From assembly GCA_903882875.1 (NCBI GenBank), contig CAIRYQ010000002.1, positions 1 through 43,900 on the forward strand: a DNA stretch of 43,900 bases, in the 5' to 3' direction. Below, one piece after another: positions 1 through 43,900 of the stretch (position 1 is its first letter; each line of letters begins with the position of its first letter). Both the position numbers and the translations under genes were made by a program. The notes beneath the pieces are model-generated. The model saw nothing but the letters and a program-made list of their open reading frames with translations. It had not been told where the DNA came from and made no database searches. This DNA comes from an uncultured Spartobacteria bacterium. GTDB lineage: Bacteria; Verrucomicrobiota; Verrucomicrobiia; Chthoniobacterales; Chthoniobacteraceae.

Positions 1-1031
<1,031 letters not shown>

Positions 1032-1224
1032 CTTCTCTTCCCTCACATTCGCGAGGAAGAAGGATCTTGCGATCTGAAAAAACTCAGTGCGAAGTTGCAA
1101 TTTAGAAAACATGTATGCAGATGTCAGGGAACCAGCAGTTCTTTGTTAGTCAGTGACGTGAGGAGAGCCGGGAAGCCGGATCTTTGTCACCAGAGGATCG
1201 GATTCATTCCGGTGAGTCCGGCCT
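1032..1224 (+). other. 23S-5S internal transcribed spacer
   Basis: A 193-nt spacer without a tRNA. Its last part has a processing-type stem: GCCGGA (1175-1180) can pair with TCCGGC (1217-1222). Inside it, TCACCAGA (1187-1194) is the exact complement of the first eight bases of 5S (1225-1232), so the precursor has an alternative pairing partner for the 5S 5' strand. No protein gene is supported. Confidence 0.6.
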
Positions 1225-1339
1225 TCTGGTGATCTCAGCGCAGTGGCACCACCCGTTCCCATTTCGAACACGGAAGTTAAACGCTGCAGCCCCGATGATA
1301 GTACCTCTATAGGTTGTGCGAAAGTAGGACGTCGCCAGA
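1225..1339 (+). rRNA. rrf: 5S ribosomal RNA
   Basis: About 115 nt. The ends TCTGGTGA (1225-1232) and TCGCCAGA (1332-1339) form helix I with one G-T pair. The conserved core CCCATTTCGAACACGGAAGT is present at about 1258-1277, and the normal CGATGATAGT segment follows. It lies downstream of 23S in the usual order and is followed within 6 nt by a terminator. Confidence 0.96.
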
Positions 1340-1344
1340 GTTAC

Positions 1345-1383
1345 GAGCCCGTTTCAGCGAAAGCTGGGACGGGCTCTTTTTTT
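1345..1383 (+). terminator. Rho-independent terminator of the rRNA operon
   Basis: GAGCCCGT (1345-1352) pairs with ACGGGCTC (1369-1376). The inner CAGC/GCTG extends the stem through two T-G wobbles to about 14 bp, closed by a GAAA tetraloop, and a run of seven T (1377-1383) follows. It is the clearest intrinsic terminator in the window. The next 170 bases up to the convergent gene at 1553 show nothing I can identify. Confidence 0.93.
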
Positions 1384-1552
1384 GACCAGCATACTTCTTT
1401 CACGCTTGGTTCGGTGAACCTAGATAGAAGCCAGAATGGAGTTCTACGCAACACATGAACTGCACGAAAGAAGCAGCATTAGGAAACTCGGGCAGTTCAC
1501 CCAATTGTGTCCTTTTGTGTGTTTCGTGGACTGTCCATCACCAGTTTTCGGC

Positions 1553-2401
1553 TCATTGGCCTGAATGGGAAATCAGGCGGATCCCTGCGGTTGTGATGAG
1601 GATGTGGTGTTCGCGATAGAGTGCGCCGATCGCCTGTTTGAACGCTTTCTTGCTCATTCCTAAGCCTTCCCGAATCTCCTCCGGCGGGCTGCCGTCATGA
1701 TATGGGAGATGTCCCCCTGCCTTTTTCAGTGTCACGAGGATTTTTTCCGAGAGAGGCGTGATCCGGCGATGGGTGGTGGGATCCAGTCCGAGATCTATTT
1801 TTCCGTCTGGACGGATTGTGCGGATGAAACCCTCGATCGTTTGGCCGATGGTGAGATGCGATCCGGACTCTGCGTGATAAAGGAGTCCGACATGTGCGCC
1901 GTTGATAATAGCCCTGAAACCAAGCGGCGTTTCGCTCTCGATGATTAGTTTCACCGCTTGGCCTTCAGAATATGCAGGTGGTGTTAAGTTGAGATGTCGG
2001 TTCAATCGGGCGGTGGCAACGATGCGATCCGAGCGTTCATCAAGCATCACATAAATGAGGATGAGATCCCCCGTGTGGATGCCTCCCGCATATTCACGTC
2101 GTGGCAGAAGGAGATCCTTTTCAAGACCCCAGTCGAGGAATGCCCCGATGCTTGGAATCTGTGAGATGACACGTAGGGATGCGAATTGATCAATCATGAC
2201 GAGCGGCTGCTCCGTGGTCGCGATCACCCGGTCCTCAGAATCACGGTACACGAAGACGTCCACCATTTCGCCGGGCTGTCCGCCTCCGGCTAGGTATCGG
2301 CCGGGCAGCAAGATCTCGCCGTGTGAGCCTCCGTCGAGAAAAAATCCGGGTGGTGCCTGTCGCACGATTGGTAGTAGGTTACGTTTGCCGAGGTTTGCCA
2401 T
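1553..2401 (-). CDS. cvfB: CvfB-like S1-domain RNA-binding protein
   Basis: A 282-aa protein of the CvfB/YitL family: tandem S1-like OB folds followed by a C-terminal winged helix. The family signature GAFLDWGLEKDLLLP is at residues 86-100, and another S1-type strand pattern follows at about 145-210. The C-terminal 60 residues (KAGGHLPYHDGSPPEEI... onward) look like the winged-helix module. In Firmicutes, CvfB binds RNA and affects virulence-gene expression and growth; the role here is not known. I chose the ATG at 2401, which gives MANLGKRN; an upstream extension of 25 codons is possible but not family-like. It is divergent from the Cys-cluster gene at 2506 and converges on the rRNA operon. 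Confidence 0.85.
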   Translation of the reverse strand: MANLGKRNLLPIVRQAPPGFFLDGGSHGEILLPGRYLAGGGQPGEMVDVFVYRDSEDRVIATTEQPLVMIDQFASLRVISQIPSIGAFLDWGLEKDLLLPRREYAGGIHTGDLILIYVMLDERSDRIVATARLNRHLNLTPPAYSEGQAVKLIIESETPLGFRAIINGAHVGLLYHAESGSHLTIGQTIEGFIRTIRPDGKIDLGLDPTTHRRITPLSEKILVTLKKAGGHLPYHDGSPPEEIREGLGMSKKAFKQAIGALYREHHILITTAGIRLISHSGQ

Positions 2402-2505
2402 GTGCGTGGAGAGTGCAGAAAAGTGTGCAACAGGGGGAACAATTTTTGAGGCTTCTTTCCGGCGAGCTTGAAGCAATGCGGCCTGCGCACTACGGCTGAG
2501 TCTGT

Positions 2506-3063
2506 ATGTCCGCGCCTGATCCTTCTTCCACCGCGTCGCGTCTCTGTGCTTCGTGCGGGATGTGCTGCGATGGCGTAATGTTTCACCGCATTATGTTGCA
2601 GCCGGGGGATTCGCCTAAGGCGCTTGCGTCGCTCGGGCTGAGGCTGAAACGCAAACGAAAACAAGACTGCATCCTTCAGCCGTGCCCGGCGCACGACGGG
2701 CGCCGATGCATGATTTACGAATCGCGTCCGGTGCGTTGCAGGATTTTCGAGTGTCGGCAGTTGAATCGCGTCGCGGCAGGCGCGATCACCGAGGAGGAAG
2801 CCCTTGAAAAAATATCCGAGGCGAGGCGTTTGGTGTCTGAGGTCAATGCGCTCTTGCTGCGTCTGGGAACGACGAATTCCAAACAGCCGCTCGCTAAGCG
2901 TTTCGAAAACATGATGAACGGGAATCCCGATTCATCCCCCGATGATCCCGCTACTCACACCCGGAGCCAGCTTACCCGTGCGATGAGAGATCTCGAAACT
3001 TTGCTTGAACAATACTTTCGAATCGAAACTCTGGAGCTTCCGGAAGTCTTCGGAGGGAGTTAG
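2506..3063 (+). CDS. YkgJ-family cysteine-cluster protein
   Basis: A 185-aa protein of the YkgJ/CxxCxxCC family, thought to bind zinc or an iron-sulfur cluster. Visible cysteines: C14, C17, C20 and C21 in CASCGMCC, then C55, C60, C68, C78 and C83, with the typical stretch CMIYESRPVRCR at 68-79. The C-terminal half (about 90-180) is charged and likely helical. No biochemical role is established for most members. The ATG at 2506 is the only good start and lies 104 bp from the divergent cvfB start. Confidence 0.85.
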   Translation: MSAPDPSSTASRLCASCGMCCDGVMFHRIMLQPGDSPKALASLGLRLKRKRKQDCILQPCPAHDGRRCMIYESRPVRCRIFECRQLNRVAAGAITEEEALEKISEARRLVSEVNALLLRLGTTNSKQPLAKRFENMMNGNPDSSPDDPATHTRSQLTRAMRDLETLLEQYFRIETLELPEVFGGS

Positions 3064-3123
3064 CCGATCGCGTTTTTCCTGAGTTGAGATAACAATGTAT
3101 GCACATCCCTAAGATAGGATGCT

Positions 3124-3192
3124 GCCCACGAAGCACACGAAGACGATCCAAAGGGAATGAGATGCCGAATGCCTTCGTGTTCTTGCCCGTGG
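3124..3192. repeat. Word-type inverted repeat, CACGAAG word
   Basis: Arm 1 (3124-3142) reads CCCACGAAG CACACGAAG, two 9-nt words ending in ACGAAG. Arm 2 (3173-3192) is a diverged reverse complement (CTTCGTGTTC...CGTGG). Pairing is good at the inner CACGAAG and outer CCACG ends and poor between them. It is in the gap upstream of modA. It is the weakest member of a group of similar elements at 4849, 12144, 22475, 30149 and 41138. The rest of the 3064-3283 gap shows no clear promoter, ModE-like operator or Moco riboswitch. Confidence 0.5.
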
Positions 3193-3283
3193 CAGTCCCA
3201 ATGGGCGTCCGGCCCGCCGCCACCGTCGCCGTCCTGCTTGTGCTTGGCAGCGGGTTGGCTTGCCGCACAATGCGCAGCCAGCC

Positions 3284-4063
3284 GTGAAAAAACTCGCCGC
3301 CATTCTCATTCTCCTCGCTACGCTGCTCGTCGGCGTGGTGTGGTGGCAGCATCGCACCGCATCGCATCCGGGCACGACGGCGCTCACGGTGTTTTGCGCC
3401 GCGGGGCTGAAGCAGCCCGTCGAGGCGATCGCGCAGCAATATCAGCGCGAGTCGGGTGTGGAGGTGCGGCTGCAATTCGGCGGCAGCGGCACGCTTCTCG
3501 GGCAACTCCGTGTCGTGAAACAGGGCGACCTTTTCCTCGCCGCGGATGATGGCGTGGTGGCGGATGCGCAAAAGGCAGGCATCCTCCGCGAAATCCTGCC
3601 GCTCGTGCGCCAGCGGCCCGTGATCGCCGTTCGCCCCGGCAATCCGAAACACATCCATGCCATCGCCGATCTCCTGCGCGATGACGTGAAAGTCGCGCTT
3701 GCGAATCCCGACGCTGCGAGCATCTCTCGCGTTTCGCGCGTCGTGCTGGGCGAAACGTGGACCAAACTCGCCGCTCACGCCGCGGTGATGAAGCCGAGCG
3801 TCACCGAAATCGCCACGGACCTGGCGCTCGGCGCGGTGGATGCGGCGATCGTGTGGGATTCGATCGTCGGGCAGTTCAAGGTCGAGGCTGTCGAGGTGCC
3901 GGGGCTTTCTGCGCACAGCGAGAACGCCTCCGCGGCCGTGCTCACATTTTCCACGCAGGCTGCGGAGGCGCTGAAGTTCGCGCGCTATCTTGCGGCACCG
4001 GAAAAGGGCGGCGCGATTTTCAAGGCGAACGGCTTCACTCCGGCCGCGCCGCGTGCCCCATGA
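3284..4063 (+). CDS. modA: Molybdate ABC transporter substrate-binding protein
   Basis: A 259-aa periplasmic binding protein (ModA/WtpA, type 2 fold) that captures molybdate or tungstate for import. The N-terminus from the GTG at 3284 (MKKLAAILILLATLLVGVVWW) is a signal peptide or anchor with no lipobox. The oxyanion-binding motif FGGSGTL is near residue 65, and the ALGAVDAAIVWDS segment near 183-195 is typical of the second lobe. A TTG at 3260 in the same frame would add eight residues; GTG is preferred because it puts the basic residues at the front. Its TGA overlaps the ATG of modB (ATGA). The window gives no proof of molybdate over sulfate or tungstate specificity, but the gene order is modABC. 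Confidence 0.9.
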   Translation: MKKLAAILILLATLLVGVVWWQHRTASHPGTTALTVFCAAGLKQPVEAIAQQYQRESGVEVRLQFGGSGTLLGQLRVVKQGDLFLAADDGVVADAQKAGILREILPLVRQRPVIAVRPGNPKHIHAIADLLRDDVKVALANPDAASISRVSRVVLGETWTKLAAHAAVMKPSVTEIATDLALGAVDAAIVWDSIVGQFKVEAVEVPGLSAHSENASAAVLTFSTQAAEALKFARYLAAPEKGGAIFKANGFTPAAPRAP

Positions 4064-4848
4064 GTGTGCGGCAGGCGAGAGTGACGCCCTTCTGGTCCTG
4101 GCTCGCGCTCATCGCGGGGCTCTACCTTGCATTTCTCGTCGCGCTCCTCTTCGCGCTTGCGGCCCGTGCCTCGCCGCGGCAGGTGTGGGAAACGCTGGGA
4201 TCGCGCGAGATCCTCTACGCGACCGGGCTTAGCTTCACCACCTGCACGCTCTCCTCGCTGCTGGCGCTGCTGCTCGCCGTGCCCGTCGGCTATCTGCTTT
4301 CGCGCGGAAGCTTTCGCGGAAAGGCGTGGCTCGATGCGGCGCTCGACATTCCTATCGTGCTGCCGCCGATGGTCGTGGGTCTGTGCCTGCTCGTCTTTTT
4401 CCAGACCGCGGCGGGCCGGCTCATCGAGCGCGCCGTGCCGTTCACCTATGCGATCGGCGGCGTGGTGCTCGCGCAGTTTGTCGTCGGCGCTTCGTTTGCC
4501 GTCCGCACGATGCGCAGCGTCTTCGATCATCTCCCGTCGCGTCCCGAGGAAGTCGCGATGACGCTCGGATGTTCGCGCGGGCAGGCGGTGTGGATGGTCA
4601 CGCTGCCCGCCGCGCGGCGCGGGATGTTTGCCGCGTTCAGCATCGCGTGGGCGCGCGGGTTGGGAGAATTCGGCCCGGTCCTGGTCTTCGCCGGGGCCAC
4701 ACGCCTGAAGACGGAGGTGCTGCCGACGAGTGTTTACATCGAGCTTACCGGCGGCCACCTCGAAGCGGCGGTGGCGGTGAGCCTGCTCATGGTCGCGCTC
4801 GCGCTCGCCGTGCTCGTGGCCGTGCGGCTCGTGGGGGAAAAGTTATGA
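4060..4848 (+). CDS. modB: Molybdate ABC transporter permease
   Basis: A 262-aa inner-membrane permease with about six membrane segments. The EAA loop that docks the ATPase is at about 163-183 (EEVAMTLGCSRGQAVWMVTLP without its first residues). LPPMVVGLCLLVF near 101-113 and GLGEFGPVLVFAG near 213-225 are typical of ModB/CysT-like permeases. It starts at the ATG that overlaps the modA stop by 4 bp, so the two are translationally coupled. The next gene, modC, is separated by 103 bp filled by an inverted repeat (4849-4951). Confidence 0.92.
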   Translation: MSVRQARVTPFWSWLALIAGLYLAFLVALLFALAARASPRQVWETLGSREILYATGLSFTTCTLSSLLALLLAVPVGYLLSRGSFRGKAWLDAALDIPIVLPPMVVGLCLLVFFQTAAGRLIERAVPFTYAIGGVVLAQFVVGASFAVRTMRSVFDHLPSRPEEVAMTLGCSRGQAVWMVTLPAARRGMFAAFSIAWARGLGEFGPVLVFAGATRLKTEVLPTSVYIELTGGHLEAAVAVSLLMVALALAVLVAVRLVGEKL

Positions 4849-4951
4849 AGTGCGGAATGCGGAGTGCGGAGTGCGGAATGGCGGCTGGCTGCATGTTTGC
4901 CGCAGGATGTTTCTTTCACTCCACATTCCACATTCCACATTCCGCACTTTC
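4849..4951. repeat. Word-type inverted repeat, TGCGGAA word
   Basis: Arm 1 (4849-4881) is about four tandem 7-nt words, TGCGGAA TGCGGAG TGCGGAG TGCGGAA. Arm 2 (4919-4951) is the diverged complement, CACATTC CACATTC CACATTC CGCACTT. About 27 of 33 positions pair, allowing G-T, and the outermost 12 pair perfectly. The loop is 37 nt. The element begins directly after the modB stop and ends directly before the modC ATG, so it fills the operon gap exactly. A transcript of it would form a long hairpin with no T-tract. Confidence 0.85.
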
Positions 4952-5644
4952 ATGATCCGGCTCGATTCCATCGCGTGGCGCGTCGGCACGTTCCGTTTGG
5001 AAAGCATCAGCTTCACCGTGCCCGCTGGCCGCTATGCCGTGCTCATGGGCCGCACTGGCTGCGGCAAAACCACGTTGCTGGAAATCATCTGCGGTCTGCG
5101 CACGCCGCGCTCCGGGCGCGTGATGATCGGCGAACGCGACGTGACGCACGAACCGCCCGCGGCGCGCGGCGTCGGCTACGTGCCGCAGGATGGCGCGCTG
5201 TTCCCCACTTTCACCGTGCGCGAACAGATCGGCTTCGCGCTGCGCCTGCGCCGCCGTCCCGCCGGTGAAGTCGCCGCGCGCGTTACGCTGCTCGCGGACG
5301 AACTCGGCATCGCGCACCTCCTTGACCGCCGCCCGCAGCATCTCTCCGGCGGCGAATGCCAGCGGGTCGCGCTCGGCCGCGCGCTCGCGGCAAATCCGAA
5401 AGTCCTCCTCCTCGACGAGCCGCTCTCTGCGCTCGACGAGGAATTGCGGGACGATCTCGCCGCGCTGCTCAAGCGCGTGCAGCGCGAGCACAATATCACC
5501 GCGCTGCACATCACCCACAGCCGCGCCGAGGCCGCGGCGCTCGCGGATGTCGTCTTCCGTCTCGACGAAGGGCGCGTCTGCGAAGTGCCCGTCACGTCGT
5601 GCGAATTCGACGGATCGGAATCCCTAGGAACGCCGCAGCCATGA
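4952..5644 (+). CDS. modC: Molybdate ABC transporter ATP-binding protein
   Basis: A 230-aa ATPase subunit. Walker A GRTGCGKT is at 33-40, the ABC signature LSGGECQR at about 129-136, Walker B LLLDEPLSAL at about 152-161 and the H-loop HITHS at about 187-191. It is shorter than classical ModC (about 350 aa) and lacks the C-terminal MOP molybdate-sensing domain, so it has no built-in regulatory domain. The true start is the ATG at 4952; the frame stays open upstream only because the word repeat (4849-4951) lacks stops. The gene converges on the efflux operon ending at 5666. Confidence 0.9.
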   Translation: MIRLDSIAWRVGTFRLESISFTVPAGRYAVLMGRTGCGKTTLLEIICGLRTPRSGRVMIGERDVTHEPPAARGVGYVPQDGALFPTFTVREQIGFALRLRRRPAGEVAARVTLLADELGIAHLLDRRPQHLSGGECQRVALGRALAANPKVLLLDEPLSALDEELRDDLAALLKRVQREHNITALHITHSRAEAAALADVVFRLDEGRVCEVPVTSCEFDGSESLGTPQP

Positions 5645-5665
5645 GCGGCCCCCGGCGGCGCGTTC

Positions 5666-6808
5666 TCAGTCCAGCGTCTGCCGGTAGCGCTTGATGCCGA
5701 GTGTCATCATGATCACGGCGAAGAGCGCGATGGGCCAGAGTTCGCGGGCGACATCGGGGAGGCCGTTGCCTTTCAAAAGAATGCCGCGGACGATGCGCAG
5801 GAAATGCGTGAGCGGGAAAACCTCGCCGACCCATTGCGCCCAGTGCGGCATGCCGCGAAAGGGGAACATGAAACCGGAAAGCAGCATGGAGGGCAGGAAC
5901 ATGAAGAAGGTCATCTGCATCGCTTGAAGCTGGTTTTTCGCGATGGTCGAAAAGGTGATGCCCATCGCGAGATTTGCGGCGATGAATACGAGCGCTACGA
6001 TGAGCAGCAGCGGAATGCTGCCGTGCATCGGCACGTGGAAAAGCACGCGCGCGGCGATAAGGATGACGGCGACCTGAATGTAGCCGATCATGATGTAAGG
6101 CGTGATTTTTCCAATGAGCACCTCGGCGGGGCGCGTGGGCATCGCGAGGAGATTTTCCATCGTCCCGCGCTCGCGCTCGCGCGTGATGGCGAGGCCGGTG
6201 ATCATGACCATGGTCATGGTGAGGATCACGCCCATGAGGCCGGGCACGATGTTGTATTGGGTGACGACTTCGGGATTGTACAGCGCGTGGACGCGGAGAT
6301 CGACCGGACCGGGCGTTGCGTTGAGAAAAGCGAGCGGGCCTTTGAGGTCATTGGCGAGCGCGGTGTTGAGCAGCGTGCCGAGCGAACCGAGCGCGATGCC
6401 AGTGGCGGCGGGATCAGTGGCATCGGCCTCGATGAGCACGGACGGGCGCTCGCCGCGCAGGAGATCGCGGCTGAAGTTCTGGGGAATGTTGACGACGAAC
6501 TGGACCTGCCCGCGCGCGAGCAGGTCGTGGCCTTCCGTCTCGGTGCGCACCTGCCGCGTGAAGTCAAAGTAGGTGCTGTTTTGCAGCGCGTAGAGCAGCG
6601 TGCGGCCTTGCGGGCCGTCGTCGGCGAGCAGCACGGCGGCGGGCAGGTGGCGCGGATCGGAATTGATGGCGTAGCCGAAAAGCATGAGCTGGATGAGCGG
6701 GATGCCGAGCATCATGGCGAAGGTCAGCCGGTCGCGGCGCATCTGCGTGAACTCCTTCACGAGGATAGCCCACAGCCGCTCCAGCGAAAATGGCGGGTGC
6801 TTTTTCAT
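5666..6808 (-). CDS. ABC-2 type efflux permease (YbhR/YhhJ-like)
   Basis: A 380-aa inner-membrane permease of the ABC-2 family. An N-terminal membrane helix (about 30-50, MMLGIPLIQLMLFGYAI) is followed by a large periplasmic domain (about 55-200) and five C-terminal helices. The typical block TRERERGTMENLLAMP is at about 215-230. It is the third gene of an operon read right to left: HlyD-like lipoprotein, ATPase, permease. Its ATG at 6808 overlaps the ATPase stop (ATGA). Unlike E. coli ybhGFSR, there is one permease gene, so it probably works as a homodimer. Substrate unknown; drugs, cations or lipids are all possible. Confidence 0.88.
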   Translation of the reverse strand: MKKHPPFSLERLWAILVKEFTQMRRDRLTFAMMLGIPLIQLMLFGYAINSDPRHLPAAVLLADDGPQGRTLLYALQNSTYFDFTRQVRTETEGHDLLARGQVQFVVNIPQNFSRDLLRGERPSVLIEADATDPAATGIALGSLGTLLNTALANDLKGPLAFLNATPGPVDLRVHALYNPEVVTQYNIVPGLMGVILTMTMVMITGLAITRERERGTMENLLAMPTRPAEVLIGKITPYIMIGYIQVAVILIAARVLFHVPMHGSIPLLLIVALVFIAANLAMGITFSTIAKNQLQAMQMTFFMFLPSMLLSGFMFPFRGMPHWAQWVGEVFPLTHFLRIVRGILLKGNGLPDVARELWPIALFAVIMMTLGIKRYRQTLD

Positions 6809-7731
6809 GCGCTGAAATTGTCCTTCGAGTGCTCCATGAGGTGGATGAAGGCGTCCTCCAATCCCGAGCGGATGCGCTGCCATTCGTGAGGCGCTTTGCG
6901 AAAAGGGGCGATGGCTTTTTCCAGCGCCGCCGCATCGTCGCCACTCACATGGAGCATGTTGCCAAAGGCCACGGCCAGTTGTACGCCGGGCTGCTTGCGG
7001 AGCTGCTCCGCGAGTTGGATCAAGTCCGGACCGGTCACCGACCACGTGGTCAGGTGTACGTGATTGATGACGTCGTCCACGGTGCCGTGCGTGAGGAGAT
7101 TGCCGTAGGAAATGTAAGCGAGCCGGTGGCAGCGCTCGGCCTCATCCATGTAATGCGTGGTGATGAGAAACGTGAGCCCCTCGGCCGCGAGCGTGTGGAT
7201 CTGCTCCCAAAAATCGCGCCGCGCCTTTGGGTCCACGCCAGCCGTCGGCTCGTCGAGCAGCAGCAGCTTTGGCTGATGGATGAGGCACGCGGCGAGCGCG
7301 AGGCGCTGCTTCCATCCGCCGGAAAGTTCCCCCGCGAGTTGCTTCTGCCGGCCAGCGAGCCCGAGCCGCTCGATGCTTTGCCGCACGGCTTCCACGCGAT
7401 TTTTCACGCCATACATCCGCGCCACGAAATCGAGATTTTCGCTGATGCTCAAATCCTCCCAAAAACTGAACCGCTGCGTCATGTAACCGACGTTGCGTTT
7501 GATATCTTCGCTGTCGTTGATCACATCGAAGCCGAGGCACGTGCCGCTGCCAGCGTCCGCGCGCAGCAGTCCGCAGAGCATGCGGATGAACGTCGTCTTG
7601 CCGCTGCCGTTCGGCCCGAGGAAGCCGTAGATTTCGCCTGTGCGGACTTGCAGTGCGATGTCGTTGACCACGGTGCGGTCGCCGAAGCGCTTCGTCATCC
7701 CTCGCACGTCAATCGCGAGATCGTCAGCCAT
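6805..7731 (-). CDS. ABC efflux ATPase (YbhF/CcmA-like)
   Basis: A 308-aa single-domain ABC ATPase. Walker A GPNGSGKT is at 39-46, signature LSGGW at 136-140, Walker B LLLLDEP at 156-162 and the H-loop TTHYMDEAE soon after. About 90 C-terminal residues follow the ATPase core, as in drug-export ATPases. It energises the permease encoded next (4-bp overlap). The MSTRG-HlyD gene lies 3 bp upstream. E. coli YbhF has two ATPase halves, so this is the half-size version. Confidence 0.9.
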   Translation of the reverse strand: MADDLAIDVRGMTKRFGDRTVVNDIALQVRTGEIYGFLGPNGSGKTTFIRMLCGLLRADAGSGTCLGFDVINDSEDIKRNVGYMTQRFSFWEDLSISENLDFVARMYGVKNRVEAVRQSIERLGLAGRQKQLAGELSGGWKQRLALAACLIHQPKLLLLDEPTAGVDPKARRDFWEQIHTLAAEGLTFLITTHYMDEAERCHRLAYISYGNLLTHGTVDDVINHVHLTTWSVTGPDLIQLAEQLRKQPGVQLAVAFGNMLHVSGDDAAALEKAIAPFRKAPHEWQRIRSGLEDAFIHLMEHSKDNFSA

Positions 7732-7734
7732 AAG

Positions 7735-8709
7735 TCACGGTGCGAATTCCACGTCCACCGGCTGTCCCGGATGCAGTTTCGCCGCAGTCTCCGCGTCGAA
7801 GCGGATTTCGATCATGAAGACGAGTTTGCCGCGGCTTTCCTGACTGTAGATGACCGGCGGCGTGAATTCCGCCTGCGGCGAAATGAAGCTCACCCTGCCT
7901 GCGAACGGCTCGCCCACGCCGTCCACAAAGACGCGCGCACTCCCGCCCGGATGGATCGTGCCGACACGCGACTCCGGCACGAATGCGCGCACCTTCACAT
8001 TCGGCGGCGGCAGCAGCGCGACCACCGGCCGTCCCGCTGCGACCCACTCGCCCCGTTGATACAGGATGTCGAAAATCATTCCGTCCCGCGGTGCGCTCTG
8101 GCGCTTTTGCGAAAGGCTCCAGTCGGCCTTGGCGAGCATCGCCTGAAGCGCGCGCACGTTTGCCTCGGCCGCAGCAATCTGATCCTCGCGCGAACCCAGA
8201 CGCGCCGTTTTTGAATCGGCCTCCAACTGCGCCACGCGATGCCGGTCCTGATCCCGCAGCGCGCGCGCGCGATCCAATTCCTCCGCCGAACTTACGCCTC
8301 GACGGTACAAATCCTCCTGCCGCCGGAATTCCTTTTCCGAAAGCACAAGCGCCGCGCGTGCCTGCCCGAGCTGTGCTTCGAGGGAGTCCAGCTCCGACGG
8401 GCGGCGGCCTTTCTTCACGTCTTCAAGCGAGGCCTTCGCCTGGATCAACCGGCGATCCGCCTCGTCGCGTGTCGCCGTCTCCATTCCGTTTTCGAGGGAA
8501 AATAGCGGGTCGCCGGTTTTCACCTGCGCGCCGCGTTTCACGGCGAGCACGTCGAGCTGCCCCGCGAGCGGCGAGGCAACGTGGACGAATTCACCCTCGA
8601 CGTAACCCTGCACGCGCGGGCCCGGCGATCGCTGGCAGCCTGCGAGGAGGCCGAGCGCGAGCGCACAGGCCCGCATTCGCAGAGGATCAAAAATGCCGCG
8701 TGTGCTCAT
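7735..8709 (-). CDS. HlyD/YbhG-like periplasmic adaptor, probable lipoprotein
   Basis: A 324-aa membrane-fusion protein that would bridge the inner-membrane ABC pump to an outer-membrane channel. A lipoprotein signal is visible: the hydrophobic stretch ending LLAGC puts the lipidated cysteine at residue 25; starting at the ATG at 8676 (MRACALALG) would give a more usual short signal. A lipoyl-like half is at about 40-75, a long alpha-helical hairpin with heptad pattern at about 75-195 (RRLIQAKASLEDV...), then the second lipoyl half and beta-barrel. It is the first gene of the efflux operon. No dedicated outer-membrane factor is in the window. Confidence 0.87.
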   Translation of the reverse strand: MSTRGIFDPLRMRACALALGLLAGCQRSPGPRVQGYVEGEFVHVASPLAGQLDVLAVKRGAQVKTGDPLFSLENGMETATRDEADRRLIQAKASLEDVKKGRRPSELDSLEAQLGQARAALVLSEKEFRRQEDLYRRGVSSAEELDRARALRDQDRHRVAQLEADSKTARLGSREDQIAAAEANVRALQAMLAKADWSLSQKRQSAPRDGMIFDILYQRGEWVAAGRPVVALLPPPNVKVRAFVPESRVGTIHPGGSARVFVDGVGEPFAGRVSFISPQAEFTPPVIYSQESRGKLVFMIEIRFDAETAAKLHPGQPVDVEFAP

Positions 8710-8727
8710 CGTTCTGCATCATACATA

Positions 8728-9000
8728 TCACGACGGCGAGCGTGTCGTGCGGACTTTCACGGTGGCGATGTCGAGGTCTGTGTTGTTCGGCAGCAGTCGG
8801 TGGGGGCGATCGGGGCGGACGAGGATGTCGCCGGTGTCGTTCTTGAAAAACACCTCCACCTCGCCCGAGCTGATATTGAAGATCGTCTGCCCGCCGGGGA
8901 AATGGACGACGTCGAGCTGCGCGGCGAGTTCGGTGCGTTCGCTGTCGTCGAGCAGTTGGAAGAGCGGGACTTCCTTGAGCAGATCGGCTTCGGGGCACAT
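8728..9000 (-). pseudogene. Decayed cyclic-nucleotide-binding domain gene
   Basis: The 90-aa frame from the ATG at 9000 begins like a Crp-type cNMP-binding domain: MCPEADLLKEVPLF at 1-14 and a core ending SGEVEVFFKNDTG. Between GGQTIFN and ISSGEVEV about ten residues normally present (the GDPGD loop) are missing. After NDTG the family sequence is lost and the rest (DILVRPDRPHRLLPN onward) is not recognisable. I infer at least two deletions in an ancestral longer gene. The nearest divergent neighbours are the tiny ORF at 9109 and a membrane protein. A functional short protein is possible but unlikely. Confidence 0.55.
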
Positions 9001-9108
9001 GCCGGGAGAGTTACCGGCTTGCGTGCGTTTGCGCAAGGCACGCACGCACACGCGGGCGGCGCAGCTTTGTCCGCTTGCCTGCGCATACGCAGCGCCTAGC
9101 GTCGGCGC

Positions 9109-9174
9109 GTGATCATTTTCCTGAAGCTCCTTCTCGCAATCGGATCGGGTGCGGCCATTTTTGCGCTGCTTTGA
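9109..9174 (+). CDS. Putative 21-aa single-span membrane peptide
   Basis: GTG start at 9109 encoding MIIFLKLLLAIGSGAAIFALL, one hydrophobic helix, with TGA at 9172-9174. The stop overlaps a TTG (9171) that begins the next membrane protein in the pattern TTGA, as expected for translational coupling. Without expression data it could be only a leader that feeds ribosomes to the downstream gene. No family is recognised. Confidence 0.4.
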   Translation: MIIFLKLLLAIGSGAAIFALL

Positions 9175-9560
9175 AAGGCGCGCCGTTCCGGTACTGGCGC
9201 GATCCGCTGTGCGTCGTGTCGTGTGCCGCCTACGCGGTGAACCGCTGGCTGCTGAAGCCACACTTCGCGATGGGGCCGTTCATGCGCGGGCATTTCAACG
9301 ACTGCCTGCTGATCCCCGCCGCGCTCCCGCTCGTGCTCTGGCTCCAGCGCAGGCTCGCTCTGCGCACGCACGACGGCGTGCCGCGTGCGGGTGAGATATT
9401 GCTGCACCTCGCGGTGTGGGCATTCATCGCGGAAGGCGCGGGACCGTGGCTCACCCACCACGGGACCGCGGACTGGTGGGACGTGCTCGCATATTCCGCG
9501 GGCGCGGCGGTGTGTTACGTTTTGTGGCGCTGGCGAGAAATGCCTTGCTGGAAGGCGTGA
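9171..9560 (+). CDS. Small multi-pass membrane protein, unknown function
   Basis: A 129-aa protein if started at TTG 9171 (MKGAPFRYWRDPLC). It has about three or four hydrophobic segments: about 10-25, 40-55 (LIPAALPLVLWLQ), 70-85 (ILLHLAVWAFIAE) and 100-118. I recall similar proteins with RYWRDPLC- and RGHFNDCLLIP-like motifs from Planctomycetes and Verrucomicrobia, but no function is known. The frame is open further upstream to 9075; those residues overlap the tiny ORF and look non-coding, so TTG is preferred. It lies upstream of infC. Confidence 0.6.
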   Translation: MKGAPFRYWRDPLCVVSCAAYAVNRWLLKPHFAMGPFMRGHFNDCLLIPAALPLVLWLQRRLALRTHDGVPRAGEILLHLAVWAFIAEGAGPWLTHHGTADWWDVLAYSAGAAVCYVLWRWREMPCWKA

Positions 9561-9600
9561 ATCCCCGTAGGTCGTTGGATTGATGCGCCGCAAAATGGCG

Positions 9601-9693
9601 TGTCCCCCTCCGTGACAGTCGCTCACACGGACGGGTACGGAGCCGCCAGCGACCCCGGCGTGAAAGCCGGACGCAGGCGCGAGCGATACGACA
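9601..9693 (+). promoter_or_regulatory. GC-rich structured leader before infC
   Basis: A likely 5' leader. GTCGCT (9618-9623) pairs with AGCGAC (9648-9653), and CCGGC (9655-9659) pairs with GCCGG (9666-9670) around GTGAAA. infC leaders are often regulatory in other phyla. This one matches no class I recognise, so a regulatory role is only a suggestion. Confidence 0.35.
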
Positions 9694-10362
9694 ATGAAAT
9701 GGGCCGCACCTCTGCTCCACGGAGCGCGGCCCAACGACGACAAGACCATCCAACTCCAAACCATTCGAATCAATCAACGGATCCGCGCGAAAGAAGTGCG
9801 TGTGGTCCTCGCGTCCACGGGGGAACAGCTCGGGGTGATGAAACTTCAGGACGCGCTGCGCAGGGCGATGGATCTCGGTCTGGACCTCGTGGAAGTCTCG
9901 GCGAACGCCATTCCGCCGGTATGCCGCATCGTGGACTTCGGCAAGTTCAAGTACGAGCTCTCCAAGCACGAGAAAGAGAAGAAGTCGAATGCGGCCTCGA
10001 AGATGAAGGAGATCAAGTTCCGCGTGAACATCGGCACGCACGACTACGAGACGAAACTGCGGCACGCGGAGGAATTTTTGGACAAGGGCAACAAGGTTCG
10101 GATGCTTCTGCAATTCCGCGGCCGCGAGATGGCGCACCAGGAACTCGGCATGGGACTCATGGGCAAGATCCGCAAGGATCTCGAAAACATGGGCACGCCC
10201 GAGGCGATGCCGAAGCTCGTCGGACGCAATATTTTCATGAGCCTCGTCCCGCTGCCCGCCGGCAAGCGCAAGCGCCACTTCTTCGGCCCGCACGACATGA
10301 CCCTGCAGGAACCCGACGAACACGACGAGGCGGACGTGGACGTGGACGAGGAGAAAAAGTAG
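9694..10362 (+). CDS. infC: Translation initiation factor IF-3
   Basis: A 222-aa IF-3. It binds the 30S subunit and checks start-codon choice. The N-domain begins at about 23 (IRINQRIRAKEVRVV), the linker carries YELSKHEKEKK near 90-100, and the C-domain contains EIKFRVNIGTHDYETK near 110-125. It has about 20 extra N-terminal residues (MKWAAPLLHGARPNDD) and a 20-residue acidic tail (EPDEHDEADVDVDEE). The ATG at 9694 has no clear Shine-Dalgarno; infC often uses a rare codon, and the in-frame ATC at 9748 is an alternative. The usual partners rpmI and rplT do not follow. Confidence 0.93.
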   Translation: MKWAAPLLHGARPNDDKTIQLQTIRINQRIRAKEVRVVLASTGEQLGVMKLQDALRRAMDLGLDLVEVSANAIPPVCRIVDFGKFKYELSKHEKEKKSNAASKMKEIKFRVNIGTHDYETKLRHAEEFLDKGNKVRMLLQFRGREMAHQELGMGLMGKIRKDLENMGTPEAMPKLVGRNIFMSLVPLPAGKRKRHFFGPHDMTLQEPDEHDEADVDVDEEKK

Positions 10363-10417
10363 GCGCAGCGCAGGCGCGGCCACCGTCTTCACCGCAGGCG
10401 CAGCAAGCAGGCACGCC

Positions 10418-11059
10418 ATGTCCCTGTTCCAACTCGACCCGCAGAGCATCGCCGCGCGCGTTCGTGCCGCGGATGATCGCGCTCCGTTGCCGACGTGTGC
10501 CACGTCCGTCGTGCGTGGCATCATCGGATTCACGCTCCTGAGCGTTGCGGGCTTTGCGCCGTGGCCGATCCTGGATCTCTGGTTGCGGCGCGGGACGGAG
10601 ACGCAGCTCTACATTTCGTGCGTCGCGATCTTCATCGGGCTGAGCGGGCCGCTGCTGCACCGGCTCATCATCGGCCCCGGATCGCTCGCGCGGTTTTACA
10701 AGCTCTTCGCCCCGGCGTTCATCGCGTATGCGGCGGTGTGGATTGCATTCTGGGTGTGGCTGCGCGGGCCTGAAGGCGAGATCGCGGGCGTGCTCGGCGG
10801 CGCCGCGGCGATGGGCGCGGTGCTCGCATTTGCGTTCGACGCGCAGCGGTCGCTCGTGAAAATTATCGCCGTGCTCGCTGTGCCGAATGCGATCGGCTAC
10901 TTCGCGGGCGGCTGGTTCGAGGGCAGGCTGGCGATCGATCACCGGCTCTCTGCGATGCTGCTCTGGGGCGTGTGCTACGGCATCGGCTTCGGTGCGGGAC
11001 TCGGCCTCGCATTCCACATCTGCCAGGCCCACGCCCGCGCCGCACTCGCCGGCAGGTGA
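10418..11059 (+). CDS. Multi-pass membrane protein, unknown function
   Basis: A 213-aa protein with about six hydrophobic segments: roughly 32-55, 62-80, 93-112, 120-138, 144-162 and 176-198, the last Gly-rich (GVCYGIGFGAGLGLAF). The first 30 residues are soluble and cytoplasmic in type. No family is recognised. It lies 55 bp after infC on the same strand; the gap shows no terminator, so co-transcription is possible. High GC and normal codon use suggest a resident gene. Confidence 0.7.
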   Translation: MSLFQLDPQSIAARVRAADDRAPLPTCATSVVRGIIGFTLLSVAGFAPWPILDLWLRRGTETQLYISCVAIFIGLSGPLLHRLIIGPGSLARFYKLFAPAFIAYAAVWIAFWVWLRGPEGEIAGVLGGAAAMGAVLAFAFDAQRSLVKIIAVLAVPNAIGYFAGGWFEGRLAIDHRLSAMLLWGVCYGIGFGAGLGLAFHICQAHARAALAGR

Positions 11060-11140
11060 TCGCTCCTCCGCGGAATACACGGGCCGGTTGCATTGAACAA
11101 CTGGCACCGATCTTGCGTCTCATGGTTGTGCGAATCAAAT

Positions 11141-11210
11141 CGGCGGCAGCGGTAAAATCCGCTGAAACCCGGCAATAAACCGGGACGGGGTTGGAATCCC
11201 CGGCCGCCGG
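11141..11210 (+). ncRNA. tRNA-shaped cloverleaf in the leuD leader
   Basis: Four stems with only Watson-Crick pairs make a complete cloverleaf. The acceptor stem is CGGCGGC (11141-11147) with GCCGCCG (11203-11209). The D-type arm is AGCGG/CCGCT (11148-11152, 11159-11163) with loop TAAAAT. The anticodon-type arm is CCCGG/CCGGG (11168-11172, 11180-11184) with a 7-nt loop CAATAAA. The T-type arm is CGGGG/CCCCG (11186-11190, 11198-11202) with 7-nt loop TTGGAAT. It differs from a working tRNA: no bases 8-9, no U33, C56 of the T loop changed to G, a one-base variable region, and no encoded CCA (GCA follows). It is either a tRNA mimic in the leuD leader or a tRNA relic kept by pairing. Confidence 0.5.
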
Positions 11211-11290
11211 CATTTTTCTTCCCGGCTGTGTGCGGCGCAAAAATTCCTGTTCCCTTTCCGCCGCCGTTCGCTTTCCTACCCGCCCTGCCT

Positions 11291-11839
11291 ATGGCCAACA
11301 TCATCACCAGTCCTGTCTTCGTCGTCCGCGACAACATTGATACGGACCAGATCATCCCCGCCGAGTACCTCACGCTCGTCCCCACGAAACCCGACGAATA
11401 CGAGAAGCTCGGCAGCTACGCGCTCATCGGCCTGCCCGACGACGCGTATCCGGTGAAATTCGTCCCCGCGGGAACAACGAAGACGCCGTATAAAATCGTC
11501 ATCGGCGGAAAAAACTTCGGCTGCGGCAGCTCGCGCGAGCACGCGCCCATCGCCCTCGGTGCGGCGGGTTGCGAAGCCGTGATCGCCGAATCCTTCGCGC
11601 GCATCTTTTTCCGCAACAGCGTCGCCACCGGCGAGCTCTACCCTTACGACGCGAACGAGCGCCTCTGCGAAAAAATTAACACCGGCGACATCGCCACGCT
11701 CGACCTCGACGCCGACACGCTCACCGTCAATGGCACGACCTATCCGCTCAAGCCGCTCGGCGAAGTGCGCCCGGTCATTGATGCCGGAGGCGTCTTCGAC
11801 TACGCGCGCAAGACCGGCATGTTGCCCGCGCAGACTTAG
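11291..11839 (+). CDS. leuD: 3-isopropylmalate dehydratase small subunit
   Basis: A 182-aa LeuD, the swivelling domain of isopropylmalate isomerase in leucine biosynthesis; it pairs with LeuC, which is not in this window. NIDTDQIIPAEYL is at 15-27 and the phosphate-binding signature GCGSSREH at 77-84. The length fits the short LeuD/HacB type (about 160-200 aa), so homoaconitase or methylmalate substrates cannot be ruled out from this subunit alone. The ATG at 11291 is chosen because the upstream frame is non-conserved. The cloverleaf at 11141-11210 is 80 bp upstream. Confidence 0.9.
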   Translation: MANIITSPVFVVRDNIDTDQIIPAEYLTLVPTKPDEYEKLGSYALIGLPDDAYPVKFVPAGTTKTPYKIVIGGKNFGCGSSREHAPIALGAAGCEAVIAESFARIFFRNSVATGELYPYDANERLCEKINTGDIATLDLDADTLTVNGTTYPLKPLGEVRPVIDAGGVFDYARKTGMLPAQT

Positions 11840-11946
11840 CGCAATCCGGAAAAATCACGCACCGCGTGATGCGGCACCGCGTGATGCGAAAACGCACTTG
11901 AGTCCGGGCCGCACCGCGCACATTGTCTGGCCGCACGCGTTTCCAC

Positions 11947-12020
11947 GCGGGTATAGCTTAATGGTAAAGTTCCAGTCTTCCAAACTGGCCATGAGGGTTC
12001 GATTCCCTCTACCCGCTCCA
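11947..12020 (+). tRNA. tRNA-Gly (anticodon TCC)
   Basis: A complete 74-nt tRNA with encoded CCA (12018-12020). The acceptor stem is GCGGGTA (11947-11953) with TACCCGC (12010-12016). The D arm is GCTT/AAGT and the anticodon arm is CCAGT-CTTCCAA-ACTGG with TCC at 11979-11981. The T arm is GAGGG-TTCGATT-CCCTC. It is a single gene, with no intron and no cluster. Confidence 0.97.
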
Positions 12021-12143
12021 CGACTGTATTCATCAGGCCTGCAGGGCGATTCACGGTTCAAAAGTTGGCGGTTGGGTGACATCGCGCCGTTTCTTACGGT
12101 CTGAGGCTGCGGTGGTGACGCAGGCACGCGAACGGGCTGCCTT

Positions 12144-12180
12144 GGACGCTCAAGGATGGACGTTGAGCGTTGAATGTTTC
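12144..12180. repeat. Word-type inverted repeat, GTTGAGC word (short)
   Basis: ACGCTCAA (12146-12153) pairs perfectly with TTGAGCGT (12163-12170) around a 9-nt loop. The second arm continues as 7-nt words, GTTGAGC GTTGAAT GTTTCAA. This is a short or truncated member of the group at 4849, 30149 and 41138. It lies just upstream of the ligase start at 12193. Confidence 0.55.
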
Positions 12181-12192
12181 AATACCGCTCCG

Positions 12193-13578
12193 ATGACTGA
12201 CCGCGAAAACAGCAACCCCATCCTCGCCGTGTGGCGCACCGTGCTCGACCGGCGCGCGGGCGACGCCGCGATCCTGTCGGCGGATGGAAAGGTCGCGCGC
12301 ACTTTTTCGGACATCGAGGCGGAGGCGCGCGGGTTCGACTGCGCGCTGGAAAAGCTGCCGCCTAGCGCGGCAGTCGGCGTGCAGTTTGGAAATGATGCGC
12401 GCGTCCCGGCGCTGCTGCTCGCGCTGTGGCGGCGCGGGCTTGTGCCGGTCGCGCTGGATCGCTCGCTCGCGAAGGACGCGCGGACGGCGGCGCTCGGCGT
12501 TTGCGGCGCGGCGGCGCTCGTCACGGAGTCGTTCGTCGGCGGAATCGCTATCGAGCGACTCGCGTCCGGTGGTGGGCGCGCGACGGACGCGGATTTTCTG
12601 AAGCTCACCTCGGGCACGACCGGCGTCCCGCGCGCGATCCGGTTTCGCGCGGCGCAGTTGCTCGCGGACTGCGAGGCAGTGTGCGACACGATGGGCATCG
12701 GCGGCAGCGATCTGAATTTCGGCGTGATTCCTTGGTCGCACAGCTACGGCTTCAGCAATCTGCTCACACCATTGCTCTGCCGCGGCGTGCCGGTGGTCGC
12801 GAGCGACGAACGTCTGCCGCGCGCGCTGCTCGACGGTCTCGCGCGCACGGGCGCGACGGTGTTCCCCGGACTGCCCGTGCTTTTTCAAAAGCTCGCCGAG
12901 ACGGATTCCGCGCCGCTGCCAAAGATGCGCCTGTGCATCAGTGCCGGCGCACCGCTTTCCGCTGCGACGGCGGAGAAATTCCGCGCGCGGTTCGAGCTGA
13001 AAATCCACAGCTTCTACGGCAGCAGCGAATGCGGCGGCATCGCGTATGATGCGAGCGACGAGGCGGTGTCCGAGGGCTGTGTGGGCGAAGCAATGCGCGG
13101 TGTGAGGCTCGTGCATGACGTGGAGAGCGGGCGCGTCGAAGTGCATGGGCCCGCCGTCGGCGACGGATATTTTCCCGAGACGGATGAGAGCGTGCTCGGC
13201 GGCGGACGCTTCGTGCCGGGCGATCTCGTGAAGCGCACGCCGCAGGGCCTCGTGCTCGCTGGGCGCGTGAATGATCTGATCAACGTCGCTGGCCGCAAAC
13301 TCAATCCTGCGGAGGTCGAGACGTGCCTGCGAAAGATGAGCGGCGTGCGCGATGCGATGGTCTTCGGTGTGCCGAATGAATTGCGCGGCGAAGAGCCGGC
13401 GGCTTGCGTCGTCGGCAAATTGACTCCCGACCAGTTGCGGCAGTTTTGCGTGACGAATCTCGCCGCATGGCAGGTGCCGCGAGATTTCTGGATCGTGGAC
13501 GCACTGCCGTTCAACGAGCGCGGCAAGGTGAGCCGTCGCGCACTTGCGGAGTTGTATCGGGTGCGCGTCTGCTCGTAG
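12193..13578 (+). CDS. AMP-forming acyl-CoA synthetase / ligase
   Basis: A 461-aa ANL-superfamily adenylating enzyme that would activate a carboxylic acid to an acyl-AMP and pass it to CoA or a carrier. The P-loop motif LTSGTTGVPR is at about 137-146, YGSSECGG (A5-type) at about 273-280, GDLVKRT at about 342, the hinge GRVNDLINVAGRKLNP at about 355-370, and the catalytic lysine in ERGKVSR at about 443. It is about 50 residues shorter than typical family members, mostly at the N-terminus. Start chosen at ATG 12193; the upstream frame crosses a repeat. Substrate unknown. Confidence 0.82.
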   Translation: MTDRENSNPILAVWRTVLDRRAGDAAILSADGKVARTFSDIEAEARGFDCALEKLPPSAAVGVQFGNDARVPALLLALWRRGLVPVALDRSLAKDARTAALGVCGAAALVTESFVGGIAIERLASGGGRATDADFLKLTSGTTGVPRAIRFRAAQLLADCEAVCDTMGIGGSDLNFGVIPWSHSYGFSNLLTPLLCRGVPVVASDERLPRALLDGLARTGATVFPGLPVLFQKLAETDSAPLPKMRLCISAGAPLSAATAEKFRARFELKIHSFYGSSECGGIAYDASDEAVSEGCVGEAMRGVRLVHDVESGRVEVHGPAVGDGYFPETDESVLGGGRFVPGDLVKRTPQGLVLAGRVNDLINVAGRKLNPAEVETCLRKMSGVRDAMVFGVPNELRGEEPAACVVGKLTPDQLRQFCVTNLAAWQVPRDFWIVDALPFNERGKVSRRALAELYRVRVCS

Positions 13579-13707
13579 CCGAATTCGCGGGCGGTGAACT
13601 TTTCGTCAAATAATACGTGTAAGTAGTAATTGACTTCGCACGCTCCGAATCCTACCAACCCGCTCCACGCTGCGAAAACCGCGCGCAATTCCGCTCCCAT
13701 TGCTCCC

Positions 13708-16236
13708 ATGAAAATCCGTCTCGCTCCTTCCGTCGCCGTCGCCGTCGCCTCATCGTTTTTTGTGCTGAGTCTTGCGCACGCTGCGAAGAAACCGCTGAAA
13801 GGCCAGCCCGCCGCCGACGCTGCGCCTGCAAAATCCGGAGCCATCACAGGCTGGCTGAACTGGCGCGGGCCTTCGCAAAATGGAACGTCGCCGGAGACCG
13901 GGCTGCCCGACAAGGTGGACGCGAAGAAGCCGCTGTGGACCGCGAATTTCCCAGGCCAGAGCACGCCCGTGATCGCGAACGGCCGGCTCTATATCAATGG
14001 CTACACGGGCGACGGGCCGGACCTGCGCGAGGGCGTGACGTGCTTCGATGCGGACACCGGCAAGATCCTCTGGCAGCACCTCGAAAACGATTTCCTCAGC
14101 GACATTATCTACCTGCGCTACTCGACGGGATCGCCGACCGTGGATGCGGAGACGGGCAACGTCTATGTGCAGGGATCGCAGGGAATTCTCTCGTGCTTCA
14201 GCGCGGATGGAAAAGTGCTCTGGCAGCGTTCGCTCGGCGAGGAATACGGACGGCTGACTTTTCCGAACGGACGCACGGCGACGCCGGTGATTGATCGCGA
14301 TCTCGTGATCACGCGCGGCATCACGAGCGGCTGGGGCGCTGCGGGTCCGGCTGCGGACCGGCTTCTCGCGTTCGACAAAAAATCCGGCGAACTCGTGTGG
14401 CTCAGCTCGCCTGCGGATCGTCCGCAGGATCCGACTTTCTCGCCGCTGCAAATGTCGTGGTTCGACGGCAAGCGCGTGTTTTTCACCGCGTGCGGCGACT
14501 CCTCGATCGCGTGCGTGAATGCGCGCACGGGCGATCCGCTGTTCCGTTTTCCCGCGGCAAAGGCGGGCGCGAAGGGCGGCATCAATGGCGGCGTGCTGCG
14601 CTACAAGGATTCGCTGATCGTCGCGCACGAGTCGGAGAATGTGGACACGAGCGAAGTCGGCCGCACGGCGATGTATCGCATCCCTGCGCCGGGCGATGCG
14701 CCGAAGACGGTCATGCCCTCGGCCTACGCGATTCCGCCGGGCATGAATATTTTCTCGCCGAAGGAACTCGAGCAGTGGCGCAACCCGCTCGGCAACCTCG
14801 GTTCCTCGCCCGCGCTCGCCGGCAACACGCTGTATGAAGTGACGGGCGTCGGCGAATTCGCCGCGGTGAACGCCGACACGGGCGAGGTGAAGTGGAAGAA
14901 GAAGCTTGGGCCGGAGAACCGCCAGTCGTCCCCGTTCGTCGCGGATGGAAAAGTGTATGTCGCATTTTACATCGCCGGAGCGGACGCGAGCGCCGCGGGC
15001 GGCGACAACGAGGTGGGCAACGGCGAGCTGTTCATTTTCAAGCCCGGAGAAAAGGACGCCGAAGTGCTGAGCCGCACGAAGCTCACGGGCCGCTGCTTCG
15101 GCTCGCCCATCGCCTACAATGGCAAGCTCTACGTGCAAACGGACAAGATGCTCTACGCCTTTGGCAAAAAGGGCGATAACGCGGGCGCGAAGTCCGTCGT
15201 GTGGAAGGAAGAGGGCTGGCCGGAAAAAGCGGGTGCTCCCGCGAAGCTGCAAATCATCCCGAACGAGACGCTGCTGCGCCCCGGCCAGAGCGCAAAGCTG
15301 CGCGTGCGCGCGCTCGATGCGAATGGTTTCACGGCGAATGAGGCCGTGGATCTGAAGACGGTGAAATTCGACAACTTCATCCCGCCGACCGCGCTGGTGA
15401 AGGCGAAGATGACCGGCTCGGTCGTGGACGGCGCGCTCGTCGCGGAAAAGGCGACGCTGCCGAGTGCGGGTGCGTTCATCGCGGTGGCGAAAGAGGGCGA
15501 CAAGGAAATCAGCGGCACCTTCCGCGGCCGCGTGCAGCTCGACTTGCCGATTCATCTCGATTTCGAGACGACGGAACTGAAGGACAAGACCGGCCCCGGC
15601 GTCGGCAACGAACCGCCGGTGCTCGTTTCGCCCGGCCCCGGGCTTCCGCCGCCGCCTGCCGGCCCGACGAATTGGAACACCATCGAGCCGCAGACGGCAT
15701 TTTCCTATCCGCCGCTCCCGTGGACCGGCGCGCGCTTTCGCTTTGAAGTCCGCGAGGCGCCCGGCGGCGGCAAGGCGCTGTGCAAGACGATTGACAACAA
15801 ATTGTTTCAGCGCGGCCAGGCATTCATCGGCCATCCGGACATGAAGAACTACACCATCGAGGCCGACGTGCTCACCGAGGGCAACAAGCGCAAGATGTCC
15901 GACGTCGGACTCATCAACCAGCGATACCTCGTGATCATCCGCGGCAATGCGCGCGAAATCGAAATCAGCTCAAACCTCGAGCGCATCAAGGCGACCGTGC
16001 CGTTCACGTTCACGCCGAACGAGTGGTATCACCTGAAGGTAAAAGTGGACGTGACGAAGGACGGCAGCGGCGTGGTGCGCGCGAAGGCGTGGAAAAAAGC
16101 CGAGGCCGAGCCCGCCGCATGGACGATCGAGTTTGCGCACAAGCACGCGCATGAAAATGGCTCGCCGGGCATCTTCTCGCTCTCGCCGCAGGAACAGCGC
16201 GCGTGGATTGACAACATCGAGGTGAAGCCGAACTGA
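13708..16236 (+). CDS. Secreted PQQ-like propeller protein with C-terminal jelly-roll domain
   Basis: An 842-aa exported protein. Signal peptide at about 1-26 (ends LAHAA). An eight-bladed-type propeller at about 45-520 has recurring strand motifs such as CFDADTGKILWQ, LLAFDKKSGELVW and AAVNADTGEVKWKKK. A linker with PPPPAG follows, then a DUF1080/LamG-like beta-sandwich at about 670-840 ending AWIDNIEVKPN. True PQQ-enzyme ligands are not evident; such proteins are often annotated BamB-like and their role is uncertain. Start at ATG 13708 gives the signal peptide; the upstream TTG frame does not. It pairs with the next propeller gene 52 bp on. The 13579-13707 gap shows nothing notable. Confidence 0.85.
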   Translation: MKIRLAPSVAVAVASSFFVLSLAHAAKKPLKGQPAADAAPAKSGAITGWLNWRGPSQNGTSPETGLPDKVDAKKPLWTANFPGQSTPVIANGRLYINGYTGDGPDLREGVTCFDADTGKILWQHLENDFLSDIIYLRYSTGSPTVDAETGNVYVQGSQGILSCFSADGKVLWQRSLGEEYGRLTFPNGRTATPVIDRDLVITRGITSGWGAAGPAADRLLAFDKKSGELVWLSSPADRPQDPTFSPLQMSWFDGKRVFFTACGDSSIACVNARTGDPLFRFPAAKAGAKGGINGGVLRYKDSLIVAHESENVDTSEVGRTAMYRIPAPGDAPKTVMPSAYAIPPGMNIFSPKELEQWRNPLGNLGSSPALAGNTLYEVTGVGEFAAVNADTGEVKWKKKLGPENRQSSPFVADGKVYVAFYIAGADASAAGGDNEVGNGELFIFKPGEKDAEVLSRTKLTGRCFGSPIAYNGKLYVQTDKMLYAFGKKGDNAGAKSVVWKEEGWPEKAGAPAKLQIIPNETLLRPGQSAKLRVRALDANGFTANEAVDLKTVKFDNFIPPTALVKAKMTGSVVDGALVAEKATLPSAGAFIAVAKEGDKEISGTFRGRVQLDLPIHLDFETTELKDKTGPGVGNEPPVLVSPGPGLPPPPAGPTNWNTIEPQTAFSYPPLPWTGARFRFEVREAPGGGKALCKTIDNKLFQRGQAFIGHPDMKNYTIEADVLTEGNKRKMSDVGLINQRYLVIIRGNAREIEISSNLERIKATVPFTFTPNEWYHLKVKVDVTKDGSGVVRAKAWKKAEAEPAAWTIEFAHKHAHENGSPGIFSLSPQEQRAWIDNIEVKPN

Positions 16237-16288
16237 CGCGCCGCATTTTTCCAACGAACCGATTCCCAAACTCAACGACTCCGCACTC

Positions 16289-17869
16289 ATGAACATCCGC
16301 ACCTTCACCGCCGCCGCACTCGCCGGCATCGCATTCACCTCCGTGCTCCGCTCCGACGACTGGCCCGGCTGGGGCGGCAGCGATCCGGGGCGCAACATGT
16401 ATTCGACCGCGAAGGGCATCCCAGCGAAGTTCGAGCCCGGCAAGTTCAAGAAGAACTCCGAGGAGATCGACATGGCCACGACGAAGAACGTGAAGTGGAT
16501 CGCGAAGCTCGGCTCGCAGACTTACGGCAACACGGTCGTCGCTTACGGGCACGTTTACATCGGCACGAACAACGCGGGCGTGCGCGACCCGCGCTTCAAG
16601 GACGACAAGTCGGTGCTGCTCTGCCTCGACGAGAAGAACGGCGACCTCATCTGGCAGTTCACGGTGCCGAAGCTTGCGAGCGGCAAGGTGAATGACTGGG
16701 AATATCTCGGCTACCTCAGCGCGCCGTTCGTGGACGGCAACACGCTCTACTCGGTGACGAGCCGCTGCGAGGTCGTCGCGCTGAACGCCGACGGCCAGAA
16801 AAACGGCAATACGGGCACTTTCAAGGACGAGGGCCAGTACATGGTCGGCCCCGGCAAGCCGAAGGTCGAGGTCACCGCGAAGGACGCGGACATCCTCTGG
16901 AAATACGACATGATGGACGAGCTCGGCGTGTTCCCGCACAACGCGTCGAACAGCTCGCCGCTCGTGCTTGACGACAAGATTTTCGTCTGCACCAGCAACG
17001 GCCAGGACTGGTCGCACGTCACGATTCCCTCGCCGCAGTCGCCGAGCTTCATCGTGCTCGACAAGAAGACCGGCGCGCTCATCGGCGAGGACGACGCGAA
17101 AATCGGTCCGCACATTTTCCACGGCGAGTGGAGTTCGGCGAGCGCGGGAAAAGTGGACGGCAAATGGCAGGTCTATTTCGGCGGCGGCGACGGATTCCTC
17201 TACGCGTTCGACCCGAACCCCGTGAAGGAAGGCGACGGCAACTACATGAAGACGATTTGGAAATTTGAAATCGTCCCCGACGAATACAAGCACGACAAAA
17301 CCGGCAAGCCCTACAAGTATCCCGCGCCCGAAGGCCCGAGCGAAATCATCGCCACGCCCGTCGTGTACAAGGGCAAAATCTACGTCGCGTGCGGACAGGA
17401 TCCTGAGCACGGCGAAGGCGTCGGCCGCCTCATCTGCATTGATCCGACGGGCCTCAAGGGCGACGTGACCAAGACGAAGGGCGCGCTCGTGTGGGACTTC
17501 AAGGACATCAAGCGGAGCATCAGCACCGTGGCGATCGATCCCGCGACCGACCTGCTCTTCACCGGCGACTACAGCGGCTTCGTGTATTGCATTGATTCGA
17601 AGACCGGCAAGCTGCTCTGGCAGCACGACACGCAGGCGCACATCTGGGGTTCCCCGATGATCGCCGACGGAAAAGTGTTCATCGGAAATGAGGACGGCGA
17701 CCTGTACGTCTTCGAGGCGGGCAAGGAGAAAAAGCTCCTCAACCAAGTGAACATGGGCGCCCCGATCCTTTCGACGCCCGTCGTCGCGAATGGCATGCTC
17801 TTCGTGAACACGCAGACGCATCTTTACGCCATCGGCGAAGGCGCGAAGGCGGAGGAAAAGCAGAAGTAG
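16289..17869 (+). CDS. Secreted PQQ-like propeller protein
   Basis: A 526-aa exported protein with a short signal peptide (MNIRTFTAAALAGIAFTSV). The DDWPGWGGSDPGRN opening at about 23-36 is a typical start for this planctomycete/verrucomicrobial propeller type. Blade motifs include LLCLDEKNGDLIWQF, FIVLDKKTGALIGEDD, YCIDSKTGKLLWQHD and YVFEAGKEKK. Function is not known; by analogy with quinoproteins it could be a periplasmic dehydrogenase or a scaffold. It sits between a larger propeller protein and an MFS carrier, all same-strand with 34-52 bp gaps, which suggests one operon. Confidence 0.87.
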   Translation: MNIRTFTAAALAGIAFTSVLRSDDWPGWGGSDPGRNMYSTAKGIPAKFEPGKFKKNSEEIDMATTKNVKWIAKLGSQTYGNTVVAYGHVYIGTNNAGVRDPRFKDDKSVLLCLDEKNGDLIWQFTVPKLASGKVNDWEYLGYLSAPFVDGNTLYSVTSRCEVVALNADGQKNGNTGTFKDEGQYMVGPGKPKVEVTAKDADILWKYDMMDELGVFPHNASNSSPLVLDDKIFVCTSNGQDWSHVTIPSPQSPSFIVLDKKTGALIGEDDAKIGPHIFHGEWSSASAGKVDGKWQVYFGGGDGFLYAFDPNPVKEGDGNYMKTIWKFEIVPDEYKHDKTGKPYKYPAPEGPSEIIATPVVYKGKIYVACGQDPEHGEGVGRLICIDPTGLKGDVTKTKGALVWDFKDIKRSISTVAIDPATDLLFTGDYSGFVYCIDSKTGKLLWQHDTQAHIWGSPMIADGKVFIGNEDGDLYVFEAGKEKKLLNQVNMGAPILSTPVVANGMLFVNTQTHLYAIGEGAKAEEKQK

Positions 17870-17903
17870 TCGCGCCGCGCTAAACTTTTCCGAAAACGAT
17901 CCC

Positions 17904-19721
17904 ATGACCACCGCATCCAAACCGGCACTCACCGTCACGCACTGGCTCATCATCATCGTCGCGAGCCTCGGGTTTCTCTTCGACACCTACCAGCTCCTCA
18001 TGACGCCGCTCGTCGGGCCGCAGGCGATCTCTGAGCTGCTGAAGGTGCCGCTGAGCAACAAGGCGGTGTCGGACTGGATGGGAAACATGCTGTGGCTCAC
18101 GGCGCTGAGCGGCGGCGTGTTCGGCCTGCTCGGCGGATGGCTCACGGATCGGCTCGGGCGAAAATTCGTCATGGCGCTCGGCATCTTCGTCTATTCGCTC
18201 TCGCCGGTCGCGGGTGCGTTTGCACAGTCCGACGGCTTGCTTGCGAGGGCCGTTCTGACGATCGCTCCCGATGCACACAACGCCGCGGCCCTTGCCAGCT
18301 TCATCTTCTGGCGCTGCGCGACATTCGTCGGCGTGTGCATTGAGTTTGTCGCTGCGATCACGTGGATTGCGGAGGTTTTCTCCGACAAGGCGCAAAAGGA
18401 AAAGTGGCTCGGCATCACGCAGCTCTTCGCATCGCTCGGTGGTGTGCTCGTCACCGCTGTGAGCCTGTGGATTGGCTCGCATGTAAAAGATCTCCCTCAC
18501 CTCGGAATGCCGATGGCAAACGGTGCGACGGATCCCACGTCGTGGCGCTACCTGCTGCTCACGGGAATCATCCCCGCGCTGCTCATCGCGCTCATGCTGC
18601 CATTCGTGCCGGAATCGCAGGTGTGGAAGGAGCGCAAGCGCGCGGGCACGCTCAAGCGCCCGAGCTTCGGTGCGCTGTTCTCGCCGGAGTTCCGCCGTGT
18701 CACGCTCATCACCGCGGGCTTATCCGCGTGCGCCTACGGCATCGCGTTCGGTGCGCTGCAACTCACGCCCGGACGCATTGCGCCCGGCCTGCCGAACCTC
18801 ACCGAGCAGCGCGAAAAACTGGAGCCGCTCGTGGCCACGGCAAAATCACTCAACGCCGATCTGGATCGCCTGACGAAAGGAGATTCCGCGCCGCCCTACG
18901 ACGAGCGGATCGCGAAAGTGCCCGGCCTTGCCAAACTCGCAGGCGAGCGCGCAGGCGTGCGCCTCGCGCAGCGTGAGAACGCAAAGATCGCCAACGCCGC
19001 CGCACCGAAGGACGCGGACGAAGCGACGAAGCAAAAGATCGAAGCCGCAAAGCCTGCCGCGAAGGAAAAGCTTGCCGCGCTCGGAAAACAGTTCGCGGAA
19101 CTCGACGCGCAGTTTGCAAAACTCACCGCCGACGTGCCCGACGCAAAGGCCGCGGTCATCGCGCGCGAGAAGACCATGAAGGCGCTCGGCGACAACCGTG
19201 CGGAGCAGGAGCCATTCAACAAGAAGGTGAAGGAAGTCGGAGACCACGTGCAGCTCTACCAAGAGATGGGCGGCCTCGTCGGACGCATCGTGCTCGCGCT
19301 GCTGCTCATCGTCGGCATCGGGCGTCGCCTCCTGCTGCGGATGCTGCAGGCGCCCGGCGTTCTCATCCTGCCGCTCACCTACTTCCTGCTCTACAAGCAG
19401 GACGCCGCCGTCTTTTCGTGGGGCATTGCATGCGCGGGATTCGTCGTCATGTCGCAACTCAGCTTCCTCGGCGAATATCTGCCAAAAGTTTTCCCGTTGC
19501 ACCTGCGCGGCACCGGCGGCAGCTTTGCCACCAATGTTGGCGGACGCATGATTGGCACGAGCGCGGCATTCCTCACGCCGAAGATCGCGCTGATGTTCAG
19601 CAAGAATCCATCCTACGATGAGATGGCGCGCGCCGCCGGCTGCGTGGGACTCGGCATTGCAATCGTCGCAGTCGTCCTCGGCTTCTTCCTTCCCGAGCCG
19701 AAGGCGGAATCACACGAATAA
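17904..19721 (+). CDS. MFS transporter with a long coiled-coil insertion
   Basis: A 605-aa major facilitator carrier; typical members have 400-460 residues. Twelve membrane helices can be placed: about six before residue 235 including the GGWLTDRLGRK loop (motif A-like) near 75-87, a seventh at about 265-285, and five after 445. Between helix 7 and 8, residues about 293-440 form a Lys/Ala/Glu-rich helical insertion (QREKLEPLVATAKSLN, EKLAALGKQFAEL). With the normal topology this loop faces the periplasm. Substrate unknown, perhaps a small carboxylate activated by the adjacent ligase (inference). The ligase-like gene follows by 18 bp. Confidence 0.85.
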   Translation: MTTASKPALTVTHWLIIIVASLGFLFDTYQLLMTPLVGPQAISELLKVPLSNKAVSDWMGNMLWLTALSGGVFGLLGGWLTDRLGRKFVMALGIFVYSLSPVAGAFAQSDGLLARAVLTIAPDAHNAAALASFIFWRCATFVGVCIEFVAAITWIAEVFSDKAQKEKWLGITQLFASLGGVLVTAVSLWIGSHVKDLPHLGMPMANGATDPTSWRYLLLTGIIPALLIALMLPFVPESQVWKERKRAGTLKRPSFGALFSPEFRRVTLITAGLSACAYGIAFGALQLTPGRIAPGLPNLTEQREKLEPLVATAKSLNADLDRLTKGDSAPPYDERIAKVPGLAKLAGERAGVRLAQRENAKIANAAAPKDADEATKQKIEAAKPAAKEKLAALGKQFAELDAQFAKLTADVPDAKAAVIAREKTMKALGDNRAEQEPFNKKVKEVGDHVQLYQEMGGLVGRIVLALLLIVGIGRRLLLRMLQAPGVLILPLTYFLLYKQDAAVFSWGIACAGFVVMSQLSFLGEYLPKVFPLHLRGTGGSFATNVGGRMIGTSAAFLTPKIALMFSKNPSYDEMARAAGCVGLGIAIVAVVLGFFLPEPKAESHE

Positions 19722-19739
19722 CTTTCACCCTTCAAAGCC

Positions 19740-20807
19740 ATGACCCAGCAAACACCCGAACAAGCCCAAGCAACTCTCGAAGCCCATCTCCAGGAGATCA
19801 TCGCGTGGCATTTTTCGCCGGAGACCGGCTGCCCGTTCTGGCTCGAATGGGCGTCGAAGAACTTCGACCCGCGCAAGGAGATCAAGAGCTTCGCCGACAT
19901 GGTGAAGTTCCCGCATTTTCAGGACGAATGGCTGCGCGACCTCCAGCCCGAGGTGTGGGTGCCTGCGAAATTCAAAGGCAAACCTTTCAACATTTTCGAG
20001 ACCGGCGGCACGACCGGCATGCCGAAGCAGCGCATCGGCTGGGAGGACTACAAGACGGACTACTCCGAGTTCAGTGACAAGATTTCCGACGAGCATTTCC
20101 CGCGCGGCGGCGCGTGGCTCATGATGGGCCCGACCGGCCCGCGGCGGCTGCGCCTCGCCATCGAGCATCTCGCGCATGTGCGCGGCTCGTCGTGCTACTT
20201 CATCGATCTCGACCCTCGCTTCGTGAAGAAGCTGATCTCGAACAAGCAGTTCGACGTGGCGAAGCAATACATGGCGCACGTCGTGGATCAGGCCGCGATG
20301 ATTTTGCAGCACCGCAAAGTCAGCGGCCTCTTCACCACGCCGAAGCTCCTCGAGGCGCTCGCGGAGAAGGTGGACATCTTCGAGGCGGGCATCCGCGGAT
20401 GCTTCTGCGGCGGTACCACGATGCTCCCGCAATACGTGCGCTTCATCGTCGAGGAAGTGCTGGAAAACCGCGTCGGCTTCTACCCCACCTACGGCAACAC
20501 GCTCATGGGTCTCGCCGCCAGCGTGCCGCTCACGAAGGAGGACAATTTCTCCATCACCTACTACGCCCCACAGCCGCGCGCCGTCCTGCGCGTCGTGGAT
20601 CCAAACAACACGGAAAAGACCGTGGACTACGACACATGGGGCCGCGTCGAGCTGACCACGATGACGAAAGAATTCTTCATGCCGCGCTTCCTCGAGCGCG
20701 ATGAGGCGCTCCGCCGCAAGCCACGCGCGCCCTACGCATGGGACGGCGTCGCCGAAGTGCGTCCGTTCGGAGCGATGGAGAAGACGATCGTCGAGGGCGT
20801 TTACTAG
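19740..20807 (+). CDS. PaaK-like adenylate-forming enzyme, short
   Basis: A 355-aa protein related to the phenylacetate-CoA ligase branch of AMP-forming enzymes. FETGGTTGMPKQRIG at about 87-101 is the phosphate-binding loop. GCFCGGTTMLP and FYPTYGNTLMGLA (about 224 and 248) correspond to the adenylate-binding region. The final small domain with the catalytic lysine is absent, so the protein ends about 80-100 residues earlier than PaaK. It may make acyl-AMP only or work with a partner. The operon position after an MFS carrier suggests uptake and activation of a carboxylate; this is inference. Confidence 0.72.
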   Translation: MTQQTPEQAQATLEAHLQEIIAWHFSPETGCPFWLEWASKNFDPRKEIKSFADMVKFPHFQDEWLRDLQPEVWVPAKFKGKPFNIFETGGTTGMPKQRIGWEDYKTDYSEFSDKISDEHFPRGGAWLMMGPTGPRRLRLAIEHLAHVRGSSCYFIDLDPRFVKKLISNKQFDVAKQYMAHVVDQAAMILQHRKVSGLFTTPKLLEALAEKVDIFEAGIRGCFCGGTTMLPQYVRFIVEEVLENRVGFYPTYGNTLMGLAASVPLTKEDNFSITYYAPQPRAVLRVVDPNNTEKTVDYDTWGRVELTTMTKEFFMPRFLERDEALRRKPRAPYAWDGVAEVRPFGAMEKTIVEGVY

Positions 20808-20871
20808 CTTCGGGGAAAGAGCGTCGCACTTGCCCGTCGCAACTCTGCGTGCGAGACTTTCGAGCATCGCC

Positions 20872-21492
20872 ATGAAGCCTCTCGCCATCCTCCTCCTCCT
20901 CGGCGCAACAGCCAATGCTGACGACCTCCTGCCGCAGTCGTTCGCGAAGGATCGTTATGCGAAGACCCTCGCGAAGAGCCCGTTTGTCCTCGAGACGAAG
21001 TCCGCCGAGCCGGAAGCGCCGAAGGTGAATCCTTTTCAAAACCTCTACCTCCGCGGTGTCGGCAAGGCGGACGGCAAGGACTACGTGCTCATCCAGCGCC
21101 TCGGCGAGGAGCGCCCGATGAAGCCGTTCATCGCGAATGAGCCGGGCGACGACGGCTATGTCGTGAAGCTGGTGCGGTTCGGGAGCAATTTCTGTGAGAC
21201 GAAAGTGGTGCTCGAAAAGGGGCCGGACACCGGCGAGGTGGGATTCAAGGAGGACACCATCAATGCTCCGCCGGCCGCGCCGAATGCAGGACGCGGACCG
21301 GGGATGCCGGGGCAGATTCAAAAGCCCGGAATGCCGCCGATACCAATGCCCGTGCAGGCCCCGGCGGTGCGGGCGCAGATGGTCATGCCAGCGAATCCCA
21401 TCCCACGGCCCGGTGGCAGCGCAGTGCCTGCGCCGATGACGCAGTCGCCGACTAGCATTCAGAAGAGCCGCAGCCGCCCGATCGGAAACTGA
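20872..21492 (+). CDS. Small secreted protein with Pro/Met-rich tail
   Basis: A 206-aa protein with a clear signal peptide (MKPLAILLLLGATANA). Residues about 20-130 form a compact domain of unknown type (LYLRGVGKADGKDYVLIQRL). The tail from about 135 is low complexity, rich in Pro, Met, Gly and Ala (GMPGQIQKPGMPPIPMP). ATG 20872 chosen because the longer frame upstream has no signal. I see no family. It converges on the DnaJ-like gene, 30 bp apart. Confidence 0.65.
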   Translation: MKPLAILLLLGATANADDLLPQSFAKDRYAKTLAKSPFVLETKSAEPEAPKVNPFQNLYLRGVGKADGKDYVLIQRLGEERPMKPFIANEPGDDGYVVKLVRFGSNFCETKVVLEKGPDTGEVGFKEDTINAPPAAPNAGRGPGMPGQIQKPGMPPIPMPVQAPAVRAQMVMPANPIPRPGGSAVPAPMTQSPTSIQKSRSRPIGN

Positions 21493-21522
21493 TCGCTGCG
21501 GCGGAAAATGGAAGACGGTCGC

Positions 21523-22419
21523 TCAGGCGCGCCCGGCAAGCTGCTCCCACAGGGCGCGCTCCTTTTCGCCGAGGATCGTGGGCAGCAGCACTTTTGCCTC
21601 GGCAAAAAAATCGCCGCGCGTGTCCTTGCCGGACGGCAGGCCGCGGCCCTTGAGACGGAATTTCTGTCCCGGCTGCGTGCCTGCGGGGATCTTCATTTTT
21701 ACTGTGCCGTCGGGCGTCGGCACCTCGACTTCGCCGCCGAGCACCGCGGACCACACTGGCACCGGCACCGCGCGAATCAGATCGAAGCCGTCCGTGCGGT
21801 AGTCCACATGCGGCGCGACTTTTACGATCAGGTAGAGGTCGCCGCGCTCGCCGCCGCCGATGCCTTCGCCGCCCTGCCCGGCGAGCCGGATTTTCTGCCC
21901 GGCCCGCACGCCGCGCGGGATGTTCACCGTCACGGTCTCGGCGCGTCCGCCGCGGTCGAGGCTGAACGCCTTGCGCCCGCCGTGCAGCGCTTCCTCGATG
22001 GTCACGGGCAGTTCCAGTTCCACATCATTGCCGCGTTGCGCAAACGCGCCGAAGCCCGCCTTGCGCTTTTTTCCGCCGCCGTTGCCGCGTCCGCCGAAGA
22101 ACATCTCGAAGAAATCGCTGAAGCCTCCACCTCCGCCTCCGAAATCCATTCCGCCGCCCTGCTGCCAGTCCTGCGGCGGAGCCTGACGGCCGGGGCTGTT
22201 CCAGTCCGCGCCGAGTTCGTCGTAGCGTTTCCGTTTTTCCGGATCGCTGAGCACTTCGTTCGCTTCGTTGATCTCCTTGAACTTCGTCTCGGCGGTCTTC
22301 TTGTCCTTCGCCACGTCGGGGTGATGCGTGCGCGCGAGCTTGCGGAACGCCTTGCGGATTTCATCCTGCGTCGCCGTCTTCGCGACACCGAGCACTGAGT
22401 AGTAGTCCTTGAACTGCAC
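21523..22419 (-). CDS. DnaJ/CbpA-type co-chaperone
   Basis: A 298-aa type II J-protein that would stimulate an Hsp70 (DnaK). The J-domain is at about 4-68 with HPD at about 33-35 (THHPDVAK); the G/F linker is at about 70-115 (MDFGGGGGGF); two beta-sandwich substrate domains and a C-terminal dimerisation segment follow. There is no Cys-rich zinc domain, so it matches CbpA rather than DnaJ. I chose GTG at 22419 (MQFKDYYSVLG), as in CbpA; an ATG ten codons earlier is possible. No dnaK is in the window. Confidence 0.87.
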   Translation of the reverse strand: MQFKDYYSVLGVAKTATQDEIRKAFRKLARTHHPDVAKDKKTAETKFKEINEANEVLSDPEKRKRYDELGADWNSPGRQAPPQDWQQGGGMDFGGGGGGFSDFFEMFFGGRGNGGGKKRKAGFGAFAQRGNDVELELPVTIEEALHGGRKAFSLDRGGRAETVTVNIPRGVRAGQKIRLAGQGGEGIGGGERGDLYLIVKVAPHVDYRTDGFDLIRAVPVPVWSAVLGGEVEVPTPDGTVKMKIPAGTQPGQKFRLKGRGLPSGKDTRGDFFAEAKVLLPTILGEKERALWEQLAGRA

Positions 22420-22474
22420 GCGCCGATGAAAGCGCACGCGCGGATTCAAGCAACCGGAGAAATCGGCGGAGGAA

Positions 22475-22551
22475 GATTTGGAAGCCGTGCATCCACGACA
22501 AGAAAAACCGCCGGGAGCCGCGCGTGCAGTCTTTTCGTGGCTTCCAAATTC
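22475..22551. repeat. Inverted repeat with TTTGGAAGCC ends (copy 1)
   Basis: Arm 1 (22475-22504) starts GATTTGGAAGCC and contains CCACGACAAGA. Arm 2 (22530-22551) reads TCTTTTCGTGGCTTCCAAAT plus a final TC. ATTTGGAAG with CTTCCAAAT and CCACGA with TCGTGG pair, separated in arm 1 by a short insertion. The outer ends are the same as in the repeat at 30149-30223. It lies between the divergent CbpA-type gene and the amber-interrupted gene. Confidence 0.7.
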
Positions 22552-22623
22552 TGAACCGGGAAATGCAATGCGGGCAAAACTCGATGCTTGCCACGCGCGG
22601 CGGCCCCGTCAGGTTCGCGCGCG

Positions 22624-23022
22624 ATGAAATCACTTCTCGCATCCGTCGTCGCCCTCACCGCCACCTTCACATTCAGCTTCGCGGCCGTGCCGGACGATGT
22701 TCGCGGCAACCTCGACAAGCTCGTGCCCGAGACCGTCCGCCTCCTCGAGGCAAAGGACTACGCCACGGTGCTTGAGACGCTTGTGCCGCCGGCGGATTTC
22801 AAGAAGATCACCGCAGAGAAGCCGCTCGCGGAATTTGCAGCGCGCTTTGGCCAGGAGAAAGCTGCGTAGTTGCTCGAGGTGCTCAAGTCGTTGAAGGACA
22901 AAAAGCCAAAGCTCTCCGAGGACGGCAACACCGCGACATTCGATCTCCCCGAGAATCCAGTTTTCTCAAAGAAGGCGATCGTGTTCACGAAGATCGAAGG
23001 CCGCTGGTTCATCAACAACTGA
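22624..23022 (+). pseudogene. Secreted small protein interrupted by an in-frame TAG
   Basis: ATG at 22624 starts a 132-codon frame with a signal peptide (MKSLLASVVALTATFTFSFA) and a charged helical body. A single TAG at 22867-22869 interrupts it after GQEKAA. Reading continues in the same frame, LLEVLKSLKDKK to a natural TGA at 23020-23022 (ending EGRWFINN), with normal high-GC codons on both sides. A CAG to TAG change would explain it. Options: recent pseudogene, sequencing error, or readthrough. The family is not recognised; it resembles small DUF-type secreted proteins. Confidence 0.75.
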
Positions 23023-23084
23023 CGCGGCCCGTTGCGCAGCCACTCCTGTCTGCGCAGATGGGAGTGGCTGCTTCAGGGCGCGCC

Positions 23085-24248
23085 TTACGCCGCAGCCGCG
23101 ACCCTACGGACTTTCTCCGCGATCTCGGGAATTATCTCCAGCGCACGCGCGACATCCGCGGGCGTGTTGAAACGACCGAATGAAAACCGCAGGCTGCCGC
23201 GGGCGCGCGTGTCGTCGTAGCCCATCGCGCGCAGGACGTGCGACGGCTCATGCTGGCCGGTCGTGCAGGCCGAGCCGGCGGAGCAGCAGATGCCGCGCTG
23301 ATCGAGAAGCATCAGCATCGCCTCGCTCTCCACGCCGCCGAATGCGAGGCTCGTCGTGTTTGGAAGACGGTTCACAGGATCGCCGTTGATCCGCACTCCT
23401 TCGACTCGCGCGAGGATTCCGTTCTCAAAATCACCGCGCAGCTTTTTCACATGCGTCGCTTCGTGTGCGATCTGCTGCGCGGCGATCTCGCACGCCTTGC
23501 CGAGCGCGATGATGCTCGCGGTGTTTTCCGTGCCGGCGCGGCGTCCGCCCTCCTGGCCGCCGCCGGTGAGGAACGGCGTGAACTTCAGCCGGCGGTTCAC
23601 GTAGAGCACGCCGACGCCCTTCGGCGCATGGAGCTTGTGGCCGCTGAGGGAGAGGAAATTCACCTTCATGTCGCGCAGCGCGAACGGAATCTTGCCCACG
23701 GTCTGCACGGCATCGGTGTGAAATACCGCGCCCTTTTCGCGCACGATATCCGCGATTTTCTCGATGGGAAAAGTCACGCCGGTCTCGTTGTTCGCCCACA
23801 TGATCGAGACGAGCGCCGTCTCATCCGTGATCGCGCGCTCCAGTTCGCCGAGATCGATCTGCCCGTCGGAATTCACGCCGAGCCACGTCACGGGATGCCC
23901 GCGCTTCGCGAGCAGCTCGCACGTTTTCAAAGTTGCGCTGTGCTCGACGCGCGTGGTGACGATGTGCTGCCGGTCGCGGTCCATCGCGAGCGCGGAATGG
24001 ATCGCCGCATTCGTGCTCTCCGTGCCGCAGCTCGTGAAAAGCACCTCGCCCGGCTCACTGCCGATCAGAGCGGCGACACGCTCACGCGCCGTTTCCAGCG
24101 CCGCATTCACCTTCTGTCCGAAACGATATCCGCTCGATGGATTGCCGTAGTTTTCCGAGAGCCAAGGCAGCATTTCCTCGACGACGGCAGGGTCCACGCG
24201 CGTGGTTGCGTTGTTGTCGAGGTAGATCAGATCGCTGGCTGTGCTCAT
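23085..24248 (-). CDS. iscS: Cysteine desulfurase (NifS/IscS class)
   Basis: A 387-aa PLP enzyme that takes sulfur from cysteine for iron-sulfur clusters and thiolated tRNA. YLDNNATT is at 9-16, the PLP-stacking H103 in RVEHSAT, NNETG at 153-157, and the PLP lysine in SGHKLHAPKG is K205. The catalytic cysteine is C327 or C328 within CSAGSACTTG. The short loop before the cysteine marks the class I (IscS/NifS) rather than SufS type. There is no iscU or suf gene next to it. Minus strand, with exonuclease III 61 bp upstream on the same strand. Confidence 0.94.
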   Translation of the reverse strand: MSTASDLIYLDNNATTRVDPAVVEEMLPWLSENYGNPSSGYRFGQKVNAALETARERVAALIGSEPGEVLFTSCGTESTNAAIHSALAMDRDRQHIVTTRVEHSATLKTCELLAKRGHPVTWLGVNSDGQIDLGELERAITDETALVSIMWANNETGVTFPIEKIADIVREKGAVFHTDAVQTVGKIPFALRDMKVNFLSLSGHKLHAPKGVGVLYVNRRLKFTPFLTGGGQEGGRRAGTENTASIIALGKACEIAAQQIAHEATHVKKLRGDFENGILARVEGVRINGDPVNRLPNTTSLAFGGVESEAMLMLLDQRGICCSAGSACTTGQHEPSHVLRAMGYDDTRARGSLRFSFGRFNTPADVARALEIIPEIAEKVRRVAAAA

Positions 24249-24309
24249 TGGAAAAGGGCGGGGAACCTATGGTGCGATCCGGGGACAGCCAAGGCAGAGT
24301 TTTTGGCGC

Positions 24310-25068
24310 CTACTTTTTCTTCAGCTCCAGCCCCACCGGGCAGTGATCCGAGCCGGTGATGTGCGGGTAAATGCGCGCCGACTTCAGTCGCGGGCGCAGC
24401 GCCGACGACGCGAGGAAGTAGTCAATCCGCCAGCCGATGTTCCGCGAACGCGCGTTGTTCATCTGGCTCCACCACGTGTAATGGCCGCCGCCTTTCTCGA
24501 ACTCGCGGAACGTGTCCACGAAGCCCGCCGCCACCAGCGCGTCGAACCCCGTGCGCTCCTCGATCGTGAAGCCGTGGTTGCGCACGTTGTCCTTGGGCCG
24601 CGCGAGATCGATCTCCGTATGCGCCACGTTCAGGTCGCCGCAGAAAATCACCGGCTTCGCGCGTTCGAGCATCTTCAGATGCTTGAGAAAATCGCGATCC
24701 CACTGCTGCCGGTAGTCCAGCCGCGTCAGCTCCCGCTGCGAATTCGGCACATAGACATTCACGAGGAAAAAATCCGCAAACTCCGCCGTGAGCACGCGCC
24801 CCTCGCGGTCATGCTCCGCCGTGCCGATGCCGCGCGTGACGGACAGCGGCTCGGTGCGCGTGAGCGTGAGCACGCCCGAGTAGCCCTTTTTCTCCGCCCA
24901 GTTCCAATGCGCCCCGTAGCCCGCCGGCCATTCCACTTCGACGACATCCGGCGAAGCCTTCGTCTCCTGCACGCACACGATGTCCGCCTTCTCCGCTTCC
25001 ACGAAATCAAGGAACCCCTTCTTCAGCGCCGCGCGGATGCCATTCACGTTCCAGGAGATCAGTTTCAT
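24310..25068 (-). CDS. xth: Exodeoxyribonuclease III (AP endonuclease)
   Basis: A 252-aa EEP-family nuclease of the ExoA/Xth type that nicks abasic sites and trims 3' ends in base-excision repair. ISWNVNGIRA (4-13), the metal ligand E35 in VCVQETKAS, GDLNVAHTEIDL (about 145-156), WRIDYFLAS (about 215-223) and the final GSDHCPVGLEL are all present. Full length. Likely co-transcribed with the cysteine desulfurase gene downstream. Right of it the accessory island begins. Confidence 0.94.
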   Translation of the reverse strand: MKLISWNVNGIRAALKKGFLDFVEAEKADIVCVQETKASPDVVEVEWPAGYGAHWNWAEKKGYSGVLTLTRTEPLSVTRGIGTAEHDREGRVLTAEFADFFLVNVYVPNSQRELTRLDYRQQWDRDFLKHLKMLERAKPVIFCGDLNVAHTEIDLARPKDNVRNHGFTIEERTGFDALVAAGFVDTFREFEKGGGHYTWWSQMNNARSRNIGWRIDYFLASSALRPRLKSARIYPHITGSDHCPVGLELKKK

Positions 25069-25218
25069 GTGCGGCGAGGACAGCGGGAAGCGCAGCGAAA
25101 ATCAATGCTCCCTCGTAGCCATTGGTCGTCTTCAAGCTGACGAGTCGAAGCTCAACGCGTGCACACAGCTGCGTGTGTGATCAAAGTGGCCCCTGTGCAG
25201 GTGCCCGAGCGGGAAACC

Positions 25219-25599
25219 ATGAGGCTCGTCAATCTCCCGCTACGTCTCGGTGCGACGATGGTGCGGCAGACGGTTGTGGCTTCCCTAACTCTCCGAATAT
25301 CTTCCAAGGGCTGCGGAACAACTTCTCCCATCCACCGATTTCTGGATGTAAATGCCGCATCGCTGGAAAGAGACGCCGTATTGCTAGAAAGAAATGCCGC
25401 GTCTCTGGAAAGGAATACCTCGTTTCTGGATAGGAAAGCCGCATTTCTGGAAAGGTTTGCGGCATTTCTGGAAGGGTTTTCCGCAGAGGGTGACGGGTTT
25501 CGGGGAGGTGATAGCGGGACTAGGTGTGAGGCCGCCAGTGTTGCGACGCCGCTGCGCGACATTGCGGCGAGCCGGAAAAGGCTGCGCATCCGGCGATAG
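25219..25599 (+). pseudogene. Nucleotidyltransferase-like remnant A, interior replaced by a tandem array
   Basis: The 5' part (25229-25280; NLPLRLGATMVRQTVVAS) and the last 49 bases (25551-25599; RDIAASRKRLRIRR and stop) closely match the equivalent parts of remnant B at 26392-26682. The middle of B, which has the recognisable C-terminal motif LPLERIIRSKEAADR, is missing here. In its place are the seven 21-bp repeats at 25338-25484 and unrelated sequence. The family (MNT/AbiEii-type nucleotidyltransferase) is inferred from remnant B. The frame is open throughout because the repeat is a multiple of three. The rest of 25069-25730 has no other recognisable gene. Confidence 0.55.
25338..25484. 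repeat. Seven-unit 21-bp tandem array
   Basis: Seven consecutive 21-bp units begin at 25338, 25359, 25380, 25401, 25422, 25443 and 25464 with no insertions or deletions. The core is close to TTCTGGAAAGGAATGCCG. Units differ at several positions, so the array is old or diverging. On the + strand in frame it reads as 7-residue repeats, FLDVNAA SLERDAV LLERNAA SLERNTS FLDRKAA FLERFAA, a possible coiled-coil pattern. It lies within remnant A. Confidence 0.85.
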
Positions 25600-25730
25600 C
25601 CCGCATCGCTCGGAGTCTGGGAAGCGCGCGCCATTGGCTTCGCCAGCGCCCGTTCACCGGAAGCACTCTGTTCCCAAAGCCGCAGAATCGCCTTGGCTGT
25701 CCGGGATGTGCGGAATAGTTACGCAACGTC

Positions 25731-25943
25731 ATGAGCACGCTTGCCGAGATCGAAGCCGCCATCGAGAAACTGCCGCAGTTCGAGAAGCGGACACTTTTCA
25801 CCCATCTGGCCGCGCAGATCGGGCATCGGGAGCCGGGAACCTCAGCGGTGCGCTCGGTGGGGCTTCATGCAGGGGCGTGGGAAGTGGCGGCAGATTTCGA
25901 TGCGACGCTGCCGGATGAATTCTGGCTGGGGCGCGAGGCGTGA
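25731..25943 (+). CDS. Antitoxin of PIN module 1
   Basis: A 70-aa protein. Its N-terminal helical segment (MSTLAEIEAAIEKLPQFEK) is typical of small antitoxins next to PIN toxins. The C-terminus ends FDATLPDEFWLG, the toxin-binding tail type seen in this group. Its TGA overlaps the GTG of the PIN gene (GTGA), so the pair is coupled. With the toxin damaged, it may be free or decaying. Confidence 0.75.
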   Translation: MSTLAEIEAAIEKLPQFEKRTLFTHLAAQIGHREPGTSAVRSVGLHAGAWEVAADFDATLPDEFWLGREA

Positions 25944-26374
25944 AGCTGCTGCTGGACACGCACGCATTCATCTGGTGGGACAGCGGCGATGCGCGGCTGT
26001 CGGCGGCGGCGCTGGCCGCGTGCAAATCCCCGGCAAACTCCCTGCACCTGAGCCTCGCGAGCGTGTGGGAGATGCAAATCAAGATGCAGCTCGGGAAGCT
26101 CGCGCTGCGGCTGCCGCTTGCGGAGGTGCTCCGCGACCAGCAGCAGCGCAACGGCATCGTGCTGGAGCCGGTGGAGCTGGAGGATATCCTCGCGCTGGAA
26201 ACTCTGCAGCCGCTGCACCGCGATCCGTTTGACAGGCTGCTCGTCTCGCAGGCGATGCGGCGCGGCTTTCACCTCGTGAGCCACGCCCGGAAATCTCCCG
26301 CTATCCGGCATCCATGCTCTGGTGATGCTCCAGTGGAGAGCTTGAAGGGACGCAGGAAAGAACGGATCGGATAA
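25940..26374 (+). pseudogene. vapC: PIN-domain VapC-like toxin with a C-terminal frameshift
   Basis: PIN ribonuclease of a type II toxin-antitoxin pair. D6 (LLDTHAFIWW), E44 (SVWEMQIK), D95 and D98 (RDPFDRLLVSQA) are present. The usual fourth acid (VSxDPxI) is lost: after VSH (residue 115) the frame shifts, giving ARKSPAIRHPC instead of a D-P-E-I-S-R-Y-P type ending. Inserting one base after 26285 restores H-D-P-E-I-S-R-Y-P-A-S-M-L-W and a stop at 26323-26325 (128 aa, the usual length). The present frame runs on to 26374. Probably an inactivated toxin, unless it is a sequencing error. Confidence 0.8.
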
Positions 26375-26391
26375 TCAGTCTGTCCCTTGTT

Positions 26392-26682
26392 CCCATCAAT
26401 CTCTCGCTGCGCCTCGGGGCGATGATGGTGCGGCAGACGGTCGTCGCGTTGAGCGATGGCTCGCTGGTGAACTTCTGCTACCGGCTTCACGGGACGGCTT
26501 CCTTTCGCACTGAATACGCGCGCGCAGCAATCGTGGATTGGAACGGCTTCGCCATCAAAGTGCTCCCCCTCGAACGCATCATCCGCAGCAAGGAGGCGGC
26601 GGATCGCGACAAGGATCGCGCGGTGCTCCCGCTGCTGCGCGACATTGCGGCGAGCCGGAAAAAGCTGCGCATCCGGCGATAG
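26392..26682 (+). pseudogene. Nucleotidyltransferase-like remnant B (C-terminal part)
   Basis: Open frame with only about 96 residues, matching in style the C-terminal part of MNT/AbiEii-like nucleotidyltransferases: DGSLVNFCYRLHG, then DWNGFAIKVLPLERIIRS, K-E-A-A-D-R-D-K-D-R and a closing helix. The N-terminal GS-x10-DxD nucleotidyltransferase core is not present upstream. Some family members are toxins or antitoxins (MNT/HEPN, AbiE). It could be a translated short protein from ATG 26422, but I favour a fragment. Confidence 0.55.
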
Positions 26683-26747
26683 CGGAAAAAAACAGATGAA
26701 GGACGCGTAGCGTCCGCAACAATGGCAGCCGTCGGTTCCTCGTTCCC

Positions 26748-27164
26748 CTAAGTCACCAGTTCGATCAATCCCGGCTCATCGGGAAACGCGCGGCTCAATG
26801 GCTCATCAAAGGTCGCCAGACTCAGCCCGTGCTGGCGGGCAAGTGCGGCGAGGTAATGATCGGTGACCTGGTTCGCACCCGGGATGCGCTCGGTGAGCAG
26901 CACGCGGTCTTCACAGTTCAAATCATCCGGCACGAAACGATGCCTCGGATCCGCGAGCAGCTTCCGCAACACACCGAACGCCTGTTCGGGCGACATCCCG
27001 TAGCCGAGCATGGGATGCGACGAGATGCGCGCGAAACCAAGCTGGCTCACCGGACATGTCGCAAACTCCGTCACCGTCTGCAGCCATTGCCTCGCGTGCC
27101 CGTGATGCTCATGGTTCTCCCACAGGAGCGCCATCAGCACATTCACGTCCAGCGGCCGCGTCAC
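26748..27164 (-). CDS. vapC: PIN-domain VapC-like toxin, module 2
   Basis: A 138-aa PIN ribonuclease. The first acid is D6 (RPLDVNVLMALLW), TCPVSQLGFARISSHP (about 36-51) is the second-motif region of this VapC subgroup, and Q-V-T-D-H-Y-L-A-A-L carries a third acid near 103. ATFDEPL carries the fourth near 119-124. It appears intact, unlike module 1. Read right to left, it follows its antitoxin with a 4-bp overlap. Such toxins usually cut tRNA or rRNA; the target is unknown. Confidence 0.85.
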   Translation of the reverse strand: MTRPLDVNVLMALLWENHEHHGHARQWLQTVTEFATCPVSQLGFARISSHPMLGYGMSPEQAFGVLRKLLADPRHRFVPDDLNCEDRVLLTERIPGANQVTDHYLAALARQHGLSLATFDEPLSRAFPDEPGLIELVT

Positions 27165-27394
27165 GCCGCGAATCCTTCAATCTCCCTTACCAGCGCCGAG
27201 TGGATGACTCCGCCCTGTCCGCGAATCACAGGCAACCCATCCGCCTCATTCCCGATGGAAAACGTCGCCGCCCCGTTGCCGGGCCTTTCCGCCAGCATCG
27301 TCAGCAGCCCGCGCCCGTGCGCCGGCAGCAGGTGAGGCTCGACAGGCGTCACTTTCCCGTGGGCGATTTCGACTTCGATGGTCACCATGCTCAT
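27161..27394 (-). CDS. Antitoxin of PIN module 2
   Basis: A 77-aa protein starting at ATG 27394 (MSMVTIEVEIAHGKVTPVEP), a beta-strand opening like small DUF104/AbrB-like antitoxins. Its C-terminus overlaps the toxin start by 4 bp. The longer frame upstream to 27604 runs antisense through another remnant and is not supported. A second ATG at 27388 is possible. Confidence 0.7.
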   Translation of the reverse strand: MSMVTIEVEIAHGKVTPVEPHLLPAHGRGLLTMLAERPGNGAATFSIGNEADGLPVIRGQGGVIHSALVREIEGFAA

Positions 27395-27451
27395 GAGATG
27401 AAACGTAACGCGCGCAGCGCAGCGCACGCAAATCGAAACTTTGCGTGATTC

Positions 27452-27682
27452 ATGCATTGCCCCGCCATGTGCGACGTGAGCCGCCAAGCGTGGCAGGTGC
27501 GCTATGCGGACGCCATCGCCACAGCCGGGGCGATCACGATCGAAGGCGTGCGGGTGCCTTTCCTCAGCCTCGAAATGCTTATCAAAAGCAAGACCACCTA
27601 CCACGAGCAGGATCGCGCGGATTTGGTGCGGCTGCGCGACCTGCTGGAGCTGAAACGCCAGCGCGGAGACGCGGCGAACTGA
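27452..27682 (+). pseudogene. Nucleotidyltransferase-like remnant C (C-terminal part)
   Basis: A 76-aa frame. Its last 50 residues, EGVRVPFLSLEMLIKSK then EQDRADLVRLRDLLELK, look like the C-terminal helical end of nucleotidyltransferase-fold proteins that list a conserved P-x-L-x-L-x-x-L-I-x-x-K motif. The N-terminal catalytic part is missing. It is the third such fragment in 2.5 kb. Nothing shows that it is expressed. Confidence 0.5.
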
Positions 27683-27717
27683 AGCGAATAATCAGCGGGA
27701 CCATCGTTCCTGTAGCA

Positions 27718-28980
27718 TCATTCCTTGCGGAGTAGCACTATCCTGTTCGTGTTGGTTCCCTTTTGACGATTGGTTACACCCCAGCAGTTCGACGTCTTGG
27801 TGAACTCTTGATCGTTGATCAAAACCAGCACGGGTGTGAGGCCCGCTTTCGCGGCCGCTGGAACGACAAATTCCTCGAGTCTTACTTTTCCGTTTCTGAC
27901 CTCTCCAACTTCAAAAGCAATAAAGCCACCCGGCTTGAGCACTCTTCGCATTTCCGAAAAAGCTCGCGTCATGTGCGCCGCCCAGTCCGCGACGTTCTTC
28001 AATATCCAAATGTCGACGTGCGCTGCGTCGATGTGAGTAAACCAGCATCGAAGCCAGTTGTCTGCGGCGTAGTCGACGGTATCGAGGAATGGCGGCGAAG
28101 TAACAGCAAGAGACACGCTCTCGCTCGGAAGAAGGGGGGTGTCTGCACACGATCCCGTTAGAAGGATTGCACTTGAGGCAACGCCATGAAGGGATTTCCA
28201 CGCATCGGCGTCGACATCCGAGAGCAATGATTTGCTCTTTTTGAAGATAAGGTCGCTGACAACCCTGCGGTCCGGGGTCTGCTTCCGCTGCTCGTTAATT
28301 TTGATTTGGCTCTTCACCGAAACCGCCTGATTGGGTGGCAGCGTGTAGACGGAGAAAAAGCCTCGCGAATGACCGGTCAAACGATTCGTTGCGACCATTC
28401 TTATCCAGTCGTCAGAAGCCGAAAGCTCTGGCCGATTGAAGTGAGCGCGGAGCGCGCAGATCTCGCGAAGAGTTTCTGGGTGATAGAAGGCAAGAAGCTC
28501 CTCTGGAATTTTGCCTGAACAAGACCAGTCGATTTCCTGCAATGCCTCACGAATGCTCTCCAGTGTTGGAGGAGTCAGACGTGGGCGAACGAGCATTGCA
28601 CTAAGCGGATTGGCATCACAGCCCGCAGGTATTCTCCCGAGCATCGCCGACTCCAAAAGCGTCGTGCCGCGCCCCATAAAAGGATCGTAAACGACATCAC
28701 CGGGAAGGGTCAGTCTTTCGACGAAAAACCTTGGCAACTGTGGTTTGAAGCATGCCCGGTATGACACCTCGTGCAGCGAGGACGCGGCTCGCTGCTTCGA
28801 TGTCCAAAACTCATTGGTAAAAACAGGAACATTCTCGAAACCCGGCACATCCAATTGTGTGCATCTCGTCGAAAGGCCGAACTCTTTGAAGGAGAGCAAT
28901 TCCGCGAGAAGAGACTCCGTTCGTTGCTTGGTTCGCTTCTTTCGCGTCGCTATCGCGGCAGGTTGGTGAGTGTCGAGCAT
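27718..28980 (-). CDS. DNA methyltransferase of a restriction-modification pair
   Basis: A 420-aa SAM-dependent DNA amino-methyltransferase. Motif I is DPFMGRGTT (99-107), followed by AGCDANP; the catalytic motif IV is TSPPF (294-298). The order motif I, about 185 residues, then motif IV leaves a target-recognition region in between, as in the alpha group. TSPPF rather than DPPY suggests N4-cytosine methylation, but N6-adenine cannot be excluded. GC is visibly lower (about 50%) than the flanks, a sign of transfer. It follows the nuclease-like gene by 9 bp and protects host DNA from it. Confidence 0.85.
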   Translation of the reverse strand: MLDTHQPAAIATRKKRTKQRTESLLAELLSFKEFGLSTRCTQLDVPGFENVPVFTNEFWTSKQRAASSLHEVSYRACFKPQLPRFFVERLTLPGDVVYDPFMGRGTTLLESAMLGRIPAGCDANPLSAMLVRPRLTPPTLESIREALQEIDWSCSGKIPEELLAFYHPETLREICALRAHFNRPELSASDDWIRMVATNRLTGHSRGFFSVYTLPPNQAVSVKSQIKINEQRKQTPDRRVVSDLIFKKSKSLLSDVDADAWKSLHGVASSAILLTGSCADTPLLPSESVSLAVTSPPFLDTVDYAADNWLRCWFTHIDAAHVDIWILKNVADWAAHMTRAFSEMRRVLKPGGFIAFEVGEVRNGKVRLEEFVVPAAAKAGLTPVLVLINDQEFTKTSNCWGVTNRQKGTNTNRIVLLRKE

Positions 28981-28989
28981 CTGTCGGAA

Positions 28990-29466
28990 CTACATTGAGC
29001 GAACAAGACCGAGCGCAACATCCCTAGAAACCTTCGTGCTTCCGCCGAGTCGGCCTTTTCTCCACCAGTCGAGCACCGTGGCTTTTCCGATCTTCCAAAA
29101 CGGAACACTCGGGAATTTTTCGATATCGGAGACGATGTATCCTTCCACTTCTTCGAGCTTACTGAGAAAGCCCCTCTCCTCGAAGGATCTTCCGGAGCCG
29201 ACCATGTAACTTGGGCAGAAATAAATACCTCCTCTGCTGATGCTGCGAACCTCCCACTTTAGACCGTTCGGGCAAAGCAGGTCGTATCCCGCCCTCTCGC
29301 TAGCCGCTAGGGTTCCCTTGATTACCTCTCTGCTGATCCTTCGCTCCAAGAGGAACGACACCCGTCGGCCATCGGTAAAATACATCCTGACCTCGTCTGC
29401 AGTGAGGTGCATCGCTGCAGCCAGTTCGCCGAGATTCCAATTGAGCGTGCCCGTTGGTGCAGCCAT
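28990..29466 (-). CDS. Putative type II restriction endonuclease
   Basis: A 158-aa protein directly upstream of the methyltransferase on the same strand. GYDLL (60-64) and WEVRS (71-75), with an R in place of the usual K, could be the acidic pair of a PD-(D/E)XK-like nuclease. FCPSYMVGSGRSFEERGF at 83-100 is a strong conserved-looking block. The N-terminus has a helix-turn-helix-like segment (LGELAAAMHLTADEV). Assignment as nuclease rests on the neighbour and these weak motifs. Low GC, like the methyltransferase. A control or accessory role is the alternative. Confidence 0.6.
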   Translation of the reverse strand: MAAPTGTLNWNLGELAAAMHLTADEVRMYFTDGRRVSFLLERRISREVIKGTLAASERAGYDLLCPNGLKWEVRSISRGGIYFCPSYMVGSGRSFEERGFLSKLEEVEGYIVSDIEKFPSVPFWKIGKATVLDWWRKGRLGGSTKVSRDVALGLVRSM

Positions 29467-29515
29467 TTTGCGTGATGCGCTTAGTTGGATGATTGGAGGA
29501 CATTGGCCTCCACCT

Positions 29516-30106
29516 TCACTCCATCTCCCGCGAGCGCGGTTCGCGGTCCTGCGTGTCGCCGCCGGTGGGCGATGTGACGAAGGGGCCGCCGGCGAGCGGG
29601 GCGGCGCGGGAGAATGCCACGTCGGGCGTGTCGCTGTCCTTGCCGGCGAGCGGGAAGTCCTTTCGCAGCGGATGGAACGGGTAGCCTTCCCACATGAGGA
29701 TGCGGCGCAGGTCGGGATGGCCGGTGAACCGGATGCCCATCATGTCGAACGCTTCGCGTTCGTGCCAGTCGGCGGTGGCCCACAGGTCGGTGACGGTGGG
29801 CGCGGTGGCGTCGTCCTCGCTCACGGTGTATTTCACGCGGAGGTGGTCGGCGCGCTCGAAATTCTGCAGCTCATAGACGACCTCGTAGCGCGGCTCCTGC
29901 CCGAAGTGATCCACGCTGCTGACATCAATGAGATACGTGTAGCCGAGCTGGTCGCGGAGGAATGCGGCGATGTCGTGGAACTGCGCGCGGTTCACGGTGA
30001 GCGTGAGTTCGCCGCGGAATTCCTTTTGCGAGACGATGGTGAATTTTGCGGCGAGCGCGGCGGCGTCTTTTTTGACGGATGCGGGGACTTCTAGTGTGGT
30101 GGCCAT
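29516..30106 (-). CDS. nuoC: NADH-quinone oxidoreductase subunit C
   Basis: A 196-aa NuoC, part of the peripheral arm of respiratory complex I. Family blocks LIDVSSVDHFG (about 60-70), RYEVVYELQNF, DWHEREAFDMMGIRF (about 112-126) and RRILMWEGYPFHPLRKDFPL (about 133-152) are present. It has about 35 extra C-terminal residues (APLAGGPFVTSPTGGD). ATG 30106 chosen; the frame above it crosses the inverted repeat at 30149. It follows nuoB as usual, but nuoD does not follow; the restriction-modification pair does. Confidence 0.93.
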   Translation of the reverse strand: MATTLEVPASVKKDAAALAAKFTIVSQKEFRGELTLTVNRAQFHDIAAFLRDQLGYTYLIDVSSVDHFGQEPRYEVVYELQNFERADHLRVKYTVSEDDATAPTVTDLWATADWHEREAFDMMGIRFTGHPDLRRILMWEGYPFHPLRKDFPLAGKDSDTPDVAFSRAAPLAGGPFVTSPTGGDTQDREPRSREME

Positions 30107-30148
30107 TTTGGAAAAGTGCGCGGTCAGTTGTGAAACGCGGGATGAAGA

Positions 30149-30223
30149 AAATTTGGAAGCCAAGAAGCCAGGAAGGAGAAAACTTTCACATGCGCTTTTC
30201 CTGCCTTCATGGCTTCCAAATTC
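30149..30223. repeat. Word-type inverted repeat with TTTGGAAGCC ends (copy 2)
   Basis: Arm 1 (30149-30176) reads AATTTGGAAGCCAAGAAGCC then AGGAAGGA, in 8-nt words GAAGCCAA GAAGCCAG GAAGGAGA. Arm 2 (30195-30223) is its complement, CCTGCCTTCATGGC with TTCCAAATTC. About 24 of 27 positions pair; the loop is 18 nt. The ends match the repeat at 22475-22551. It fills the nuoB-nuoC gap: 7 nt after the nuoB stop, about 40 nt before the nuoC start. There is no T-tract. Confidence 0.85.
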
Positions 30224-30229
30224 AAAATG

Positions 30230-30757
30230 CTACGAGCGGAGCGCGGCGACGAGTTCGGGCTTTTGCGCGAGGAAGGAATGCTCGCCTTCGATTTTGCGCT
30301 GGAGCCGGAGCAGGCCCTCGATGAGCGCCTCGGGGCGCGGCGGACAGCCGGAGATATAGACATCCACGGGGATGAGCGTGTCGATGCCCTGGAGCACGGC
30401 GTAGCTGCGATACATGCCGCCGCTGCTCGCGCATGCGCCCATGGCGATGCACCACTTCGGCTCGGGCATCTGGTCCCAGATGCGTTTCACGGCGAGCGCC
30501 ATTTTGTAGGTGACGGTGCCGGCGACGATCATCACGTCGCTCTGCCGCGGCGAAAAGCGCATGACCTCCGCGCCGAAGCGCGAGATGTCGTAGCGCGACG
30601 CGCCGGTGGCCATGAGCTCGATGGCGCAGCACGCGAGGCCCATCGGCATCGGCCAGAGGGAATTTTTCCGCATCCAGTTGATGGCGGAGTCGAGCTTGGT
30701 GAAGATGACGTTCCCCTCGATTTTCGAGTCGTAGGCTGCCGGTGTGATGGTGCTCAT
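30230..30757 (-). CDS. nuoB: NADH-quinone oxidoreductase subunit B
   Basis: A 175-aa NuoB that holds iron-sulfur cluster N2, the last electron carrier before quinone. All four ligands are visible: C43 and C44 in [10 protein letters not shown]109 in [10 protein letters not shown] and C138 in SGCPPRP. Length and sequence are normal. nuoA, usually upstream, is absent; the gene begins 81 bp from an unrelated ABC exporter. With nuoC it forms a two-gene fragment of the nuo operon. Confidence 0.95.
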
Positions 30758-30838
30758 GTCGCTGCGGGATACTTAAAGCGTGCGCAGGGCGGGGCAAGGT
30801 GAAATCTTGGTGGACCCGGCGCTTCCCGAAAGACGACG

Positions 30839-32611
30839 TCAGCCCAAATTCGCCGAGCGGTAGAGCTGCGCGTAGCGTCCGCCGCGCTGGACGAGTTCGG
30901 GGCCCTTGCCTTCTTCGAGCACGGTGCCGTCGCCGAGTACCACGATTTTGTCCACGCGATGCACGGTCGCGATGCGGTGCGTGATGATGAGCGTCGTGCG
31001 GCCGCGCATGAGTTCTTCGAGCGTGGTCATGATGGCGGCCTCGGTCGTCGGATCGAGCGCGCTGGTCGGCTCGTCGAGGATGAGGATCGGCGCGTTTTTC
31101 AAAAATGCGCGCGCGATGCCGATGCGCTGCCGCTGGCCGACGCTGAGGTGACCGCCACGCTCGCCGACTTGCGAACGGTAGCCGTCGGGCATCGCGCTGA
31201 TGAAGTCGTGCGCCTGCGCGCGCTTTGCGGCTTCGATGATTTCCTCCTCGGTCGCGTCGGGACGGCCATAGGCGATGTTTTCGCGCACGGTCGTGGAAAA
31301 GAGCAGCGTGTCCTGCAGCACGATGCTAATGTGGTTGCGCAGCGATTTCTTCGTGAACTCGCGCAGGTCGTGTCCGTCGAGCAGCACGCGGCCCGCGGTC
31401 GGATCGTAAAAGCGCGGCACCAGCGAGAGCATCGTGCTTTTTCCCGCGCCCGTGCCGCCGACGAATGCGACCGTCTGCCCCGGCGCGACGTGCGTGTTCA
31501 CTTTCTGCAAAATGAGCCGGTCCGCGCTGTAGCCGAACGCCACATTTTCAAAGGCGATGTCGCCGCGTGTCTCCGTGAGTTCGCATGCATCGGGCGCATC
31601 CGGCACGTCATTCTCGCGGTCGAGCACCTCGAAGCACCGTTGCACGCCCGCCGCCGCGCCTTGCAGCGCCCACGCGATGTGCGTGAGCGCCTCGAGCGGC
31701 TGGTAGAGCATGAGCAGCAGCGTGCTGAGATACCAAATCTGGCCGATCGTCAGCCTACCCTCCATCACGTGCCGCGCGCCGACGTAGAACATCGTTGCGC
31801 TGCTCGCCGCGATGAGAGTGCCGACGAGCAGCGCGCTTTTCATCGAGGTCGCGTTCAGGCGCAGGTTGGCTTCGAGACTTCCGTGCGCGCGCTTTTTGAA
31901 CTGCCCCACCTCGTGCTCCTCGCGGCCAAACGCCTGCACCATCTTCACCGAGCTGAGGCCCTCCTGCGCGACGGTGAGCACGGCGCTTTCCTGCTCGGCG
32001 ATGTCCGTGGACTGTTCGCGGATGCGTTTCGCGTAGAGGTAAATTGCGAGCACCATGAACGGCACGACGAGCAGCGAGAGCAGCGCGATCTGCCAGTCGA
32101 ACGCCCACATCGTCGCGAAGGTCGCGAGAAGCGTGATCGTGCTTTGGAAAATGAAGAACCACTTGCTGTAAACCGACTGGATGCTCTGCGAATCGTAGGC
32201 CACGCGGAAGCTGCTGTCCGAACTGCGCCGCTCGTCGTGGAATTTCAGCGGCAGCGAATGGAGGTACGCATATAGTTCCGTGCGAAGCCGCAGCAGCGCG
32301 TGCAGGCTCACACGCAGCGTCATGATGCTCGTGAGGTAGCCGATGCCGCCCGCGAGGATGTGCAGCACGACCATGAGCGAGCAGACGATCGCGAGGATCG
32401 CCGGGAGACTCCACCCGCCGAGATCGTGGCCCCAGATCGAAAGGCCGTGCGTGCCGTTTGCGGACGCCGGCAGCAGCTTGTCCACGATGAACGCAAGCGG
32501 CCACGGACGCAGCAGGTTGAACGCATTTCCCACGAGCGTGAGCAGCATCGCGGCGACAGTCGCCCCGATGTACGGGCGGAAATAGGCAAACGCTCGGCGA
32601 TGGACGGACAT
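30839..32611 (-). CDS. MsbA-type ABC exporter (fused permease and ATPase)
   Basis: A 590-aa half-transporter acting as a homodimer. Six membrane helices lie in about 15-310. The ATPase follows with Walker A GGTGAGKST (about 384-392), signature LSVGQRQRIG (an S-V variant of LSGGQ, about 488), Walker B ILILDEPTSALD (about 508) and ITHR. Relatives export lipids, lipid A or peptides; the substrate here is unknown. Start at ATG 32611 gives MSVHRRAFAYFRP; the 35 codons above it are arginine-rich non-family sequence. Divergent from the DUF1080 gene. Confidence 0.9.
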   Translation of the reverse strand: MSVHRRAFAYFRPYIGATVAAMLLTLVGNAFNLLRPWPLAFIVDKLLPASANGTHGLSIWGHDLGGWSLPAILAIVCSLMVVLHILAGGIGYLTSIMTLRVSLHALLRLRTELYAYLHSLPLKFHDERRSSDSSFRVAYDSQSIQSVYSKWFFIFQSTITLLATFATMWAFDWQIALLSLLVVPFMVLAIYLYAKRIREQSTDIAEQESAVLTVAQEGLSSVKMVQAFGREEHEVGQFKKRAHGSLEANLRLNATSMKSALLVGTLIAASSATMFYVGARHVMEGRLTIGQIWYLSTLLLMLYQPLEALTHIAWALQGAAAGVQRCFEVLDRENDVPDAPDACELTETRGDIAFENVAFGYSADRLILQKVNTHVAPGQTVAFVGGTGAGKSTMLSLVPRFYDPTAGRVLLDGHDLREFTKKSLRNHISIVLQDTLLFSTTVRENIAYGRPDATEEEIIEAAKRAQAHDFISAMPDGYRSQVGERGGHLSVGQRQRIGIARAFLKNAPILILDEPTSALDPTTEAAIMTTLEELMRGRTTLIITHRIATVHRVDKIVVLGDGTVLEEGKGPELVQRGGRYAQLYRSANLG

Positions 32612-32794
32612 TCGCCGCAGTGGATCACGCCGGGGGCACGGTTGGCAATCGCGGATACCTGCGTGCGCAGCCGGATTTCGGGGCGGCCCATTTTGATCCT
32701 CGCCATGCGCAGGCAAAACCGGAAGTCTCCCGGCCCCGCTGCGCGCCCGAAAATGGCGCGCACGTTTCCATTCAAACCCCGATCCTCCACCTCA

Positions 32795-33445
32795 ATGAAA
32801 ATCTCCCGCATCCTCCTCATCTCCGTATTTTCCCTCTGCGCATCCGCATGGTCTGTCGCCGACACCGTCACACTCACGCTCGCAGATTTCACCGACACCA
32901 AGGGCGAAAAGCCGGGTGTCGGCTGGGCCGCCGAGGAGGGCGGCGTCATTCACCGTGCGGCAAAGCAGGGCGATCTCATCAGCGTGAAGGAGTTCTCGAA
33001 TTTTGAAATCGAGTGGGACTGGAAGATCTCCTCCGGCGGGAACAGCGGGCTGAAATACTGGGTGAACAAATTTGCCAAGGGCGGCTGGCTCGGCATCGAG
33101 TACCAGATGATTGACGATGCGAAGCACCCGGACGCAACGAAGGGCGACCACAACCACAGCACGGCGTCATTTTACGACATCAAGTCCGTGAACGCGGAAA
33201 AGTCGCTGAAGCCCGCGGGCGAATGGAACACGAGCAAGGTCATCGCAAAGGACGGCAAGGTGCAGCATTTCCTGAACGGCGCGCTCGTCGGCGAGATTGA
33301 TGCGAAGGGCACCGAACTGAAGGAGTGCGTCGCGAAGAGCAAGTTCAAGGCGGTCGAGGGATTCGCGCCGGGGCACGGGCATTTCCTGCTGCAGGATCAC
33401 GGCGACGAGGTGTGGTTCCGCAACATCCGCGTGACGACGCCGTAG
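32795..33445 (+). CDS. Secreted DUF1080 domain protein
   Basis: A 216-aa exported protein with signal peptide MKISRILLISVFSLCASAWS. The DUF1080 (3-keto-disaccharide hydrolase / concanavalin-like) fold fills about 25-215. Typical pieces: FEIEWDWKISSGGNSGLKYW (residues about 67-86), GIEYQMIDD and HFLLQDHGDEVWFRNIRV near the end. Family members bind or cut sugars in Planctomycetes and Verrucomicrobia. The ATG at 32795 gives the signal; upstream reading is antisense to the exporter. It converges on recF, 7 bp apart. Confidence 0.88.
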   Translation: MKISRILLISVFSLCASAWSVADTVTLTLADFTDTKGEKPGVGWAAEEGGVIHRAAKQGDLISVKEFSNFEIEWDWKISSGGNSGLKYWVNKFAKGGWLGIEYQMIDDAKHPDATKGDHNHSTASFYDIKSVNAEKSLKPAGEWNTSKVIAKDGKVQHFLNGALVGEIDAKGTELKECVAKSKFKAVEGFAPGHGHFLLQDHGDEVWFRNIRVTTP

Positions 33446-33452
33446 TCCGGCG

Positions 33453-34478
33453 CTACCCGAGCCGCAGCACGCGCGCGTCACCCGCATCCGGCATCCAGTC
33501 GAGGTGCGTCGTCGTGATGATTCGCTGCGAATTTTCCGGCAGCGCGGCGAGCAGCGCGTTGCGCCGCTGCGGATCGAGTTCACCGAAAATGTCGTCGAGC
33601 AGCAGCAGCGGCGCTTCGCCGAAATGCCGCTCCATCAAGCGCGCCGCGCCCAGTTTCAGCGCGAGCACGAGTGTGCGCTGCTGCCCTTCGCTTGCGTCGT
33701 CCGCGATGATGTCGTTCAGGAAAAAATGGGCGTCGTCGCGGTGCGGGCCGGTGGTCGTCTGCCGCAGGCGTGCATCCTCGCGCTGCGCCGCTGCGAGCGT
33801 CGCGGCGAAATCCCCGCCGTCGCCTTGCGCATATTCGAGCCGCAGCGATTCACGCGTGCCGCTGATCGCGTGGTGCGCTGGATCACTCTCGCATTGCAGC
33901 TCCGCGATCAGTTTTCCCCGCGCATCGCTCACGTAATTGCCGTGTTCGATCAGCGGCTGGTCGAACGCCGCGATCTCGCGCCAACGCTGCGAAGGCTGCT
34001 TGAGCAGATGATTCCGCGAACGCAACGCGTGCTCGAAGGATCGCAGCGAAGCCCGGTAGCCAGCATCACGCTGCATCGCGACGAAATCGAGAAAGCGCCG
34101 CCGCTTTTCCGCCGCGCCGCGCACCAGCTCGATGTCGTCATTGCCGAACCACACCACGCGCGCGATCTGCAGCCACTCCTTCGCATTCGTCTGCTCCACG
34201 CTGTCGAGCGCGAGCTTCTTGCGCTCCGTGCCGAAGTAAAACTGCAGGTGCCGTGTGCCGTGCCAGCCGTCCGTGACAAAGCCGCGCCGCCCGTGCTGGA
34301 CCACGCGCGCGAGCTGCGTGATGCGCGGCGATTGCAGCCGCAGCAGAATGCACGCGGCCTCCAGCAGCGACGTCTTCCCGCGCGCATTCGGCCCCACGAT
34401 GAAATTCATCCCCGGCGCAAACTCCGTCTCAAACTGCTCGAAGCAGCGAAAGTGGCGGAGTGTGAGGCGACCGAGCAT
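33453..34478 (-). CDS. recF: DNA replication and repair protein RecF
   Basis: A 341-aa SMC-like ATPase that loads RecA at gaps and stalled forks with RecO and RecR. The N-terminus MLGRLTLRHFRCFEQ is typical. Walker A GPNARGKTSLLEA (about 29-41), signature SEGQQRTLVLALKL (about 260-273) and Walker B LLLLDDIFGELDP (about 291-303) are present. The first Walker glycine is followed by N-A-R in place of N-G-x. GTG at 34484, two codons earlier, is an equal start. It is not with dnaA, dnaN or gyrB here; hisS is divergent 111 bp away. Confidence 0.92.
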   Translation of the reverse strand: MLGRLTLRHFRCFEQFETEFAPGMNFIVGPNARGKTSLLEAACILLRLQSPRITQLARVVQHGRRGFVTDGWHGTRHLQFYFGTERKKLALDSVEQTNAKEWLQIARVVWFGNDDIELVRGAAEKRRRFLDFVAMQRDAGYRASLRSFEHALRSRNHLLKQPSQRWREIAAFDQPLIEHGNYVSDARGKLIAELQCESDPAHHAISGTRESLRLEYAQGDGGDFAATLAAAQREDARLRQTTTGPHRDDAHFFLNDIIADDASEGQQRTLVLALKLGAARLMERHFGEAPLLLLDDIFGELDPQRRNALLAALPENSQRIITTTHLDWMPDAGDARVLRLG

Positions 34479-34589
34479 CTTCACTCTCCACTGCACGAAT
34501 CGCGCGCCGCAGGGGAGCGGAATCTTTTGCGCGCGCCGCTTCCGCCTTGCGCGCACGGCCGCGCCGCCTAGCCTCCGCCGCCCACGATT

Positions 34590-35852
34590 ATGGACAAGCT
34601 TCCCGGTTTCCGCGACTTCTACCCCGCCGACTGCGCGCGGAGAAACTACGTGCTCGAAACGTGGCGCGGCGTCGCGCGGCGCTACGGCTTCGTCGAGTTC
34701 GACGGCCCGGTGGTCGAGTCCATGGAGCTTTACGAAAAGAAGAGCGGCGGCGAACTCGTCGGCCAGCTTTTCACCGTCGGCGTGACTGCCGAACCCGGCG
34801 CAGTGAAAGGCGCGCTGCGTCCCGAGATGACGCCGACGCTCGCGCGCATGGTCGCCGCGCGTGAGCGCGATTTCAAAAAGCCGCTGAAGTGGTTTTGCGT
34901 GCCGAATTTCTTCCGTCACGAACGCCAGCAGCGCGGGCGGCTGCGCGAGTTCTGCCAGCTCAACTGCGACATCATCGGCGAATCATCGCCCGCCGCGGAC
35001 GCCGAACTGCTCGCAGTGCAGATCGACATGCTCCGCGCGTGCGGGCTGACGGAAAGGGATTTCGTCGTGCGACTCTCCAGCCGCACGGCGTGGCAGGATT
35101 TTTTCCAGGCGAATGCGAAGCGCGCAGACGGAGCCGCGCTCACGGCGGACGACGAGTACGAATTTTTTCAAATCGTGGACAAGGCCGAGCGCGCGCCGGC
35201 GGAAAAGACCGGTGCCGTGCTGACGAAATTCAGCATGAGCGCGGACACTGTGCTCGCATTCATGCTCAGCAAGGAGCCGACGGCGGAACTCACTCCGATC
35301 ATCGCCGACCTCCAGGCGCGCGGCCTCGGCGCATTCGTCGAGCTGGATTACGCGATCGTGCGCGGCCTCGCCTACTACACCGGCGTCGTCTTCGAGGTCT
35401 TCGACCGCGCGAAGAACGAGCGCGCCGTCGCCGGCGGCGGACGCTACGATCGGCTGCTCTCGCTGATGAGCGACGGTAAGGTGGACCTGCCCGCGCTCGG
35501 CTTCGGCATGGGCGACGTGGTGCTGCTGAACCTCCTCGACGAAATCCCCGCCGCGAAGGCAAAGCTCGACGCATGGTGCGCCGCACAGCACGCGTGCGAC
35601 CTCTACGTCGTCATCGCGAAAGAGGAACTCCGCCCGCAGGCGCTCGCGCTCGTGCAGGAACTCCGCGACAGCGGCAAGCGCACGGACTTCGCACTCGCGC
35701 CTGCGAAGGTCGGCAAACAATTCCAAGCCGCGGAAAATCTCGGCGCACGGCTCGCCGTCGTCATCGGCGAAGAATGGCCGCGCGTGAAAGTGAAGACGCT
35801 CGCGACGCGCGAGGAACGCGAAGTCAGCCGCGAGGAAATTTCGCAACTCTGA
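34590..35852 (+). CDS. hisS: Histidyl-tRNA synthetase
   Basis: A 420-aa class II synthetase that charges tRNA-His. Motif 1 is around GFRDFYPADCARRN (6-19), motif 2 around FCVPNFFRHERQQRGRLREF (about 102-121), and the histidine-binding RGLAYYTGVVFEVFD is near 260-274. GGGRYDRLL (about 283-291) and the C-terminal anticodon-binding domain (DLYVVIAKEEL onward) follow. Complete. It is divergent from recF and converges on the aminotransferase gene. Confidence 0.95.
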   Translation: MDKLPGFRDFYPADCARRNYVLETWRGVARRYGFVEFDGPVVESMELYEKKSGGELVGQLFTVGVTAEPGAVKGALRPEMTPTLARMVAARERDFKKPLKWFCVPNFFRHERQQRGRLREFCQLNCDIIGESSPAADAELLAVQIDMLRACGLTERDFVVRLSSRTAWQDFFQANAKRADGAALTADDEYEFFQIVDKAERAPAEKTGAVLTKFSMSADTVLAFMLSKEPTAELTPIIADLQARGLGAFVELDYAIVRGLAYYTGVVFEVFDRAKNERAVAGGGRYDRLLSLMSDGKVDLPALGFGMGDVVLLNLLDEIPAAKAKLDAWCAAQHACDLYVVIAKEELRPQALALVQELRDSGKRTDFALAPAKVGKQFQAAENLGARLAVVIGEEWPRVKVKTLATREEREVSREEISQL

Positions 35853-35867
35853 CAGCGCGGAGTCGCG

Positions 35868-36662
35868 CTAGTCTTCCGCGCTTTCGCGCCGCTGCGCGAA
35901 TTCTGCGGCGAGTTTCGCGCCAACACTGCGCGGGCCGAGCGGGCGGCCCTCGAGCGTGGCGACGGGCATCACGCCGAGCCACGAGTTTGTGAGAAAGATT
36001 TCGTCTGCTGTTGTCGCGTCCTCGCGGCGCAGACGGCGCTCCTCGACTTTGCGGCGCTTGATCACCCATTCGCGCACGACGCCCGCGCGGCAGCCGGATT
36101 TGCGCGAAGGCGTGAGGATGCGCTCGTCCTTCACGATGAAGACGTTCGCGCAGCACGAGGAGACGAGTTCGCCGAAATCATTGCAGAGCAGAGCCTCGTC
36201 GAATTTCCGCGAGCACGCCTGCGCGAGTGCGTCGGCGTTGAACCAGTAGTTCGCGGTCTTCAGTCCGCCGAACATCGGACGGTAGAAGTCTTCGTGAAAA
36301 GTGAGCGACCAGCAGTCCTCGCGCTCCGGCTCGCGCGGCTCAATGAACAGGAACACGCGCGCATCCGTGATCGGCGCAGCGGGGCCTCCATCGCCCGCTG
36401 TCACGTAGATGCGCGCGAAGCCATTGATGCCTGCATTTTCAAAAACCGATCCTGCCGCCGCAACCGCCGCGTCCGGCATCGGGAAATCGCGCTCGGCGCA
36501 GGCGGTGAGAATGCGCTGCCGGTGCTCGGGCCAAAATTCGATCGCGCCATCCCGCACGGCCATGCTCTCGAAGAGCGCCATGCCGTGACGGAAGCCGCGG
36601 TCGGAAATCGGGACGCCTGCGGCGGGCTCGAACGCGCTGCCGTTCCAGAGCCAGCTTTTCAC
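35868..36662 (-). CDS. Class IV aminotransferase / aminodeoxychorismate lyase-like
   Basis: A 264-aa fold-type IV PLP enzyme (branched-chain aminotransferase, D-amino acid transaminase or PabC). The start region VPISDRGFRHGMALFESMAV (18-37) is the class mark; the PLP lysine is in G-G-L-K-T-A-N-Y near 145, and NVFIVKDERILTPS and GVVREWVI follow. PabC is the size match, but sequence alone does not decide. GTG at 36662 overlaps the response-regulator stop by four bases (GTGA). It is the last gene of a purA-uppS-regulator operon. Confidence 0.82.
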   Translation of the reverse strand: MKSWLWNGSAFEPAAGVPISDRGFRHGMALFESMAVRDGAIEFWPEHRQRILTACAERDFPMPDAAVAAAGSVFENAGINGFARIYVTAGDGGPAAPITDARVFLFIEPREPEREDCWSLTFHEDFYRPMFGGLKTANYWFNADALAQACSRKFDEALLCNDFGELVSSCCANVFIVKDERILTPSRKSGCRAGVVREWVIKRRKVEERRLRREDATTADEIFLTNSWLGVMPVATLEGRPLGPRSVGAKLAAEFAQRRESAED

Positions 36663-38077
36663 TGCACGACGAGTTCGCGCGTGATGCCGAATCGTTCGAG
36701 CCGCTTGCGCAATGTCGCGCGCGTGATGCCGAGGAGCTTCGCGGATTGCACCTGGTTGCCGCGCGTCTGCCGCATGGCATGGACGGTGAATTCGCGCTCC
36801 AGCCAAGGGAGCAGCTCGATGGTCGGATCGCTCTGCGCGACGCGGAGCAGCGCCTCGATGGCCTCTTCCTTTTGAATGGGACCCGCCGGGGTGGCTTCGC
36901 CGGCGGTGAAGCCGAGCGGAATGTCCTTTGGCATCAGGATGTCGCCCGTCGCCAGCACGCACGCGCGCTGGATGGTGTTCTCGAGTTCGCGCACGTTGCC
37001 GGGCCACAGATGGCCTTCGAGCACGCGCACGGCTTCCTCGCTGAGCTTGAGCCGCGGCAGATGTTTTTCCTCGGAGACGCGCTGCACGAAGTACTCGGCG
37101 AGCAGCCGGATGTCCTCGATGCGCTGGCGCAGCGGCGGGAGCTGCACGCGGACGACGTTGAGACGGTAAAAAAGATCCTCGCGGAAGCGCTTTGCGGAGA
37201 CCTCGGTCTCGAGGTTCTTGTTCGTCGCGGTGATGATGCGGACGTTCGTATTCACGACGTCGTTGCCGCCGACGCGCGACAGCTCGCCGTCCTGCAGAAC
37301 GCGCAAAATTTTGCCCTGCAGCGTGAGCGGCATGTCGCCGATTTCGTCGAGGAAAAGTGTCGCGCCATTGCTCTGCTCGAAACGCCCGATGCGCTGGCCG
37401 GTCGCGCCGGTGAACGCGCCCTTTTCATGGCCGAAAAGTTCGCTCTCGAGCAACTGCTCGGGAATCGCCGCGCAGTTGATCGCGACGAAGCCCTTCGCGC
37501 TGCGGCTCGAATAGTGGTGGATGGCGCGCGCGACGAGTTCCTTCCCCGTGCCGCTCTCGCCGGTGATCATCACCGGCGCGTCCGAGTGCGCGACGCGGCC
37601 GACGAGCTTGAACACCTGCTGCATCGCCTCGCTCTGGCCGACGATGCTGTCCTGGTGCTGCTCGACGGTGAGCTGCGGACGCGATGCGCGCGCGGCCTTG
37701 GTGGCGCGCTGTTCCTTGAGCGTCGCCTCGACGATGGCGCGGAAATTAAACGGCAGGCTTTCCTTTCGCAGAAAATCGAATGCGCCGAGCTTCATCGCCT
37801 CGATGACGGCCTGTGTCGTGCCGTACTGGCTGACGAGCAGCACGAACGCATTCGAGTCGCGCTCGCGGATGCGCGTGAGCAGCTCCTGGCCGGTGTAGGG
37901 CTCGAGGTGCGTGTCGGCGATGACGAGGTCGGGCGACTCGCTGGTGAAAATTTTCAGCGCTTCGTCCGCGCGCGCCGCGGAGAGCACGCTGAGCTCCGAA
38001 GCGGTGAGCTGCCTCACCGCCCACTTGAGAAAGTCGGTGTCAGGGTCAACGACGAGGACTGTTTGGCCTTTGGACAT
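36659..38077 (-). CDS. NtrC-type sigma-54 response regulator
   Basis: A 472-aa two-component regulator. Receiver domain 1-120: phosphoacceptor D55 (VIADTHLEP), acid pocket D11/D13 and K105. The AAA+ domain has Walker A GESGTGKE (173-180), the sigma-54 contact loop GAFTGA (220-225) and a DEIGD Walker B. A Fis-type helix-turn-helix at about 440-470 contains NQVQSAKLLGITRATLRKRL. It would activate sigma-54 promoters after phosphorylation; no sensor kinase is adjacent. It starts 2 bp after uppS ends, in the same operon. Confidence 0.94.
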   Translation of the reverse strand: MSKGQTVLVVDPDTDFLKWAVRQLTASELSVLSAARADEALKIFTSESPDLVIADTHLEPYTGQELLTRIRERDSNAFVLLVSQYGTTQAVIEAMKLGAFDFLRKESLPFNFRAIVEATLKEQRATKAARASRPQLTVEQHQDSIVGQSEAMQQVFKLVGRVAHSDAPVMITGESGTGKELVARAIHHYSSRSAKGFVAINCAAIPEQLLESELFGHEKGAFTGATGQRIGRFEQSNGATLFLDEIGDMPLTLQGKILRVLQDGELSRVGGNDVVNTNVRIITATNKNLETEVSAKRFREDLFYRLNVVRVQLPPLRQRIEDIRLLAEYFVQRVSEEKHLPRLKLSEEAVRVLEGHLWPGNVRELENTIQRACVLATGDILMPKDIPLGFTAGEATPAGPIQKEEAIEALLRVAQSDPTIELLPWLEREFTVHAMRQTRGNQVQSAKLLGITRATLRKRLERFGITRELVVQ

Positions 38078-38079
38078 TG

Positions 38080-41115
<3,036 letters not shown>

Positions 41116-41137
41116 ACGCACTTCGTGCTGAACGAGC

Positions 41138-41244
41138 GTGACTGGTGGCTGGTGAAAAGTGACTGGTCTCCGCACTGCTGATCCGCTGTCGCTGCTTTGC
41201 GCTGGATACGCAGCGCCAATCACCATTCACTAATCACCACTCAC
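41138..41244. repeat. Word-type inverted repeat, GTGACTG word
   Basis: Arm 1 (41138-41167) is four 7-nt words, GTGACTG GTGGCTG GTGAAAA GTGACTG. Arm 2 (41216-41244) is CCAATCA CCATTCA CTAATCA CCACTCA plus C. About 21-23 of 29 positions pair, with mismatches mostly where the words themselves vary. The loop is 48 nt. It lies between the isomerase and oxidoreductase genes. A different word but the same plan as the repeat at 4849. Confidence 0.8.
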
Positions 41245-41284
41245 AGCCCCGGAGCACACAACCCTCACCACTTTCACCCACATC

Positions 41285-42325
41285 ATGTCAGCAATAGTCC
41301 GCTTCGCACTCGTCGGCACCGGCAACATCTCCGGCATTCATGCACAGGCCATCAGCGAAATCCCCGGCGCAAAACTCACCGCCGCGTATTCCGTCGCTGG
41401 GCTCGAACCCTTTTGCGCCAAGTGGGGCATCGCTGCCGCCGCGTCGCTCGACGATCTCTTTGCCCGCGAAGACGTGGACGCCGTGTGCATCACCACGCCG
41501 AGCGGTTCGCACGGGGAGCCGGCCATCGCCGCGCTGAAGGCCGGCAAGCACGTGCTCTGCGAGAAGCCGCTGGAGATCACGGTGGAGAAAATCGACGCCA
41601 TCCTCGCCGCCGCGAAAGAGAGCGGCAAAATCCTCGCCGCCGTGTTCCAGAGCCGTTTCGGCGAAGGCGCGCGCACGGTGAAACGCGCCGTGGACGCCGG
41701 CCGCCTCGGCCGCCTCACGATCGCCAGCGCCTACGTGAAGTGGTGGCGCACGCAGGCTTACTACGACAGCGCAGGCTGGCGCGGCACTTGGGAGATGGAT
41801 GGCGGCGGCGCGCTCATGAACCAGGGCGTCCACGCGATTGATTTGCTCACGTGGTTCGTCGGCGTGCCCGTCGAGGTGAAGGCGAACATCGCCACGCTCG
41901 CCCACGAGCGGATCGCCGTCGAGGACACCGCGGTTGCCACGCTGCGCTTCGCAAACGGCGCGCTGGGTGTCGTCGAGGGGGCGACGAGCACGTATCCCGG
42001 CTGGAACAAGCGCATCGAGCTGAGCGGCGACAAGGGTTCCATCATCATCGAGGACGACGCGATTAAGTTCTGGCAGTTTGAAAAGGAGGAGCCCGGCGAC
42101 GAGGCGATCCGCGCTGGCGGCAGCACCTCTGCCATCGGCGGCGGCGTCGCAAACCCGATGGCCATCAGCACCGAGGGCCACCGCCTCCAGCTCGAAGACC
42201 TCTGCAACGCCATCCGCGAAAAGCGCCAGCCCGCCGTCCCCGGCAGCGACGCGCGCAACGCCGTCGCCGTCATCCGCGCAATCTACGAAGCTGCGAAGAC
42301 CGGCAGGGCGGTGCAGGTAAAGTAA
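41285..42325 (+). CDS. Gfo/Idh/MocA family oxidoreductase
   Basis: A 346-aa NAD(P)-dependent dehydrogenase. The Rossmann motif FALVGTGNISGIHAQ is at 7-21, the EKP motif in VLCEKPLEIT near 90-98, and the catalytic region GGALMNQGVHAIDLLTWF is near 177-194. Relatives oxidise sugars, inositols or sugar derivatives. The 3' 97 bases are duplicated downstream at 43102-43198. It follows the TIM-barrel isomerase on the same strand, likely the same pathway. Confidence 0.92.
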   Translation: MSAIVRFALVGTGNISGIHAQAISEIPGAKLTAAYSVAGLEPFCAKWGIAAAASLDDLFAREDVDAVCITTPSGSHGEPAIAALKAGKHVLCEKPLEITVEKIDAILAAAKESGKILAAVFQSRFGEGARTVKRAVDAGRLGRLTIASAYVKWWRTQAYYDSAGWRGTWEMDGGGALMNQGVHAIDLLTWFVGVPVEVKANIATLAHERIAVEDTAVATLRFANGALGVVEGATSTYPGWNKRIELSGDKGSIIIEDDAIKFWQFEKEEPGDEAIRAGGSTSAIGGGVANPMAISTEGHRLQLEDLCNAIREKRQPAVPGSDARNAVAVIRAIYEAAKTGRAVQVK

Positions 42326-42377
42326 GGAGCGATCCTCCGCCCTTTATTCCGGGGATCATTTTCGCCGCGGCAATCCG

Positions 42378-42797
42378 CTACCCCGTTCGGAAGCGTGATG
42401 CATCAAGCACCCGCACGCCGGGCATCCGCGAAAACTCCGTTGCGTTCAACGTCGAGACTTCGTGGCCGTGGAGTCGTGCAGTCGCGGCGATCAGCAAATC
42501 GTGGGCACCGGCACCGAGGCCCGCCTGCTGCATCGCGGCGGTGAGTGACGCGTGCTCGCGCGCCTCGGCGATGCCGAAGGGAAGCACGCGGTAGTCGCGC
42601 TCCAGTGCGGCGGCAAACCGCAGGCGGCTGTCCCGCTGCTCCTCCGTCTGCGCCCGGTGCGCGCCGTGCAGGAGTTCTGACAAGGTGATCGCGGTCACGA
42701 ACATTTCCGTATCGCCCAGCGAAGCGATCCAGCCATGCCAGTCGAAACGCTGACGCTGCCTGGCGATGAACACCGATGAATCCACCACTACGCCCAT
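42378..42797 (-). CDS. vapC: PIN-domain VapC-like toxin, module 3
   Basis: A 139-aa PIN ribonuclease. D6 (VVVDSSVFIA), E41 (TLSELLHGAHRA), D100 (AHDLLIAATA) and E121 (NATEFSRMPGV) fit the four-acid site. The last acid is E where many relatives have D. The start overlaps the antitoxin end by 10 bp. Intact and probably active. It lies between the direct copies of the oxidoreductase 3' end. Confidence 0.88.
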   Translation of the reverse strand: MGVVVDSSVFIARQRQRFDWHGWIASLGDTEMFVTAITLSELLHGAHRAQTEEQRDSRLRFAAALERDYRVLPFGIAEAREHASLTAAMQQAGLGAGAHDLLIAATARLHGHEVSTLNATEFSRMPGVRVLDASRFRTG

Positions 42798-43057
42798 CGG
42801 TCATCCGGCTTTCGGTTCATGGCTGTGCGTCCCGCCTCGATGTCGTGTGCGAACGCCTCCGCCTCGTCCGCCGGCAGAGGCCCGACTTTTTCCCACCAGT
42901 CGCGGGCGTCGCGGGCGGTTCGCACGGCGGTCGTGCCTGCGGAGACGGCCTCCAGTTCCGCCACAACGCGGATGCGCGCACCTTTCAGTTCAGCCGGCAG
43001 CGGCAGATGCAGGCTGCCGTCCTCGGAAGCTTCCAGAATCGCGGTGATCGTGCTCAT
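42788..43057 (-). CDS. Antitoxin of PIN module 3
   Basis: An 89-aa protein from ATG 43057: MSTITAILEASEDGSLHLPL is a beta-strand opening of the AbrB/MazE-like or related antitoxin type. A helical acidic segment PLPADEAEAFAHDIEAG follows. Upstream codons up to 43183 run through the duplicated oxidoreductase end in reverse and are not coding. It comes before the toxin, as is normal. Confidence 0.75.
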   Translation of the reverse strand: MSTITAILEASEDGSLHLPLPAELKGARIRVVAELEAVSAGTTAVRTARDARDWWEKVGPLPADEAEAFAHDIEAGRTAMNRKPDDRWA

Positions 43058-43231
43058 GCCCGCGAAGATGCCTGAACTCCGGGGCAACGCAAGCTGCCGT
43101 CGCTGCAACGCCATCCGCGAAAAGCGCCAGCCCGCCGTCGCTGGCAGCGGCGCGCGCAACGCCGTCGCCGTCATCTGCGCCATTTAAAGGCCGCGAAGGA
43201 GTAGCCACAGCGACTGGGACTTTGCGCTAAT

Positions 43232-43819
43232 TTAATAACCGCCGTGCTGTTCGAGCAATCGAACTATGTCTCTGTGTCCCTTGCTCGCCGCATTTTTTAA
43301 AGGGGTCCAATCGTTAAACCCTTTGGCATTGACACTGGCCCCTTTAGCTAAAAGTAGTTGCGCCATGTTTTTTAAGCCCCTGGCCGCTGCCCAGTGCAAA
43401 GGTGTTGCGGGCGCGAAGTCCTTGGCATGGATATCAGCCCCGTTGGCCAGTAGCAACTCAACCACATCGGCACGGTCATTGCCAACCGCTAAGTGCAAAG
43501 GTGTCGCTCCTTGAAATCTTGCTTTGGCATTCACTTCTGCTCCTTTGGCCAGCAGCACTTCCGCTACGTCATTATGGCCAAATTCCGCCGAATAGTGTAG
43601 AGACGTGTAGCCACTCACGTCATCCTTGGCGTTGACATCGGATCCTTGGGTTAATAGTAATTCCACCACGTCCTTGTGGCCATGTTGTGACGCCAAGTCC
43701 AAAGCTGCAAATTTATCGCTGCTTTTGTCATTCGGGTTCTTTCCAAAGCCTCTGCTGAAGACTAGTGCAACGTAACATTGACTTCGGCCACACATGAGAT
43801 AAGATTGGCGAATGGCCAT
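43232..43819 (-). pseudogene. Ankyrin-repeat protein, 5' end cut by an IS element
   Basis: A 195-aa frame with about five ankyrin repeats: ALDLASQHGHKDVVELLL, SLHYSAEFGHNDVAEVLL, PLHLAVGNDRADVVELLL, PLHWAAARGLKNMAQLLL and a last PLKNAASKGHRDIVRLLE. Such repeats bind other proteins. The coding sequence is AT-richer than the chromosome, a sign of transfer. Residues 1 to about 20 come from sequence that is the left end of the IS630-type element (from about 43765), so the original start and any signal peptide are gone. No function assigned. Confidence 0.7.
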
Positions 43820-43900
43820 TCAACCATTGATTCTTACTGATACCGAACGCATGGAACTTCAACGACGGGTGAGATCGCGTAGCGTTCGAGCAGAGGATTC
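43765..43900 (+). mobile_element. IS630-family insertion sequence, left end (cut by window edge)
   Basis: A TA dinucleotide (43763-43764), the usual IS630 target, is followed by GTGCAACGTAACATTGACTT, a plausible left terminal repeat. The transposase frame starts 48 bp later. The right end is outside the window, so the terminal repeat cannot be confirmed. Confidence 0.55.
43813..43900 (+). CDS. IS630-family transposase, N-terminal fragment
   Basis: ATG at 43813 and 29 codons to the window end: MAIQPLILTDTERMELQRR then VRSRSVRAED. This is the N-terminal start style of IS630 transposases, whose first part is a helix-turn-helix DNA-binding domain. The DDE catalytic part lies beyond the edge. Its start overlaps the opposite-strand ankyrin frame by 7 bases. 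Confidence 0.75.

Follow-up and report, generated by a model that had tools for sequence, protein, structure and literature searches.

In the window, by which we mean the whole stretch of 43,900 nucleotides analysed from an uncultured Spartobacteria bacterium, a sequence that can fold into a tRNA-like cloverleaf stands shortly before the leucine biosynthesis gene leuD. The locus raises the question of whether this cloverleaf regulates leuD, works as an aberrant tRNA, or has another origin and role. A preliminary description of the locus held that the fold is kept by selection for shape and that it could be a regulatory tRNA mimic in the leuD leader, analogous to the thrS operator of E. coli. 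The features to which the text refers are as follows.

10418 to 11059, plus strand: neighbouring upstream open frame with no Pfam match; a relative lies upstream of the orthologous element in genome G027.
11094 to 11099, plus strand: TGAACA box, the upstream, -35-like part of a promoter-like motif (recurrence of GAAC-N17-CGTC).
11116 to 11119, plus strand: CGTC box, the downstream, -10-like part of the same motif (its recurrence, and the available part of PMC3397946).
11141 to 11209, plus strand: the whole cloverleaf RNA element (fold stability; family of 18 copies with covariation).
11141 to 11147, plus strand: acceptor-like stem, 5′ strand CGGCGGC (fold; five of the pairs do not vary among the 17 copies that have sequence there).
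11148 to 11163, plus strand: arm 1, AGCGG TAAAAT CCGCT (fold and family alignment).
11168 to 11184, plus strand: arm 2, CCCGG CAATAAA CCGGG (double changes in four of its five pairs across the family).
11186 to 11202, plus strand: arm 3, T-arm-like, CGGGG TTGGAAT CCCCG (family alignment).
11203 to 11209, plus strand: acceptor-like stem, 3′ strand GCCGCCG (fold and family alignment).
11210 to 11217, plus strand: GCA tail and a run of five T, a possible 3′ end (NCA tail in most copies).
11240 to 11281, plus strand: upstream block of leuD itself, outside the element (shared by the nine leuD loci, by eye).
11291 to 11839, plus strand: leuD, the neighbouring gene (Pfam Aconitase_C; genus comparison).

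The cloverleaf itself was confirmed as described, with four stems of 7, 5, 5 and 5 bp, all fully Watson-Crick, in 69 nt of the plus strand: 11141-11147 pairs with 11203-11209 (7 bp), 11148-11152 with 11159-11163 (5), 11168-11172 with 11180-11184 (5), and 11186-11190 with 11198-11202 (5). The end previously placed at 11210 is one base beyond the stem, which ends at 11209. The minimum-energy fold is exactly this 7/5/5/5 arrangement. Its energy of -40.9 kcal/mol compares with a mean of -27.1 for shuffled sequences (z -4.78), 200 dinucleotide shuffles include none as stable, and the same four helices are present in the centroid of the 251 nt surrounding the element. The tRNA features reported missing are indeed missing from this copy: bases 8-9 are absent, U33 is lacking from the middle loop CAATAAA, C56 is replaced by G in the T-loop TTGGAAT, and the tail is GCA, not CCA. 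The tRNA-model check that had been proposed, made with ARAGORN and with Rfam at the gathering score, gives no tRNA at the cloverleaf; the only tRNA called by either is tRNA-Gly at 11947.

The element belongs to a dispersed family. The genome of the window (G000) contains two further strong copies, 88% and 86% identical (BLAST with a 91-base query), which lie 8 kb apart on another contig, outside any leuD context, each directly downstream of a DUF5670 gene (Pfam). In the stretch concerned (L009, contig C111:72000-90000) the unit of DUF5670 gene and cloverleaf occurs twice, with genes for CsbD and P-II in the vicinity. BLAST (E 0.01) gave a match in eight of the 40 genomes of the bacterial family, that in G022 being only 30 nt long and not the element. 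A covariance model (R1), built from 12 of the 13 BLAST matches with the G022 match left out, found 18 matches of at least 31.4 bits when 213 genomes of the order were searched. They lie in nine genomes, all Chthoniobacteraceae, and are complete except for L064, which matches over 54 nt only and lacks the acceptor stem. The carriers, which include a genome (G017) matching the cultured Chthoniobacter flavus Ellin428, hold one to three copies above 31 bits. Since only nine of the 40 Chthoniobacteraceae genomes have it, the element is dispensable. The 17 full cores are 55-99% identical to one another, with a mean of 74%.

Wider searches did not extend this distribution. In the order, R1 returned 15 weaker matches of 21.6-27.4 bits, one of which is a decayed copy in G017; the other 14 were all fetched, and ARAGORN calls a tRNA in 12 (8 Ser, 2 Ala, 1 Leu and 1 Val), leaving two uncalled. 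When a further model, R2, was searched in 384 genomes drawn from the class, strong matches (at least 65.6 bits) were again confined to Chthoniobacteraceae. Its nine weak matches, of 25.9-31.4 bits, comprise six tRNAs, two uncalled (L120 and L122) and one not fetched; the best tRNA match of R2 and the weakest element of R1, L064, score alike. Scanning genome_contigs (84,980 species) for an exact pattern, a method that misses sequence variants, returned 11 stretches, including one of Chthoniobacter flavus Ellin428, with titles naming Spartobacteria, Chthoniobacteraceae, Chthoniobacter or Verrucomicrobiota. Neither the exact pattern nor blastn gave a viral, plasmid or phage match, and an origin from any of these was rejected on that ground. 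As found so far, the family is restricted to Chthoniobacteraceae among the genomes searched. The decayed copy (L155 6299-6376, minus strand; G017 C48:18298-18375) has a broken acceptor stem and TGAACA-N16-CGTC retained upstream. A further R2 match of 30.9 bits lies outside the family (L120 1501-1566, minus strand; G430 C22:43163-43228); ARAGORN calls no tRNA there, arms 1 and 2 are kept and most of the T-arm is missing, so that it could be a chance match or a distant relative.

Comparison of the copies bears directly on the proposed selection for shape. In an alignment of 18 rows (A5), which was fitted to the covariance model and is biased towards its structure, 92.8% of pair cells form. Double, pair-keeping changes occur in 10 of the 22 pairs (4.3 in shuffles) and in 25 cells (7.0 in shuffles), counts that none of 500 shuffles reached; the number of further pair types was reached by 8 of 500. 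Sliding the partners by one to three columns brings the paired cells down to 27-53%. The first MAFFT alignment (A3, 12 rows), which is not structure-fitted, has 93.9% of cells paired (0 of 500 shuffles), double changes in five pairs (reached by 10 of 500) and 10 double-change cells (0 of 500). Its further pair types are no more numerous than in shuffles (136 of 500 reach them), and RNAalifold predicts 21 pairs from it unaided. Five of the seven acceptor-like pairs are invariant in the family and, because they never vary, speak neither for nor against the structure. The family alignment contains 19 G-U cells against 10 A-C cells, which favours the plus strand. In general, these data support a tRNA-shaped fold held by selection across the family, in line with the preliminary description.

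At a single locus, shared by the window, G026 and G027, the surroundings of the element can be compared in three genomes. Intergenic conservation there extends from TTGAACA through the T-run and is lost downstream; on the upstream side it is seen mainly between the window and G027, the G026 contig ending some 60 nt upstream of the element. Over its 69 nt, the element has one difference from the window copy in G026 and two in G027, and it is followed in all three genomes by a run of T5-T6. The upstream frame has an 85% identical relative in G027, also upstream of the element. Between the window and G027, the six 100-column blocks of this frame have 75-92 identities each, against 35 in the last 86 columns beyond the T-run.

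Upstream of the element, the two-box motif GAAC-N17-CGTC recurs in 8 of the 18 copies, or in 9 of 19 if the decayed G017 copy is counted, which keeps the motif though its acceptor stem is broken; three of these nine are orthologues of one locus, and the remaining 10 upstream regions do not have it. When gaps of 5 to 45 between GAAC and CGTC were scanned, nine matches fell at gap 17 and a single one at each of three further gaps. After removal of two orthologues and trimming of 12 nt at the stem end, the motif is present in 6 of 17 regions and is among the top 4-mer pairs, a rank that is a tie of two overlapping forms; the best 4-mer pair in 200 mononucleotide shuffles reached 4 at most. The spacer between the boxes varies among most loci (by eye). 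Bacillus ECF factors use TGAAC-like -35 boxes. In the available parts of two papers, it is proposed that ECF promoters commonly carry CGTC in the -10 region (PMC3397946), and spacers of 16-17 bp are given for Streptomyces sigma-E (PMC6767563). The motif thus resembles an ECF-sigma promoter and may act as one. Genome-wide it is 1.7 to 24 times commoner than a reversed control in all five genomes counted. Since the 30 inspected of 146 matches lie mostly inside long open frames, these counts give no independent support for a promoter, and the excess was set aside. A scan found no sigma-70 promoter at the window copy; by eye, the same stretch has a housekeeping-type candidate, CTTGCG-N17-TCAAAT.

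The likeness to tRNA is selective. Equivalents of U54, A58 and U60 in the T-loop are present in all 18 copies and C56 in six, which sit in G017, G019 and G023. All six carry a G in loop 1, and nine of the 12 copies without C56 have none, a pattern that suggests a lost elbow contact and may reflect few evolutionary events. There are four helices only, joined by 0, 3-4 and 0-1 nt, and two copies, L064 and L155, are without an intact acceptor stem. Where a tail exists it is NCA in 14 of 17 copies, and CCA in three of these 14. No 7-nt loop of the family has U33 before a usable anticodon (by eye), and ARAGORN calls no tRNA at six further copies (in L009, L029, L030, L048 and L049).

Several comparisons point to class II tRNAs (Ser, Leu, Sec). 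Because only 0-1 nt precede the T-arm, arm 2 suits a class II variable arm better than an anticodon arm. The element resembles class II tRNAs in its acceptor and T-arm stack of 12 positions and in an extra arm 0-1 nt from the T-arm, but it lacks one arm, bases 8-9 and the anticodon, and has C56 in no more than 6 of 18 copies. Most of the weak matches in the order are tRNA-Ser, and nine of the 12 tRNAs there are class II (8 tRNA-Ser and 1 tRNA-Leu), against only one of six in the class search. For two G017 copies the best Rfam match is tRNA-Sec (RF01852), at 18.9 and 19.4 bits, below the gathering score of 47; in the Rfam alignment of one of them the anticodon arm is mostly missing. The 43 ordinary tRNAs recovered in G000 cover all amino acids except Ile, a gap that may stem from the assembly or from the stretches sampled. 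In local alignment to these 43, Met, Ser and Leu come out on top (means 30.2, 30.0 and 28.8; shuffled mean 16.5, maximum 19.4), mostly via the T-arm and acceptor in the alignments looked at, and none is a clear direct parent. From the arrangement of the arms we infer an origin from a class II tRNA that lost its anticodon arm.

The readings that tie the element to leuD or to decoding both fare badly. With the leuD ATG at 11291, the gap to the element is 81 nt, in agreement with the roughly 80 bp reported before, and the window genome thus offers, like the thrS operator, a tRNA-like structure ahead of an amino-acid-related gene; unlike that operator, the element is not kept with its gene in relatives. 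leuD was located in nine of the ten genomes of the genus and not found in G027; in seven of these nine loci no element is present within about 350 nt before the gene (by eye), an absence named beforehand as refuting the link. Five of the seven loci belong to genomes without any model match, and in G029 the sole model match is a tRNA-Ala. In G026 the element is 3.6 kb from leuD, directly followed by an open frame exceeding 700 codons, a relative of which (74% identical) also follows the element in G027. G033 holds two copies on a contig other than that of leuD, and copies elsewhere adjoin unrelated genes, which speaks against a leuD-specific role. Moreover, the nine leuD genes have in common, element or not, a stretch of about 40 nt close upstream of the start codon (by eye). 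In the window this stretch separates element and gene, and it is the probable site of a promoter belonging to leuD itself. The regulatory link is not supported: as a general role, a leuD leader is refuted by the genus comparison, and a cis-regulatory mimic is very improbable. An aberrant tRNA working in translation would account for the C56-bearing T-loop (TTCRANT) of six copies and the three CCA tails, but hardly for the four short-jointed helices, the loops without U33 and anticodon, the failure of ARAGORN at seven copies including that of the window, or the nearly complete ordinary tRNA set of G000; its probability is close to negligible.

Two other readings deserve more weight, each being unlikely rather than implausible. 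The element could be a 3′ untranslated part of the upstream gene that ends or stabilises its mRNA, through RNase P cleavage or as part of a terminator, much as the 3′ processing of MALAT1 proceeds by RNase P cleavage that yields mascRNA. At the leuD locus a same-strand frame precedes the element in the window and G027, the T5-T6 run follows in all three genomes, three copies stand just after DUF5670-like genes (two by Pfam, one by eye), and the window copy has a weak mascRNA match in Rfam (22.1 bits). Against this, upstream neighbours, taken as longest open frames and not curated genes, vary by locus and are in some cases on the opposite strand; the promoter-like motif stands just upstream of 9 of the 19 copies, and a simple scan calls no terminator at the window copy. 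The family could, with similarly low probability, be a dispersed, partly selfish tRNA-derived repeat that spreads by duplication and decays without a cellular function. Loci that differ between genomes, the patchy presence, the broken stems of L064 and L155, and the doubled DUF5670-element unit of G000 fit such a repeat. It is at odds with copy numbers that never exceed three per genome over 31 bits, with double, pair-keeping changes across full cores down to 55% identity, with the far better preservation of the element than of its downstream flank at one locus in three genomes, and with the lack of viral, plasmid or phage matches.

The reading ranked first, to which we give a probability of about one half, is an autonomous, lineage-restricted family of tRNA-derived small RNA genes acting in trans by tRNA mimicry. 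Its observed basis is the dispersed family, the conserved structure, the conserved unit at one locus and the recurrent two-box motif. A promoter, in roughly half of the copies GAAC-N17-CGTC of the ECF sigma kind, would probably precede each gene. The transcript would begin with a short leader and continue into the four-way junction derived from tRNA, some 70 nt long, with the T-run after it at the leuD locus. This RNA would keep the acceptor-like stem, the T-arm and two other arms, its anticodon loop being unrecognisable, and most likely would act in trans as a stable RNA, its partner being a protein that binds tRNA on the acceptor/T-arm face. The analysis points to no particular protein partner, and across the 40 family genomes the distribution of Ro60 (TROVE) does not match that of the element. 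A Ro-associated Y RNA was rejected accordingly, TROVE being present in one of nine element genomes and 3 of 31 without the element.

No description of the element turned up in the open-access literature searched, and in Rfam 15 it has at most sub-cut-off matches. A permissive Rfam search with the window copy (271 bases) put the FMN riboswitch, DUF3577 and mascRNA on top, all far under the cut-off. The FMN riboswitch (RF00050; 26.6 bits, E 0.00024, gathering score 66.2) and DUF3577 RNA (22.6 bits, E 0.036, cut-off 42.6) are not listed for two G017 copies and were rejected. A hammerhead-like core was considered by eye and dropped, and inspection by eye gave no consistent loop-loop pairing. Among tRNA-like non-coding RNAs without decoding, mascRNA and MEN beta (RF01684) are eukaryotic and are released from a long RNA, and the window copy falls short of their cut-off of 42.5. 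The bacterial Y RNAs (YrlA) carry a tRNA-like module and so offer a bacterial case of tRNA mimicry, but the element has no further Ro-binding stem that could be seen and its carriers mostly lack Ro60. With pseudo-tRNAs it shares a conserved tRNA-like fold without a recognisable decoding loop. The closest known case in working, though not the same RNA, appears to be the pseudo-tRNA tRNA-Other of Bacillus cereus, which has a tRNA shape and works outside translation, as the element would; the available part of the source (PMC3399842) proposes it as the tRNA-like part of a regulatory RNA, with transcription linked to iron and stress. The same text gives tRNA-Other a Trp anticodon and places it inside larger RNAs and at the flank of a genomic island. 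The element differs in its four helices, in the lack of an anticodon, in its lineage and in being supported by covariation.

A bolder version of the preferred reading, which we regard as speculative and rather improbable, takes the element to be a stress-promoter-driven class II tRNA without anticodon arm that serves as a non-translational aminoacyl carrier or decoy. Its arms would be the acceptor, a D-like arm, a long variable arm and the T-arm. Seryl-tRNA synthetase recognises its tRNAs by the variable arm, not by the anticodon, so the predicted RNA could be charged and would never enter decoding; alternatively, it could occupy this synthetase or another tRNA-binding protein. To our knowledge, bacteria have yielded few examples of tRNA-like RNAs that work outside translation. 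The family would show a tRNA shape kept under selection after loss of the decoding loop, with, in one genus, the elbow base C56 also lost. Its expression, partner and function are directly testable, because the family is structured and covarying, has paralogues and a candidate promoter motif, and occurs in a host that is in culture (Chthoniobacter flavus).

Some minor observations concern the RNA genes of the carriers. In G000, one tRNA-Pro(tgg) called by ARAGORN has class II length (L180, C50:1416-1559) and looks unlike the ordinary tRNA-Pro(tgg) in L113. G017 has a tRNA array with many weak members, 16 tRNA-model matches of 25.7-62.3 bits within 9 kb (C52:145540-154319); at 153302-153631 the array also contains a TROVE (Ro60) domain match. 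An Acido-Lenti-1 RNA (RF01687; 43.7 bits, cut-off 37) is found at 8471-8514 on the plus strand of L060, about 2 kb downstream of a G017 copy of the element.
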